The notes beneath the pieces were generated by a model. The model worked only from the letters and a program-made list of their open reading frames with translations. It was not told the origin of the DNA and ran no database searches. Below, piece by piece: positions 1 through 59,755 of a DNA stretch of 59,755 bases (positions are counted from its first letter, which is position 1; the number at the start of each line of letters is the position of its first letter). The stretch spans positions 1 through 59,755 of the forward strand of contig JAABTQ010000018.1 of the NCBI GenBank assembly GCA_011389745.1. The letters are read 5' to 3'. Made by a program: the position numbers and the translations under genes. Origin of the DNA: Desulfobacteraceae bacterium. GTDB lineage: Bacteria > Desulfobacterota > Desulfobacteria > Desulfobacterales > SKZT01.

Positions 1-79
1 GGAAAAAGAGGTGCGCTTTGCTGTTCGGGAGGGTGGCAGAACCGTTGGCGCAGGCGTCGTCGCTGAAATTATCGAATGA
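1..79 (+). CDS. tuf: Elongation factor Tu, copy 1, 3' end only (partial)
   Basis: The last 25 codons of EF-Tu, cut by the window edge; the reading frame begins at base 2. The translation ([12 protein letters not shown]..., ending VAEIIE) is identical to the C-terminus of the complete tuf at 13878-15071. EF-Tu delivers aminoacyl-tRNA to the ribosome as a GTP complex. At DNA level the 79 bases match 14993-15071 except for the stop codon, TGA here and TAA there, and similarity ends at the stop. This suggests ongoing gene conversion between two copies. A tuf copy directly before tRNA-Trp, secE and nusG is a common bacterial arrangement. Confidence 0.95.
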   Translation, partial: EKEVRFAVREGGRTVGAGVVAEIIE

Positions 80-97
80 TGTACAAGGAGACAGCTG

Positions 98-247
98 GTG
101 AGAGTTATTATAACCCTGACATGCACTGAGTGCAAAAGAAGAAATTATACGACAACAAAAAATAAGCGCACAACGCCGGAAAAATTGGAGTTTAGTAAAT
201 ATTGCAGATTCTGCCAAAAACATACGCCGCACAAGGAAACAAAATAA
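98..247 (+). CDS. rpmG: 50S ribosomal protein L33
   Basis: A 49-residue protein of the usual L33 length. It has the family pattern [20 protein letters not shown] followed by [16 protein letters not shown]. Four cysteines in two CxxC pairs indicate the zinc-binding (C+) form. The GTG start at 98 is set by AAGGAG at 85-90, seven bases upstream, and by the conserved N-terminus (M)RVIITL. L33 sits near the E site of the large subunit. It lies 18 bases behind tuf and ahead of tRNA-Trp and secE, the classic tuf-rpmG-trnW-secE-nusG order. Confidence 0.95.
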
Positions 248-299
248 CCCATCGTATTGCTCTAAAAACTTATGGCGTAGATCTTTGGGGTAGATTTGC

Positions 300-375
300 A
301 GGCCAGTAGCTCTAACGGCAGAGCACCGGACTCCAAATCCGGGTGTTGGGGGTTCAAATCCCTCCTGGCCTGCCA
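300..375 (+). tRNA. tRNA-Trp (anticodon CCA)
   Basis: The cloverleaf can be drawn by hand. The acceptor stem AGGCCAG (300-306) pairs with CTGGCCT (365-371), followed by discriminator G372 and an encoded CCA at 373-375. The anticodon stem CCGGA/TCCGG (326-330, 338-342) encloses loop CTCCAAA with anticodon CCA at 333-335, which reads UGG. The T arm contains GGTTCAAATCC. It lies between rpmG and secE, where tRNA-Trp is found in many bacteria. Confidence 0.97.
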
Positions 376-462
376 ATCCGAATACAGCTGAAAAGCTCAA
401 GTTTTTAGGTTCGGAAAGGCGGGAGCTTATAAACTTTGAGCTTTCACTATTTTAGGAGTAAA

Positions 463-855
463 ATGGGACGGCTACTTAAAAAAAAAGATTGCAGCAAGCA
501 GAAAAAAAAGAAAGAAGACAACGGTTCTGAACCCACGTTGGAAACAACAACCGAAGATGGCGGGGGTAAACCCGTATTGAATGGGGTGACGTCCTCTGGT
601 CTGAAAGGTATTTTGCCCAAGAAAACCGTTCCTGTGGCTAAAACAGCGACTGAAAAGGGCGAAAAAAATTTCATAGGAAAAAGTATCCAGTTTCTGAGGG
701 AGGTTAAAGTTGAACTCAAAAAAGTTACCTGGCCTTCAAGGAAACAAACCATAGGCTCCACTGTGGTGGTGATTGTGGTGGTAATGATAATTTCCTTGTT
801 TTTAGGTGTGGTCGATATGGGGCTTTCCGCTTTGGTAAAGGTTGTTCTTCAATAG
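463..855 (+). CDS. secE: Preprotein translocase subunit SecE
   Basis: The protein has 130 residues. It starts with a long lysine-rich, low-complexity cytoplasmic tail (about residues 1-75). The SecE signature follows (FLREVKVELKKVTWPSRKQT), then one C-terminal membrane helix rich in Val and Ile. SecE clamps SecY in the SecYEG channel. ATG 463 was chosen over an upstream in-frame TTG (436) because AGGAG lies at 454-458. The single-helix form with an N-terminal extension is longer than the minimal SecE of about 60 residues but not rare. The gene stops 20 bases before the nusG start. Confidence 0.93.
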   Translation: MGRLLKKKDCSKQKKKKEDNGSEPTLETTTEDGGGKPVLNGVTSSGLKGILPKKTVPVAKTATEKGEKNFIGKSIQFLREVKVELKKVTWPSRKQTIGSTVVVIVVVMIISLFLGVVDMGLSALVKVVLQ

Positions 856-874
856 CTATGAGGAGAAAAACAAG

Positions 875-1405
875 GTGGCTATGAAATGGTATATAGTTCA
901 TGTTTATTCAGGGTTCGAAAATAAAGTCAAAACGGCCCTAGAGGAACGAGTCGCCGCCGCCCCGCATCCGGAAAAATTCGATAAGGTTGTGGTTCCGACC
1001 GAACAAATCGTTGAACTGGTAAAAGGAAAGCGGAAAACTTCAGACCGGAAATTTTATCCGGGTTACATTCTTGTCAGGATGGATCTTGATGATGAAACCT
1101 GGCATATAGTCAACGATACGGCAAAAGTGACCGGATTTTTAGGCGGTCGCCAAAAGCCAAGCCCTATTTCAGATGAAGAAGCTCAGCAGATTTTGGAACG
1201 TATGGAAAAGGGTAAGGAAAAGCCAAAGCCAAAGTATGATTTTGACTATGGCGATGAGATTCGTGTTATCGATGGACCATTTACCAATTTTAACGGCACT
1301 GTCGAAGAGGTAAACCACGAAAAGGGAAAGATCAGAGTATTGGTAAGTATTTTCGGGCGATCAACACCGGTGGAACTTGAGTTTGTCCAAGTAACGAAAA
1401 TATAG
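875..1405 (+). CDS. nusG: Transcription termination/antitermination factor NusG
   Basis: A 176-residue NusG. The N-terminal NGN domain begins MAMKWYIVHVYSGFE and contains the FYPGYILVRM strand. The C-terminal KOW domain begins near DYGDEIRVIDGPF. NusG rides on RNA polymerase, suppresses pausing and couples RNAP to Rho or to the ribosome. The GTG start at 875 lies nine bases after AGGAG (861-865); ATG 881 would be two codons shorter and is the alternative. It is directly downstream of secE, as in most bacteria. Confidence 0.95.
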   Translation: MAMKWYIVHVYSGFENKVKTALEERVAAAPHPEKFDKVVVPTEQIVELVKGKRKTSDRKFYPGYILVRMDLDDETWHIVNDTAKVTGFLGGRQKPSPISDEEAQQILERMEKGKEKPKPKYDFDYGDEIRVIDGPFTNFNGTVEEVNHEKGKIRVLVSIFGRSTPVELEFVQVTKI

Positions 1406-1495
1406 GCAAAAAGCTCTAAAATACTTTTAAATTATCGCAGAAAAAAATACGCGAAACAAGTATCTATAGAATAACACTCAGGAGAAAAAGGAATA

Positions 1496-1918
1496 ATGGC
1501 CAAAAAGGTAATCGCACAGATTAAACTGCAGGTGCCGGCCGGAAAAGCCAACCCGTCTCCCCCCATTGGGCCTGCGTTGGGGCAGCATGGGGTTAACATC
1601 ATGGATTTTTGCAAAACATTTAATGCCAGAACAGCTCAGGATGAGGGGACAATCATACCTGTTGTCATAACGGTGTATCAAGACAGAACATTTACGTTTG
1701 TGACCAAAACTCCTCCTGCGGCTGTGCTGTTAAAGCAGGTTGCAAAAATAGCGAAAGGTGCCGGAGATCCGAAACGGGATAAGGTCGGTAAGGTGACACG
1801 CAGTCAGTTAGAGGAAATCGCAAAGAAAAAAATGGTTGATTTAAACGCCAATGATTTGGATGCTGCTTGTAAAATTATTGCAGGAACGGCAAGGAGCATG
1901 GGCATTGAGGTTGTTTAA
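1496..1918 (+). CDS. rplK: 50S ribosomal protein L11
   Basis: 140 residues, the standard L11 length. The N-terminal domain carries [19 protein letters not shown], and the C-terminal rRNA-binding domain ends [16 protein letters not shown]11 forms the base of the stalk and the GTPase-associated centre with 23S rRNA. The ATG is preceded by GGAG at 1481-1484. First gene of the rplKA pair, about 90 bases after nusG. No classic L1-binding mimic could be assigned by eye in that gap. Confidence 0.97.
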
Positions 1919-1978
1919 ACAATAAAAAATGGTACCGGAATTCCGGTAATCCTGAATATAAGGAGTTAGATAGGGAAC

Positions 1979-2683
1979 ATGCCGAAGCGGGGGAAAAAAT
2001 ATTTAGAAGCCAGAAAAATGGCTGACTCTGGAGGCAAATATGATTTTAGCGAAGCGGTCCAGGCCGCGATTAACGCCTCCTATGCCAAATTTGATGAAAC
2101 TATTGATGTCGCTGTGCGGTTGGGTGTCGACCCAAGGCATGCGGATCAGATGGTTCGGGGAACCGTGGTTTTGCCCAATGGCCTTGGAAAAGAAGTGCGT
2201 GTGCTTGTATTCGCAAAAGGGGAAAAAGAAAAAGAAGCCTTGGATGCTGGAGCCGATTATGCCGGAAATGATGATCTTATCGAAAAAATTAAAGGGGGAT
2301 GGTTTGATTTCGATAAAGCTGTCGCCACTCCGGATATGATGGGATTAGTAGGAAAAATTGGAAGGCTCCTGGGTCCAAGAGGGCTGATGCCTAATGCAAA
2401 AACCGGTACTGTAACCTTTGATCTGGCAAAAGCCGTCAATGAATTGAAAGCCGGAAAAATTGATTTCAGAGTGGAGAAGGCGGGAATCGTTCATGTTCCC
2501 ATGGGGAAAGTATCCTTTGGTCCAGCCAAAATTATTCAAAATATGGCTGCATTCCTGGATACGATTGTTCGACTCAAACCTTCTTCAAGTAAAGGGACCT
2601 ACCTGAAAACGATAGCTATTTCGACGACCATGGGACCGGGGATCAAGATTGATACAGCATATGTCCGGGATTTGATTAAGTAA
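1979..2683 (+). CDS. rplA: 50S ribosomal protein L1
   Basis: 234 residues, full length. The L1 core is present: [20 protein letters not shown] near the N-terminus, LMGPRGLMP-like text ([19 protein letters not shown]) in the middle, and the C-terminal [12 protein letters not shown]1 forms the mobile L1 stalk that helps release deacylated tRNA, and in many bacteria it represses its own operon. AAGGAG at 1959-1964 precedes the ATG. It follows rplK by 60 bases and is followed by a 299-base non-coding leader before rplJ. Confidence 0.97.
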
Positions 2684-2819
2684 AAATACAAAACACAACT
2701 CATACGTTATCATTTGGATTTCAGATCCATTCATTATAATTTAACAGGTTATGGGATGTATTATCAAACGGAGATACAGCCCAAAGATTTTTGTTAATTG
2801 TTGTTTAAATCCCAATATT

Positions 2820-2900
2820 GATATCTGTCAAAGACCGTAGGTTCGTTTTTTACGTATAATCGGCATCGACCGGCCTACATAGATGGTTATGGGCGCATGG
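2820..2900 (+). promoter_or_regulatory. L10-type ribosomal protein leader (candidate autoregulatory structure)
   Basis: The 299-base gap before rplJ contains a long-range helix. CTGTC (2825-2829) pairs with GATGG (2882-2886) with two G-U pairs, and GTAGG (2837-2841) pairs with CCTAC (2874-2878). The asymmetric internal loop AAAGACC / ATA lies between them. This layout, with AAAGACCGTAGG text, matches what I know of the L10 leader, where the L10-L12 complex binds a kink-turn-like loop to repress rplJL. The pairing is seen in the sequence; the regulation is inferred. Confidence 0.7.
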
Positions 2901-2982
2901 AATAAATTATATATTCGTATAGAATAAAAATGCCTGCATATCCTCCGGTTTTTACAGAAGCTTGAAAGGAGGTGTTATTAAC

Positions 2983-3504
2983 GTGAAGCTAGAACAAAAG
3001 CAAAAGATTGTTGAAGAGTTAGCCGAAAAATTTAAAAAATCAAAAGTACTTATTGTCACGGATTATAAAGGCCTGAATGTCACAACTCTAAACGATCTCA
3101 GGCGTAAACTTCGGGAATCCGACATCGAATATCGTGTTGTCAAAAATACACTGCTGGCACGTGCTTCGGATGATACCGATGTTTCCAGGATAAAGGACAG
3201 CTTCAAAGGCCCAAGTGCTATTGCCATGAGTTTTGAAGATCCCGTAGCTCCGGCCAAAGTTCTGACTAAGTTTGCTGAGGAGAACAAAAAGCTGGAAATA
3301 AAAATAGGGGTCATGGGTAACAGAGTGCTCAGTCTTGATGATATTAAAGCGCTCTCGTCCTTACCGGCTCGTGAGGTAGTTCTTGCCCAGTTACTATCGG
3401 CTATGAATGCTGTTCCGACCGGGTTGGTCAGCGCCCTAAGCAATATTCCCAGAAAAATGATCAATGTTATTCAAGCGATTAAAGAACAAAAAGAGGCTGC
3501 ATGA
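2983..3504 (+). CDS. rplJ: 50S ribosomal protein L10
   Basis: 173 residues, normal for L10. The N-terminal globular domain includes the pattern DYKGLNVTTLNDLRRKLRE and VVKNTLLARA; the C-terminal helix binds L7/L12 dimers. The start is GTG 2983 (MKLEQKQKIVEELAEKF), set by AAAGGAGGTG at 2965-2974. The longer in-frame TTG start at 2962 would put the Shine-Dalgarno sequence inside the gene. Preceded by the candidate L10 leader and followed by rplL after 74 bases. Confidence 0.95.
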   Translation: MKLEQKQKIVEELAEKFKKSKVLIVTDYKGLNVTTLNDLRRKLRESDIEYRVVKNTLLARASDDTDVSRIKDSFKGPSAIAMSFEDPVAPAKVLTKFAEENKKLEIKIGVMGNRVLSLDDIKALSSLPAREVVLAQLLSAMNAVPTGLVSALSNIPRKMINVIQAIKEQKEAA

Positions 3505-3578
3505 TCAGCTTTAAAAACTCGGGTATTTATTAACAATTAAGGTTTCTTTATGATAGTAAGGAATTTTGGAGGATAACA

Positions 3579-3965
3579 ATGGCGGATATAACAAAAGAAG
3601 ATGTAATTGAATTTATTGCCGACATGTCTGTGCTCGAACTTTCGGAAATGGTTAAGGAATTGGAAGAAAAGTTCGGTGTATCGGCTTCAGCGCCGGTAGC
3701 CATGATGGCTGCGGGGCCTGTTGATGCCGCTGCCGGAGCGGCTGTTGAAGAGCAGACCGAATTTGATGTCATTCTCACCTCGTCGGGTGATAAGAAGATT
3801 CAGGTAATTAAGGAAGTTCGTGCGATTACCGGCCTGGGTTTAAAAGATGCAAAGGCATTGGTTGATGAAGCTCCCAAACCTGTCAAAGAGGGTATTGCCA
3901 AGGAAGAAGCTGAAAAGATAAAGGCTCAGCTAGAAGAAGCTGGTGCACAGGTAGAGTTGAAATAG
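3579..3965 (+). CDS. rplL: 50S ribosomal protein L7/L12
   Basis: 128 residues. It has an N-terminal dimerisation domain ([20 protein letters not shown]), an alanine- and glycine-rich hinge around residues 40-58, and the conserved C-terminal factor-binding domain with [20 protein letters not shown]7/L12 dimers recruit EF-Tu, EF-G and IF2 to the ribosome. TTGGAGGATAAC precedes the ATG. It lies between rplJ and rpoB and is followed by a strong hairpin. Confidence 0.97.
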
Positions 3966-3972
3966 ATCAAAA

Positions 3973-4004
3973 TCCCGGGCGGAATATCATTTTTCCGCCT
4001 GGGA
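3973..4004 (+). terminator. Strong hairpin between rplL and rpoB (attenuator or RNA processing site)
   Basis: TCCCGGGCGGAA (3973-3984) pairs with TTCCGCCTGGGA (3993-4004): 12 pairs including one G-U, with an 8-base loop. No T tract follows, so a full rho-independent terminator is unlikely. In E. coli the same position carries a partial terminator and an RNase III site that lower rpoBC expression relative to rplL; a similar role here is inference. Confidence 0.65.
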
Positions 4005-4124
4005 TCAGGACAAATCATCATCTGGTTCCAATTGAAACACAACTTATTAAAGTACAATAATAAATAAACCTGAATATTATTATCTTTCAGGATTTTATTT
4101 TATAAGGAAAAAGCTGGAGATCCA

Positions 4125-7100
4125 ATGACGGAAAAGGCTCGAGCAAATAAGCGGATTCGGAAAAACTTCGGAAAAATTCAAAAAATAGTAGATATCCCGG
4201 ACCTGATTGGTATGCAGCGGGAATCTTACAGCCGTTTTTTACAAATGGATATTCCACCTGAAAAACGGGAGGATATCGGACTTCAGGAAGTCTTCAAATC
4301 GGTATTTCCAATCAAGGATTTTACCGGAAGTGCGTCTTTGGAATTTGTGTCTTACAGATTCGGTGAAATCAAGCACAGCGTAAAAGAATGTATCAACAGG
4401 GGAATGACGTATGAGTTGCCGGTGCGGATTACTGTCAGGCTCGTGGTCTATGATGTTGATAAAGAAAAGGGCACTTCAAATATTCGCGATATCAAAGAAC
4501 AAGAGATCTATTTTGGAACCATTCCCTATATGACCCCTAAGGGCACTTTTATTATCAATGGTACAGAGAGGGTTGTTGTAAGTCAGCTTCACCGATCTTC
4601 CGGAGTTTTTTTCGATCATGATAAAGGCAAAACACACTCTTCCGGAAAGATTATCTATACATCGCGAATTATTCCGGTTCGTGGCTCATGGATTGATATG
4701 GAAGTGGATCCCAAGGATATTGTTTATATTCGAATTGACAGACGCCGGAAATTTCCTGTTACATTGTTGTTTAAGGCATTTGGTTATTCCACTCAGGACC
4801 TATTGTCTTATTTTTATGACACTGAAAAAATATATTTCCGTGACGGACAGGTTTTCAGAGAGTTTAATGAAAAACATCTCAAGGGGCAGCGCACCTCTTC
4901 GGATATTATTGATCCTGAATCGGGGGAAGTTATTTTAAAACAGGGGCGTATTTTCACCCAAAGAGCCATGCGCCAGATGAAAACGTTGGGACTCGAAGTG
5001 TTTCCGATTCAGTCCGAGGAGTTGGTGGGCAAAGTATCAGCCCATGTTATCTGGGATATGGAAAGTAGAGCACCTGTTATGAGGGCCAATGAAGTAATTG
5101 ATGAAGAAGCTTTGAAGAAGCTGAGTAATAGCGGAATTGAAGAGTTTGAAATTTTATTCACTGATGGGCCTTCCACCAGTGATTGTATCCGGAAAACTCT
5201 CCAAATGGACAAAGTGGAGAACAAAGAGGAAGCTTTGCTTGAAATTTATCGCCGACTCCGCCCGGGAAATCCAGCTACTTCAGAAGTGGCTCAGGATTTC
5301 CTGGATAACCTGTTTTTTAAGTCCTCTTATTATGACCTTTCCGGAGTGGGACGGTTGAAAATCAATTTGCGATTGGGAATAGACACACCTCTTCATCTCA
5401 GAACGTTGAGGAACGAGGACATTTTGCTTACCGCCAAGACACTCGTGGTTTTAAGAGATACACAAGGGACGGTAGACGATATCGACCATTTAGGTAACAG
5501 GCGCGTTCGTGCCGTTGGAGAGCTCCTTGAAAATCAATACCGGATCGGCCTGGTCCGGATGGAACGTGCCATCAAAGAAAGAATGAGCCTTCAGGAAGTA
5601 GATGCGCTGATGCCTCATGATCTGGTGAACCCCAAACCGGTCTCTGCTGTCGTAAAGGAGTTTTTTGGGACAAGCCAATTGAGCCAGTTTATGGACCAAA
5701 CCAATCCACTTTCTGAAACAACTCATAAAAGACGTCTTAGCGCTTTGGGTCCGGGAGGATTGACTCGTGAACGTGCAGGTTTCGAAGTGCGAGATGTTCA
5801 TCCGTCCCATTACGGGCGTATATGCCCCATCGAGACCCCGGAAGGCCCCAATATTGGCTTGATCGTATCTCTAAGCACATACGCAAGGGTAAATAACTAT
5901 GGCTTTATTGAAACGCCGTATCGCGTGGTAAAAAATTCTACGGTATCAAAGGAAACAAGATTCCTGAGTGCTTTTGAAGAAAAAGCTCATCCGATTGCAC
6001 AAGCCAACGCTCCCCTCAATGAAAGTGGGAAATATATCAGGCCGCTGGTAACCTCAAGGGTTGAGGGTGAATTTATGATGGTAAAGCGGGAAGATATCGA
6101 GTTGATGGATATTTCACCGAATCAGTTGGTGAGTGTGTCTGCGTCATTGATTCCCTTTCTCGAAAATGATGATGCCAACCGTGCGTTAATGGGATCCAAT
6201 ATGCAGCGCCAGGCTGTGCCGCTTTTAACTAATGAAGCGCCCCTGGTGGGAACCGGTATTGAGGGGGTAGTGGCAAAGGATTCCGGTGTGACCATCGTGG
6301 CGGAAAGTGACGGAATTGTTGCGGATGTTGAGGCTTTCCGGATTGTCATCAAGCATGATCTGAAATCTGAAAACCCATTTGAAAAACCTGTCAGCATATA
6401 TAATTTATCAAAATTTATTCGTTCCAATCAAAACACTTGTTTTAACCATCGTCCAATTGTGCGAAAAGGCCAACGAGTTAGGGCCGGAGAAATTATTGCC
6501 GACGGTCCTGCTACCGATAAAGGTGAACTTGCCCTGGGAAAAAATGTTACCGTCGCGTTTATGCCTTGGGGTGGTTACAACTTTGAGGACTCGATATTGG
6601 TCAGTGAGCGCCTGGTAAGAGATGGTGTATACACATCTGTGCATATAGAAGAGTTCGAGGTGGTGGCCAGAGATACAAAGCTTGGTAAAGAGGAAATAAC
6701 CCGGGATATTCCCAACGTGGGTGAAGAAGCTTTAAAAAACCTGGATGAAAGTGGAATAATCCGACTGGGTGCAGAAGTCAAATCCGGTGATATATTGGCC
6801 GGAAAAATAACTCCGAAAGGAGAAACACAGCTTTCACCTGAAGAAAAACTTCTCAGAGCAATTTTTGGTGAAAAAGCCGGTGATGTCAAAGACACTAGTT
6901 TGCGAGTTCCACCAGGTGTAGAAGGTATTGTAATCGATGCCAAGGTCTTTTCTCGCTGGGGAATCCAAAAAGATGATCGCACTCGATCCATAGAGGATGA
7001 AGAAATCGCAATGTTGGAACGAGATCAGGATGACAAGTTGACCATTATTGAAGAAATGGCTCGAAATTTTCTGATGAGACTTCTCGATGGTCAGCAATGC

Positions 7101-8225
7101 GATACGCCACTGAAAAAGGGTAAAAAAATTCTGATTCCCAAAGATACAAAGATTCTATCTGAAATGATTGAGGATGTTCCGGTTCCTCATTTCGAAGGAA
7201 TTGTATTAACAGATCCCAATATTGCACAAGAAGTTCACGATGTTCTGGAGCGTTATCGGGAGGAGCGTGAAAAGGTCAGAGTTCATTTTGAACAGCAGGT
7301 GAGCCGATATGAAAAAGGTGACGATTTGCCGCCGGGTGTTATAAAGATGGTTAAAATTTATGTGGCCATGAAACGCAAACTCTCTGTAGGAGATAAAATG
7401 GCGGGACGCCATGGAAACAAAGGTGTGGTCTCACGAATATTACCGTTGGAGGACATGCCCTACTTTGCCGACGGTACCCCTGTGGATATGGTTTTGAATC
7501 CGTTGGGAGTTCCCTCTCGAATGAATGTCGGACAGATTTTGGAAATTCATTTGGGAAGAGCCGCAAACGGTTTGGGAGATCAGATTAACAGGCTTTTGGA
7601 AGAAAAAAATATATCGGGGTTACGAGAGAAGATGAAAAATATTTTTTCATCCAAAGCTGAAAGTGAAATGATAGATAAGGCCGACAATGACGAACTTATT
7701 GAACTGGCTTGGCATCACAAAGATGGCTTTCATATGGCAACGCCGGTTTTCGATGGTGCGAAGGAAGAAGAAATTAAAGCCCTGCTTGAAGAAGCCGGTT
7801 TAGAGACAACCGCTCAGACTACCCTTTACGATGGACGATCAGGAGAGCCGTTTAACGAAAAAATTACTGTCGGCACTATGTATATGCTTAAACTCCATCA
7901 TCTGGTGGATGATAAACTCCATGCAAGAAGCATTGGGCCCTATTCCTTGGTAACTCAGCAACCTCTTGGAGGTAAAGCTCAATTCGGAGGACAGCGGCTT
8001 GGTGAAATGGAAGTCTGGGCCATGGAAGCCTATGGAGCAGCTTATGCGCTTCAGGAGTTTTTGACTGTGAAATCAGATGACATGGCTGGAAGAACACGAA
8101 TGTATGAAAAGATTGTTAAAGGGCAAAATGTTCTAGAACCGGGTCTTCCTGAATCTTTCAAAGTTTTAACCAAAGAACTTCAAGCCCTGGGACTGGAAGT
8201 TACATTGATGGAAAATAAAGAGTAG
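4125..8225 (+). CDS. rpoB: DNA-directed RNA polymerase subunit beta
   Basis: 1366 residues, full length. The rifampicin-pocket region reads [20 protein letters not shown] followed by [12 protein letters not shown], with the wild-type Asp, His and Ser at the usual resistance positions. Other landmarks are [35 protein letters not shown] and the C-terminal [18 protein letters not shown]. RpoB forms half of the catalytic cleft. The ATG is preceded by CTGGAG. It follows rplL after 159 bases and is 81 bases before rpoC. Confidence 0.98.
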
Positions 8226-8306
8226 CCCAGTTGACAAATCCGGTATTCTCCCTGGAGAAGGCCGCCTTAATATCATTTGTGCAATATTTTTTTAAGGTAA
8301 CAAAAT

Positions 8307-11300
8307 ATGGAAACACTTTACGATTTTTTTGCAAAACCCACTGATCCTAAACAATATACCGGGGTCAAGGTTTCTCTGGCGTCTCCGGAACAAATACGCC
8401 AATGGTCCCACGGGGAAATTAAAAAGCCTGAAACTATTAACTATCGGACTTTCAAGCCGGAGCGTGACGGGCTTTTTTGTGCTAAAATTTTCGGCCCGAC
8501 CAAAGATTATGAGTGCAACTGCGGTAAATATAAAAGGATGAAACACCGTGGAGTTATTTGTGAAAAATGCGGTGTTGAGGTTATCCAATCAAAGGTCCGC
8601 AGGGAACGTATGGCACATATTGATTTGGCCACTCCCGTTGCACATATTTGGTTTTTAAAAAGTCTTCCGAGTAAAATCGGAAACTTACTGGATCTTACAC
8701 TAAAGAATCTGGAAAAAGTTTTATACTTTGATAACTATATCGTAATTGATCCAAAGGAAACGCCATTAACCAGAGGGCAACTTTTATCCGATGAAAAATA
8801 CCATGAAGCACGGATGGAGTATGCTTATAATTTTGAAGCTGGAATTGGCGCGGAATCTATTAAGCAGATGCTGGAAAATCTGGATTTGGAAGAAACGTAC
8901 AAACAGCTCCGAATCGAAATCAGAGAGACCGGTTCCGTTGCCAAACGCCAAAAACTGGCTAAGCGTCTGAAAATTGTAGATGCGTTTCGCAGAAGCGGTG
9001 TTGACCCGATATGGATGATCATGGATGTTATACCAGTATTGCCTCCTGACTTGAGACCCTTGGTGCCATTGGAGGGCGGACGTTTTGCCACATCGGATTT
9101 AAATGACCTTTACCGTCGCGTGATTAACCGAAATAACAGGTTAAAGCGTTTGATGGATTTAAAGGCTCCCGGAATAATTGTCCGGAATGAAAAGCGGATG
9201 CTTCAGGAAGCTGTTGATGTACTATTTGACAACGGCCGTCATGGAAGAGTCATTACCGGTACCAACAAACGTCCTTTGAAATCTTTAAGTGATACACTTA
9301 AAGGGAAACAAGGAAGATTCCGCCAGAATCTTCTGGGTAAACGTGTCGATTATTCCGGTAGAACTGTTATCACCATCGGGCCAAACCTGAGGCTTCATCA
9401 GTGTGGTCTGCCTAAGAAAATGGCGTTGGAACTTTTCAAACCGTTTGTCTATTACCGCCTTGAGCAAAAGGGTTTGGTTTCTACCGTTAAAAGTGCAAAA
9501 AAGATGGTGGAGCGTGAAACCTCTGAAGTGTGGGATACCCTGGATGAGGTGGTCAATGAGTATCCGGTCATGTTAAACCGGGCGCCTACCCTGCATCGTC
9601 TTGGTTTTCAGTCTTTTGAACCAACTTTGATCGAGGGAAAAGCGATTCAGCTTCATCCTTTGGTTTGTACGGCTTTTAATGCCGACTTTGATGGGGATCA
9701 AATGGCGGTGCATATCCCACTATCTGTGGAATCACAGATAGAGGCCCGTATACTGATGCTATCCAGTAATAACATTCTTTCACCGGCAAACGGGTCGCCA
9801 ATCATTGTGCCTTCCCAGGATATTGTTTTAGGTATTTACTATATGACACGTTCGCGCAGAACCGGGGGCATAGAGGAAAAATTGCCGGAATTTTCCAATC
9901 CCAACGAGGTCAGGGTTGCTTATGATGCCGGAATAGTCAAGCTGCACCAGCCGATAGTGGTAAGAATGAATGGTGAAAAATTTGAAACTACGGTAGGACG
10001 AATTTTGCTGTGGGAGATCATTCCGGAAGACAATCTTCTTTACATACAACACATCATGGTTGGTGACAAAAATAAAGCCCAAAAAGCACTCATGGAGCTT
10101 AAAGAAAGCAAGGCTTTTAAAAAAGTAGTGGAAATTTATTCCGAAAGCCAGGATCGAAACAGTGACGGTATCATAGGATTATTGAGAAAAGATGAATTTA
10201 AAAGAATTTACGCCATTGAAAACGATGACGTGGTTGATACTGTGTACGCAATGAACAAGGGAGGTATAAGTGATGTTATCGAAGCTGAAAATGCCTTTCA
10301 TATTTTTGGTGTGATCAACCGCCAGCCTGACATCCCCTTTTCAATGGTCAATCGTGTGATGGATAAAAAATCACTGAGAGACCTTGTGGACTATGCATAT
10401 CGTAATTTAGGTCCTAAAGCTACTGTAATTTTATCAGACCGTTTAAAGGACATAGGCTATAAATATTCAACCTTGGGGGGGCTCTCCATTTCTATAGATG
10501 CCATGATTATCCCTGATAGCAAATGGGATATGCTTAAAGAAGCTGAAAAGAAAGTGGAGGAAATTGGCCGCCAGTACACGGAAGGTTTGATTACTCAGGG
10601 TGAAAAATATAATAAAGTTATTGATATTTGGGCCAGAGCTACCGATGAAGTTGCCAATGAAATGATGGCGGCCATGAAAAAAGAAACGGTGATCGATGAA
10701 TTCGGACATCCGGTCATGGGTGAAGATGGTAATGCGATGACGGCCGAGAGTTTTAATCCTATCTACATGATGGCCGAGTCGGGTGCTCGTGGAAGTAAAG
10801 ACCAAATGAGGCAGCTTGCTGGAATGAGAGGCCTTATGGCCAAACCCTCCGGAGAGATAATTGAAACACCGATCACGGCCAATTTTAGAGAAGGCCTTTC
10901 GGTTCTTCAATACTTTATTTCGACACATGGGGCTCGGAAGGGACTTGCGGATACGGCTTTGAAAACAGCCAATTCAGGCTATCTGACCCGTCGGCTTGCT
11001 GATGTAGCGCAGGATTGCACAGTGATGGAACAAGACTGCGGCACCATGATGGGCATCGAAGTAAAACCGCTCATGGAAGGTGGCGAAGTGATTCAGCGTC
11101 TTGGAGAGCGTGTTTTGGGACGTGTGACCATAGAAGATGTTCGTGACCCGATGACTGAGGAGGTTTTAATTAAATCCGGAGAAGAAATTGATGAAGGTGC
11201 TACGAATCTTATTGAAGATTCCGGACTGACAACTATCAGGATTCGGTCGGTACTGACATGCAACTCGATCAGAGGGGTCTGTGCTAAATGTTATGGAAGG

Positions 11301-12719
11301 GATCTTGCTCATGGAAAACGGGTGGGGATAGGCCAAGCTGTAGGAATTCTTGCTGCCCAATCCATTGGAGAGCCCGGTACCCAATTGACCATGAGGACTT
11401 TTCATATTGGGGGTACCGCTAGCAGACGTGTCGAGCAGGCGGACATACGAGCCCGTGTTGAAGGTAACATCAAATTTATGGGTTTAAATGTAGTCAAGAA
11501 TGCTGAAAACAAATACGTGGTAATGAATCGGCGTGGTGGAGAATTCGCCATAGTAAGCGATACCGGACGTGAGCGGGAACGTTTTCCGGTAATTTATGGC
11601 GCCCATATTGTTGTTAACGACGGTGATCGCGTACAGCCGGGAGATTTGCTTGCTACATGGGATCCATTTACAACACCCATTATTACTGAAGTAAAAGGAT
11701 CGGTTAAGTTCGGTGATATTATTCCGGGGATTACAATGCAGGAAAAAGTTGACCCGGTCACAGGAAAATCAAGTCGAACCGTTATTGAGTCCAAGAGTTC
11801 TGAAATACGGCCAAGGATATCCATCAAGGATGAATCCGGCAAAACAGCCAGATTGCCGGAATCATCCGGCATGGCAAGGTACATCCTTCCGGTAAATGCG
11901 ATTTTGCTGATTGAAGAAGGTGATACGGTTAATGCCGGTGATGTGGTTGCCAAACTTCCCCGTGCCACAACCAAAACCAAGGATATTACCGGTGGTTTGC
12001 CCCGTGTCGCCGAGCTTTTTGAAGTTCGGAGGCCAAAGGAGGCAGCTGTTTTAAGTGAAATCGATGGCTATGTGTCTATCTCCAAAGGAACTAAAAAAGG
12101 TAAGCAGAAAGTCACCGTGACACCTGTGGATGTGGGCGAAAAACGGGAATACTTTATTCCTCGGGGTAAACATATTAATGTTTATGAAGGTGATTATATC
12201 CGGGCGGGTGAACCTTTGATCGGAGGTTCCGCCAATCCCCAGGACATCTTAAATATCAAAGGCGAAGTGGCTTTGGCCAAATATCTTGTCGATGAGGTGC
12301 AGGAGGTATACAGGCTTCAGGGCGTAAGAATTAACGATAAGCATATCGAGGTGATCGTAAGGCAGATGATGCGTCGTGTGAAAATTCTTGATGTTGGGGA
12401 TTCCGAATTTATTGTTGAAGAGCAGGTGGATAAAATCAGATTCGAACAGACAAATCGCGATGTGATTGAAATGGGCGGTAAACCAGCGGTAGCTGAACCG
12501 TTGATTCTCGGAATTACTAAGGCCTCTTTGAGCACGGATTCTTTTATTTCTGCGGCATCTTTTCAGGAAACAACGAAGGTACTGACAGATGCGGCTATTT
12601 CCGGATCTGAAGATCGTCTTCGTGGATTAAAGGAAAATGTGATCATGGGAAGGCTTGTCCCTGCCGGAACTGGGCTGATGGAATATATGGAATATAATCT
12701 GGGAAATGAACAGACTTAA
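8307..12719 (+). CDS. rpoC: DNA-directed RNA polymerase subunit beta'
   Basis: 1470 residues, full length. The N-terminal zinc site is [20 protein letters not shown]. The catalytic Mg-binding loop NADFDGD lies at residues 458-464. The trigger-loop and bridge-helix region is recognisable ([20 protein letters not shown]), and the second zinc site is in [15 protein letters not shown]. RpoC carries the active-site aspartates of RNA polymerase. AAGG lies 9-12 bases upstream of the ATG. It is the last gene before a 113-base gap leading to rpsL. Confidence 0.98.
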
Positions 12720-12743
12720 AATGGATCCTAAACATAAAAATGC

Positions 12744-12770
12744 TTGACATTCAAAATTATTAGGTATAAC
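12744..12770 (+). promoter_or_regulatory. Candidate sigma-70 promoter upstream of rpsL
   Basis: A perfect -35 TTGACA at 12744-12749 is followed by TATAAC at 12765-12770. The 15-base spacer is short of the ideal 17. It lies in the 113-base rpoC-rpsL gap and would start the rpsL-rpsG unit. The boxes are seen; activity is inferred and the spacing weakens the call. Confidence 0.4.
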
Positions 12771-12832
12771 TAATAACACTTTGTCGAATCTGGACATTTG
12801 GGTTTATATCCAATTATAATTAAGAGGAAATA

Positions 12833-13204
12833 ATGCCGACAATAAATCAATTAGTAAGAAAAGGCAGAAAGCAGGTAAAAAAGAAGGCTACGACACCTGC
12901 ATTAAAAGGCGCTCCTCAGAAAAGAGGGGTTTGTACCCGAGTTTATACTTCTACACCGAAAAAACCTAATTCAGCTCTGAGAAAAGTTGCCAGGGTTCGG
13001 TTAACGACCGGTGTTGAGGTCACTGCCTATATTCCGGGTATCGGTCATAACCTGCAAGAGCATTCGGTTGTTTTGGTGCGTGGTGGTCGAGTTAAGGACC
13101 TTCCGGGTGTAAGATACCATATCGTCCGGGGAACCTTAGATACCCTGGGTGTTGCCGATAGAAAGCAGGGAAGATCGAAATACGGTGCTAAAAGACCAAA
13201 ATAA
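12833..13204 (+). CDS. rpsL: 30S ribosomal protein S12
   Basis: 123 residues, standard. It contains [20 protein letters not shown] with the lysine of the PKKPNS loop that is mutated in streptomycin resistance (wild type here), and [15 protein letters not shown]12 lies at the decoding centre. AGAGGAAATA precedes the ATG. It is the first gene of a shortened str operon (rpsL-rpsG-tuf) that lacks fusA. Confidence 0.98.
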
Positions 13205-13291
13205 TCGGCCATGTTGCTTTTTTTAGTGTAAGGTTAATTTTATTTTATTGAATCATGGATTGACAAATAAAAAATGCTGACGGTGTGAGTG

Positions 13292-13762
13292 ATGCCAAGA
13301 CGAAGAGAAGTGCCGGAGCGACCCATTATTCCGGATGGTCAATATAGTAACAAGCTGATATCAAAATTCATAAACTGTCTCATGCGGGATGGAAAAAAGA
13401 GTACTGCGCAGTCCCTTTTGTATGATGCTTTTAGTCTTATTGAAAAGAAAGCTAAGGAAAATCCGGTAAAAATTTTTGAGCAGGCTGTTGATAATGTGAG
13501 GCCGATCATAGAGGTTAAGTCCCGGCGGGTTGGGGGCTCTACATACCAGGTGCCCACGGAAATTCGGCCATCCCGAAGAACAGCCTTGGCTATTCGATGG
13601 ATTATCGGGTATACCCGAAACAGGTCGGAAAAAGGTATGTCACAGAAATTGGCCGGTGAGCTTCTGGATGCTTCAGGTAACAGAGGTGCTTCGGTTAAGA
13701 AAAAAGAAGATACGCATAAGATGGCAGAGGCAAATAAAGCGTTTGCCCATTTCCGTTGGTAA
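13292..13762 (+). CDS. rpsG: 30S ribosomal protein S7
   Basis: 156 residues, the usual S7 length. It begins [20 protein letters not shown] and contains [18 protein letters not shown], which binds the 3' major domain of 16S rRNA. S7 nucleates assembly of the 30S head. ATG 13292 was chosen; an in-frame GTG directly before it would add one residue. No strong Shine-Dalgarno is visible. The next gene is tuf, 115 bases on, where fusA would be expected. Confidence 0.96.
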
Positions 13763-13800
13763 TTGGGATAACCAGTATAAATTAATTTTGAAAGATTCAG

Positions 13801-13859
13801 GGCAAAGAAAGCCGAAAAAACCTCGGTAAATTTCGGCTAAAGGATTTGCCTGTTTTTTT
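13801..13859 (+). terminator. Terminator-like hairpin between rpsG and tuf
   Basis: An outer stem GGCAAA (13801-13806) / TTTGCC (13845-13850) surrounds an inner stem AGCCGAAA (13810-13817) / TTTCGGCT (13831-13838). Seven T residues follow at 13853-13859. The stem plus T run has the shape of a rho-independent terminator or attenuator and ends 18 bases before the tuf ATG. It may uncouple tuf dosage from rpsLG. Leakiness is assumed because tuf and the S10 operon lie downstream. Confidence 0.6.
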
Positions 13860-13877
13860 GAAGGGGAGGAATATAAG

Positions 13878-15071
13878 ATGGCGAAGCAGAAGTTTGAGCG
13901 AACCAAGCCGCATGTCAACGTGGGAACGATCGGGCATATAGACCACGGAAAGACCACACTGACAGCTGCCATCACCAAGCACATGGCTTCCAAGGGAATG
14001 GCCAGCTATGTGCCCTTTGACCAGATTGATAAGGCACCTGAAGAAAAAGAGCGAGGGATAACCATTGCAACAGCGCATGTGGAATATGAGACGTCGAATC
14101 GACACTATGCCCATGTGGATTGTCCTGGTCATGCGGACTATATTAAAAACATGATTACCGGGGCGGCGCAAATGGATGGAGCAATTTTGGTGGTGGGAGC
14201 CGATGACGGTCCCATGCCCCAGACCCGTGAGCACATACTTCTGGCTCGGCAGGTAGGAGTGCCCAAGATTGTGGTGTTTTTGAACAAATGCGATATGGTT
14301 GATGATGAAGAGCTTATCGAGCTGGTGGAATTGGAGCTTCGTGAACTTCTGGACAAATATGAATTTCCGGGAGATGATACTCCGATAATCCGGGGAAGCG
14401 CATTAAAGGCATTGGAAAGTGATGATCCGAAAAGCGAAGAGACCAAATGTATTGACGAATTAATGGATGCCATAGATTCATATATTCCGGAGCCGCAGCG
14501 TGATATTGACAAGCCTTTTTTGATGCCGATCGAAGATGTTTTCAGTATTTCCGGTCGTGGTACGGTTGTGACAGGTCGGGTGGAACGAGGAATAATTCAT
14601 GTGGGAGACGCAGTGGAGATAGTTGGGATACGACCGACCCAAAAGACGGTATGTACTGGAGTAGAAATGTTTAGAAAGCTTTTGGATGAAGGGCGAGCCG
14701 GAGACAACATAGGGGTATTGTTGCGGGGGACCAAGCGTGAAGATGTAGAGCGAGGTCAGGTAGTGGCGGTACCAGGGAGCATAAATCCTCATACGAAATT
14801 TAAGGCCGAGGTTTATGTGTTAAGCAAGGAGGAAGGTGGTCGTCATACGCCATTTTTTACGGGATATCGTCCGCAGTTTTATTTCAGGACCACGGATGTG
14901 ACGGGGGTAGTGAGTTTGCCCGAAGGTGTAGAAATGGTAATGCCTGGAGACAATGTATCAATTGAGGCGGACCTGATCACTCCCATTGCGATGGAAAAAG
15001 AGGTGCGCTTTGCTGTTCGGGAGGGTGGCAGAACCGTTGGCGCAGGCGTCGTCGCTGAAATTATCGAATAA
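13878..15071 (+). CDS. tuf: Elongation factor Tu, copy 2 (complete)
   Basis: 397 residues. G1 is [11 protein letters not shown]3 DCPGHADY and G4 NKCD, with the effector region [18 protein letters not shown]-dependent carrier of aminoacyl-tRNA. AGGGGAGGA lies just upstream of the ATG. It sits at the end of a str operon without fusA, 18 bases before rpsJ, behind a terminator-like hairpin. Its 3' end is nearly identical at DNA level to the partial tuf at 1-79, so both copies are probably homogenised. Confidence 0.98.
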
Positions 15072-15089
15072 TAAGGAAAATGATAAGGC

Positions 15090-15398
15090 ATGATGAATTC
15101 GAAAATAAGGATAAGATTAAAGGCATACGACCATAAGCTCCTTGACCAATCCGCGGCTGATATTCTTGATACAGCTAGAAAAACCGGAGCCAAGGTTGTG
15201 GGTCCGATTCCCTTGCCCACAAAAATTAACAAATACACAGTCTTAAAATCGCCTCATGTCGACAAAAAATCGAGAGAGCAGTTTGAGATTCGAACCCATA
15301 AACGCCTTTTGGATATCCTGGAGCCAACGCAGCAAACAGTGGATGCGCTAATGAAACTGGATCTTTCTCCGGGTGTGGATGTTGAGATAAAACTGTAA
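15090..15398 (+). CDS. rpsJ: 30S ribosomal protein S10 (NusE)
   Basis: 102 residues. It contains [18 protein letters not shown] and [20 protein letters not shown], both typical of S10. S10 is part of the 30S head and as NusE takes part in antitermination and contacts NusG. Two tandem ATGs (15090 and 15093) are possible starts; the Shine-Dalgarno (AAGG at 15085-15088 or 15073-15076) does not decide. First gene of the S10 operon, with no long S10 leader since tuf ends 18 bases earlier. Confidence 0.96.
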
Positions 15399-15418
15399 TA
15401 CGGAAAGCGTTAGAAATC

Positions 15419-16048
15419 ATGAGTAAAGGATTGATAGGAAAAAAGATAGGGATGACCTCCCTTTTTATGCCTGATGGCACCCATATACCGGTCACTGTTC
15501 TTGAGGTTGGACCGTGTACGGTCACCCAGATTAAAACCGTTGCTACTGATGGGTACGATTCACTTCAGTTAGGTTTTGGAAACAGAAGACCTAGCCGGGT
15601 AAACAAACCCTCTAAGGGGCACATGAAAAAGGCCGGAGACAAACTTTTCTCGAAACTTCGTGAATTCCCTGTGGACAACCCGGAAAATTTCAATTTGGGA
15701 CAAGAATTAAGTGTTGGGATGTTCGATGTTGGTGAAGCAGTGATGGTTACCGGGACCTCCAAAGGAAGAGGTTTCCAGGGAGTTGTTAAACGTCATGGGT
15801 TTCATGGTGGTAAAGATTCCCATGGATGCACAAGCCATCGGGTTCCTGGTTCCATTGGAACAAGTGCCTGGCCATCCCGGGTGAGTAAGGGAAAAAAAAT
15901 GCCCGGGCAATATGGTGTTGACCGCCATACGATCAAAAATCTTAAAATTGTCGATATCAGGCCGGAGCAAAACCTTTTACTCGTAAAAGGCGCAATTCCG
16001 GGTCCATCATCGGGAATGGTCCTGATTAAAAAACTCAAAGAGCGATAA
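15419..16048 (+). CDS. rplC: 50S ribosomal protein L3
   Basis: 209 residues, standard. It begins MSKGLIGKKIGMTSLF and contains GTSKGRGFQGVVKRHGFHGG and PGSIGTSAWPSRVSKGKKMP, the extension that reaches towards the peptidyl transferase centre. L3 is one of the earliest proteins in 50S assembly. It follows rpsJ by 20 bases. No strong Shine-Dalgarno is visible at this ATG, which suggests translational coupling to rpsJ. Confidence 0.97.
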   Translation: MSKGLIGKKIGMTSLFMPDGTHIPVTVLEVGPCTVTQIKTVATDGYDSLQLGFGNRRPSRVNKPSKGHMKKAGDKLFSKLREFPVDNPENFNLGQELSVGMFDVGEAVMVTGTSKGRGFQGVVKRHGFHGGKDSHGCTSHRVPGSIGTSAWPSRVSKGKKMPGQYGVDRHTIKNLKIVDIRPEQNLLLVKGAIPGPSSGMVLIKKLKER

Positions 16049-16130
16049 AGGGAAAATCCTTTTAACAGAATACGGGTTTGTCTCATAGGTGTTTACAACC
16101 CGTAACTTTTTTAAGTGGAAGAGGAATATT

Positions 16131-16754
16131 ATGGCTGTGGTAGAGGTTATCAATACTGCGGGAGAAAAAGTGTCCGAAATTGAGCTTTCGGATGATATAT
16201 TCAGTGTCCCGATAAAAAAAGACGTGCTGCATGAGGTCGTTAAAATGCAGCTGGCTAATCGTCGTACAGCAACGGCTAAAGTTAAGCACCGCGGTGATGT
16301 AAAAGGAAGCACACGAAAGCTTTTTCGCCAAAAGGGAACGGGTCGTGCCAGACGAGGAGACGTAAAATCACCTCTTTTAAAAGGAGGAGGAGTTATATTC
16401 GGCCCTGATGGCAGAAAATATGCATATAAACCGCCTAAAAAAGTCAGACGGTTGGCACTCAAAATGGCTTTGAGCAGCAAGCTTCAGCAGAATGCATTAA
16501 AGGTAATAAATGATTTCGAACTTGATGAGATCAAAACCCGCAAGTTCACAAATATCATGAATGCCCTGGACCTTAATAAAGCGCTGATTATTACCGATAA
16601 AGATAACCGAAACTTGGAACTTTCTTCCAGAAATGTGCCCGAAGTTAAGGTGATGCGAACAGAAGGGCTGAATGTATACGATATTCTCAAGTACGATTAT
16701 CTTGTGTTAGTGCAGGGCTCCTTGGAGGGAATTGAAGGGAGGCTCTTGAGATGA
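16131..16754 (+). CDS. rplD: 50S ribosomal protein L4
   Basis: 207 residues from ATG 16131 ([19 protein letters not shown]). The central loop [20 protein letters not shown] lines the exit tunnel, and the C-terminal half has the L4 nucleotide-fold ([12 protein letters not shown]). The start is supported by AGAGGA at 16119-16123; a longer frame from 16089 has no such signal. L4 is an autoregulator of the S10 operon in enterobacteria; no such leader is seen here. It overlaps rplW by four bases. Confidence 0.96.
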
Positions 16755-17041
16755 TAAATTATTACGATATGATCATAAGACCGGTGGTTACTGAAAAAAC
16801 GACGGAACAAAAAGAAAGCGATAACCAGATCACTTTTGAAGTTAATCCCAAAACGAACCGGATCGAGGTCAAAAGAGCAATCGAGAATATATTCAATGTC
16901 AAGGTAGATACTGTTCGCACCATGAATATCAAAGGCAAGGTGAAACGTCGTGGACGGGTTATTGGAAAGCGTAAAAACTGGAAAAAGGCCATCGTTACCC
17001 TGATGCCTGGCCAACGAATTGATTTCTTTGATGGAGTTTAA
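16751..17041 (+). CDS. rplW: 50S ribosomal protein L23
   Basis: 96 residues. Recognised by [15 protein letters not shown] at the N-terminus and the [20 protein letters not shown] segment. L23 sits at the tunnel exit and docks SRP and trigger factor. Its ATG overlaps the rplD stop (ATGA), which implies translational coupling. It is followed by rplB after 17 bases. Confidence 0.97.
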
Positions 17042-17058
17042 GCAGGGGGTAAAATAAA

Positions 17059-17880
17059 ATGGCTGTTAAAAAAGTAAAACCAACGTCTCCGGGAAGACGA
17101 TTTCAAGTATACGCAAGGTTTGATGAGCTAACTGATAAAAAACCTGAAAAAGGGCTTCTTCAGCCGCTGAGTAAGTCTGGTGGTAGAAACGTAAACGGGC
17201 GAATTACCTGCTGGAAACGGGGTGGTGGACACAGACGTCACTATAGGATAATCGATTTTAAGCGTGATAAGGTAAATATTCCGGCAAAAGTTGCAGCTAT
17301 TGAATACGATCCTAATAGAAGTGCCCGGATAGCACTCTTGCATTATGTTGACGGTGAAAAACGCTACATTATCGCACCGGCCAAAATGGCAATCGGAGAT
17401 CAAATCATGGCCGGCGATAAGGCAGATATCAAACCTGGAAACGCATTACCCTTGAGCAATATTCCACTTGGGACGCAAATTCACAATATTGAATTGCGCC
17501 TTGGAAAGGGAGGACAGATTGTCCGCAGTGCCGGAGCTTATGCACAGTTGATGGCAAAAGAAGATCGCTACGCATTGATTAAGCTTCCTTCGGGAGAGGT
17601 TAGAAGGGTATTGGCTAGATGTATGGCGACTGTCGGCCAGGTGGGAAATGCCGAACATGAAGGTGTGGTTTTGGGCAAAGCCGGTCGCAAGCGATGGCTC
17701 GGCAAACGTCCAAGAGTTAGAGCGGTGGCCATGAACCCGGTTGATCATCCCATGGGGGGTGGAGAGGGAAGATCATCAGGAGGAAGACATCCTTGTTCGC
17801 CATGGGGTAAACCCACCAAAGGGTATCGAACAAGAAAAAAGAAAAATAATAACTTTATAGTTAAAAGACGCACTAAGTAA
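17059..17880 (+). CDS. rplB: 50S ribosomal protein L2
   Basis: 273 residues. It contains [20 protein letters not shown], the histidine-containing loop near the peptidyl transferase centre [20 protein letters not shown], and the C-terminal [10 protein letters not shown]2 is essential for subunit joining and peptide bond formation. The start is preceded by AGCAGGGGGTAA. It follows rplW by 17 bases and is 89 bases before rpsS. Confidence 0.98.
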
Positions 17881-17969
17881 AGATCAGGTGATTGTGGGCT
17901 TGCTGATTTTCGCCGGATGAATGGAAAAGCTAAGGTGAAATACAGGCCGATTCATAAACAGGAGATATT

Positions 17970-18251
17970 ATGCCAAGGTCGTTAAAAAAAGGTCCCTTTA
18001 TTGATCTAAAGCTCGAAGAAAAAGTGTTGACAGCTCAGGAGAGTCGGAGCAATAAGGTCATTAAAACGTGGTCCCGGCGCTCTACGATTGTTCCCGAAAT
18101 GGTTGGCTTGACGCTTGCCGTTCACAATGGAAAAAAGTTTGTACCGGTTTTTGTCACTGAAAATATGGTCGGTCATAAGTTAGGCGAATTTTCACCTACC
18201 CGGACATTTTACGGCCATGCCGGAGATAAAAAGTCAAAACTTAAAAAGTAA
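17970..18251 (+). CDS. rpsS: 30S ribosomal protein S19
   Basis: 93 residues. It begins [18 protein letters not shown] and contains [20 protein letters not shown] and [13 protein letters not shown], the full S19 pattern. S19 binds the 30S head next to S13. AGGAGA precedes the ATG by six bases. It lies between rplB and rplV in standard S10-operon order. Confidence 0.98.
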
Positions 18252-18277
18252 ATTTACCGAAAAAGGGAAATGATGTC

Positions 18278-18616
18278 ATGGAGGTCAGAGCGGTAGCCAA
18301 ATATGTTCGTACGTCCCCGCAGAAAGTCAGAAAAATTATCGGGACTGTTAAAGGCAAACCGGTAGAAGATGCCTTGAATAAATTGAAGTTTATGCCACAG
18401 AAGGCCGCAGGCATATTGGAAAAGGTGGTTCGTTCAGCTGTAGCCAATGCAGAGGAAAAAGAAAATATGGATGTGGACCGGTTGGTTATTCACAATGTGT
18501 ATGCCGATCAGGGACCTTCCATGAAGCGATGGAGACCTAGAGCTAGAGGACGGGCAACAAGGATACTGAAAAGATCCGCACATATAACGGTTATTTTGGC
18601 TGAAGAGTCGTTGTAA
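18278..18616 (+). CDS. rplV: 50S ribosomal protein L22
   Basis: 112 residues, typical. The N-terminal fold begins [19 protein letters not shown], and the conserved beta-hairpin that lines the exit tunnel contains [19 protein letters not shown]22 is an early 50S assembly protein and contains the macrolide-sensitive loop; no insertion is seen there. It follows rpsS by 26 bases. Confidence 0.97.
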
Positions 18617-18637
18617 ACAAAAAAGGAGGATGAAAGC

Positions 18638-19291
18638 TTGGGCCAGAAAGTCAATCCCATTGGACTAAGGTTGGGTATCGTCAAAACTTGGGAGTCCCGC
18701 TGGTATTCGGATAAGAAATATTCCGAATATATTTTAGAGGATCATAAGATTCGGAAATTCATTAAGAAAAAACTTAATCATGCAGGAATATCCAAGATTG
18801 AAATCGAACGATCAGCCAAGCGAATCCGGCTTCGAATTTTTACAGCCAGGCCTGGAATAGTCATCGGAAAAAAAGGATCGGAAATCGAACTGCTCAAAAA
18901 AGAGCTTGAAAAGTGGGTTTCTCAGGAAGTGTCTATTGACATCCAAGAGGTAAGAAAGCCTGAAATTGATGCTCAGCTGGTTGCAGAGAATGTAGCACTT
19001 CAAATTGAGCGTCGGGTAGCTTTCCGGCGGGCTATGAAAAGAGGCGTTTCATCGGCAATGAGGTTTGGCGCATTGGGTGTAAAAATCATTTGCGCAGGTC
19101 GCCTTGGAGGCGCAGAAATGGCCAGAACGGAGTGGTATCGTGAAGGACGTGTTCCTCTTCATACCTTGAGAGCAGATATTGACTACGGATTTATCGAAGC
19201 CAAAACAACGTACGGAATAATCGGAGTGAAAGTTTTTGTATTTCACGGCGAGATATTAAAAAATGATCAAGTTGAAGTTGGAGCCAGATAA
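18638..19291 (+). CDS. rpsC: 30S ribosomal protein S3 (TTG start)
   Basis: 217 residues starting at TTG 18638 ([20 protein letters not shown]). The start is fixed by the conserved S3 N-terminus and by AAAAGGAGG at 18621-18629. A nearby ATG at 18630 is in another frame. The KH domain carries [15 protein letters not shown], and the C-terminal half contains [20 protein letters not shown]3 forms part of the mRNA entry channel. It is one of four ribosomal genes in this window that begin with TTG. Confidence 0.96.
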
Positions 19292-19331
19292 GGTCTCGAA
19301 AACTCGAAATTAATAACAGGAGATAAAGGAC

Positions 19332-19748
19332 ATGCTGAGTCCAAAGAAAGTTAAGTTCCGCAAACAGCAGAGAGGCCGAATGAAGGGTACTGCCATGAGG
19401 GGATCGTCGTTGAATTTTGGCGAGTACGGTCTTCAAGTTCTCGAATGCGGATATATCACGGCTAAACAAATTGAGGCAGCCCGTATTGCCATGACGCGGC
19501 ATGTTAAAAGGGGAGGGAAAATGTGGATTAGAATTTTTCCCGACAAGCCTGTTACCAAGAAACCTGCTGAAGTTCGAATGGGTAAGGGAAAAGGTGCTCC
19601 TGAAGCCTGGGTGGCAAAGGTTCTTCCGGGAAGAATTTTATATGAAATGGAGGGTGTGCCCAGAGATCTTGCTAAGGAGGCGCTTCGGTTGGCTTCTCAC
19701 AAGTTGCCGCTTAAAACGAAATTTGTTGAGAGGAGCGAATTGATATGA
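19332..19748 (+). CDS. rplP: 50S ribosomal protein L16
   Basis: 138 residues. It begins [19 protein letters not shown] and contains [14 protein letters not shown] and [23 protein letters not shown]16 helps position A-site tRNA and completes 50S assembly. CAGGAGATAAAGGAC precedes the ATG. It overlaps rpmC by four bases (ATGA), so translation is probably coupled. Confidence 0.98.
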
Positions 19749-19948
19749 AAGCGAATGAAATGCGGGAACTCAGCCCGGATGAACTGGAACGTAAATTGTT
19801 GGATCTAAAACAGGAAATGTTTAATCTGCGATTTCGGCATGCGAGCGGCCAGCTTGAAAATCCCAGAAAGCTCGGGCAAACACGTAAAACAATCGCTCGT
19901 GCTCAAACGATCCTTAGGCAAACTCAGTTAAAAGGGAAAAAAGAATAG
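19745..19948 (+). CDS. rpmC: 50S ribosomal protein L29
   Basis: 67 residues, two-helix L29. It begins [19 protein letters not shown] and contains [20 protein letters not shown], the signature segment. L29 lies beside L23 at the tunnel exit. The start overlaps the end of rplP. GAGAGGAG upstream lies inside rplP. Confidence 0.97.
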
Positions 19949-19954
19949 ATTGCC

Positions 19955-20212
19955 ATGAAAAAACGAGGAATGAAAAGGCAGATGATAGGGAGTGTTGTCA
20001 GCGACAAGATGGATAAAACAATTGTTGTCTTGGTGGAACGTTTGGTTAAGCATCGGCTTTATCACAAATACATTAAAAGGCGTTCAAATTTCGCAGCTCA
20101 TGATGAGAACAACGTGTGTGGGATTGGCGATCGGGTGCTGATTACAGAATCAAGACCGCTAAGCAAAACCAAGCGCTGGCGTGTCAGCCAAATATTACAA
20201 AAAGCTGTTTAA
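19955..20212 (+). CDS. rpsQ: 30S ribosomal protein S17
   Basis: 85 residues as called from ATG 19955. The OB fold is recognisable as [20 protein letters not shown], and the C-terminal part carries [20 protein letters not shown]17 is a primary 16S rRNA-binding protein. The in-frame ATG 19970 (MKRQMIG) is an alternative start; AAAAGGGAAAAAAG upstream does not decide clearly. Six bases separate it from rpmC. Confidence 0.95.
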
Positions 20213-20241
20213 AGCTATCTGATGGATAGAGGAAAAAGGCG

Positions 20242-20610
20242 ATGATTCAGACAGAGACAAGATTGACGGCGGCGGATAATTCGGGAGCCAAAGTATTATA
20301 TTGCATTAAAGTCTTAGGGGGCTCAAAGAGACGGTATGCAAGTATTGGTGATATTATCGTGGTCTCTATCAAGGAGGCTATTCCTAATGCCAAAGTCAAA
20401 AAGGGTCAGGTCATGAAAGCTGTGGTGGTTAGGACTAAAAAGGAAATTAAACGGCCTGACGGTTCTTATATTCGATTCGATGATAACTCGGCGGTTTTAA
20501 TTACTGCGAATAAAGAACCTGTTGGAACGCGTATTTTCGGGCCTGTTGCCAGGGAATTGCGAGCCAAGCGATTTATGAAAATTATATCCCTGGCCCCCGA
20601 AGTTTTGTAG
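20242..20610 (+). CDS. rplN: 50S ribosomal protein L14
   Basis: 122 residues, exact family length. It begins [20 protein letters not shown] and contains [20 protein letters not shown] and [14 protein letters not shown]14 forms an intersubunit bridge and is the docking site of the silencing factor RsfS. AGAGGAAAAAGGCG precedes the ATG. Confidence 0.98.
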
Positions 20611-20632
20611 GGTCTTTCCGGAGAAGCGGACT

Positions 20633-20974
20633 ATGAAAAGTACAATTAAAAATACATGTTGCCATATCAAGAAAGATGACAAGGTAAAGGTCATCGCCGG
20701 CAAGGATAAAGGCAAAATCGGAAAAGTTTTGAAGGTGATTAGCAAAAAAAACCGTGTGCTGGTTGAAAATGTTAACATCATCAAACGTCATTCGAGGCCG
20801 TCGGCAAAGAACCGGCAGGGAGGAATTGTCGAAGGTGAGGCACCTCTTCACTGGTCCAACTTGATGTTGATCTGTAATAAGTGTTTAACCCCAAGTCGCA
20901 TTCAGATGCAACGATTAGAGGATGGCAAAAAGGTGCGTACGTGTCAAAAGTGTAAAGAGATCGTCGACGCCTGA
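20633..20974 (+). CDS. rplX: 50S ribosomal protein L24
   Basis: 113 residues. The N-terminal KOW domain reads [21 protein letters not shown]; the C-terminal part has two CxxC pairs (CNKC and CQKC), a zinc-ribbon-like ending common in many bacterial L24 proteins. L24 initiates 50S assembly. The N-terminal stretch [14 protein letters not shown] is longer than in enterobacterial L24 and contains an extra Cys pair. CCGGAGAAGCGG precedes the ATG. Confidence 0.96.
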
Positions 20975-21006
20975 TACGCCTTTAGAGTAATTGCCGGAGG
21001 AAAATG

Positions 21007-21546
21007 ATGTCAGATATTAAAAATATTTATGAAGAGCAAGTGATTCCAAAGTTAACGGAAACCTTCAGTTATAAGAATGTGATGGAGGTTCCAAAGCTTA
21101 AAAAGATTGTATTGAACATGGGACTAGGGGAGGCCATTCAAAACATTAAGGTTCTTGATGCTGCAGCGGAAGAACTTAAGATGATTGCCGGTCAGAAACC
21201 CGTAATCACTCGTGCCAAGAAATCGATAGCAGCCTTCAAACTAAGAGCGGGTATGCCTATTGGTTGTATGGTCACACTCAGACGGCAGAGGATGTACGAT
21301 TTCCTGCAAAAGCTTATCAATATTGCTCTTCCGCGAGTCCGAGATTTTAGAGGCATTTCCGGTAAAGCAATGGATGGGTTTGGAAACTACTCGTTGGGTA
21401 TAAAAGAGCATATCATTTTTCCCGAAATCGAATATGACAAAATCGATCAGATAAAAGGATTAAACATCACGATTGTGACATCTGCTAAAAACGATCGTGA
21501 GGGAAAAGAATTGCTCAGGCTAATGGGTATGCCCTTCAGGAATTAG
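21007..21546 (+). CDS. rplE: 50S ribosomal protein L5
   Basis: 179 residues from ATG 21007. ATG 21004 is in frame one codon earlier, but GGAGG at 20996-21000 is better spaced for 21007. It contains [35 protein letters not shown] and [19 protein letters not shown]5 binds 5S rRNA and contacts P-site tRNA. It lies 30 bases after rplX. Confidence 0.97.
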
Positions 21547-21565
21547 GAACTATAAGGAGGAAGTT

Positions 21566-21751
21566 GTGGCTAAAACAGCCCTGATTGAAAAATCCATGAA
21601 AAAGCCAAAGTTCATGGTACGTGCCTATAACAGGTGCCCTATGTGCGGAAGACCTAGAGCATTTATGAGAAAGTTTGGGATTTGCCGGATTTGTTTCAGG
21701 AATCTAGCCTCGGAGGGCAAGCTTCCAGGTGTAGTTAAATCAAGTTGGTAA
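21566..21751 (+). CDS. rpsN: 30S ribosomal protein S14, zinc-binding type (GTG start)
   Basis: 61 residues, the short zinc (type Z) form. It carries the conserved CPMCGRPRA and [22 protein letters not shown] with four cysteines. S14 completes the 30S head next to S3 and S10. GTG 21566 follows TAAGGAGGAAG and gives the conserved N-terminus [10 protein letters not shown]. Presence of the zinc form fits the other zinc-binding ribosomal proteins in the window (L33, L36, S4). Confidence 0.97.
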
Positions 21752-21788
21752 CTGATTTTAAAACCGATAATCGATTACGGAGTAAGCA

Positions 21789-22187
21789 ATGACTTTGAGC
21801 GATCCGATTGCGGATATGTTGAACCGAGTCCGGAATGCCGGTAAGGCTAAGTTTAATAGTTTGGACATTCCCGGATCAAAAATTAAAACTGAAATTGCCA
21901 AGGTGCTAAAGCGCGAAGGCTATATCAGAAATTACAAATTTATAAAGGACAACAAACAGGGGATTTTGCGAATCTATCTGAAGTATGACCGGAACCAGAA
22001 AAGTGCCATTTACTTTCTGAAACGGGTCAGCAAGCCCAGCCGCCGGGTATATGTGAAAAGCGAAGATGTCCAGCCGATATTTAACGGAACGGGGATCTCG
22101 ATTATTTCAACATCCCGGGGGATTATGACCGATAAAGAGGCCAGGGCGTCAAAAGTCGGAGGCGAGATTCTCTGCAATATCTGGTAA
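21789..22187 (+). CDS. rpsH: 30S ribosomal protein S8
   Basis: 132 residues. It begins MTLSDPIADMLNRVRNAGKA and ends with the conserved GISIISTSRGIMTDKEARAS and GGEILCNIW. S8 is a primary 16S rRNA-binding protein and in E. coli represses the spc operon at rplE; no obvious mimic was found here by eye. It lies 38 bases after rpsN. Confidence 0.98.
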   Translation: MTLSDPIADMLNRVRNAGKAKFNSLDIPGSKIKTEIAKVLKREGYIRNYKFIKDNKQGILRIYLKYDRNQKSAIYFLKRVSKPSRRVYVKSEDVQPIFNGTGISIISTSRGIMTDKEARASKVGGEILCNIW

Positions 22188-22203
22188 ATTCAAGGAGTAA
22201 TCC

Positions 22204-22743
22204 ATGTCTCGAATAGGGAAAAAACCGATTCCGATCCCGGATAAAACAAATGTTGACTTTAAGGATCAAACGATCACGGTAAAAGGAGAAAAAGGCTCCT
22301 TGACCAGAAGTATACATCCGGATGTGGAATTGAATATCGAAAAAAGTGTGATTTCAGTAATACCTAAAAACGACAATCGACAGGGACGTGCTATTCAGGG
22401 ATTGGTCAGAAGTCTTGTGGCAAATATGGTCACTGGCGTGAGCAATGGATTTGAAAGGGTATTAGAAATCAATGGTATCGGTTATCGGGCTGATTTAAAA
22501 GGGGAACAAATCGTTTTTAATCTCGGTTATTCGCATCCGATAGAATTTTCGCTTCCAAATGGAATCAGCGCTACCATCGATAAAAACAATGTAATTCGGC
22601 TCAATGGTATTGATAAAGAACTGTTAGGGCATACTGCGGCATTTATCAGAAACCTTCGCCCTCCGGAGCCTTATAAGGGTAAAGGGGTCAAGTATGCTGA
22701 AGAACATATTGTGAGAAAAGCTGGAAAGTCCGGAGCCAAATAG
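22204..22743 (+). CDS. rplF: 50S ribosomal protein L6
   Basis: 179 residues. Two L6 repeats are present: SRIGKKPIPIPDKTNVDFKD with VKGEKGSLTR in the first, and the C-terminal RPPEPYKGKGVKYAEEHIVR in the second. L6 lies near the factor-binding site by the sarcin-ricin loop. CAAGGAGTAATCC precedes the ATG. It follows rpsH by 17 bases. Confidence 0.98.
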   Translation: MSRIGKKPIPIPDKTNVDFKDQTITVKGEKGSLTRSIHPDVELNIEKSVISVIPKNDNRQGRAIQGLVRSLVANMVTGVSNGFERVLEINGIGYRADLKGEQIVFNLGYSHPIEFSLPNGISATIDKNNVIRLNGIDKELLGHTAAFIRNLRPPEPYKGKGVKYAEEHIVRKAGKSGAK

Positions 22744-22783
22744 ATAAATTTATCGGGACCTAAGTGTCAAAAGGGGAAAAGAT

Positions 22784-23152
22784 ATGGGGGCTGCAAAATC
22801 AAAAAAACAGGCTCGAATGAGAAGAAAAATGCGAATCCGTAAAAAAATTGACGGAACAACGGAACGTCCCAGGCTAAGTGTCTATCGCAGCTTGAAAAAT
22901 ATTTCCGTTCAGATCATCGATGATTTTACCGGTTTTACACTGGTATCTGCATCAAGCTTGGAAAAGGTTGCCAATGAACAGCCTAAGTTTGAAAATAAGG
23001 TAGAAATGGCAAAATATATTGGCAAAATAGTGGGAGAGCGGGCAATAAATAAAGGAATCACAAAGGTAGTGTTTGACCGGAACGGATTCTTGTATCATGG
23101 ACGGGTCAAGGCGGTTTCTGACGGTGCCCGTGAAGCCGGCCTTGTTTTTTAA
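22784..23152 (+). CDS. rplR: 50S ribosomal protein L18
   Basis: 122 residues. The basic N-terminus ([16 protein letters not shown]) leads into [20 protein letters not shown]; the C-terminus has [21 protein letters not shown] and AREAGLVF. L18 binds 5S rRNA with L5. AAAGGGGAAAAGAT precedes the ATG. Confidence 0.97.
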
Positions 23153-23191
23153 TTCCAAAAAAACCCGGGTGATGTTCCATGCGGGCGGACG

Positions 23192-23198
23192 AAGGAGG
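23192..23198 (+). promoter_or_regulatory. Shine-Dalgarno that fixes the TTG start of rpsE
   Basis: AAGGAGG at 23192-23198 lies seven bases before TTG 23206. A start at the upstream in-frame ATG 23179 would place this perfect anti-anti-Shine-Dalgarno complement inside the coding region and would add MRADEGGVS, which is not part of the usual S5 N-terminus. The TTG start is therefore preferred. Confidence 0.8.
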
Positions 23199-23205
23199 CG
23201 TATCC

Positions 23206-23700
23206 TTGTTTAAGCATGACACAGAAGAAAATCAATTTATAGACAAGGTTGTTCATATCAGCCGTGTGGCAAAAGTTGTTAAAGGTGGCCGCAGGTTCAG
23301 TTTTAGTGCAATTGTTGTAGTAGGCGATGGTGACGGTGGTGTGGGATGTGGTTTAGGGAAAGCCGGAGAAGTTCCTGAAGCCATACGTAAAGGCGTTGAA
23401 AACGCCAAAAAGAATATGATAAAGATCCCCTTGGTTGAGGGTACCATTCCTTTTGAAAGTTTAGGGAAATTCGGCGCAGGAAAAGTACTGTTAAAACCTG
23501 CTGCAGAAGGTACAGGGGTGATTGCCGGCGGTCCGGTGCGCGCTGTTGTTGAAGCAGCTGGTATTCAGAACATTTTGACCAAATGTCTTGGAACCAACAA
23601 TCCTCACAATGTCGTTAAAGCGGCAATCGACGGGCTCAATAGGCTTCAGAGTCGGGATAGTGTAGCGGCTCGTCGCGGCAAACAAGCAGAAGATCTTTAA
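23206..23700 (+). CDS. rpsE: 30S ribosomal protein S5 (TTG start)
   Basis: 164 residues from TTG 23206. It contains the double-stranded-RNA-binding-like domain ([39 protein letters not shown]) and the C-terminal [21 protein letters not shown]5 is needed for translational accuracy and forms part of the mRNA entry channel. It follows rplR and is 16 bases before rpmD. Confidence 0.95.
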
Positions 23701-23716
23701 TCCGGGGGACAGGAAA

Positions 23717-23914
23717 ATGACTCAGAAATTGAAAGTTACCCTAGTTAAAAGTATGATTGGAAGACCCGAAAAACACCGAAAAGTATTGCGGGGAATGGGG
23801 CTGAACAAGATCGGGAAATCGGTTGTTCTCGAAGATACACCCTCCAATCGGGGTATGATCAACAAAATTTCACATTTGGTCGCAGCTGAGGAGAATACCA
23901 ATGAAGTTGCATGA
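23717..23914 (+). CDS. rpmD: 50S ribosomal protein L30
   Basis: 65 residues. It contains [20 protein letters not shown] and [20 protein letters not shown], the L30 pattern. A small peripheral 50S protein, absent in some lineages but present here. It overlaps the start of rplO by 14 bases, so the rplO Shine-Dalgarno (GAGGAG) lies within rpmD. Confidence 0.97.
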
Positions 23915-24341
23915 ATTGGGGCCGGCTGATGGTTCCAAAAAGAATAAAAAACGAGTCGGCCGCGGAAATGGTTCCGGAAGCGGGAAAACTGCCGGAAAAG
24001 GTCACAAAGGACAAAACAGTCGTTCCGGCGGAGGCGTACGCCCAGGGTTTGAAGGTGGGCAAATGCCTATTCATCGTCGTCTTCCAAAACGCGGTTTTAC
24101 CAATATCTTTAAAAAGAATGTTGCAATTATTAATATCCGTGACCTGGAAAGATTTGAAAGCGGAAGCGTTGTTGATGAAACTTTGCTGATTCAAAAAGGG
24201 CTGATAAAAGGCAAGCGGGATTCTGTCAAACTCTTAGGCAAAGGGGATATTTTACACCCGCTGGTAATCAAGGTCAACAGTGTGAGCAGCGGTGCCCGGG
24301 AAAAAATCGAAGCTGCCGGCGGAACAGTAGAGGTTGTGTAG
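23901..24341 (+). CDS. rplO: 50S ribosomal protein L15
   Basis: 146 residues. It begins [20 protein letters not shown] and contains the basic glycine-rich stretch [20 protein letters not shown] and [18 protein letters not shown]15 is a late 50S assembly protein. GAGGAG 9-14 bases upstream drives the start inside rpmD. Its stop codon directly abuts the secY ATG. Confidence 0.97.
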
Positions 24342-25652
24342 ATGATAACCGGCGGCTTTCAAAACATTTTTAAGATTCCGGAACTTAAAAAGCGAATATT
24401 ATATACGCTGGCCCTTTTGATAGTCTATCGGATTGGTGTCCATGTACCAACACCGGGAATCGATAGTCAAGCCTTAGCCGATTTTTTTGCAAGAGCTCAG
24501 GGAACTCTCCTTGGGTTATTTGATATGTTTTCAGGAGGAGCTCTTGAGAGGCTTTCGGTGTTTGCGTTAGGCATTATGCCATATATTAGTGCGTCGATTA
24601 TCCTTCAGTTGTTAACGGTAGTTGTTCCTCATCTTGAGAGACTTAAGAAAGAGGGTGAACAGGGCCGCAAAAAAATAACCCAATATACTCGTTATGGTAC
24701 AATTGTTCTAAGTATCATACAGGGATTTGGAATTAGCATCGGGCTGGAAAATATGAGCGCACCCGGCGGTGCCCCCATCGTGATATATCCTGGATGGGGG
24801 TTCCGGGTCATGACTGTTATTACCCTGACAGCCGGAACGGCATTTATCATGTGGCTGGGTGAGCAGATTACGGAAAGGGGTATCGGCAACGGAATTTCTT
24901 TGATTATTTTTGCCGGAATTGTCGCGGGTCTTCCGACAGCAACCGCCAACACATTCAGATTAGTATCCACTGGTGAAATGGGTATATTTCTGATGTTAAT
25001 CCTGGTAATATTTATGATTGGGGTTGTTGGTGTTATTATTTTTATGGAAACGGCTCAACGAAGAATCCCAATTCAATATGCGAAAAGAGTCGTCGGTAGA
25101 CGGGTATATGGCGGCCAGAGTACCCATTTGCCTTTAAAAATCAATACAGCAGGGGTGATTCCACCTATTTTTGCATCATCGATCATGATGTTTCCGGCAA
25201 CCCTTGAAAGCCTTTTTCATGTGGAATGGATAAAAAATATTGTCGCAGCTATTCGACCTGGAAATCCCGTTTATGAGCTGGCTTATGTAGCACTGATATT
25301 TTTCTTCTGCTATTTTTATACTGCTGTAACGTTTAACCCGGTAGATGTCGCAGATAATTTAAAAAAACATGGTGGTTACATTCCTGGTATAAGGCCGGGA
25401 AAAAGAACTGCAGACTATATAGACAGGGTATTGACGCGAATTACCCTCGGCGGTGCTTTTTATATTTCAACGGTTTGTGTGTTGCCATCTATTTTAATCA
25501 CCAAATTCAATGTGCCATTTTATTTTGGTGGAACGGCACTGTTGATAGTTGTAGGAGTGGCACTTGATACTGTGGCACAGATGGAAACTCACATGCTGTC
25601 ACGCCACTACGAAGGATTTCTGAAAAAAGGTGCCATTCGAGGCAGGCGTTAA
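24342..25652 (+). CDS. secY: Protein translocase subunit SecY
   Basis: 436 residues with about ten hydrophobic membrane segments. It begins [20 protein letters not shown] and contains [22 protein letters not shown], the cytoplasmic loop [19 protein letters not shown] and the C-terminal [20 protein letters not shown]. SecY is the pore of the general secretion channel and partners SecE (gene at 463). It starts immediately after rplO and is followed by infA; adk and map, usual in this position, are absent. Confidence 0.98.
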
Positions 25653-25698
25653 ATGTTTTTTTTAAAGTCTCGGCAAATTGCAAGAGGTTAGAAATTAT

Positions 25699-25917
25699 AT
25701 GCAGAAAGAAGAAGCAATTAAAGTAACAGGAACGGTGACTGAAACGCTTCCCAATGCAATGTTCAGGGTGGAATTGGAAAATAAGCACCAGGTATTGGCT
25801 CATATATCTGGAAAAATGAGAATGCATTTTATCAAAATATTGCCTGGTGATACTGTCACAGTGGAGCTTTCACCCTATGATTTAACTCGTGGGAGAATTG
25901 TATACAGGGCCAAATAA
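25699..25917 (+). CDS. infA: Translation initiation factor IF-1
   Basis: 72 residues, the standard IF-1 length. S1/OB fold: [37 protein letters not shown] and the C-terminal [15 protein letters not shown]. It binds the A site of the 30S subunit during initiation. ATG 25699 gives the family N-terminus; AGAGG at about 25683 lies 11-12 bases upstream. It is 46 bases after secY and 119 bases before rpmJ. Confidence 0.96.
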
Positions 25918-26036
25918 GGAAACACAAAAAGCCGAGAAATGAAATGCTGATGGAAGCACCGAAGGAAATTTGCAAAGTTTGTTTGGACAGACGGTTTATG
26001 GTATTTTAGCGGCTTTTGGAATCAAGGAGTGATAAA

Positions 26037-26150
26037 ATGAAAGTCAGGGCATCCGTGAAAAAGATTTGCAGCAAATGTAAACTCGTCCGACGAAAAGGTG
26101 TTTTACGAGTTATCTGTGTAAACAAACGTCATAAACAGCGGCAAGGTTAA
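26037..26150 (+). CDS. rpmJ: 50S ribosomal protein L36, zinc-binding form
   Basis: 37 residues: [20 protein letters not shown] continuing to ...[12 protein letters not shown]. The zinc ligands Cys11, Cys14, Cys27 and His32 are all present (C+ form). AAGGAGTG at 26024-26031 precedes the ATG. L36 is the smallest 50S protein and links 23S rRNA helices. It lies between infA and rpsM, the usual junction of the spc and alpha operons. Confidence 0.96.
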
Positions 26151-26171
26151 AATAATAAGGAGGACAAAGCT

Positions 26172-26558
26172 TTGGCTAGAATTGCTGGCGTCGATTTACC
26201 CAAACAAAAAAGGGTTGATATTGGCCTAACATACATTTATGGAATCGGACGATCGACTTCGAGCCGCATTCTGAATGAATTGAATATTAATCCTGGCATT
26301 AAGATGGACGATTTAACAGCCGAACAAATCGCCGATATTCGAAAGGAAATTGATACTCACTTAAAAGTGGAGGGAGAGCTTCGTACCGAAATTTCTATGA
26401 ATATCAAACGATTGATGGATTTAGGGTGTTACCGGGGTCTCAGACATCGGAGAGGACTGCCGGTGCGCGGACAACGAACAAGCACCAATGCCAGGACACG
26501 CAAAGGACCTAGAAGAGCCGCTGTTAAGAAAAAAGGCGCTGCTACTAAAAAGAAATAA
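26172..26558 (+). CDS. rpsM: 30S ribosomal protein S13 (TTG start)
   Basis: 128 residues from TTG 26172. The conserved N-terminus [20 protein letters not shown] fixes the start, and TAAGGAGGA lies 9-17 bases upstream. It contains [17 protein letters not shown] and the C-terminal [20 protein letters not shown] followed by a lysine-rich tail. S13 contacts the P-site tRNA and the 50S subunit. First gene of the alpha operon. Confidence 0.97.
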
Positions 26559-26585
26559 ATTTAACCAAAAACAGGAACACAATTT

Positions 26586-26972
26586 ATGCCCAGGAGAACC
26601 CGAACCAAAAAGAAGGAAAAGAAAAATATTCCAAACGGTGTCGTTCATATCCGGTCTACGTTCAATAATACGATCATTACCATCACCGACCCTGGCGGAA
26701 ATACTCTTGCATGGTCTAGTTCAGGGGTGCAGGGATTCAAAGGATCACGTAAAAGTACTCCTTTTGCTGCACAACTGGCAGCCGAGGATGCAGTTAAAAA
26801 GGCTTCAGAACACGGTATGAGAAATGTGGAAGTCTACGTGAAAGGCCCGGGTGCCGGCAGAGAGTCGGCATTGAGGGCGCTTCAGGCAGCGGGGTTTAAT
26901 GTGGTGATGATCAAAGATGTCACCCCGATTCCGCACAATGGATGTAGACCCCCGAAAAGGCGCAGAGTGTAA
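26586..26972 (+). CDS. rpsK: 30S ribosomal protein S11
   Basis: 128 residues. It contains [40 protein letters not shown] and the C-terminal [18 protein letters not shown], which are diagnostic. S11 lies on the 30S platform near the Shine-Dalgarno helix. It follows rpsM by 27 bases. Confidence 0.98.
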
Positions 26973-27042
26973 GCAAAGAGATATGATGTAATAAGCATAT
27001 CCATTTTATAGCAAATAAAAAGTCTATTCAAGGAGGCGAGAC

Positions 27043-27672
27043 TTGTCAAGATATACTGGTTCGGTCTGCCGGATTTGCAGGCGCGAGAATTTAAAATTAT
27101 TTCTTAAAGGCGATCGTTGCTATTCTGATAAATGTGCATTCGACCGAAGGGGATACCCACCTGGTCAACATGGGCAGCGTCGACGCGGTAAACTATCGGA
27201 TTACGGCATTCAGTTGCGTGAGAAGCAAAAGGTTAAACGGATGTATGGCCTGTCCGAAAAGCAATTTCGAAATTTCTTTGAAAATGCTGATCGGGGTAAA
27301 GGAATTACCGGTATAAGACTGTTGGCCGCGCTTGAAACACGTTTAGACAATACCGTGTATCGACTTGGGTTTACAAATTCACGAACCCAGGGAAGACATT
27401 TTGTGCTTCACAAGCATTTTTCAGTCAATGGTCACTACGTCAATATTCCATCATTTTTGGTTAAACTAGGCGATATTATTGAAGTCCGGGAAAAAAGCCG
27501 TGAGATTCAAGCCATCAAAGATAGTATGGGTGCTGTTGTTCGTAGGGGAATTCCTCAATGGCTGGAACTGGATAAGGATAATATGAAAGGGGTGGTAAAG
27601 GCGCTTCCGGTTCGTGAAGACATCACCATGCCGATTCAGGAACAGCTCATTGTTGAGCTATATTCCAAATAG
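27043..27672 (+). CDS. rpsD: 30S ribosomal protein S4, zinc-binding (TTG start)
   Basis: 209 residues from TTG 27043, behind AAGGAGGCGAGAC. Four cysteines (residues 9, 12, 26 and 31) in [20 protein letters not shown] and YSDKC form the zinc site of the C+ type. The S4 RNA-binding domain contains [21 protein letters not shown]4 nucleates 30S assembly and represses the alpha operon in E. coli. A 165-base gap separates it from rpoA. Confidence 0.97.
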
Positions 27673-27817
27673 CGTTAGTGGTTTTGCCGCATATACGTTT
27701 TTAATTTCAGCGACATATCTTTTGATACTGATATTGCAGTAATATTTCTGATAATCTACTAAAGTTGGAAGTTTAATGCTTTAAAAGACGATAAAGCATA
27801 TGGCGCGAAAAATATCG

Positions 27818-27834
27818 AATATCTCGGAGATATT
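27818..27834 (+). promoter_or_regulatory. Palindrome enclosing the rpoA Shine-Dalgarno
   Basis: AATATCTC (27818-27825), one G, then GAGATATT (27827-27834) form a dyad that contains GGAG (27826-27829), the only ribosome binding sequence before the rpoA ATG at 27838. A six-pair hairpin could partly mask the site. Control of rpoA translation by this structure is inference. Confidence 0.35.
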
Positions 27835-27837
27835 AAT

Positions 27838-28857
27838 ATGTCATCAAGTGATCTGATGTACATTAATTGGAAAAATATGATAAGGCCGGAAAAGGTTCAA
27901 GTCAGCAGTAAACGAAACTACGGTAAATTTGTCTGTGAACCGTTAGAAAGAGGTTTCGGCTTAACCATCGGCAATTCATTAAGGCGGATCATTCTTTCTT
28001 CTTTATACGGGGCGGCAATTACATCGGTGAAATTTGAGACCGTGATGCACGAATTTAGTGTAATTCCCGGTGTTCTCGAAGATGTATCTGAAATTATATT
28101 TAACTTAAAGGAAGTAAGGTTAAAAACAACTGATATGGAACCGCGGATGGTCCATATTGATGTAAAAAAAGAAGGTGAAGTAACAGCCGGAGATTTCAAC
28201 AGCAATGACGGAAAAGTTGAGGTTTTGAATCCTGAACAATACATTGCGACTCTTTCCAGAAATAGTGTACTGAAAATGAGTATGAATGTAAAGGTTGGAA
28301 AGGGATACGCTCTTGCTGAATCAAACAAAGATGAAGAAGACCCCATTGGTACCATTCCAATAGATGCGGTCTTTTCGCCGATCAAGAGAGTCAGTTATGT
28401 GGTTGGAAATGCTCGTGTTGGTCAGGATACCGACTATGATAAACTAACTTTGGAGGTTTGGACTGACGGTAGCATTACCCCGGAGGATGCTGTAGCATAT
28501 GCCGCAAAGATTATGAAAGAGCAAATGACTATCTTTGTCAATTTTGATGAAGATGTTGAGCCGGAGCCTGAACTGAAGAGAGAAAGACCTGAAAAGCCCA
28601 GATACAATGAAAATCTTTACCGAAGCGTAGACGAACTCGAGCTTTCTGTCAGAAGTGCCAATTGTTTAAAAAATGCCGATATACACAAAATATGGCAACT
28701 GGTTCAAAAAACGGAAGCTGAGATGCTTAAAACGAAAAACTTTGGCCGGAAATCACTAAATGAAATTAAGGAAGTGCTGGTCGAGATGGATCTTTCCTTA
28801 GGAATGAAGCTGGAAGGTTTTATGCCAAAAGAGGAAGATTTGGAGCAAGGAGAATAG
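27838..28857 (+). CDS. rpoA: DNA-directed RNA polymerase subunit alpha
   Basis: 339 residues. The N-terminal assembly domain has [20 protein letters not shown] and [19 protein letters not shown]; the C-terminal domain that contacts UP elements and activators has [18 protein letters not shown] and [14 protein letters not shown]. The linker at about residues 235-265 is charged. It initiates RNA polymerase assembly as a dimer. It lies between rpsD and rplQ in standard alpha-operon order. Confidence 0.98.
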
Positions 28858-28865
28858 TCGTTGCC

Positions 28866-29552
28866 ATGAGACATCGAAAAGCGGGAGTAAAACTAAACCG
28901 AACTAGTAGTCACCGGAAGGCCATGTTTAGAAATATGGTGACTTCATTACTAAAACACGAAAAGATTCAAACCACTGATACCAAAGCCAAGGCACTAAGA
29001 GCATGGGTGGATCACATTATAACCCTGGCAAAAAGAGGTGATCTTCACGCAAGGCGTCAAGCTCTTGCCATCGTCAGAGAAAAGAATGTGGTCCATAAAT
29101 TGTTTGCCGAAGCTACTGAAAAGTATGGGGGAAGAGACGGGGGGTATACCCGCATTATAAAGATCGGCAGGCGACCAGGTGATGCCGCTCCGGTGTCGAT
29201 GATGGAGTTGATTACTTCAGAAGACAGCTCTGCGAAAAAAGGAATTAAGAAAAAAGAGACGCCTGTTATTGCACCGAAAATTGCCGGTAAAGAAAAAGAA
29301 ACTGAGGCCGGCGAAATGCCTGCGGTTGCCGGTGTGCCTGCGGCAGATGATAAAACCGTCGAAAAAGTCGAAGCTTCCCCAGGCGAAACAGTTGTGGAAG
29401 ATGCGGGTGTTGAAATAGCTGCACCCGTGCAGGAAGAACATTCTGGAGATATTGTTTCCGAGACCAAAGCAATTGAAGAAGAAACCGGAGAAATACAGCA
29501 GGAACCAGATAAAAATTTGGCTGATGATAAGAATCAGGAAGAAAAAAAATAG
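28866..29552 (+). CDS. rplQ: 50S ribosomal protein L17 with long acidic C-terminal extension
   Basis: 228 residues. Residues 1 to about 118 are a normal L17 ([52 protein letters not shown]). The remaining 110 residues are low-complexity, rich in Glu, Ala, Val, Asp and Lys, with no cysteine and no visible domain. The frame stays open to the terminator, with no sign of frameshift. L17 lies near the tunnel exit, so the tail could reach the nascent chain or solvent. The tail's function is unknown. Confidence 0.95.
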
Positions 29553-29570
29553 CCATCATATAAAAAAGGT

Positions 29571-29610
29571 AAAATAGCCCTGTGCATACCGGCAAGGGCT
29601 ATTTTATTTT
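29571..29610 (+). terminator. Rho-independent terminator after rplQ
   Basis: AAAATAGCCCT (29571-29581) pairs with AGGGCTATTTT (29595-29605), a perfect 11-bp stem with a 13-base loop, followed by ATTTT. It closes the ribosomal supercluster. The A and T flanks make it potentially bidirectional. Confidence 0.9.
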
Positions 29611-29682
29611 ATTAATGACCTCATGACAGGCACTTAAAGAGTATTCACACATTTCGTTATTAATTCAGGAATTCAGCAACTG

Positions 29683-31320
29683 ATGCCAATAAAAAGTTCA
29701 CAGGGCATCGATGTACTTCTCCTGCAGCCCCCGATTCGGGATTATTACCTTACTGCCAAGAGAACCATCCCCTACGGATTGATTTCTATAGCAGCTTCTT
29801 TAATTCAGAACGGTTTTACCGTTCAGGTTTTTGATTCCCTTGCCACAGCAAAAGCACGAAACGAAAACCAACCTCCTGAGCTTTCCTATTTAACTGAATT
29901 TTACGGAAAACCAGATTGCTCACCCTTTTGCCTTTTTCAGCAGTTTCAATATTTTGGCTATCATTTTGAACATATCGCAAAGGTTGTCAACGAAACAAAG
30001 GCACGTGTTGTAGGAATATCTTCCCTTTTTACCGCATATAGTAAAGAAGCCCTGGAGGTCGCACATATAGTAAAAAAAGAACTTCCTGAATGTGTTATTG
30101 TTCTTGGCGGGCATCATCCAACAGTAATGCCTGAAAAAGTCATGAAATGTAAACATGTGGATTATATAATACGTGGTGAAGGGGAATTGGCGTTTCCGGT
30201 TTTTCTGAGAGCTCTAAAGAAAAATGAGAACCTGGAAAAGGTACCTGGGATTGTTTTCAGAAAAAATGACGGAACGCTTTTTATTAATTCTCCGGCCATT
30301 GTGGAGGATCCCGATCAGTTCCCGATTCCCGCCCTGGATATGGTGAAATCAACCTATTACCAAAGAGGCAAAAAACCAGCCATAGCTGTCGTATGCAGCA
30401 GAGGATGCCCGTTGAAGTGCACCTATTGCTGTCTTGCCAATTCTCCAATTACATATCGCAGAAGAAAAGTATCTTCAGTGCTTGATGAAATCGACATTGC
30501 TCTCAAAAAACAAAAAAAGGGACTAATTGATTTTGAAGATGAAAATATTTCTTTGGACCGAAAGTGGTTTAAACATCTTCTCGGAGAAATTATCAAAAGA
30601 TATGGCAAGGGAAAACTTGAATTAAGGGCCATGAACGGACTTTTTCCACCCTCTTTGGATGAGGACACCATAAAGCTGATGAAAACTGCCGGATTTAAAA
30701 CACTCAATTTGTCCGTGGGGTCAACGTCATCAGAGCAGTTGAAAAAATTCAATAGACCGGATATGATTAAGAGTCTGGAGCAAGTATTATTCTACGCCCA
30801 AAAGTACGCCTTGAAATCTGTTTGTTATTTGATCGCTGGGGCACCGGGGCAAAAAGCGGAAGATAGTCTTTCCGATTTGATTTATTTGGCCCGAAAACCT
30901 GTTGTGATCGGTTTATCCATATTTTATCCTTCGCCGGGAAGTGCTGATTATGTCTATTTGGAAAAAAAAGGACTTCTTCCGGAACATTTTTCCATGCTAA
31001 GATCCTCTGCAATCCCTGTTTCAGATACAACATCAAGAATTGAAGCCATCACTTTATTGCGGCTATCAAGAATTATAAATTTTATGAAGCTTATCATTAA
31101 TAATGGTGAAAAAATTCCCGAACCGGCTATTTACAATAATATAAAGATGTTGAATATTTCTGATCGAATCATGATCGGACATCAACTGCTTTCATGGTTT
31201 TTATCCGATGGTCTTATCAGAGGCATCACACCCCAGGGAGAAGTATTCATCCACAATGTCTCGACAGTATTAACAAGACAGTTTATTGATAAAATTGATA
31301 ATGTTAAATTAATTCAATAG
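29683..31320 (+). CDS. B12-binding-domain radical SAM protein, substrate unknown
   Basis: 545 residues. Residues about 8-180 look like a cobalamin-binding domain (IDVLLLQPP, IPYGLISIAASLIQNGFTV, VVGISSLFTAYS, VIVLGGHHPTVMPEKV), although no clear DxHxxG cobalamin-ligand motif is seen. The radical SAM cluster motif CxxxCxxC is at Cys242, Cys246 and Cys249 (CPLKCTYC), followed by a TIM-barrel region to about 430 and a 110-residue C-terminal domain. Such proteins methylate or rearrange diverse substrates. No neighbour suggests the substrate. It is transcribed alone; the start has only a weak AGGA upstream. Confidence 0.85.
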   Translation: MPIKSSQGIDVLLLQPPIRDYYLTAKRTIPYGLISIAASLIQNGFTVQVFDSLATAKARNENQPPELSYLTEFYGKPDCSPFCLFQQFQYFGYHFEHIAKVVNETKARVVGISSLFTAYSKEALEVAHIVKKELPECVIVLGGHHPTVMPEKVMKCKHVDYIIRGEGELAFPVFLRALKKNENLEKVPGIVFRKNDGTLFINSPAIVEDPDQFPIPALDMVKSTYYQRGKKPAIAVVCSRGCPLKCTYCCLANSPITYRRRKVSSVLDEIDIALKKQKKGLIDFEDENISLDRKWFKHLLGEIIKRYGKGKLELRAMNGLFPPSLDEDTIKLMKTAGFKTLNLSVGSTSSEQLKKFNRPDMIKSLEQVLFYAQKYALKSVCYLIAGAPGQKAEDSLSDLIYLARKPVVIGLSIFYPSPGSADYVYLEKKGLLPEHFSMLRSSAIPVSDTTSRIEAITLLRLSRIINFMKLIINNGEKIPEPAIYNNIKMLNISDRIMIGHQLLSWFLSDGLIRGITPQGEVFIHNVSTVLTRQFIDKIDNVKLIQ

Positions 31321-31329
31321 GATATTTTT

Positions 31330-31356
31330 ACAGCAACCCGGATTTCAGGTTGCTGT
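31330..31356. terminator. Hairpin between converging genes (weak terminator candidate)
   Basis: ACAGCAACC (31330-31338) pairs with GGTTGCTGT (31348-31356), nine perfect pairs. It lies 10 bases after the radical SAM gene stop and between that gene and a converging operon. No T tract follows directly on either strand, so it may be an RNA-stabilising or rho-assisted site. Confidence 0.4.
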
Positions 31357-31486
31357 TCGAAAGAAGCCTTTTTATATTGCCGCCTATATCAGATCCTGAA
31401 ATATCATTCAGGTAATCTTCAAATGCCTGCGAAGAAAATCTGTCCTACCGCAGTGAGCGTGAGAATCTATGATAGAAGGTTCCATT

Positions 31487-32617
31487 TTATGTAGCTCTCT
31501 CATTTGAAATCTGGAATTTTTTCATAAATCTTTGGTCAATGAAATCTTTCAGCCAAAAAGCGGTGATTCCCTTAAAGACGAAATCTTTCCATTTCAGAAT
31601 GCCTTGACCATTTCCCATGTTCAATATGACAAGAAAATCTTTCTGGGGTGTAAAAGGCATCAGTGGTTTATCAGTGAAAAAATTGTTTAAGTTTTCCAGA
31701 AGAATCGGATTTTGACGGACCGCATAAACTCCCACTTTTTCAAGGTGTCGGTTTTTAAAGCTGATACAATCCCCACCACCGAAAATATTGGGAAATAAAA
31801 CACTTTGAAGATATTCGTTGACCAAAAGCCCGCCATCAGGACCTGTTGGAAGTCCGGAGTCTTTAAACAGTGGGGAAGGGTTGGTCCCGGTAGCCCAAAG
31901 TACCATGTCGCATTCCAGTGATATGCCGGTGCTCAATATGATGCGATGATTTGAAATATTTGTTACGCTGGAACGTTCCAACAGATTAACACGGAGTTGT
32001 CGGAGCATGGATTTTGCCATTTCTCCGAATCGATCATTGAATCGGTTGAGAATAGCACCGCCGGCGATAATGGTGATATCAGCTTTCTGTTTGTAATTAT
32101 TTGCAAGAGCCCGAAGGTTTCCGGCAACTTCAACTCCGGCTGCACCGCCGCCGACTACCATAATCTTCGGCCTTTTTTGTGTAAAAAGAGAAATCATTTT
32201 GTTTTTTGCATATAAAAGGTTCCGGATAGGTTTGACTGGAAACAAAAAACGTTCTCTTTTTAAATTTTTCGCGATTTCAGGATGTGGCACATGACTTCCG
32301 GTGTTAAAGCATGCAACATCATATAGTAATTTTTTACCACCTGCTGTTTGAACATTTTGATTTTTCGGATCGATATAAATAACCTGATCCCGAATAAAAT
32401 GTCCCCCTTGATCCGCTACCATTTTTTCTACATGAAAACGGATTTGTCGGGGGCTATAAATTCCTGAAAGCATTCCGGGACCCATTCCCGAGTAATAGTG
32501 ATATGTTTCAGCACTAATGACGGTGACCCGGTGGCCTTGACGTAAAAAAATGCTCAGGTTTTTTAAAATAGCCAGATGTGCATGGCCTGCGCCCACCAAA
32601 AGAAAGTGTTTGCCCAT
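31487..32617 (-). CDS. FAD/NAD(P)-dependent oxidoreductase, NDH-2-like
   Basis: 376 residues. The N-terminal FAD motif is VGAGHAHLAIL and a second dinucleotide-binding motif MVVGGGAAGVEVAGN lies near residue 155; IFGGGDCISF is the conserved FAD-closing segment. There is no CxxxxC redox pair, so it is not a disulfide reductase. The GHAHL signature resembles the FAD module fused to SelD in some bacteria and NADH dehydrogenase type 2 proteins. Its start codon overlaps the upstream stop by one base (TAATG), so it is co-translated with the OYE-family gene; the pair may pass electrons between them. Confidence 0.8.
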   Translation of the reverse strand: MGKHFLLVGAGHAHLAILKNLSIFLRQGHRVTVISAETYHYYSGMGPGMLSGIYSPRQIRFHVEKMVADQGGHFIRDQVIYIDPKNQNVQTAGGKKLLYDVACFNTGSHVPHPEIAKNLKRERFLFPVKPIRNLLYAKNKMISLFTQKRPKIMVVGGGAAGVEVAGNLRALANNYKQKADITIIAGGAILNRFNDRFGEMAKSMLRQLRVNLLERSSVTNISNHRIILSTGISLECDMVLWATGTNPSPLFKDSGLPTGPDGGLLVNEYLQSVLFPNIFGGGDCISFKNRHLEKVGVYAVRQNPILLENLNNFFTDKPLMPFTPQKDFLVILNMGNGQGILKWKDFVFKGITAFWLKDFIDQRFMKKFQISNERAT

Positions 32618-33735
32618 TATTGAAACATATCCTTAAATTTTCTGACTTTTTCCGGGTTCCACTGTGGGCAGAAGGCTGGTTTTTGTTTCATCACAAGCTG
32701 CATGCAAACTTCTTTGCACCCCGGATCGCAATGTATAATATCTTTTTCCCGCCCCTCTCTGATTTTTTGGGGCCATTCGGGATCAGCCCACAATATGCGG
32801 GCAAGGCCTAAGAGGTCGGCCTTACCAGTGCCTAAAATATTTTCAGCGATATTTCCGGATGAAATTCTACCCGCTGTAATGACCGGTACCTGAACTTTAT
32901 TTTTAACTTCCTGAGCCAGACCCGCCATATATGCCTCTGTTTTTGATTTCTGGATGATTTCCGGGAGAAAAAAGGATTCGTAAGTTCCGCCCATCACTGA
33001 AATATAGGCGATTCCATTATCTGACAAAGCTTTGGCAAATTTTGTGGATTCATTGAGTTGGAGGCCGTCGGGAAGCCATTCATCTGCCAAAAAGCGATAT
33101 CCCACGGGAAAATCACCAACAGCGGCTTTTACCCTGGAAAGGACTTCAAGAGGAAATCTCATGCGATTTTCTAAGGAGCCTCCATAGGTATCTTCTCTTT
33201 TGTTGGTGCGTGGAGAAACAAATTGAGACAGAAGATACCCTGTACCTCCATGAAGTTCTACCATATCAAAACCGGCCTTTTTGACACGTTGAGCAGAAGC
33301 GGCAAATTTTTCCTGGATATTTTCAATATTTTCTGATGCGATCGGTTGCGGAGTTTTTCCAAAAGTATCTACCGAAGATGGTGCTATGGGTTTATCTGTT
33401 CCCGAGAATCGACCGGCATGGTTGATTTGAAGACAGGCCACTGCCCCTTGCTTCTTTATCACTGCTGCAAGCTCTGACAGGCCATTTAGATTATTATCGG
33501 TATCGGCCCGAATAGTCCGATTGGAACCACTTCCGACAGGATGGTCGATAGTTGCGTTTTCAACAACAATCATTGCCGCGCCGCTATTAGCCATCAATCG
33601 ATAATGTTCCAGAAGCAGCGGCGTTATTGTCCCGCCTTCTCCGGCGTAGCCTAAGTAAAGCGGTGCCATGGTAATACGGTTTTTTAAAGTGATTCCTCCG
33701 ACTTCAATGGGTGAAAAAAGGTGGGAATACGTCAA
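32617..33735 (-). CDS. Old Yellow Enzyme family NADH:flavin oxidoreductase with iron-sulfur cysteines (TTG start)
   Basis: 372 residues. The FMN TIM barrel begins SHLFSPIEVGGITLKNRITM, with the active-site stretch CLQINHAGRFSG and SQFVSPRTNKREDTYGGSLE. The C-terminal cysteines CDPGCKEVC...FC match the 4Fe-4S ligand cluster of the 2,4-dienoyl-CoA reductase and trimethylamine dehydrogenase branch. The fused FAD/NAD domain typical of that branch is absent, but a separate FAD/NAD protein follows with one-base overlap. The TTG start lies five bases after GAAAGGAGG (33741-33749). An ene-reductase role is inferred. Confidence 0.85.
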   Translation of the reverse strand: MTYSHLFSPIEVGGITLKNRITMAPLYLGYAGEGGTITPLLLEHYRLMANSGAAMIVVENATIDHPVGSGSNRTIRADTDNNLNGLSELAAVIKKQGAVACLQINHAGRFSGTDKPIAPSSVDTFGKTPQPIASENIENIQEKFAASAQRVKKAGFDMVELHGGTGYLLSQFVSPRTNKREDTYGGSLENRMRFPLEVLSRVKAAVGDFPVGYRFLADEWLPDGLQLNESTKFAKALSDNGIAYISVMGGTYESFFLPEIIQKSKTEAYMAGLAQEVKNKVQVPVITAGRISSGNIAENILGTGKADLLGLARILWADPEWPQKIREGREKDIIHCDPGCKEVCMQLVMKQKPAFCPQWNPEKVRKFKDMFQ

Positions 33736-33902
33736 AATTACCTCCTTTCTTTATGAAACCAGATTAAAAAGATGTAATCAACCAGTTTCCGGCTCAATAA
33801 TCATGAAATTTTCTGTTGATCATAAATGGCGCTGTTGAAAGTGTCAATACTTTGGTTTCCCCAAAATAGTATTCATAGACAAGATCATTACATGCTATTG
33901 GG

Positions 33903-33931
33903 TTGACTTTTTTATCTTTGAACAATATGAC
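33903..33931 (+). promoter_or_regulatory. Candidate sigma-70 promoter for the sppA-like gene
   Basis: TTGACT at 33903-33908, a 17-base spacer, then TATGAC at 33926-33931. The predicted transcript starts about 90 bases before ATG 34029. It lies in the 293-base gap between two divergent genes. The boxes and spacing are seen; activity is inferred. Confidence 0.5.
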
Positions 33932-34028
33932 CCTTGGGATGGCCCAGGATAATAAAAGGTTCAATCTGTTCCCGGCTGTGTTCAAAACACACCCGAAACC
34001 TATTTACCTAAAGAGGGAGTTTGGAATC

Positions 34029-35006
34029 ATGAGAAAAATGTTTTTGGTAGTGGTTATAACGGTTTTAATAATATCAGGATGCGGCGCTCCTGAGGTTAAG
34101 CTCTTCACCGATTCAACAGATCCTCTTCAGGAATTTACTTTGGAAGGAAAAACAAAGGAAAAAATCCTGATTATTCCGATTCGGGGACTCATTTCAACTG
34201 CCCCTGATGAAGGATTTTTAAGTACCAAGCCAAGCCTGGTACAGGAAGTTGTTTCTCAGCTGAAACGTGCCAAAGATGACAAAAATATCAAGGCTATTAT
34301 TTTGCAAATTGATTCATTAGGCGGCACAGTCACGGCAAGCGATATCCTTTATCATGAAATTAAGAGATTAAAGGAAGAAAAAGAGATAATAATCGTTGCG
34401 GTACTTATGGATGTAGCCACATCCGGCGGATACTACATAGCACTTCCTGCAAATTTAATCGTTGCTCATCCTACAACCGTGACCGGTTCTGTGGGAGTTG
34501 TTTTCATTCGTCCTGATCTGACTGAACTCATGAACAAAATCGGAATTCGGGTTAATGTCAGTAAATCAGGAGAGAGAAAGGATATGGGAACATTTTACCG
34601 GGATTCCTCACCTGAAGAAAATGAACTTTTTCAGGAGTTGGTAGATAAAATTGGAAAGCGATTTGTTGATTTGGTATCAGAGCACCGGAACATAGACAAC
34701 CAAAGCATTTCCCATGTAGCTTCGGCAAAAATCATGCTTGCCGATGAAGCTGAAAAACTTGGTCTTATCGACCGGACAGGATATATAAATGATGCTTTGG
34801 ATGAAACCAAAAAACTTGCCGGACTTCCTGATAACACCAAAATAGTGGTTTATCGAAGAAGCAATTATCCGGATGACAACTACTATAACCCCATAACTAT
34901 GAAAAGCAGTGGAAAAGCTTTATACATGATCAATTTGGGGATTGATAATAAGTCAACCTTACTTGCGCCGGGATTTTATTATTTGTGGCTTCAGGGCAAT
35001 CCATAA
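34029..35006 (+). CDS. sppA: Signal peptide peptidase SppA-type S49 serine protease, lipoprotein
   Basis: 325 residues. The N-terminus MRKMFLVVVITVLIISGCG is a lipoprotein signal with lipobox ISGC, so the enzyme is probably anchored by lipid rather than by a membrane helix. The S49 core is ILQIDSLGGTVTASD then ATSGGYYIALPA with the likely nucleophile Ser132, and TTVTGSVGVVF. It is single-domain, shorter than the E. coli SppA of about 618 residues. SppA degrades leftover signal peptides; with lipid anchoring the substrate may differ. AAGAGGGAG upstream supports ATG 34029. Confidence 0.88.
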   Translation: MRKMFLVVVITVLIISGCGAPEVKLFTDSTDPLQEFTLEGKTKEKILIIPIRGLISTAPDEGFLSTKPSLVQEVVSQLKRAKDDKNIKAIILQIDSLGGTVTASDILYHEIKRLKEEKEIIIVAVLMDVATSGGYYIALPANLIVAHPTTVTGSVGVVFIRPDLTELMNKIGIRVNVSKSGERKDMGTFYRDSSPEENELFQELVDKIGKRFVDLVSEHRNIDNQSISHVASAKIMLADEAEKLGLIDRTGYINDALDETKKLAGLPDNTKIVVYRRSNYPDDNYYNPITMKSSGKALYMINLGIDNKSTLLAPGFYYLWLQGNP

Positions 35007-35097
35007 GTTTGAGACACTAAACCGGATTCCGGCTTTCGCCAATGGGACGCAGAGAGTTTCCCGGAAAAGAACGCTCAATTTGTTATGAAAGGAAAAC

Positions 35098-37461
35098 ATG
35101 GAGAATTTTATGGAAGAAAAGCCTGTTCCAAAAAATTTAAAAATTGAAAATATTCCTCAATTTCTGTCTATGTTGCCCGTTATGGATACAGTGCTGTTTC
35201 CTAAAATGGTGTTTCCTATAGAGGTCACCAGTAAAGAATCGATTCAGTTAGTGGAAGATGCTATTGGTTCCGACAGGATTATCGGTTTTTTGGCGGTTAA
35301 GAACCCGGAAAAAAAAAGCGGGTTTAAGCATGGAGATCTTTACACCCTGGGGAGCAGCGCGTTTATTCTCAAGATGGTTAAAATGGAAGATAGCAAAACC
35401 CAGTTGCTGGTTCAAGGTTTGAATCGTTTCAAAGTGACATCTTTTCATGGTGGAAAACCATATCTCAGAGGTTTTGTGGAACATCTCAGGGGGATCGAAG
35501 CTAATGACAAGGAAATAGAAGCAATATCCTATACAATTCTCGGTATTTTTCAGGCTATCGTGCAACTTCATCCGGCACTGCCTCCGGAAATATATCCTAT
35601 AGCGGCATCCATCAAAGAGCCGGGTACTTTGGCTGATATGATTGTTTCTACGATTAATGTTTCTGTTCATGAAGCTCAAAAGATTCTGGAGACAGTGGAT
35701 ATCAAGGCCAGGTTGAAAGAGGCCATGCGTCTTGCCGCTCAGCAGTTGGAGTTTCTCGAGTTAGGGTTTAAGATTCATACTCGTGTAAAAAGTGATATTG
35801 ATAAACAGGAGCGGGAATATTACCTTCGCGAACAACTCAAAGCCATAAGGGTCGAGCTTGGTGATGTTAAAAAAACAGATGTGAATATTGAACAATACAC
35901 AAAAAAGATAGAGGAAAAAAAATTTCCTGATGAAGTCGCAAAGGAGGCGCATAGGGAACTGAATCGTCTTACGCGTATGAACAGTTCATCAGCGGAATTC
36001 ACTGTGGCATTAACCTATCTGGATTGGTTGATAACGCTTCCGTGGCACGAAAGTACTCAGGACAACCTTGATGTCCGCCATGCCAAAAAAATATTGGATC
36101 AGGATCACCATGGTCTCGGAAAACCTAAGCAACGAATTATTGAATATTTAGCCGTACGTAAACTAAGACCCGATTCAAAAGGACCCATTTTATGTTTTGC
36201 CGGGCCGCCCGGGACGGGAAAGACATCCCTCGGCCGGTCTATTGCCAGGGCTATGGGGCGTAATTTTGTAAAAATGTCGCTGGGAGGTGTCAGGGACGAG
36301 GCTGAAATCCGGGGGCATCGCCGAACTTATGTTGGGGCACTTCCCGGAAGAATTATCCAGGGACTTCGAAGAGCCGGATCCAACAACCCGGTCTTTATGC
36401 TTGATGAAATTGATAAGACAGGAAAAAATTTCGGGGGAGACCCTTCATCAGCATTACTCGAAGTACTTGATCCGGAACAAAACCACTCCTTTTCCGATCA
36501 TTACCTGGATGTGGCCTTTGATCTTTCCAAGGTAATGTTTATCACCACCGCCAACACGCTTTATCATATTCCGGAAGCGCTGAGAGATCGTATGGAGATC
36601 ATCGGGCTTTCCGGTTATTCTTTGGACGAAAAAGCTAAAATTGCTAAAGGCTACCTTATTCCACGTCAACTTGAAGGCCATGGCATCAACAAAGATCAGC
36701 TGATTTTTACGCCAGGGGCTATCCGTCGTGTTATTTCGGGGTATACCCGTGAGGCTGGTGTTAGAAATTTAGAAAGGGAAATTGCCGCCATATGCCGTGC
36801 GGCAGCAAGTAAAATCGCAGAAGGTGAAACACAAAATTTTAATATCCATGTTAAAAACTTGTCACAGTATTTAGGTCATCCAAGATTTACATCACCTTCG
36901 GCTGTCAATACCATGGTTCCGGGTATAGCTATCGGCTTAGCCGGCACCGTTGCAGGCGGCGAAATAATAACGGTTGAGGCTTTTTCCATGAAGGGAAACC
37001 AGGGACTTACTTTAACCGGGCGTCTTGGAGAAGTCATGCGGGAATCTGCAATTACGGCGCTAAGTTATGTTCGATCCAACGTGGCACAGCTGGGTATCGA
37101 TGAAAACTTTTTTGACTCTCATGACATTCATATCCATATTCCGAGAGGTTCCATGGAAAAGGAAGGCTCTTCGGCGGGTCTGGCGGTTTTGGTGGCCATT
37201 GTGTCTTTATTAACTGGTCGGATATGTAAAAAAAATCTGGCGATGACCGGTGAAATTTCATTGCGAGGACAGGTGCTGCCCGTTGAAAGTGTCATTGAAA
37301 AAGTCCTTGCGGCTCATCGTTCAAATGTGAAAGCTGTTATTTTGCCAAAAGAAAACGAAAAGGATCTTTTGGAAATTCCCCGCAAAGTACACAGGGCTAT
37401 CAGGTTTTATTTTGTCAGCCGGATGTCGGATGCGATCAAGATCGCATTGACTCAAAAGTAA
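35098..37461 (+). CDS. lon: ATP-dependent protease La (Lon)
   Basis: 787 residues. An N-terminal LAN domain (MLPVMDTVLFPKMVFPIEV) is followed by a AAA+ module with Walker A GPPGTGKT at 369-376 and Walker B FMLDEIDK. The C-terminal peptidase has nucleophile Ser692 in KEGSSAG and Lys735 in VESVIEK. The usual KDGPSAG and GGLKEK contexts are altered, so this looks like a divergent Lon, perhaps one of several paralogs. AAAGGAAAAC precedes the ATG. It is 91 bases after sppA, possibly co-transcribed. Confidence 0.95.
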   Translation: MENFMEEKPVPKNLKIENIPQFLSMLPVMDTVLFPKMVFPIEVTSKESIQLVEDAIGSDRIIGFLAVKNPEKKSGFKHGDLYTLGSSAFILKMVKMEDSKTQLLVQGLNRFKVTSFHGGKPYLRGFVEHLRGIEANDKEIEAISYTILGIFQAIVQLHPALPPEIYPIAASIKEPGTLADMIVSTINVSVHEAQKILETVDIKARLKEAMRLAAQQLEFLELGFKIHTRVKSDIDKQEREYYLREQLKAIRVELGDVKKTDVNIEQYTKKIEEKKFPDEVAKEAHRELNRLTRMNSSSAEFTVALTYLDWLITLPWHESTQDNLDVRHAKKILDQDHHGLGKPKQRIIEYLAVRKLRPDSKGPILCFAGPPGTGKTSLGRSIARAMGRNFVKMSLGGVRDEAEIRGHRRTYVGALPGRIIQGLRRAGSNNPVFMLDEIDKTGKNFGGDPSSALLEVLDPEQNHSFSDHYLDVAFDLSKVMFITTANTLYHIPEALRDRMEIIGLSGYSLDEKAKIAKGYLIPRQLEGHGINKDQLIFTPGAIRRVISGYTREAGVRNLEREIAAICRAAASKIAEGETQNFNIHVKNLSQYLGHPRFTSPSAVNTMVPGIAIGLAGTVAGGEIITVEAFSMKGNQGLTLTGRLGEVMRESAITALSYVRSNVAQLGIDENFFDSHDIHIHIPRGSMEKEGSSAGLAVLVAIVSLLTGRICKKNLAMTGEISLRGQVLPVESVIEKVLAAHRSNVKAVILPKENEKDLLEIPRKVHRAIRFYFVSRMSDAIKIALTQK

Positions 37462-37637
37462 AAGCGATTATTTCCAGACGCTGTTTTTGAGTGGAATTTA
37501 CAATATTTCTCTGAAAGCTGTGTCAACGATTTGTGCGGCATAAGAGGCATCATGTATGAAATCACGATTGATCACCAGGTCGAATTAATAAGTCGAGCAT
37601 TCTTGTGCCGGATCAAATGTTACGAGCGCTTTAATAT

Positions 37638-37862
37638 TTAAATATTATCGTTAAAATCCTCCCGGTTTTTTCTTCGGGAATTTTTTTTACGGCCTTTATC
37701 TCTCCAGGAGTCTTCTAACTTTTTGCCTTTGGATTTTTTCTTTCGACAATCCGGGCAACGAGTCGGTTCATCAAAACCTAGTGCTGAAAATCGATGATTC
37801 TCTTCCGCTGAAAACACAAAAGATTGATTACACTGAATACAGGTGATAATTTTGTCTTGCAT
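37638..37862 (-). CDS. Small zinc-ribbon protein
   Basis: 74 residues. CxxC pairs CIQC (near residue 8) and CPDC (near residue 36), separated by QSFVFSAEENHRFSALGFDE, match the small zinc-ribbon proteins annotated as probable zinc-ribbon domain. A strongly basic tail (KKKSKGKKLEDSWRDKGRKK) suggests nucleic acid binding. The function is unknown. It is a monocistronic gene on the opposite strand to its neighbours. Confidence 0.75.
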   Translation of the reverse strand: MQDKIITCIQCNQSFVFSAEENHRFSALGFDEPTRCPDCRKKKSKGKKLEDSWRDKGRKKNSRRKNREDFNDNI

Positions 37863-38160
37863 TTTAAATTTCCTTGAATAATGCTAAAATAAAAAATTCG
37901 CCGTTTTTTTGGGCCATAATGATTGAATGTTTTATACTTGAACAATACCGATGTTAAATTGTATTTTATTGTCACTGCTAAGGCCTTGCAATAATTTTTA
38001 TCGGTTGATGGTTAATTTTTTATATTTACCGACTATTTTCGTGTAGTTTGTTTGTATCATGCCATTTTGCAGTCAAAGAGGGCAAGCCGTTTTTAAACAG
38101 ATATTTCCAATTTTGAAATCTGTTTCTTAAATTATATTTTATGAAAGGAGATTGTCAATC
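37863..38160. other. AT-rich intergenic region upstream of phaC
   Basis: 298 bases between the divergent zinc-ribbon gene and phaC, with no open frame of note. It must hold both promoters, but no convincing -35/-10 pair was found by eye. The only clear structure is the hairpin at 38095-38125. Confidence 0.6.
38095..38125 (+). promoter_or_regulatory. Imperfect palindrome in the phaC leader
   Basis: AAACAGATATTTC (38095-38107) faces GAAATCTGTTT (38115-38125); the arms match except for an extra AT in the left arm. It ends 35 bases before the phaC ATG, so it could be an operator or an mRNA hairpin. Function inferred only from position. Confidence 0.4.
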
Positions 38161-39900
38161 ATGGATAAGGAAAAATCTAAAGGGTTTGAAAAAATGGATC
38201 GTTTTTCACAAGCCATTCAAGCTCGGTTTGATGGAGGTTTATCCCCTTCAGCATTGATGCTGGCTTATTTCGATTGGGCAATGCACTTGGCAAACTCTCC
38301 CGGAAAACAATTGGAGTTGCTGACACAACTTTTTGAAAATCAGATAAGATGCCTCAATTATGGCATTAAAGGTTCCATTGATCCGGAATGCCCTGTGTGT
38401 GAAGAACCTATGGAGGAAGATCGGCGATGGCAATCCGAAGACTGGAATAAATGGCCATTTAACCTTTACTATCAGACATTTTTGCTGACGCAACGATGGT
38501 GGCAGAATGCCACGACAGGTATTATGGGTGTTTCGTGTCACCATGAGGATGTTGTTTCATTTGTTACCCGTCAGTTGCTGGATATATTTTCACCCAAAAA
38601 TTTTGTTTTGACAAATCCTGAGGTCTTAAAGGTGACCATGGAAGAAAAAGGAGCTAATCTTCTGAAAGGAATGGCCAATTTTATGGAAGACACCCAGGTA
38701 AAGCTCAAAGGCGAAAAACCCAGGGGCGCTGAAAGGTATAGGGTCGGGGAAAATATGGCGCTGACTCCGGGTAAAGTCATATTCAAAAACGATCTCATCG
38801 AATTAATTCAGTATGAACCACAAACTCAAAAAGTTTACGCCCAACCGGTGGTAATTATTCCTGCCTGGATCATGAAATATTATATTCTGGATCTTGTTCC
38901 TGATAAATCTTTGGTCAAATTCCTGGTGGACAAAGGCCACACTGTATTTATGGTGTCCTGGAAAAACCCCGGGCCCGAGGATCGCGACAAAGGGATGGAT
39001 GATTATCTCAAAGACGGCGCCATGGCTGCTATCAATATTGTTTCAAAGATGACTCCCTCTAAAAAAATTCACGCAGTAGGTTATTGCCTGGGAGGTACTT
39101 TGCTTACCATTGCAGCAGCCGCCATGTCCAGAAGAGGCGACGATCGGTTGAAAAGCATTACCTTACTTGCCGCTCAGATAGACTTTTCTGAAGCCGGAGA
39201 ATTGATGCTTTTTATTGATGAAAGCCAGGTGACATACCTTGAAAACCAGATGTGGTTTGACGGACATTTGGATGCCAAAAAAATGTCTGGTGCATTTCAG
39301 CTTCTCAGATCCAATGACCTGATCTGGTCCCGCCTAATTAATGAATATCTTTTGGGAAAGAGGCAACCCATGTTTGACCTGATGGCATGGAATGCTGATA
39401 CCACTCGTATGCCATATCTAATGCACAGTCAGTATCTTAGAAAGCTTTTTCTCCAAAATGAACTGTCCCGGGGACGCTATGAGGTGGATGGTCTGCCTAT
39501 TGCAGTCAGCGATATCCACTGTCCTGCATTCCTGGTTTCCACCATAAAAGATCACGTAGCCCCATGGCGTTCCGTGTATAAGTTTAATCTTTCTTCGGAT
39601 TCCGAAAGGGTAACTTTTGTTTTAACCAGTGGCGGTCATAATGCCGGAATCATCAGCGAACCGGACCATCCCCGCCGCACCTACCAGATTTCTACCCGAA
39701 AAGAAGGAGAAAAATATGTTGACCCTGACACCTGGAGAAAAAAGACACCGGTCAATAAAGGTTCATGGTGGATTGTCTGGGAGGAATGGCTTGTGGAAAA
39801 TTCCAGCGGCGAAATTCCTTCTTCGCAAACAATGGGCGACCCCGAAGATGGTATTGTTCCCATCATGGATGCTCCGGGAAGTTATGTGTTGATGGAATAA
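38161..39900 (+). CDS. phaC: Poly(3-hydroxyalkanoate) polymerase, class I-like
   Basis: 579 residues. It has the PhaC N-terminal domain and an alpha/beta hydrolase core with the lipase-like box HAVGYCLGGTLL, in which Cys309 is the nucleophile. The conserved YILDLVPDKSLVKFLVDKGH and VFMVSWKNPGPEDRDKGMDD precede it; the catalytic His lies in SGGHNAGIISEP. It polymerises hydroxyacyl-CoA into storage polyester. AAAGGAG at 38144-38150 favours ATG 38161 over TTG 38152. The length fits class I enzymes, which need no PhaE. No phaA, phaB or phasin gene is nearby. Confidence 0.95.
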   Translation: MDKEKSKGFEKMDRFSQAIQARFDGGLSPSALMLAYFDWAMHLANSPGKQLELLTQLFENQIRCLNYGIKGSIDPECPVCEEPMEEDRRWQSEDWNKWPFNLYYQTFLLTQRWWQNATTGIMGVSCHHEDVVSFVTRQLLDIFSPKNFVLTNPEVLKVTMEEKGANLLKGMANFMEDTQVKLKGEKPRGAERYRVGENMALTPGKVIFKNDLIELIQYEPQTQKVYAQPVVIIPAWIMKYYILDLVPDKSLVKFLVDKGHTVFMVSWKNPGPEDRDKGMDDYLKDGAMAAINIVSKMTPSKKIHAVGYCLGGTLLTIAAAAMSRRGDDRLKSITLLAAQIDFSEAGELMLFIDESQVTYLENQMWFDGHLDAKKMSGAFQLLRSNDLIWSRLINEYLLGKRQPMFDLMAWNADTTRMPYLMHSQYLRKLFLQNELSRGRYEVDGLPIAVSDIHCPAFLVSTIKDHVAPWRSVYKFNLSSDSERVTFVLTSGGHNAGIISEPDHPRRTYQISTRKEGEKYVDPDTWRKKTPVNKGSWWIVWEEWLVENSSGEIPSSQTMGDPEDGIVPIMDAPGSYVLME

Positions 39901-40027
39901 TAATTTATATGAATCCTGTAATATTATGATAACTTGTGGTATTTTATGGAGTTATGATATTTATTTAAATTAAGGTAATTTTAATTAAACAAAAAGCCGC
40001 TGGCTTTTAATAAATAATGGAAAATTG

Positions 40028-41416
40028 ATGTATAAAATTCTAATTTTAGATGAAGACCAAAGTTGGCGAAAATTTTTCTCAAAAAAGTTCGGAAAGTTGT
40101 GGGATATCTCCTTCTGGCCGAATGGTGAAGATATTTTCAAAAACTTAGGTTCAAAATATTACGATGCTGTATTTCTTGATCTGGATATCCACTCCCACAA
40201 ACCTTTTGACCTTTTGAATTATATCCATACGACTCTTCCTCATACCCCGGTGGTTGTCACCAGCATGGAAGAGCGGGCTGATCTTATTGTAAATGCTATT
40301 AAACAGGGGGCAACAAATTTTATACCCAAACCTTTTACTGCCGAAAGAATTGACCTTGTCCTAAATAAAGCACTTGAAAATGACAGTCTTAAAAAAGAGA
40401 TTGATTACCTCAGGGGAAAAGAAGAGTTTATCTATGATTTCGACAGACTCATCGCTTTTAGCCCCAGCATGAAGTCGGTTATCAATGTTTTGAAGAAATA
40501 TTCCAAAACCGATTCCACGATACTTATTACAGGGGAAACAGGTACAGGTAAAAGTTTTCTTTCCGGAACGATTCATTTCAACAGCCCCAGAAAAAAAAGA
40601 CCATTCGTTCAAATCAATTGTTGCAACATTCCTGAAAACCTTTTGGAAAGCGAACTGTTCGGTCATGAAAAAGGCTCTTTTACGGGTGCTGAAAAACAAA
40701 GAATCGGAAGATTTGAACAGGCTCAGGGAGGAACTATTTTCCTGGATGAGATCGGTGATTTGAGCATTCCTCTTCAGGTAAGGCTTCTGAGAGTCCTTGA
40801 GGAAAAGGCCTTTGAACGAGTTGGCGGAAATCAGACCATTCATGTGGATGTTCGGATTATAGCCGCTACAAATCAAAATTTGGAAAAGCTTGTCATGGAA
40901 AGTAAGTTCAGGGAAGATCTTTATTATCGGATCAATGTTTTATCAGTGTCTTTACCTCCTTTGCGTGAGCGCATTAAATGCATTGAGCCCATGCTCTATA
41001 TACTTTTACATAAACACTGCCGAACCTTAAGAAAAAAAATTAAAGCTATTGCACCCGAAGTTGTCAACCTGTTTAAGTCTTATTCATGGCCTGGTAATAT
41101 CCGTCAGTTGTCAAACACCCTTGAGCGGGCGATAATTATTGAAGAATCTCAAACCATTCAGCTCGAAAGTGTTACCATGATACCTGCGGCGATGCCGGCA
41201 GCTTCCTGCTTAACTACAGCCCCCCAGGAATCAAATATTTCATCATTTAGAAATGCTGCCGATATGGAAGAAGAACAGAAGGTTCTTGAGGTTTTGAAAG
41301 AAAATCTGTGGATTCAAAAAGATGCAGCAAAACAGCTTGGAATAAGTCCCCGCATGCTTAATTATAAAATAAAAAAATATGGCTTGAAACATCCAAGATG
41401 GCGAAAGCATAAATAG
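40028..41416 (+). CDS. Sigma-54-dependent response regulator, NtrC family (orphan)
   Basis: 462 residues. The receiver domain (about 1-118) has Asp51 in the phosphorylation position (DAVFLDLDIH) and Lys101 (FIPKPF). The AAA+ domain has GETGTGKS, GTIFLDEIGDLS and FREDLYYRINVL; the sigma-54 contact loop reads GSFTGA instead of the usual GAFTGA. A Fis-type helix-turn-helix ends the protein (KDAAKQLGISPRMLNYKIKK). It activates sigma-54 promoters. No histidine kinase is adjacent; it follows phaC by 127 bases, so it may control PHA genes. No clear Shine-Dalgarno. Confidence 0.93.
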   Translation: MYKILILDEDQSWRKFFSKKFGKLWDISFWPNGEDIFKNLGSKYYDAVFLDLDIHSHKPFDLLNYIHTTLPHTPVVVTSMEERADLIVNAIKQGATNFIPKPFTAERIDLVLNKALENDSLKKEIDYLRGKEEFIYDFDRLIAFSPSMKSVINVLKKYSKTDSTILITGETGTGKSFLSGTIHFNSPRKKRPFVQINCCNIPENLLESELFGHEKGSFTGAEKQRIGRFEQAQGGTIFLDEIGDLSIPLQVRLLRVLEEKAFERVGGNQTIHVDVRIIAATNQNLEKLVMESKFREDLYYRINVLSVSLPPLRERIKCIEPMLYILLHKHCRTLRKKIKAIAPEVVNLFKSYSWPGNIRQLSNTLERAIIIEESQTIQLESVTMIPAAMPAASCLTTAPQESNISSFRNAADMEEEQKVLEVLKENLWIQKDAAKQLGISPRMLNYKIKKYGLKHPRWRKHK

Positions 41417-41522
41417 TGCCTGATCGAAAAATCCCTTTTTAATGTGCCCAAGGCATGGTTCGAATCTCACGGGTAAAAGATCTATTCCGGGCCGAAAGGG
41501 TTGTAACCATTTTCCAAAATTT

Positions 41523-41556
41523 ACCCCGATGTTGCATTGGAATTCACCATCGGGGT
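41523..41556 (-). terminator. Terminator hairpin directly after pepF
   Basis: ACCCCGATG (41523-41531) pairs with CATCGGGGT (41548-41556), nine perfect pairs with a 16-base loop. On the minus strand it begins immediately after the pepF stop codon and is followed by AAATTTT. It also separates pepF from the converging response regulator. Confidence 0.65.
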
Positions 41557-43380
41557 TTACTTACCTTTTTTCAGATTTGAGAGCAAGTTTCTATAGGTAT
41601 CCAGCGGCTCTTTTAAAGATTGAATTGTACCCGACCAGAAATTCGGGTCCCGGACGTTTATGTTAAAGACCTTCGATGTTATATCCTCGACTGAATCGCT
41701 TCCGCTTTGCCTCAGAAATTCCTCATATTTCGGAAGAAATGATTTTCCCTCTTGCTTGAACATATTATAAACAGCGCTTGAAAACAGGTATCCGAAAGTG
41801 TACGGATAGTTATAAAAATGGACCGATGTTTTATAGAAGTGGAGTTTGGAAGCCCAAAACATGGGATCCTCGCCACCCTCGACCAGAACATCCTGCATGA
41901 CATCTTTCTGTGATTCGACCATCATTTTCTTAAGTTCAGAAACGCTGATTTCTCCATTCTGCCTCAGATCATGGAATTTTTTCTCAAACTCAAATCGAAC
42001 GGTAATATCGAGCAGATAGATGGCGGCATCAGACATGCTTGAATCGAGCATCAGAAGTTTCTGCTTATCGGATATGTTGTCATCGGAAAGAATCGACTGA
42101 GCCAGGATCTGTTCACCGAATGTTGATGCTGTCTCAGCCAGTGTCATGGGGTAAGCTCTTGCCATGGGCCGAATGTCGTGCATGAGTGATCCGTGGAAGG
42201 CGTGCCCGGATTCATGAGCAAGAGTCGTGATATCGTTAAGTGTTTGGTTGAAAGTCATGTATATTCTTTCGAGGTTTTTAAAAGATGTACTGTAACAGAA
42301 TGCCCCCGGACGTTTTCCGGCACGGCTTTCCGATTCAACCCAACCATTCGATATTATTTTTCTGAAATACTCACCCAGTTTGGGATATGCTCTGTCAAAG
42401 GCGTTTTGGACCATTTCCACACCTTCTTCCCATGTATACCTGCCTGTATCTTCCAAAGGAAGCGGAGCCTCACGTTCATACCACCAGATACCGCTGCGCC
42501 CCATGAAATTGGCTTTTACCCGGATGATTTCACGCGCCAGATCAAGATTTTCTTTTGTCGCCTTATACATGGCATCAAGAGTTTCTTTTGTGATGCCGGA
42601 CTGAAAAACGGGTATTTCAAGATAATCCTCGATCCCCCGATATTTGCAGAGAGTCAATCTTGTCCCGGCTATTGCGTTAAGAGTGGCAGCACAGGTATCT
42701 TCAATAGTTTCCCAGGCGTTGTTGCCCCCCTTGAAGGCAGCCCGACCGATTTCCCGGTCCGCATCGGCCATTAATGATCGCCATTCTGAAATGGGTTTTT
42801 TAACAGTTTTACCATCGGACATGACCATATCGAACTCGAGTTTGCCGGATATAACATCATAAAGTCTAGACCATGAGTGGAAACCTTCAACGTTTAAATC
42901 CGCAGCAAGCATCTCGAGTTCTCTCGGCATTGTCTTTTGGGCTCTCTCACGAAGTCTTGAGATTTGATAGGCCGCATCTTTCAGGTTTTCACGATTGATG
43001 AATGAGTAAAAAAAAGCATTATCCGTTTCTTTCAGGACTCGCTGGAAATCGACATCCAGTTTGTGAAACTCTGTGGTCAGTTTTTTCAGAGTGCTGATTT
43101 CTTTTGAGTAGTTTTCATTTTTGGAATCAGCTGAACCAAGACAGTAAACATAGCAATAAATATGGTCCAGTTTACTTTCTAAATCTTCGGATTTGATGAG
43201 AAGCTCCTCCCACTGATCTGATGTGCCCTCTGAAAGGTCCTTGAGTTGTGACGCTTTATTCCGGAGCAGCTTCACGCCGTCGGCAATCTCTTTTTTCATG
43301 GCGATCATTTCATTTCCATCAAACTCCTGAAAAAAAGCTGATATATCCCATTTCACTCCGATATTTTTCTTATCATTCAT
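41557..43380 (-). CDS. pepF: Oligoendopeptidase F, M3 metallopeptidase
   Basis: 607 residues, typical of PepF. The zinc site is HESGH in TTLAHESGHAFHG, with the downstream glutamate in ETASTFGEQ. The N-terminal M3 region precedes it, and the C-terminal text FYNYPYTFGYLFSSAVY is family-typical. It is a cytoplasmic endopeptidase that trims oligopeptides. No signal peptide. A hairpin follows its stop codon. It is transcribed alone, opposite to phaC and the regulator. Confidence 0.96.
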   Translation of the reverse strand: MNDKKNIGVKWDISAFFQEFDGNEMIAMKKEIADGVKLLRNKASQLKDLSEGTSDQWEELLIKSEDLESKLDHIYCYVYCLGSADSKNENYSKEISTLKKLTTEFHKLDVDFQRVLKETDNAFFYSFINRENLKDAAYQISRLRERAQKTMPRELEMLAADLNVEGFHSWSRLYDVISGKLEFDMVMSDGKTVKKPISEWRSLMADADREIGRAAFKGGNNAWETIEDTCAATLNAIAGTRLTLCKYRGIEDYLEIPVFQSGITKETLDAMYKATKENLDLAREIIRVKANFMGRSGIWWYEREAPLPLEDTGRYTWEEGVEMVQNAFDRAYPKLGEYFRKIISNGWVESESRAGKRPGAFCYSTSFKNLERIYMTFNQTLNDITTLAHESGHAFHGSLMHDIRPMARAYPMTLAETASTFGEQILAQSILSDDNISDKQKLLMLDSSMSDAAIYLLDITVRFEFEKKFHDLRQNGEISVSELKKMMVESQKDVMQDVLVEGGEDPMFWASKLHFYKTSVHFYNYPYTFGYLFSSAVYNMFKQEGKSFLPKYEEFLRQSGSDSVEDITSKVFNINVRDPNFWSGTIQSLKEPLDTYRNLLSNLKKGK

Positions 43381-43662
43381 ATTTCACCTTTATCACAATA
43401 ATTTGCGCTGATGCCGGATCAGAAAATGATAGGTTTTAAGGTTATTCAGCTTCGGGACGATTCATAGGGACATCAGGATCAATAGTAAAGGCAATTATGA
43501 GAAGTAAATCTACCCACCTGATGAGAAAACAAAGTCCCGAAGCGGCGGCACGTTTAGAGGAGGCGATTTTTTAACATGGGCACGTATTAGGCACGATTTG
43601 AGGTTTTAAAAAAAGAAAGGGATTACATTGATTCTGTAGCCCCTCGCTTTTATTGTTTTTTT

Positions 43663-43737
43663 TGGTAGGCACGATTGGATTTGAACCAACGACTTCTACC
43701 GTGTCAAGGTAGCGCTCTCCCCCTGAGCTACGTGCCT
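43663..43737 (-). tRNA. tRNA-Val (anticodon GAC)
   Basis: Read on the minus strand, the acceptor AGGCACG pairs with CGTGCCT, followed by discriminator A and an encoded CCA (43663-43665). The anticodon stem CTACC/GGTAG holds loop TTGACAC with anticodon GAC (complement of 43703-43705), reading GUC and GUU. The T arm has GGTTCAAATCC. Confidence 0.96.
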
Positions 43738-44074
43738 ATGTAAAGAATGGCTGATATCACCGATTCCATTTTGTGTCAAGATAAATGGTGAGTTCCCGGC
43801 AATTCTAATTTTGACCTTACTGACAATATCCTGACAGTCTTAATATTTTATAAGTGCCTGGAATAAATCATCATCGAACTTTTTGTATCGTCATTCCGGC
43901 GGAGGCCGGAATCCAGGTGGATTCAGAAGCTGGTTTTTCTGGATGCCGGATCAAGTTCGGCATGACGGAGAACTTTGGGCTGTCGAGACAATATGAAACC
44001 TTTATTTTGTTAAATCGGTTTATCCTCTGAAAGTGCAGGACATATCAGCCCAGGGCACCGTCCTTATGGTAATA
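43738..44074. other. Intergenic region with one palindromic repeat
   Basis: 337 bases between tRNA-Val and the thioesterase gene, both transcribed on the minus strand. Apart from the repeat at 43889-43967, no gene, terminator or clear promoter was seen. Confidence 0.6.
43889..43967. repeat. Palindromic intergenic repeat (REP-like)
   Basis: CGTCATTCCGGC at 43889-43900 faces GCCGGATCAAGTTCGGCATGACG, and inner arms CCGGAATCCAG and CTGGATGCCGG pair around a loop of about 23 bases. The CGTCATTCC...GGAATCCAG...CTGGAT...GACG layout resembles a class of dispersed repeat seen between genes in many proteobacteria (recalled, not searched). It lies downstream of the ABC importer operon on that operon's strand. 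Confidence 0.75.
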
Positions 44075-44554
44075 CTAATCCTGTTTTTTTCTGAGATAAT
44101 GCTCCGGTGCCTGAACGGCAATGACTTTGCCCCTTGCGCAAACCTCGCCGGCAACCGACAGGTCCGTTTCAACCACCACTTTTCTTCCCTTGATTTCCGT
44201 GATTGTGGATCGAAGTTCCAGCGGGCCTTCAATGGGTGTCGGCTTTAAGTAATCTACATGAAGAGATGCTGTCAGAAATCTCAGAAGCGGCTCCGTCCCC
44301 ATCTCTCTTCCTTCATGCCGGTATTTGGCTGCCGCAGCGGTTCCGGTTGAGTGGCAGTCGATTAACGACGCGATCAAACCGCCGTAAACGTATCCAGGAA
44401 TGGCTGTGTGATAGGGTTTCGGATAAAAAATGCACACTGCCTGATCATTTTCCCAATAACTTTTGATTTGCAATCCATGGTTGTTTAAACGCCCGCATCC
44501 ATAACAATGGCTAACATCGTCATCATAGTAGTCCTGAAAAGATTTTAGTGTCAT
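44075..44554 (-). CDS. PaaI-like hotdog-fold thioesterase
   Basis: 159 residues. The N-terminal CYGCGRLNNHGLQI is a frequent signature of this PaaI-type group, and the hotdog core has PGYVYGGLIASLIDCHSTGT followed by LHVDYLKPTPIEGPLELRS. Such enzymes hydrolyse acyl- or aryl-CoA thioesters; the substrate here is not evident. It follows the second permease of the amino acid ABC operon by 14 bases on the same strand, so it is probably the last gene of that transcript. Confidence 0.85.
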   Translation of the reverse strand: MTLKSFQDYYDDDVSHCYGCGRLNNHGLQIKSYWENDQAVCIFYPKPYHTAIPGYVYGGLIASLIDCHSTGTAAAAKYRHEGREMGTEPLLRFLTASLHVDYLKPTPIEGPLELRSTITEIKGRKVVVETDLSVAGEVCARGKVIAVQAPEHYLRKKQD

Positions 44555-44568
44555 TTTTCTCCTTCTTT

Positions 44569-45261
44569 TTAGTGCTGAAAATTGAGATAACCCGTCAGGC
44601 GCTTTTCGATTCGTTTACAAATAAATAGCAGTCCATAAACCAGAATGAGATAGATCAGCGCCACAAAAAGAAATAGTTCATAAAAGGCAAAACTTCTTGC
44701 AGAGATCACCCGGGCAACACCCGTGATGTCCATGAGGGTAATAATGGAGACCAGTGATGATGCTTGAAGCAGAAATACGATTTCGTTAGTATAGGCCGGC
44801 CAGGCAATCCGGATTGCTTTTGGAAGAACAATCCGTCGGTAAAGAAGGGCCCCCGACATTCCACAGGCCTTTGCGGCTTCAATTTCACCATATGGAACAC
44901 CTTCGATACCCCCCCTGAAGATTTCAGCGGAATATGCCGCTGTATTAAGGGTCAGGGCCAGCACAGCGCAGAAATAGGCTTCTTTGAAAAAGTTCCAAAG
45001 GCTGACTTGGGATAAAAATTCCTGAAACTGTCCGCTTCCATAGTAGATCAGAAATATCTGAACCAGAAGAGGCGTGCCTCTGAAATAAAAAATAAAGCCG
45101 TATGTCGGCACTGAGATTAGGCGGTTTTTAGAAACACGCATCAGCGCCAGGGGGATGGCCAGACAAAATCCCAATAAAATGCTTAATGCGGTAATTTGGA
45201 GGGTGACCAGGGTACCATCCAGAAGTCGCGGGATACTTTCGATAATGATTTGAAAATCCAT
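44569..45261 (-). CDS. Polar amino acid ABC transporter permease (HisM/GlnP family), second
   Basis: 230 residues with about five membrane helices. It begins MDFQIIIESIPRLLDGTLVT and has the ABC-permease EAA loop GEIEAAKACGMSGALLYRRI. It forms half of the transmembrane channel. It starts two bases after the stop of the first permease, indicating tight coupling. Its partner domains are at 45264, 46201 and 47037. Confidence 0.93.
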   Translation of the reverse strand: MDFQIIIESIPRLLDGTLVTLQITALSILLGFCLAIPLALMRVSKNRLISVPTYGFIFYFRGTPLLVQIFLIYYGSGQFQEFLSQVSLWNFFKEAYFCAVLALTLNTAAYSAEIFRGGIEGVPYGEIEAAKACGMSGALLYRRIVLPKAIRIAWPAYTNEIVFLLQASSLVSIITLMDITGVARVISARSFAFYELFLFVALIYLILVYGLLFICKRIEKRLTGYLNFQH

Positions 45262-45263
45262 AA

Positions 45264-45953
45264 TTATGCTCTCCGGACCCCACGGTTAGCCCTGATTTCC
45301 GCCCATTGCTGAAACAAATTGGAAACAATGGTGATTGCCAGATAAAAAAGAGATGCAGCAAAAAAACAGGTGAAAGGTTTTCGGGTGGCGCGTGCGGCGA
45401 TATCGGCATTTCGCATCAGTTCCGGAAGCTGAATCACCGAAATGAGTGCTGTGGCTTTAATCAATACCATCCAGACATTTCCAAGGCCCGGCAAAGCAAA
45501 CCGCCACATCTGGGGAAGCGTGATTCTTCGAAAGGTTAAAATGCCGTTCATGCCGCATGCCTTGGCTGCTTCAATCTGACCCTTTGGTACGGCAATGTAA
45601 GCGCCTCTGAATACTTCCGTGGCAAAGGCACCATAGATAAATCCTATTGTCGCCACACCTGCCGAAAACGGATTAATTGAAATGTAGACATCTTTGCCGA
45701 AAAAGGCCAGTATATCCTGTAAAAGTGTGGGCGCTCCATAATAAACAAGTAAAATGAGAACTAGTTCAGGTACTCCGCGGATAATAGTGGTATAAGTTTC
45801 TGCAAGAAAACGCAGGATTCTGGATTTTGAAATTTTGCACAACGCAGCGAAAAGTCCAAGGAAAACGGCAATGATCATGGACGAAACTCCGACATATATT
45901 GTCAGTTTGGCCCCTTCGAAAAGCAGTCCTCCATACCCATGCAGGTCCAGCAC
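45264..45953 (-). CDS. Polar amino acid ABC transporter permease (HisQ family), first
   Basis: 229 residues with about five membrane helices. It begins MLDLHGYGGLLFEGAKLTIY and has EAA loop GQIEAAKACGMNGILTFRRI. It forms the other half of the channel. It lies downstream of the binding-protein gene, separated by 247 bases that contain two palindromic repeats, so permease mRNA level may differ from that of the binding protein. Confidence 0.93.
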   Translation of the reverse strand: MLDLHGYGGLLFEGAKLTIYVGVSSMIIAVFLGLFAALCKISKSRILRFLAETYTTIIRGVPELVLILLVYYGAPTLLQDILAFFGKDVYISINPFSAGVATIGFIYGAFATEVFRGAYIAVPKGQIEAAKACGMNGILTFRRITLPQMWRFALPGLGNVWMVLIKATALISVIQLPELMRNADIAARATRKPFTCFFAASLFYLAITIVSNLFQQWAEIRANRGVRRA

Positions 45954-45977
45954 TTAACTCCTCCGATTGAATTAACT

Positions 45978-46006
45978 CTCGTTCCCACGCAAAGCATGGG
46001 AACAAG
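45978..46006. repeat. Short palindromic repeat between ABC genes
   Basis: CTCGTTCCCA (45978-45987) faces TGGGAACAAG (45997-46006), with loop CGCAAAGCA. Text of the form CTCGTTCCCA...TGGGAACGAG recurs as a dispersed element in many bacterial genomes (recalled, not searched). It lies in the binding-protein/permease gap. Confidence 0.65.
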
Positions 46007-46059
46007 AACTTAAAAAAATTAAAACACCCTTTGCAAAGCGTACAAGTAACTCCCACAAG

Positions 46060-46150
46060 TCCCCCTTTGAAAAAGGGGGATTTAGGGGGATTTTTAAAAT
46101 GGTCTCACTTTGTCAAATCCCCCCCGGCTTCCCTTTTTCAAAGCGGGGAG
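46060..46150. repeat. Palindromic repeat with two G/C-run hairpins
   Basis: A hairpin TCCCCCTTTGAAAAAGGGGG begins at 46060, and the block up to GGGGGATTTTT (about 46095) is mirrored by AAATCCCCCCCGG and CCCTTTTTCAAAGCGGGGAG at 46115-46150. The two halves are inverted copies of each other, so the whole could fold into one long hairpin. It looks like a dispersed non-coding repeat inserted inside an operon. Confidence 0.75.
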
Positions 46151-46200
46151 CAGTTATTTGCAGGTTTGGGCTCGGCACGCCGAGTGGGATGCTTACAAGC

Positions 46201-46983
46201 TTATTCGTCGCCATACACATCGAAGTTGAAATATTTATCGTTAATTTTTTTATAAGTACCATCAGCGCGAATTTTTTCGATGGCATCATTCAGCAATTTC
46301 TGTAAATCTTTTTCTCCTTTTCTAACGGCAATACCGATGCCGTCGCCAAACCATTCCTTGTTGGTATATCCGGGGCCGATAAAATCATAATCCTTGCCTG
46401 CATCGGTGTTTAAAAAACCTTCCATCAACACCACTGCATCGGCGAACACCAGATCCAATCGTCCGGAAACCAGGTCCATATTGGCTTCATCCTGGGTGGC
46501 ATAGGATTTGACCGTGACATTTTGACCGAAGTTATCACGAATAAAATTTTCACTCACCGTAGCACGTTGGACTCCTACTGTTTTACCGGCGAGCCCTTCC
46601 TGGCTGATTTGAATATCAGTCCCTTTTTTGACCACAAACCTTGCCGGAGTCTGGTAATATTTATTGGTAAAGTCAACCCGTTGTTTTCGTTCTTCGGTAA
46701 TGCTCATGGAAGCGATAATAGCATCGTATTTTTTTGCAAGCAGACCCGGAATCATGCCGTCCCAATCCTGGGTGACAAATTCACATTGAACTCCCGCCGC
46801 CTCACACAATGCATTGGCGATATCAATATCAAAGCCTTGTAACTTTCCGTTTGGATCAATAAAATTAAAAGGAGGGTAAGCCCCCTCCGTTCCGATACGC
46901 ACTTTTTCGATATCAGATGCCCATGTGGTACCGACCGCAATCCCGACCAGAAGTATCAATAGAATCGAAAATACTTTTTTCAT
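46201..46983 (-). CDS. Polar amino acid ABC transporter substrate-binding protein
   Basis: 260 residues. The signal peptide is MKKVFSILLILLVGIAVGTT with probable cleavage near WAS. The family-3 solute-binding fold has VRIGTEGAYPPFNFIDPNGK, LQGFDIDIANALCEAAGVQC and YDAIIASMSITEERKQRVDF. It binds amino acids in the periplasm; overall style resembles the lysine/arginine/ornithine and histidine group, but specificity cannot be read from sequence. It lies between the ATPase and permease genes. Confidence 0.94.
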   Translation of the reverse strand: MKKVFSILLILLVGIAVGTTWASDIEKVRIGTEGAYPPFNFIDPNGKLQGFDIDIANALCEAAGVQCEFVTQDWDGMIPGLLAKKYDAIIASMSITEERKQRVDFTNKYYQTPARFVVKKGTDIQISQEGLAGKTVGVQRATVSENFIRDNFGQNVTVKSYATQDEANMDLVSGRLDLVFADAVVLMEGFLNTDAGKDYDFIGPGYTNKEWFGDGIGIAVRKGEKDLQKLLNDAIEKIRADGTYKKINDKYFNFDVYGDE

Positions 46984-47036
46984 TTTTTCCTCCGCATTTA
47001 AGGGTTAAACATACATTTTGTAATCTTTATGGTTTA

Positions 47037-47807
47037 TCAGATGAAGCTTGAAAGAAAACGGTTGCAACGCTCAGAATCAGGAGCCGTAAACACTTTCTGG
47101 GGAGAACCTTGCTCCTCGATAATCCCCTTGTCCAGAAACACAACAGAGGATGAAACATCCCTTGCGAACGCCATTTCGTGGGTGACCACGATCATGGTTC
47201 GTCCTTCCTTGGCCAGATCCACCATCACCCGGAGAACTTCTCCCACCAGCTCGGGATCCAGAGCTGATGTGGGTTCATCAAAAAGAAGCACTACGGGTTC
47301 CATGGCCAACGCCCTGGCGATAGCAGCCCTCTGCTGCTGTCCGCCGGACAGTTGTGAAGGATAATAATGGGATCGATCGGCAATCCCCACTTTTTCCAGG
47401 TATGCCATTGCTTTTTCTTTTGCCTCGGCCCTGGAAACTTTCTGCACATGAACCGGAGCTTCAGTCACATTGTCCAGAACCGTCATATGAGACCACAGGT
47501 TAAAATGCTGAAAAACCATTCCAAGTTTGGTCCTGATCCTGTCCACTTGTTTCTGGCTTTCAGGAATTGTTTCTCCTCGACGATTTTTCTTTAGTTTTAT
47601 CAGTTCATCACCTAGATAAATTTTTCCGGAAGTAGGCATTTCCAGAAGATTGATGCAGCGAAGCAGAGTGCTTTTTCCAGAACCGCTCGATCCTATCAGG
47701 GAGATAACATCACCGACTTTGGCTTCGAGAGAGATGCCTTTCAGCACTTCAAGGGAACCGAAATTTTTATGAAGATCCTGAATGGTAACAGCATTTTTTC
47801 TATTCAT
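47037..47807 (-). CDS. Polar amino acid ABC transporter ATP-binding protein (HisP/GlnQ family)
   Basis: 256 residues from ATG 47807 (MNRKNAVTIQDLHKNFGSLE). Walker A is GSSGSGKST, the signature LSGGQQQR and Walker B LLFDEPTSALDPE, with the H-loop VVTHEM. It powers import by the permeases at 44569 and 45264. The frame remains open upstream to 47876, but the conserved N-terminus favours 47807; no Shine-Dalgarno is obvious for it. First gene of the operon. Confidence 0.94.
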   Translation of the reverse strand: MNRKNAVTIQDLHKNFGSLEVLKGISLEAKVGDVISLIGSSGSGKSTLLRCINLLEMPTSGKIYLGDELIKLKKNRRGETIPESQKQVDRIRTKLGMVFQHFNLWSHMTVLDNVTEAPVHVQKVSRAEAKEKAMAYLEKVGIADRSHYYPSQLSGGQQQRAAIARALAMEPVVLLFDEPTSALDPELVGEVLRVMVDLAKEGRTMIVVTHEMAFARDVSSSVVFLDKGIIEEQGSPQKVFTAPDSERCNRFLSSFI

Positions 47808-47885
47808 AGTCTGGATGCCGTATTTTTGAAGAAAATATAAAAATCTGAATGAGGCCATGGAAGCCCAACAAGCCACTTTTTTAAA

Positions 47886-47914
47886 TTCTTACTTAAATAT
47901 TCTTTTATCGTCAA
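47886..47914 (-). promoter_or_regulatory. Candidate promoter for the amino acid ABC operon
   Basis: On the minus strand TTGACG (47914-47909), a 17-base spacer, then TAAGAA (47891-47886). It lies about 80 bases upstream of the ATPase start. A small dyad GGTGTTTGACACC at 47915-47927 overlaps or abuts the -35 box and could be an operator. The -10 match is poor. Confidence 0.35.
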
Positions 47915-48063
47915 GGTGTTTGACACCAAAACCTTAAATTGATTCGCCTAAATGATTAAAAACTTCATGATTCTATTGGTTGCAAAATTTTATAAATGAA
48001 TATACGGAATATATGAGCATCTTACCTCACCCCCAAACCTGACAATTTAAGCAGGATAAGCCG

Positions 48064-49446
48064 ATGAATAACGTGGGCGGTTTTGAAAAAAGAATTAAGC
48101 CATTGAATCAAAAGAAGATATGTCAAGGAAAATTTGTTCTCTACTGGATGCAGCAGTCGCAGCGGGCCGAGTTCAATCATGGGCTTGAATATGCCGTAAA
48201 GCAGGCAAATGATCTTGGGTTGCCCTTGCTGGTGGTTTTCGGTCTGACAAAAAACTATCCTGATGCCAATATCCGCCACTATACCTTTATGCTCGAAGGT
48301 TTAGTAGAAACACAAAAAACACTGGAAAAACGTGGTATAAAGATGATTGTCCGGGAGGGACACCCTCCTGATGTAGCTCTTGAACAAAGCTTGTCTGCTG
48401 CTGTTGTGATATGCGACCGGGGATATTTAAGACATCAGAAAATCTGGCGGGATGAACTGGCTGCCAAAGCCCCTTGTCTTGTAATTCAGGTGGAAAGCGA
48501 TGTGGTCATTCCGGTTTATGAAGTTTCCCGAAAAGCTGAATATGCCGCACGGACAATCCGACCCAGGGTCAAAAAAAATCTTGATAATTTTTTAAAGCCG
48601 GTTCCTGAATTTCCTTTAAAGGTTGATTCGTTAGGAATTCAAATGGATGAAATCGATTTAAGTTCCCTGGAAACTGTAATCCGAAACCTTGGTGTAGACC
48701 GGGAAGTTTCTGCCGTTACCCCATTGTTTTTAGGGGGCACAACTCAAGCCAAAAATCGATTTGAAAAGTTTTTGTGCGAAAACCTTGACCAGTATGATCA
48801 TCACAGCAACCAACCTCAAACCGATGATATTTCTCATATGAGTCCTTATCTCCATTTCGGCCAGATTTCACCCATATATCTGGCACTAAAAGTAATTGAG
48901 AGCGTTGCGGAGAAAGATGCCGGGGATGCTTTCATGGAACAGTTGGTCGTAAGGCGGGAATTGGCGATAAATTATGTGGAATATACCCCGGATTATGACC
49001 GGTTTGATGCAATTCCCGAATGGGCAAAAAAAACATTGGATGACCATCGGGATGATTCCCGCACAGTCAGTTATGATCAGGATCAGATGGAAAATGCCCA
49101 AACTCATGATGAATATTGGAACGCGGCAATGCTGGAGATGAAATACACCGGTTTTATGCATAACTACATGCGCATGTATTGGGGAAAAAAAATTCTTGAA
49201 TGGTCTGAAACGCCTGAGGAAGCGTTCCGGACTGCGTTGCACCTGAATAACAAATACTTTCTGGACGGGCGTGATCCCAATTCCTACACAGGAGTTGCAT
49301 GGCTTTTCGGAGTCCACGACAGGGCTTTCAAGGAACGAAATATTTTTGGAAAAATCCGCTATATGGCAGCATCCGGACTTGAAAGAAAATGCGATATCAA
49401 ATCCTACGTAAAAAAGGTTAAAAACCGTATCAAGCCATTTTTATGA
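48064..49446 (+). CDS. phr: Deoxyribodipyrimidine photolyase, class II
   Basis: 460 residues. The class II pattern is clear: GKFVLYWMQQSQRAEFNHGL near the N-terminus and the C-terminal FAD-domain text YMRMYWGKKILEWSETPEEA, NNKYFLDGRDPNSYTGVAWL and FGKIRYMAASGLERK. It repairs cyclobutane pyrimidine dimers using FADH- and visible light. AGGATAAGCCG precedes the ATG. It is divergent from the ABC operon and appears monocistronic. Confidence 0.96.
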   Translation: MNNVGGFEKRIKPLNQKKICQGKFVLYWMQQSQRAEFNHGLEYAVKQANDLGLPLLVVFGLTKNYPDANIRHYTFMLEGLVETQKTLEKRGIKMIVREGHPPDVALEQSLSAAVVICDRGYLRHQKIWRDELAAKAPCLVIQVESDVVIPVYEVSRKAEYAARTIRPRVKKNLDNFLKPVPEFPLKVDSLGIQMDEIDLSSLETVIRNLGVDREVSAVTPLFLGGTTQAKNRFEKFLCENLDQYDHHSNQPQTDDISHMSPYLHFGQISPIYLALKVIESVAEKDAGDAFMEQLVVRRELAINYVEYTPDYDRFDAIPEWAKKTLDDHRDDSRTVSYDQDQMENAQTHDEYWNAAMLEMKYTGFMHNYMRMYWGKKILEWSETPEEAFRTALHLNNKYFLDGRDPNSYTGVAWLFGVHDRAFKERNIFGKIRYMAASGLERKCDIKSYVKKVKNRIKPFL

Positions 49447-49587
49447 TATTCAATGCATCGCATCCGTAATATGCAAGGGATCGGGAGAAAGTGGATAAAA
49501 TTAGAATTGCAAAGTATTCTTTACCCGGTACTTTTTTTGTTATAAGTTAAAATGACATCTCAAAAGGTATTACAGGGAGAATGAAAA

Positions 49588-50250
49588 ATGGAACAGCTCA
49601 ATGAGATTGCATCGATTATCGCCCTGACCATGGGCGCTGCCTGGGCGGCTGGTATCAATCTTTACGCGGCCATATTGGTGTTGGGAATTTTAGGCAATAC
49701 GGGAAATATCAATTTACCTCCTGATCTGTATATTCTCATGGACCCTTTGGTACTATGGGCTGCCGGAATTATGTATGCAGTTGAATTTTTTGCAGATAAG
49801 ATACCAGGTGTTGATAATGGATGGGATGCGCTTCATACCTTCATACGAATACCGGCTGGAGCTTTAATGGCTGCGGGTGCGGTGGGAGAACTGAATCCGG
49901 CGGTGGCGGTGGCCGCTGCGATTTTGGGAGGAGGCATCGCCGCCGGGACACATGCAGCAAAAGCAGGCACCAGAGTCATGATCAATGCTTCTCCTGAACC
50001 GTTTTCAAATATTGCCACATCTCTGACGGAAGACCTTGCTGTTATTTTTGGTTTATGGGTCGCCTTACAGCATCCATGGTTTTTTATTATTCTGATGGTG
50101 GTATTTCTGATTTTTCTGGCATGGGTGCTTCCAAAAATATGGAGAGCGATCAAAACGGTTTTTTCCCGGATTGCAAGATTTTTCAAAGGTGAAAAAAAGG
50201 CTGAAAATCCATCGTCTCTGATGACAAATCATAAAAAAATTGAACATTGA
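49588..50250 (+). CDS. DUF4126 family membrane protein
   Basis: 220 residues with several hydrophobic segments rich in Ala and Gly. The DUF4126 style is recognisable in LTMGAAWAAGINLYAAILVL, AVEFFADKIPGVDNGWDALH and the segment GGIAAGTHAAKAGTRVMINA, followed by SPEPFSNIATSLTEDLAVI. The function is unknown. AGGGAGAATGAAAA precedes the ATG. It runs almost directly into the methyltransferase gene (one base apart). Confidence 0.85.
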   Translation: MEQLNEIASIIALTMGAAWAAGINLYAAILVLGILGNTGNINLPPDLYILMDPLVLWAAGIMYAVEFFADKIPGVDNGWDALHTFIRIPAGALMAAGAVGELNPAVAVAAAILGGGIAAGTHAAKAGTRVMINASPEPFSNIATSLTEDLAVIFGLWVALQHPWFFIILMVVFLIFLAWVLPKIWRAIKTVFSRIARFFKGEKKAENPSSLMTNHKKIEH

Positions 50251-50251
50251 A

Positions 50252-50881
50252 ATGGAAAAAAATATGTCCGGCATGATTTCAGAACCCGAATCTTATTTCC
50301 GACAGTTTATCCCGGAGCGGGATAATTTTTTAAAAGAACTCGAAGCAGAGGCAAAAGATCAGGATATCCCGATCATTGGTCCCCTTGTGGCGAAATTGCT
50401 TTACGTCCTGGCAAGAGCAACCAATGCTGTTTCAATATTGGAACTGGGAACTGCAACGGGCTATTCCGGTATTTATCTGGCCAGGGCAGCCGCTGAAAAC
50501 GGCGGACGGCTTGTGACCGTAGAGTGGAGTTCCGAAATGGCGGAGCGTGCCCGTAAAAATTTTCAAAAAGCCGGGGTTTTGGATGTGGTTGATATTATGA
50601 TCGGGGATGCTCAGGCAATTATTGAAACATTGGAAGGCCCATTTGATTTTGTTTTTCTCGATATTGACAAGGAATTTTATGTCAGGATATTGCCTTGCCT
50701 ATACGATGTAATGAAAAAACGTGGGCTTCTGGTCGCGGACAACGTGGGATTTAAGGATGCTGATGCCTTCAATCATGCAATTGCCGGAAGCAGGCAATGG
50801 AAATGTGTCAACTTGTTTGCCTTTTTGCCCGGCCATTCTCCGGAAAAAGACGGCCTGTGTATTGCTTTGGCACAAGATTAG
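50252..50881 (+). CDS. O-methyltransferase family 3 (COMT-like), SAM-dependent
   Basis: 209 residues from ATG 50252; in-frame ATGs at 50264 and 50273 are alternatives and no Shine-Dalgarno decides. SAM motif I is ILELGTATGYSGIYLARAA, followed by LVTVEWSSEMAERARKNF. The metal/active-site segment is FDFVFLDIDKEFYVRILPCL, and the later VADNVGFKDAD fits the family. Members methylate catechol-like hydroxyls; the substrate here is unknown. It starts one base after the DUF4126 stop, so the two are probably co-translated. Confidence 0.88.
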   Translation: MEKNMSGMISEPESYFRQFIPERDNFLKELEAEAKDQDIPIIGPLVAKLLYVLARATNAVSILELGTATGYSGIYLARAAAENGGRLVTVEWSSEMAERARKNFQKAGVLDVVDIMIGDAQAIIETLEGPFDFVFLDIDKEFYVRILPCLYDVMKKRGLLVADNVGFKDADAFNHAIAGSRQWKCVNLFAFLPGHSPEKDGLCIALAQD

Positions 50882-50929
50882 ATTCGGGCCAGGGGAAATT
50901 CGGACTCTTGAAGTTTTAAGGAGGATATA

Positions 50930-52495
50930 ATGAAAAAAAGCTTTACCGTGTTGGCAGTATTCCTGATTTTATTAAGCGCTTCCACAGCCTGGTGCGACAC
51001 TGTACCCATAAGTGATGCCACCAGGGAGTGTCTCGATTGCCACGAGTCCATCCATCCTGGAATTGTAGAGGATTGGAGAAAAAGCCGTCATGCTGCGATT
51101 ACGCCAAAAAAAGCTATGGCTGAAAAAGGGCTTTCCCTTAAAGTTTCAAGCAAAGATGTGCCCAAACAATATCTGGATGCAGCCGTGGGATGCGCCGAAT
51201 GCCATACGGGAAGATCCAAGGATCATCCGGATACGTTCGATCATAATGAATATGATGTCCATACCGTGGTCAGTCCTGAAGATTGTGCAACGTGCCACAG
51301 CCAGGAAGTCAAACAGTATTCTGAAAACATCATGTCTTTTGCATTTACCAATCTCGATAGTAATCTTTTATATCAGGACCTTCAGCATAGTATCCTTGGA
51401 AAACCCGTCTTAAAAAATGGTGACTTGGTTTTGGAACAGGCAAGTGTGGAAACTCGTGAGGAAGCGTGCTATTACTGTCATGGAACCAAAATCGAAGTCA
51501 AAGGCTCGAAAACACGGGATACGGTCATGGGCGAGATGGATTTTCCGGTTTTGGCGGGTTGGCCCAATCAGGGTGTTGGTCGCATTAATCCTGACGGAAG
51601 CCGGGGATCTTGTGCAGCCTGTCATACCCGCCATGCATTTTCAATGGAAATGGCCAGAAAACCCTATACCTGCAAAGAGTGCCATGTGGGTCCGGATGTT
51701 CCCGCCTTTAAAGTTTATACCTCCAGTAAGCACGGCAATATTTTTTCGTCACTTGAAAAAAACTGGAATTTTTCAAACGTGCCATGGACCATCGGAAAAG
51801 ATTTTCAGTCTCCTACCTGCGCTGTTTGCCACATAAGCCTTTTGACCAATACTGATGGTGAAGTCGTTGCCGAACGGACCCATACCATGAGCAATAGACT
51901 CTCCTGGCGAATTTTTGGCCTGATTTACGCCCATCCTCAACCCAAGGACCCGGACACCACAAAAATCAGAAATAAAAGTAATTTGCCTCTTCCCACAGAC
52001 CTTGACGGTGAATTTGCCTCAAATTATCTCATAGATAAAGATGAAATGGCAAAACGAACAGGAACCATGCAGGGCATATGTGCCGCATGTCATTCGGACC
52101 CGTGGGTAAAAGGTCATTGGGCAAGGTATGAAAATACCATTAAAGAAACCAACGAAAAAACACTTATGGCAACACAAATTATGCAGCAAATCTGGGATGC
52201 CGGTTATGCAAAGGGCCCGTCATTGGGCAAAAGCCCGTTCGATGAAGCCATTGAGAAAAAATGGGCTGATATTTGGCTTTTCTATGCCAACACAACACGC
52301 TTTGCTTCGGCCATGGCCGGAGGAGGCGACTATGGTGTTTTTGCGGACGGCCGCTATAAAATCAATCAAAGCATAATGGAACTAAAAGACGGGTTGGATA
52401 TTCGCAACACCATTTCAGGGCGCCCGGAGGTTCCATCAGCGGAAACAAAGAAAATACCACCCGGAAAGGCACAGAAAAGCAAGAAGGATCAATAA
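50930..52495 (+). CDS. Secreted octahaem c-type cytochrome, hydroxylamine oxidoreductase-like
   Basis: 521 residues with signal peptide MKKSFTVLAVFLILLSASTA. Eight CxxCH haem sites have first cysteines at residues 34, 88, 119, 180, 228, 248, 297 and 384. The number, spacing and the aromatic C-terminal half resemble the octahaem HAO family; a motif GGGDYGVFADGRY at about 464-476 lies where HAO-type proteins carry a conserved tyrosine. Reactions in this family include hydroxylamine oxidation or nitrite/hydroxylamine reduction. The C-terminus is lysine-rich and soluble. AAGGAGGATATA precedes the ATG. No haoB, nrf or quinone-linked partner lies alongside. Confidence 0.9.
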   Translation: MKKSFTVLAVFLILLSASTAWCDTVPISDATRECLDCHESIHPGIVEDWRKSRHAAITPKKAMAEKGLSLKVSSKDVPKQYLDAAVGCAECHTGRSKDHPDTFDHNEYDVHTVVSPEDCATCHSQEVKQYSENIMSFAFTNLDSNLLYQDLQHSILGKPVLKNGDLVLEQASVETREEACYYCHGTKIEVKGSKTRDTVMGEMDFPVLAGWPNQGVGRINPDGSRGSCAACHTRHAFSMEMARKPYTCKECHVGPDVPAFKVYTSSKHGNIFSSLEKNWNFSNVPWTIGKDFQSPTCAVCHISLLTNTDGEVVAERTHTMSNRLSWRIFGLIYAHPQPKDPDTTKIRNKSNLPLPTDLDGEFASNYLIDKDEMAKRTGTMQGICAACHSDPWVKGHWARYENTIKETNEKTLMATQIMQQIWDAGYAKGPSLGKSPFDEAIEKKWADIWLFYANTTRFASAMAGGGDYGVFADGRYKINQSIMELKDGLDIRNTISGRPEVPSAETKKIPPGKAQKSKKDQ

Positions 52496-52520
52496 GATCA
52501 TATACAGAAAAGAGATTGAT

Positions 52521-52703
52521 GTCATCCTGAGGAGGCCGACAATATCGTCCGTTGGTTGGTATTGAATTTCCGGCTGACGAAGAATCTTTCGATCCCGTTG
52601 ACTATGGGCCCCGGAGATTCTTCGGTCGCCGGGCTGTCGGGAAGCATTTCTGAATATATTGTTTACAGAGTTTGATCCGCTGCATAATGCTCCCTCAGAA
52701 TGA
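52521..52703. repeat. Dispersed inverted repeat (GAAGAATCT/AGATTCTTC type)
   Basis: Outer arms GTCATCCTGAGG (52521-52532) and CCTCAGAATGAC (52692-52703) are near-complementary. Inner arms GACGAAGAATCT (52576-52587) and AGATTCTTCGGTC (52615-52627) pair around a GC-rich centre. Text of this form (TGTCATTCTGAG...CGAAGAATCT) is a widespread intergenic repeat in anaerobic bacteria (recalled, not searched). It fills most of the gap between the cytochrome and the ABC export operon. Confidence 0.75.
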
Positions 52704-52722
52704 CAGGCAAAGGGTGGCCAAA

Positions 52723-53406
52723 ATGGCAATTGATCTAATTATCAAAGCCGAAAAGTTGTCCCGGATTTATGTAATGGAATCGGCCCATGTGGTGGGTCTA
52801 ACCAATATCAATCTTGACATAGTCGTAGGCGAAACCGTCGTATTGAAAGGTGAAAGCGGGTCCGGCAAAAGCACCCTTTTGGCTCTTATAGCCGCTCTGG
52901 ATCGACCCACGGACGGTGAGCTTAGTGTCGCAGGCTGCAATATAAAAAATGCCACAGAAGACCGTTTGACTCGTTTCAGAAGGGAATCGGTCGGGATGGT
53001 TTTCCAGAATTTCAATCTTCTTCCCACTTTAAATGTCAATGAAAATATAATGCTCCCGGGACTACTGGCACGACGTGACAATTTGTCCGTAAAAAAAAAG
53101 GCGGACAAGCTGTTGCAATGGCTTGGCCTTTCAGGCAGGGCAAACCATTTTCCGGCGCAATTGTCCGGCGGTGAAATGCAGCGTACAGCCATTGCCAGGG
53201 CTCTGATCAATGATCCTGCCATTGTATTGGCCGATGAACCCACTGGAAATCTGGATAGCCGTAACAGCCGGATCGTCATGGACCTTTTTCAGGAAATTAT
53301 AGGTAATGGTAAAAAAACCTTGATTATCGCCACCCACAGCACCATTGCAGACCACATTGCCACCATGCGTTTGTATTTAAAAGATGGGGCTCTCCAATTT
53401 TTATGA
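52723..53406 (+). CDS. ABC transporter ATP-binding protein, LolD/MacB type
   Basis: 227 residues from ATG 52723. Walker A is GESGSGKST, the signature LSGGEMQR and Walker B VLADEPTGNLDS, with H-loop IATHS. This subfamily powers export-type or mechanotransmission systems with FtsX-like permeases. The frame is open back to 52672, but that part lies inside a dispersed repeat; GTG 52714 is another candidate start. It overlaps the permease gene by four bases (ATGA). Confidence 0.93.
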   Translation: MAIDLIIKAEKLSRIYVMESAHVVGLTNINLDIVVGETVVLKGESGSGKSTLLALIAALDRPTDGELSVAGCNIKNATEDRLTRFRRESVGMVFQNFNLLPTLNVNENIMLPGLLARRDNLSVKKKADKLLQWLGLSGRANHFPAQLSGGEMQRTAIARALINDPAIVLADEPTGNLDSRNSRIVMDLFQEIIGNGKKTLIIATHSTIADHIATMRLYLKDGALQFL

Positions 53407-56000
53407 CCTTATTTCGTTCTACAAATTTCTTTTTTGGCCTCTTTTTCCGGTTCAGCATCCGGCATATGGCAAAGTTTCCAGGAAGAGCACTCGTTGTCCT
53501 TCTTGGAATTTCTCTGGGAGCCGCGGTCTTTACCAGTGTGCGCCTTTCCATTCATGCCTCGTTAAACTCCTTTAACCAAAGCATGGAGATGATCACAGGT
53601 ATCGCAGACCGTGTTGTTACCAGGCCAGGGGGCAGGGTGCCGGAAACACTGGTAGGTCCGCTGTTAAAGCTTCCTTATGTAAAAAGCGCATCACCGTTTC
53701 TTTATACCTATGTTCAACCGGCCATGACCGGTAAATCACCTTTTCTTCTCATCGGTTTTGATCCGATCCTGGACCGCCCCTTTCGAAAATGGCAACTACA
53801 AAACAGCACTCTCTCTGATCAGGGGATTTGGCTTGATCTGATGAGATTTCCATATTCAATTTTTGCCGGACAACCGCTTCTTGATGATCTGGGAATAAAA
53901 CCTCAGGACGGACTGACCCTGGAACATGTGGGACAATCAGCCGGGTTTATTGTCCTGGAAGCCCTTTCATCGGAGGGGTTGGCTCTTGTGGAAGGCGGAA
54001 GGGTTGCAATTACCGATATTGCCACCTTTCAGGAATTTACCCATATCTGGGGCGAAGTGGATCGTATCGATCTTTTGTTGGATTCCACGGTGTCGGAAAA
54101 CCAGATCAATCAGATTCACAAAATGCTTCCTGAAGGCATTACTTTAGGAATGCCCAATGAAGATCAACTAAGCGGACAGCGGATGATTTCAGCCTATCAG
54201 CTTAATCTTTCCGTGCTGAGTTTTGTTTCCTTGTTTGTGGGCATGTTTTTGGTCTATAGCCTTGTGGCACTGAATGCCGCCTCACGAAGAAAAGAGCTGG
54301 CAATACTTCGGTCTACCGGTGCTTCGGCAAAACTGATTTTTTTTATTTTTATTGCCGAAGGTGGTTTTTTCGGTCTGGTGGGTTGGTTGATTGCGATTCC
54401 AATCAGCTCAGTGTTTGCCAAGTATTTGTTACAAGGAGTCGGTGAAACAATTTCCACGTTGTTTGTTCGTGTCTCCGTTGATAACCTGACATTAAGTGCA
54501 TGGGAGATTTTTGTTTCTCTCGGCATGACCATGTTTATTTCCGTTCTGGCGGCCTTCCAGCCTGCTCGCGAAGCCATGAAAGTTTTTCCAAAAGAAGCCA
54601 TGGACATAGGGCAGCCTGTAGCAACACATAGAAAATCATCAAGATATCTGGCGATAACGGGGGTGTTATTTATTCTGATGGTCTGGCCGCTTTCCAGCAT
54701 TCCGCCTCCTGAAAATTTTCCTTTTCCCGGTTATTTGGCCACTTTCGTACTCTTTTTGGGTTTTTCAATGCTCTCGTCGTGGTCTTTGGAGATGGTTGCT
54801 AAAATCACAGAGCCCGCACTTTTATATTTGGGTAAAGAACCTGCCTGGCTGGCAGGGCGATATGTTCACAGCAGCGGCATGCGTACCGCCGTTTCAGTGG
54901 GCGCTTTAATTACAGCCGTTGCACTTTTTTCCGCGCTGGTCATCATGGTTCACAGTTTTCGGCGGACTGTCGAGCTTTGGGCAAATCAGACCGTCGCGGG
55001 GGACATTTTTATTCGTTCAAAAATGGCAGATATTAACAGATACAAAGATCCGGTTTCGCAAAATGCCATGGTATTTTTCAATAACCTTGACGAGCCGGTC
55101 GACATTGATATTTATCGTCGCCTGTTTCTGAATTACGGAAAAAACCTTTATCAGTTTGAAGCGCTCAAATGGGATGTCTATCTTCGATATGGCAGCTTTT
55201 TCTGGACTGAAGGCAACATTAAAACAGGGTTACAACGATTGAAAAACGGAGAAGGGGTTCTGGTATCCGAGGTTTTTGCCAACCGAACAGGTCTCGGTGT
55301 CGGAAACCTTTTTCAAACGTCAATTCGCGGAACATGGTTTGAACTTCCCATAATCGGTGTGGTAAGAGATTATCGGACACAGGGCGGGGTGGTTTACTAC
55401 TCACTGGAACATTACCAGGATAAGACAGGGGATTTGAATTGGGGCGGCGTTCGTGTTTTTTTCAAAGACAGGGAAAAAATACCTGATGAAGCTGTCTTTC
55501 AGATGCGAAATCGAATCATCGAATGTTGCGGAGATTCCGTAAATGTTACCCTGGGAACTCAACTTCGGGAAGCGATTTTAAAAATCTTTGATGAAACTTT
55601 TGCAATAACAACAATTCTTCTTTTAATTGCTCTGGTAGTGGCGGCCCTGGGAATCACATCAACACTTACGGTTTTGGTATTGGAAAGAAGCCGTGAACTA
55701 AACACCATTCTTGCCGTTGGAGGAAGTTATGGCCAGATACGTGCCATGATTTTCTGGGAAGCGTTTCTCATGGTGCTGACCGGAGAGTTTTTGGGAATTT
55801 TGTGTGGGATTGCCCTTTCTTACCTTCTGGTATTTGTTATCAATAAACAGTCTTTTGGATGGACTTTTTTGTACGGTATGGACCTGAAAACCCTGGCTGT
55901 TTCATACCCTTTGATTATTTTTACGGCACTTGCCGCCGCCATACCGGCTATCAGGATGGTATTTAAACAACCACCGGCAAATCTGCTGCGGGAAAGATAA
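53403..56000 (+). CDS. FtsX-like ABC transporter permease
   Basis: 865 residues. An N-terminal membrane helix, a periplasmic MacB-type domain, three helices (near residue 270-400), then a second helix, periplasmic domain and three C-terminal helices; the two halves look like a duplicated FtsX unit. The conserved text RKELAILRSTGASAKLIFFI and SRELNTILAVGGSYGQIRAM marks the coupling loops. It is the probable partner of the ATPase with which it overlaps. The arrangement resembles the AttEFGH system, in which permeases act with a lipocalin-like AttH protein. Confidence 0.92.
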   Translation: MTLFRSTNFFFGLFFRFSIRHMAKFPGRALVVLLGISLGAAVFTSVRLSIHASLNSFNQSMEMITGIADRVVTRPGGRVPETLVGPLLKLPYVKSASPFLYTYVQPAMTGKSPFLLIGFDPILDRPFRKWQLQNSTLSDQGIWLDLMRFPYSIFAGQPLLDDLGIKPQDGLTLEHVGQSAGFIVLEALSSEGLALVEGGRVAITDIATFQEFTHIWGEVDRIDLLLDSTVSENQINQIHKMLPEGITLGMPNEDQLSGQRMISAYQLNLSVLSFVSLFVGMFLVYSLVALNAASRRKELAILRSTGASAKLIFFIFIAEGGFFGLVGWLIAIPISSVFAKYLLQGVGETISTLFVRVSVDNLTLSAWEIFVSLGMTMFISVLAAFQPAREAMKVFPKEAMDIGQPVATHRKSSRYLAITGVLFILMVWPLSSIPPPENFPFPGYLATFVLFLGFSMLSSWSLEMVAKITEPALLYLGKEPAWLAGRYVHSSGMRTAVSVGALITAVALFSALVIMVHSFRRTVELWANQTVAGDIFIRSKMADINRYKDPVSQNAMVFFNNLDEPVDIDIYRRLFLNYGKNLYQFEALKWDVYLRYGSFFWTEGNIKTGLQRLKNGEGVLVSEVFANRTGLGVGNLFQTSIRGTWFELPIIGVVRDYRTQGGVVYYSLEHYQDKTGDLNWGGVRVFFKDREKIPDEAVFQMRNRIIECCGDSVNVTLGTQLREAILKIFDETFAITTILLLIALVVAALGITSTLTVLVLERSRELNTILAVGGSYGQIRAMIFWEAFLMVLTGEFLGILCGIALSYLLVFVINKQSFGWTFLYGMDLKTLAVSYPLIIFTALAAAIPAIRMVFKQPPANLLRER

Positions 56001-56001
56001 C

Positions 56002-57138
56002 ATGATCAATTTTCGAAATTTAATATTGGCAGTGGTTGGTTGTCTGATCTTTGTTGTGTCCGGAACTTTGGCGCCGGCTTCGGAAAACTTGTTATGTGTG
56101 ACCGGACCGTGTCATTTGAAATTTCCGGAAGATCACGGGCCTCATCCTGGTTTCAGAACCGAATGGTGGTATTACACAGGTAATGTGTCGGATAAAAACG
56201 GATTGAAATTCGGATTTCAGCTGACATTTTTCAGAAGCCGTATCGATAATAAAAGCGCAAATACTCAAAAATCGTCCGGTCAAGTCTCGGCATGGAGAGC
56301 TCAGCAACTGATTTTAGCCCACGCCGCCATAACGGAAATTTCCGAAAAAAAACATCATCAGTCCGAGCGAATGGTACGTCAGGCCGTGGATATGGCCGGA
56401 GCTGCCCGAAAGAGAGATCGTACACACGTATTTTTAAGGAACTGGTCTCTGGATTTGATGCCTGAATATCATATAATCGAAGCGGATACAGGGGATTTTG
56501 CACTTGAATTGACCCTGGTTCCCATGAAAAAACCTGTTTCGCACGGAGATCAGGGTTACAGCCGAAAGGGACAAAAGGTTGAAAGCGCAAGTTGTTATTA
56601 CTCTTTTACCCGGCTTAAGGCTCAGGGCAACATCAGGGTCGGGACCAAAACTTTTGAAGTTGACGGACTTGCATGGATGGATCACGAGTTCAGCACGAAT
56701 CCGTTGGAGCCGGATCTGGAGGGTTGGGACTGGTTCAGCATTCAATTGGATAATCACACTGAGTTGATGGCATATTTTTTAAGAAAAAAAGACGGAACTT
56801 ACAGCGATGCTTCAAGCGCCACTTTTGTCACGGTGTCGGGAGACAGTGTTCATCTGAACCGGTCAGATTTGGACTTAAAAATAATGAACACATGGAAAAG
56901 CAAGCAGTCCGGAGCAAATTATCCCTCACAATGGCGTCTGAGAATTCCGAAGCTGTATCTGGAACTTGACATCGAAGCTGTCGTGAACGATCAGGAAATG
57001 AAGACCCCCGAAACAACAGGGGTTACCTACTGGGAAGGGAGCGTTTCTATTGCAGGTTTCCTGAAAGGTCAGACGGTTTCAGGAATGGGGTATACGGAAT
57101 TGACAGGCTATGTCAAACCTCTTAATGTGCCGATGTAG
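56002..57138 (+). CDS. CrtC/AttH lipocalin-like protein, exported
   Basis: 378 residues. It has an N-terminal signal or anchor (MINFRNLILAVVGCLIFVVS). The CrtC-like lipocalin motif is PGFRTEWWYYTGNV followed by FGFQLTFFRSR, and VDGLAWMDHEFSTN and DWFSIQLDN later in the chain. The family includes carotenoid 1,2-hydratases and AttH; no carotenoid genes lie nearby, so AttH-like participation in the ABC system is more likely. The start lies two bases after the permease stop. An in-frame upstream start at 55930 would overlap the permease and is less likely. Confidence 0.88.
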   Translation: MINFRNLILAVVGCLIFVVSGTLAPASENLLCVTGPCHLKFPEDHGPHPGFRTEWWYYTGNVSDKNGLKFGFQLTFFRSRIDNKSANTQKSSGQVSAWRAQQLILAHAAITEISEKKHHQSERMVRQAVDMAGAARKRDRTHVFLRNWSLDLMPEYHIIEADTGDFALELTLVPMKKPVSHGDQGYSRKGQKVESASCYYSFTRLKAQGNIRVGTKTFEVDGLAWMDHEFSTNPLEPDLEGWDWFSIQLDNHTELMAYFLRKKDGTYSDASSATFVTVSGDSVHLNRSDLDLKIMNTWKSKQSGANYPSQWRLRIPKLYLELDIEAVVNDQEMKTPETTGVTYWEGSVSIAGFLKGQTVSGMGYTELTGYVKPLNVPM

Positions 57139-57142
57139 TTTT

Positions 57143-57182
57143 AAGTTCGGTCTTGATTACTAAAACAAGACCGAACTTGTTT
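57143..57182. terminator. Bidirectional terminator after the ABC export operon
   Basis: AAGTTCGGTCTTG (57143-57155) pairs with CAAGACCGAACTT (57166-57178), 13 perfect pairs with a 10-base loop, followed by GTTTT. It lies five bases after the lipocalin gene and also downstream of the converging zinc-ribbon gene. Confidence 0.88.
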
Positions 57183-57212
57183 TGATTGGAAAACAAACGG
57201 AATTATCCTATA

Positions 57213-57410
57213 TTAAATGAAATTTCCCAAGTTCAATGCTTTGTCTCCAGTGTAGATAAAATCATCTTCTTCATCATACTCACTGAGTTTGTGATGACAA
57301 CTGGGGCAAAAAAAATAATTTGGGTAAGGATCTTTCCCACATTTTTTGCATGCCCTGCCCGTGTTTATCCTTTTTTTCAAAGGCTTGGGCTTTTTGATAT
57401 TCCTTTTCAT
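57213..57410 (-). CDS. Small zinc-ribbon protein next to dksA
   Basis: 65 residues from ATG 57410, preceded by GGAG. A basic N-terminus (MKRNIKKPKPLKKRINTGRA) leads to two cysteine pairs CKKC and CPSC separated by GKDPYPNYFF, followed by an acidic tail. It looks like a small rubredoxin-like or zinc-ribbon protein of unknown function. It lies downstream of dksA on the same strand, 71 bases away. Confidence 0.7.
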   Translation of the reverse strand: MKRNIKKPKPLKKRINTGRACKKCGKDPYPNYFFCPSCHHKLSEYDEEDDFIYTGDKALNLGNFI

Positions 57411-57481
57411 TTTACTCTCCGTACCATCTCGCACAAACCGTTTATCGGATTGTGCAAAACATAAGTCGCCTTCCCCGCTTT

Positions 57482-57844
57482 TTACTCTCCACTAGCTTTT
57501 TCGAGCTTTTCTTCATTTGTTTTGCATGCGATGCACTGGTTGGTCATGGGTCTTGCCATCAGGCGCTTAACGGATATGTCCTCCCCGCAAATTTCGCAAA
57601 TACCGAATGTGCCTTCTTCAATACGCTCCAGTGCCTCACGAATTTTGATGATAAGTTTGGCTTCCCTATCTCTTATCCTGAGCATAAAACTTCTATCAGA
57701 ATCAAAAGATGCACGGTCGGTGGGGTCCGGAAGATTATCACCAGGGTCACGCATCCGGTTCACTGCACTTTCGCCATGCAATAAAAGATCCTCGAGCTGT
57801 TCCGTGAGAAGTTTCTTAAAATATTCCAAATCCTTTTTTTTCAT
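57482..57844 (-). CDS. dksA: DksA/TraR family zinc-finger transcription factor
   Basis: 120 residues. A coiled-coil-like N-terminal region (EYFKKLLTEQLEDLLLHGES, AKLIIKIREALERIEEGTFG) is followed by the C4 finger CEICGEDISVKRLMARPMT and CIAC, with all four cysteines present. The acidic DPxD-like tip of DksA may be represented by NLPDPTDRAS. It binds the RNA polymerase secondary channel and acts with ppGpp. AAAGG precedes the ATG. It is short compared with the E. coli DksA of 151 residues, as often in this lineage. Confidence 0.92.
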   Translation of the reverse strand: MKKKDLEYFKKLLTEQLEDLLLHGESAVNRMRDPGDNLPDPTDRASFDSDRSFMLRIRDREAKLIIKIREALERIEEGTFGICEICGEDISVKRLMARPMTNQCIACKTNEEKLEKASGE

Positions 57845-58140
57845 AAACCAACCTTTGTGTATTAAATTTTTCGGGAAAATATAAATTTAATAAATTACAA
57901 TCGATGAAAAGATAAAGCAGATTTTAACTTTAGCAAGGATAAAATTAGCAATAAATATGCCAAGCCTGCCGATGTCCGTTTTGGCAATTGATCATTCCGC
58001 CATAAATCCTGAGCACTGAAAAAACGTTTTATGACCAAAAAATATTTTTTAATTATATTTCGTTGATATTGTGTTAAAATTCTAAAAAAAATCATTAAAA
58101 GAATAACCTTAACATTTAATTATTAAAGTGATATTCAAAA
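57845..58140. other. AT-rich divergent intergenic region
   Basis: 296 bases between dksA (minus) and rsmE (plus). It is very AT-rich with poly-A and poly-T stretches, and must hold both promoters. No open frame above 30 codons with a Shine-Dalgarno was seen, and no convincing promoter pair could be chosen. Confidence 0.6.
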
Positions 58141-58911
58141 ATGTACCATCGCTTTTTTTTACCTCAAACACAAATCGAACATCCGGTGCCGGCCATCACC
58201 GGTGCTGATATAAACCATATCAGAAATGTACTCAGGCTAAAGCCGGGAGATAACATTGTCATCTTTGACGGAACCGGGACGGAATATCTTGCACGCATTG
58301 TGCAATTGTCATCAAATAAGGCGATTGTTGAAATCATTGAAAAAAAGTTTTCATCATCAGAAAGTCCTGTCCATATCTGTCTTGCTCAGGCCTATCTAAA
58401 AGAAAAGAAAATGGATCTGTTGGTACGTCAGGCCACCGAGCTTGGCATCAATCGCTGGCAACCTTTCTTTTCAGAAAGAAGTATCCCCAGGCCGGATCAC
58501 AATCGGCTGGTTTCACGCGCTCAAAGATGGGAAAAAATCATGATGGCAGCTGTCAAACAATGCCGACGAAACCGCCTGATGGAAATCGGGCAATCCGTAT
58601 CATTTGAGGAAATACTAGTATTGGCAAATGATGCGGATATAAAAATCATATTTTGGGAAAATATCGGCAGCCCGATGGTGATAAACGATTTTGCTTCCAA
58701 TAAACAAAAAATCCGATCCGTTTATTCCGTGATAGGACCCGAAGGAGGATTCAGCGCCAAAGAGGTAAAACAGGCCGTGGAGGCCGGATTTGTTCCCGTC
58801 GGGATCGGGCCCAGAATTTTAAGGGCTGAAACAGCAGCCGTTTCGGCTTGTACCCTTTTGCAATACTTGTTCGGTGATTTTGGGCAAAAAGGGCTTGACA
58901 AAAAAAAATAG
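58141..58911 (+). CDS. rsmE: 16S rRNA (uracil-1498-N3)-methyltransferase
   Basis: 256 residues. It begins MYHRFFLPQTQIEHPVPAIT, with the SPOUT-class knot motifs YSVIGPEGGFSAKEV and GPRILRAETAAVSA, and KKMDLLVRQATELGI in the middle. It methylates U1498 of 16S rRNA in the 30S subunit. No Shine-Dalgarno precedes the ATG. It is followed by tRNA-Phe after 35 bases. Confidence 0.95.
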   Translation: MYHRFFLPQTQIEHPVPAITGADINHIRNVLRLKPGDNIVIFDGTGTEYLARIVQLSSNKAIVEIIEKKFSSSESPVHICLAQAYLKEKKMDLLVRQATELGINRWQPFFSERSIPRPDHNRLVSRAQRWEKIMMAAVKQCRRNRLMEIGQSVSFEEILVLANDADIKIIFWENIGSPMVINDFASNKQKIRSVYSVIGPEGGFSAKEVKQAVEAGFVPVGIGPRILRAETAAVSACTLLQYLFGDFGQKGLDKKK

Positions 58912-58946
58912 TTACATTAAAAACCACCTTTACGCTTTCAATGTGG

Positions 58947-59019
58947 GCCGAGGTAGCTCAGTCGGTAGAGCAGGGGACTGAAAATCCCCGTGTCGGCAGT
59001 TCGATTCTGTCCCTCGGCA
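58947..59019 (+). tRNA. tRNA-Phe (anticodon GAA)
   Basis: The acceptor GCCGAGG (58947-58953) pairs with CCTCGGC (59012-59018), discriminator A at 59019, and CTC follows, so CCA is not encoded. The anticodon stem GGGGA/TCCCC (58973-58977, 58985-58989) holds loop CTGAAAA with anticodon GAA at 58980-58982. The D arm AGCTCAGTCGGTAGAGC is standard. Confidence 0.96.
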
Positions 59020-59034
59020 CTCAAAAAAATCAAG

Positions 59035-59067
59035 GGTTTACATCAAGTCGGTGTAAGCCTTTTTTTT
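59035..59067 (+). terminator. Rho-independent terminator of tRNA-Phe
   Basis: GGTTTACA (59035-59042) pairs with TGTAAGCC (59052-59059) with one G-U pair, followed by eight T residues at 59060-59067. It lies 15 bases after the tRNA. The MITE-like element begins ten bases beyond the T tract. Confidence 0.85.
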
Positions 59068-59076
59068 GTTTCATTT
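59068..59076. repeat. Left 9-bp target site duplication
   Basis: GTTTCATTT is identical to the right copy at 59297-59305, and each copy directly abuts one end of the terminal inverted repeats. This is the expected scar of transposition. Confidence 0.8.
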
Positions 59077-59296
59077 GAGTGTAACCTGTTTGTGTGAAGA
59101 GACTTGTGCTTAATTGTAGGTGCGAATTCATTCGCACAATGTGAACCCGGTTGTCCATTATAGAGTCTATGCCCGTCCCCCAGGAAAAAAGTTGCTGGGG
59201 GCCTCTAAGGAATTTATTGTAAATCCGTGCCGGATGTAAGTGCGAATGAATTCGCACTTACAGAAAAATCGGATTTCACACAAACAGGTTCCACTC
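59077..59296. mobile_element. MITE-like element, 220 bp, no coding capacity
   Basis: Terminal inverted repeats of 22 bp with one mismatch: left GAGTGTAACCTG... (59077-59098), right ...CAGGTTCCACTC (59275-59296); the inner 16 bases (AACCTGTTTGTGTGAA and its complement) are perfect. A 9-bp direct repeat flanks both ends. Inside, two palindromes of 18 bases (GTGCGAATTCATTCGCAC at 59120-59137 and its reverse complement at 59240-59257) face each other, and a central hairpin CCCCCAG/CTGGGGG (59177-59183, 59195-59201) is enclosed by TAGAG/CTCTA. No open frame. It was probably mobilised in trans by a transposase elsewhere. Confidence 0.8.
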
Positions 59297-59305
59297 GTTT
59301 CATTT
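59297..59305. repeat. Right 9-bp target site duplication
   Basis: GTTTCATTT, identical to 59068-59076, directly follows the right terminal inverted repeat. Confidence 0.8.
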
Positions 59306-59755
59306 CCTTTTAACCCCAACTATACCCCTGATCCTGAAAAAAACCTCTATTTTATCCCCAAAACCCAGGTTTATAGCAGTAGTCATTAACCTGGAGGTCA
59401 TTCATAATGAGTCCACATTCTATCCGTGATTCCATGTGTGCCACCATGACCGTCTGAGTTCCGACAAATTCGGCTTCCAGATCAGAGGTCTTGAACATAA
59501 GCGATGATCTCATTGATGTAGGCAACGGATTTTAAATCTTTGTAAGTGATCATGCGCAGGAAGATATCATTTTAGCAATGGTTGAAAAAGGGAAAAAGTT
59601 TGAATAATTATATGGCTCTGTATTCTTGATCTTGCAGATAGAGCCCATGATTTGGTATGGTTTATTTAAAGCTAAATTCCATAGGTCATGCCCGGAATTA
59701 ATGGCTGTAATCCGGCAGACAGACAGCACAGTGTTTTAAAAATTGAGAGGGAATG
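59306..59755. other. 450 bases without an intact gene; possible decayed frame
   Basis: No open frame of normal length. On the plus strand a frame from ATG 59407 to TAA 59605 is open apart from TGA at 59455 and TAA at 59533, and its last part (DHAQEDIILAMVEKGKKFE) reads like protein. It may be a pseudogene remnant or chance. No match to a known family was recognised. Confidence 0.3.

Follow-up and report, generated by a model that had tools for sequence, protein, structure and literature searches.

A GTAG-tagged REPIN inside a multicopy MITE downstream of the tRNA-Phe gene of a Desulfobacteraceae bacterium

Downstream of a tRNA-Phe gene in a Desulfobacteraceae bacterium lies a short non-coding element that is bounded like a transposon and filled with palindromes like an extragenic repeat. 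Which part of it is mobile, and how do the two kinds of sequence belong together? The window, i.e. the whole stretch of DNA that was analysed, comprises 59,755 nucleotides (contig JAABTQ010000018.1, assembly GCA_011389745.1). A first-pass annotation had read the element as a MITE that carries or spreads REP-like palindromes. For comparison we used above all a congener, the Desulfobacteraceae MAG CSSed162cmB_348, a fragmented metagenome assembly.

Site and anatomy of the window copy

The tRNA-Phe gene (58947-59020, plus strand; found by ARAGORN and Rfam) lies upstream of the insertion and is followed by an intrinsic terminator (59035-59067, plus strand), which consists of the stem GGTTTACA/TGTAAGCC and eight T and is kept in the congener. 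The left copy of a 9-bp target site duplication, GTTTCATTT (59068-59076), directly abuts the T-run of this terminator (59060-59067), so that the element itself starts 9 bases past it; the first-pass annotation had placed the insertion correctly by the terminator and counted ten bases. An identical GTTTCATTT borders the element on the right (59297-59305). Between them, the element (59077-59296) begins with a 22-bp terminal inverted repeat, GAGTGTAACCTGTTTGTGTGAA (59077-59098, plus strand), a 22-mer that forms the ends of every full copy, and closes with the corresponding repeat on the minus strand (59275-59296; reverse complement GAGTGGAACCTGTTTGTGTGAA), which has one mismatch to the left one.

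Subterminal segments lead from the terminal repeats to a pair of REPs; in an alignment of 45 copies the left segment (59099-59115, plus strand) has a mean identity of 95.8%, and the right one is AGAAAAATCGGAT (59262-59274, plus strand). The first REP (59116-59137, plus strand) is composed of the tag GTAG and a hairpin with an 8-bp stem, GTGCGAAT-TC-ATTCGCAC, a sequence that is also found outside the element. The second REP (59240-59261, minus strand) has the inverse orientation, so that the two are arranged head to head. In the window copy the tag of the second REP reads GTAA, a decayed form of GTAG, which is the consensus of the 45 copies. Within the REPs, two 18-mers (59120-59137 and 59240-59257), each with an 8-bp stem and a 2-base loop, are mutual reverse complements. 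The spacer between the REPs (59138-59239, plus strand, approx. 102 bases) contains a central GC-rich hairpin, CCCCCAGGAAAAAAGTTGCTGGGGG (CCCCCAGG...CTGGGGG; 59177-59201, plus strand), recognised from sequence and folding, and a small second hairpin, ATCCG-TGC-CGGAT (59223-59235, plus strand), that forms in computed folds. Spacers fall into at least two subfamilies, and the apical hairpins are kept in both.

As single-stranded DNA the 220 bases fold with -52.6 kcal/mol, compared with a mean of -21.1 kcal/mol for shuffled sequences (z -9.7). The element contains no open frame of 60 amino acids or more, and an Rfam search of the window returned three tRNAs only and no match to the element. Hence the first-pass description of a non-coding 220-bp element with a perfect 9-bp duplication and 22-bp terminal repeats differing at one position was base-exact, and the two mutually complementary palindromes with a GC-rich hairpin between them, as well as the proposed folding of a single strand (z -10.1 for RNA), are borne out. 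Further to the right, the flank at 59485-59755 matches, with 87% identity, an unrelated region of the congener (G002 C82) beside a gene reading like a HicB-type antitoxin. The stretch from the tRNA-Phe locus to the contig end thus contains a rearrangement junction.

Mobility of the whole unit

The window's genome (3.6 Mb in 80 contigs, fragmented) harbours 27 stretches of 95-223 bases that match the element with 85-100% identity. Most of them are full copies, the others being fragments, and three terminal repeats stand alone; approx. 40 further matches occur in the congener. Among the 45 full-length copies of the two genomes, 20 are flanked by perfect 9-bp duplications and six by 9-mers identical at 8 of 9 positions, while shuffled flanks give 0.5 perfect pairs. 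With this excess, and with 0.07 as the chance expectation of the 18-mer in the window, an origin of the pattern by chance was rejected. The flanking 9-mers vary from copy to copy, and the perfect duplications have the symmetric consensus AAATSATTT. Copies sit between open frames and none was found inside a long frame. The 220-base stretch therefore is a real MITE with about thirty copies in its own genome, as the first-pass annotation had proposed, and the genome-wide copies with different flanks that it suggested looking for are there.

Comparison with the congener points in the same direction. Its tRNA-Phe locus can be aligned up to the T-run and the first target bases and then runs on without the element. 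Four further sites were compared and synteny on both sides was found at one of them (L010/L223), where the congener again has no element. An empty site in a relative, the third check put forward by the first-pass annotation, is thus given at the tRNA-Phe locus as a locus free of the element but, owing to the non-syntenic right flank in the congener, not as a base-resolved single GTTTCATTT.

Since the 9-bp duplications are situated beyond the terminal repeats and vary by copy, it was the whole 220-bp unit that moved. This result bears on a view proposed for REP dimers of Anabaena variabilis and Halothiobacillus neapolitanus, in which the REPIN is the sole mobile unit and the terminal repeats are merely its preferred palindromic insertion target. 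PMC3733652 describes REP dimers as occurring regularly inside palindromes, with no REP-free palindromes in these two species; here too, no intact terminal-repeat shell without a REPIN was found in our searches. Duplications outside the terminal repeats contradict such a target, however, and so do the subterminal segments, which are conserved among copies. We consider this view very improbable. Two short elements of 61 bp (L269) and 44 bp (L091) were examined as possible REPIN-free shells and rejected, as both look like internal deletions.

The distribution of the element is narrow. When the whole element was searched for in 389 genomes of the order, full copies came from the window's genome and the congener only. 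The exact terminal repeat, searched in GTDB genomes, was found elsewhere only in the congener and in one archaeal MAG contig that looks misbinned; plasmids did not contain the terminal repeat, nor viral contigs the exact 22-base end. The contig in question, binned as a Methanomassiliicoccaceae archaeon and possibly misbinned, carries a MITE copy with a perfect 9-bp duplication (L097:3652-4032). Nested in this copy is a further inverted-repeat element (GTATCTGTTTAGCGCTTT...), whose apparent duplication measures 8 bp (GTGAAATC).

Nested insertions were also seen in the window's genome. Two of the 27 stretches (L021 and L027) together make up a single interrupted copy whose AAATCATTT flanks are intact; this copy (L021:1501-1877, G000 C19) is split by a GC-rich inverted-repeat sequence of approx. 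140 bases that is flanked by GCTTCTAAG twice, and the related CCCCCTTTGAAAAAGGGGGATTTAGGGGG occurs near several other copies. Contigs G000 C30 (right end) and G000 C44 (left end) terminate at a MITE copy or just beyond it, as is expected of short-read assembly at repeats.

REPs within and outside the MITE

What does the unit enclose? The core of the 45-copy consensus reads GTAG-GTGCGAAT-TC-ATTCGCAC, a 104-base spacer and an inverted REP, with the tags on the outside and the REPs head to head; GTAGGTGCGAATTCATTCGCAC is present in 43 of the 45 left REPs. REPs of the GTAG super-family have a GTAG tag, a stem of 6-13 bp and a short TY loop (PMC3733652). From position 59116 (GTAG) to position 59261 (decayed tag) the interior of the MITE is a REPIN, i.e. 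a head-to-head pair of GTAG-tagged REPs. With REPINs and GTAG-REP dimers as described in PMC3116915 and PMC3733652 it shares the GTAG tag, the 8-bp stem, the TY loop, the head-to-head pairing and the extragenic position, and also a structured spacer less conserved than the REPs and the presence of a RAYT (REP-associated tyrosine transposase), here in the congener. It differs from them in that 22-bp terminal repeats and 9-bp duplications bound the element and in that the window's genome is without a detectable RAYT.

The same REPs are also found free. Exact tagged REPs number 45 in the window's genome and 151 in the congener; the other 387 genomes of the order that were searched contain none. 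In the congener, 62 of the 151 lie in the examined neighbourhoods of MITE copies and approx. 89 beyond them. REPs outside the MITE occur there singly (L200), in a tandem array (L107) and in mixed arrays (L093); the array at L107:624-700 repeats the REP plus the first bases of the MITE spacer with a period of 50 bases. One congener locus, L267, contains a complete REP-spacer-REP core with the same spacer type, which begins with GTAG, ends with CTAC and directly adjoins unrelated DNA without a trace of subterminal segments or terminal repeats; it is the only complete free copy of the exact core that was seen. By itself, the core has a strong DNA fold (z -6.8).

Moreover, the terminal repeats enclose more than one interior. 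L271/L106 (L271:405-592) and L270 (L270:306-503), and in part L093 (L093:553-693), represent a second type of element, which shares the 22-bp ends but has a different interior. Its right REP is GGAG-tagged (GGAGTGCGAAAGTTGTACTTTCGC) and its left REP is degenerate and GTAG-like; this spacer and this GGAG-tagged REP are found again in the free hetero-pair at L206.

The congener furthermore possesses a RAYT gene (NCBIfam NF047646, 87.1 bits at a cut-off of 80), which is flanked by related REPs of the GGAG type and thus of another type than the GTAG REPs of this element. The gene (L221:1273-1815) is inserted between two genes that belong to what is probably a cobalamin pathway, and near-identical repeats with GGAG-type REPs on both sides give it the appearance of a REPtron-like unit. 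A RAYT/Y1 gene (PF01797) was not detected in the window's genome. REPtrons may be absent through deletion, as stated in PMC3733652.

These observations allow us to weigh a simpler reading, in which the element is an ordinary MITE with ancestral palindromes and free palindromes elsewhere are relics of decayed copies. The window's genome taken by itself would agree with it: nearly all REPs there lie inside copies, with four exact and one decayed palindrome outside, and truncated MITE copies are common. The congener does not fit, since its approx. 89 exact REPs beyond the MITE neighbourhoods, the core at L267 cut exactly at both REP tags, the REP arrays with other spacers (L093, L107), the second REP pair within the same terminal repeats and the RAYT gene all speak for an independent unit, as does the better conservation of the REPs compared with the terminal repeats. 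Relics of an ancestral interior are thus an unlikely explanation. The free occurrence of the REPs, together with their tag and head-to-head arrangement, agrees instead with the initial impression of REP-like palindromes carried by a MITE.

Conservation within the element is indeed uneven. Over the 45 copies, identity averages 99.8% and 98.9% for the two REPs, 93.9% and 96.2% for the terminal repeats and 87.4% for the spacer. Substitutions found in just one copy affect 9 of 1980 cells in the REPs, compared with 37 of 1980 in the terminal repeats (Fisher p 4e-5) and 86 of 6030 in the rest of the element (p 3e-4), p-values that are approximate because the copies are not strictly independent. The REPs are thus conserved in excess of the transposon ends. 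In Pseudomonas REPINs, too, the REPs are better conserved than the spacer (PMC3116915), and the pattern seen here resembles theirs. Short-read assembly could add to the uniformity of a high-copy REP sequence.

Excess conservation might also reflect a host function, the element being kept for a folded RNA or DNA that acts on neighbouring transcripts as terminator, mRNA stabiliser or gyrase/IHF site. A very stable RNA fold (-93.8 kcal/mol, z -10.1 versus shuffled), REPs that remain conserved after insertion and the roles known for REPs (PMC3733652) speak for such a function. On the other hand, the window copy lies downstream of a complete tRNA terminator, the orientation of neighbouring genes differs between copies, Rfam provides no match, and the sites are not shared with the congener where they were checked. 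In the consensus RNA structure four pairs are changed on both sides; as the covariation term is small and compensatory pairs are few, we do not claim an RNA function, and we regard maintenance by the host as a remote explanation.

Three MITE copies of the congener (L257:475-536, L265:476-537 and L266:358-419) share a palindromic insert of 62 bases, ACCCCATCAGATAACAT...GGGGT, whose position is precisely the loop of the REP beside the right end. Either these copies form a MITE subfamily that has one more arm, or a small element that targets REP loops has inserted into them.

Candidate mobilising enzyme and proposed dispersal of the nested elements

Which enzyme moves the outer unit? The IS256 family is characterised by a subterminal TGTAAA motif and A/T-rich 8-bp duplications (PMC7780238). 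The MITE resembles IS256/Mutator-like elements (ISCth4, PMC7780238) in part, with an A/T-rich duplication, ends of the type GAGxGT...TTGTGTxAA and TGTAAA in about half of the left ends, the others having TGTGAA. The ends of genuine IS256-family members from this order are GAGGGTGTTCAGAATTCTGTGTCA or TAGTGTAAAATAGATTGTGTAA, and the alignment of TAGTGTAAAATAGATTGTGTAA with the MITE end was beaten by only one of 5000 shuffles. In contrast to these elements, whose duplications in the same order measure 8 bp, the MITE generates 9 bp, and no transposase gene with these ends was found. PF00872 (IS256-type) genes occur in 29 of 146 genomes of the order and in neither the window's genome nor the congener nor the one other family member that was searched (G001). 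Because of the missing PF00872 genes and the 8-bp length of known duplications, we only lean towards an assignment of the terminal repeats, judged by their sequence, as IS256/Mutator-like ends. The transposase gene between paired 22-bp ends that the first-pass annotation had envisaged was sought in vain in the window's genome and among the matches listed in the congener. As a matching transposase did not turn up in the window's genome, the mobilising enzyme is one that we infer. The parent transposon may have been lost or may reside in an unsequenced strain, and a MITE does not require its presence in a given genome.

The reading that we favour, with a probability of roughly three in four, is a composite element: a REPIN nested in a MITE that has IS256/Mutator-like ends and is moved by a transposase supplied in trans. 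The outer module would be a non-autonomous DDE-type MITE, with 22-bp terminal inverted repeats, a 9-bp duplication and a preference for AAATSATTT, whose terminal repeats would be recognised by a trans-acting transposase, IS256/Mutator being its most likely type. The inner module would hitchhike on the MITE as a head-to-head pair of GTAG-tagged REPs around a structured spacer. For such a module, a RAYT, working on single-stranded DNA, suggests itself as the mover. In the congener, where these REPs also exist outside the MITE, they would spread independently of it, presumably in this way. In the window's genome, where no RAYT is detectable, the REPIN most likely spreads only as cargo of the MITE. 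Of the two orders of assembly, we infer the one in which a REPIN was inserted into an existing terminal-repeat shell.

The element combines known kinds of sequence and is not a new category. It resembles bacterial MITEs such as NEMIS, RUP, ERIC and MITEAba12 in being short and non-coding, in its terminal inverted repeats and target duplications, in its many intergenic copies and in its presumed mobilisation in trans, and is unlike them in carrying a complete GTAG-REP pair that also exists free in the congener. The closest precedents are the GTAG-15 dimers of A. variabilis and the CGTC-1 dimers of H. neapolitanus, in which a REP dimer likewise lies regularly within an inverted repeat (PMC3733652). 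In the available portion of that work they are described as insertions in palindromes, without a target duplication or an assignment to a transposon. Here, the enclosing unit demonstrably transposes, the same ends hold two REP pairs and the core exists free. With about even odds, then, the REPIN is the cargo of an unrelated DDE-type MITE in a genome where no RAYT was detected, at least two REP pairs have been enclosed by the same ends, and the near-invariant REPs point to a homogenising or selective process that acts on REPs independently of the MITE.

What such nesting would mean goes beyond this locus. To our knowledge, REPs and REPINs are thought to spread only via RAYT transposases. A REPIN that is bounded by DDE-transposon ends, the two units being found separately as well, would be a concrete second route of dispersal, one open to genomes without a RAYT. 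It provides a natural system in which the spread of a REPIN and that of a transposon can be told apart. As the REPs are conserved beyond the transposon ends, selection, conversion and RAYT activity become testable as causes by comparing REPs inside and outside the MITE.
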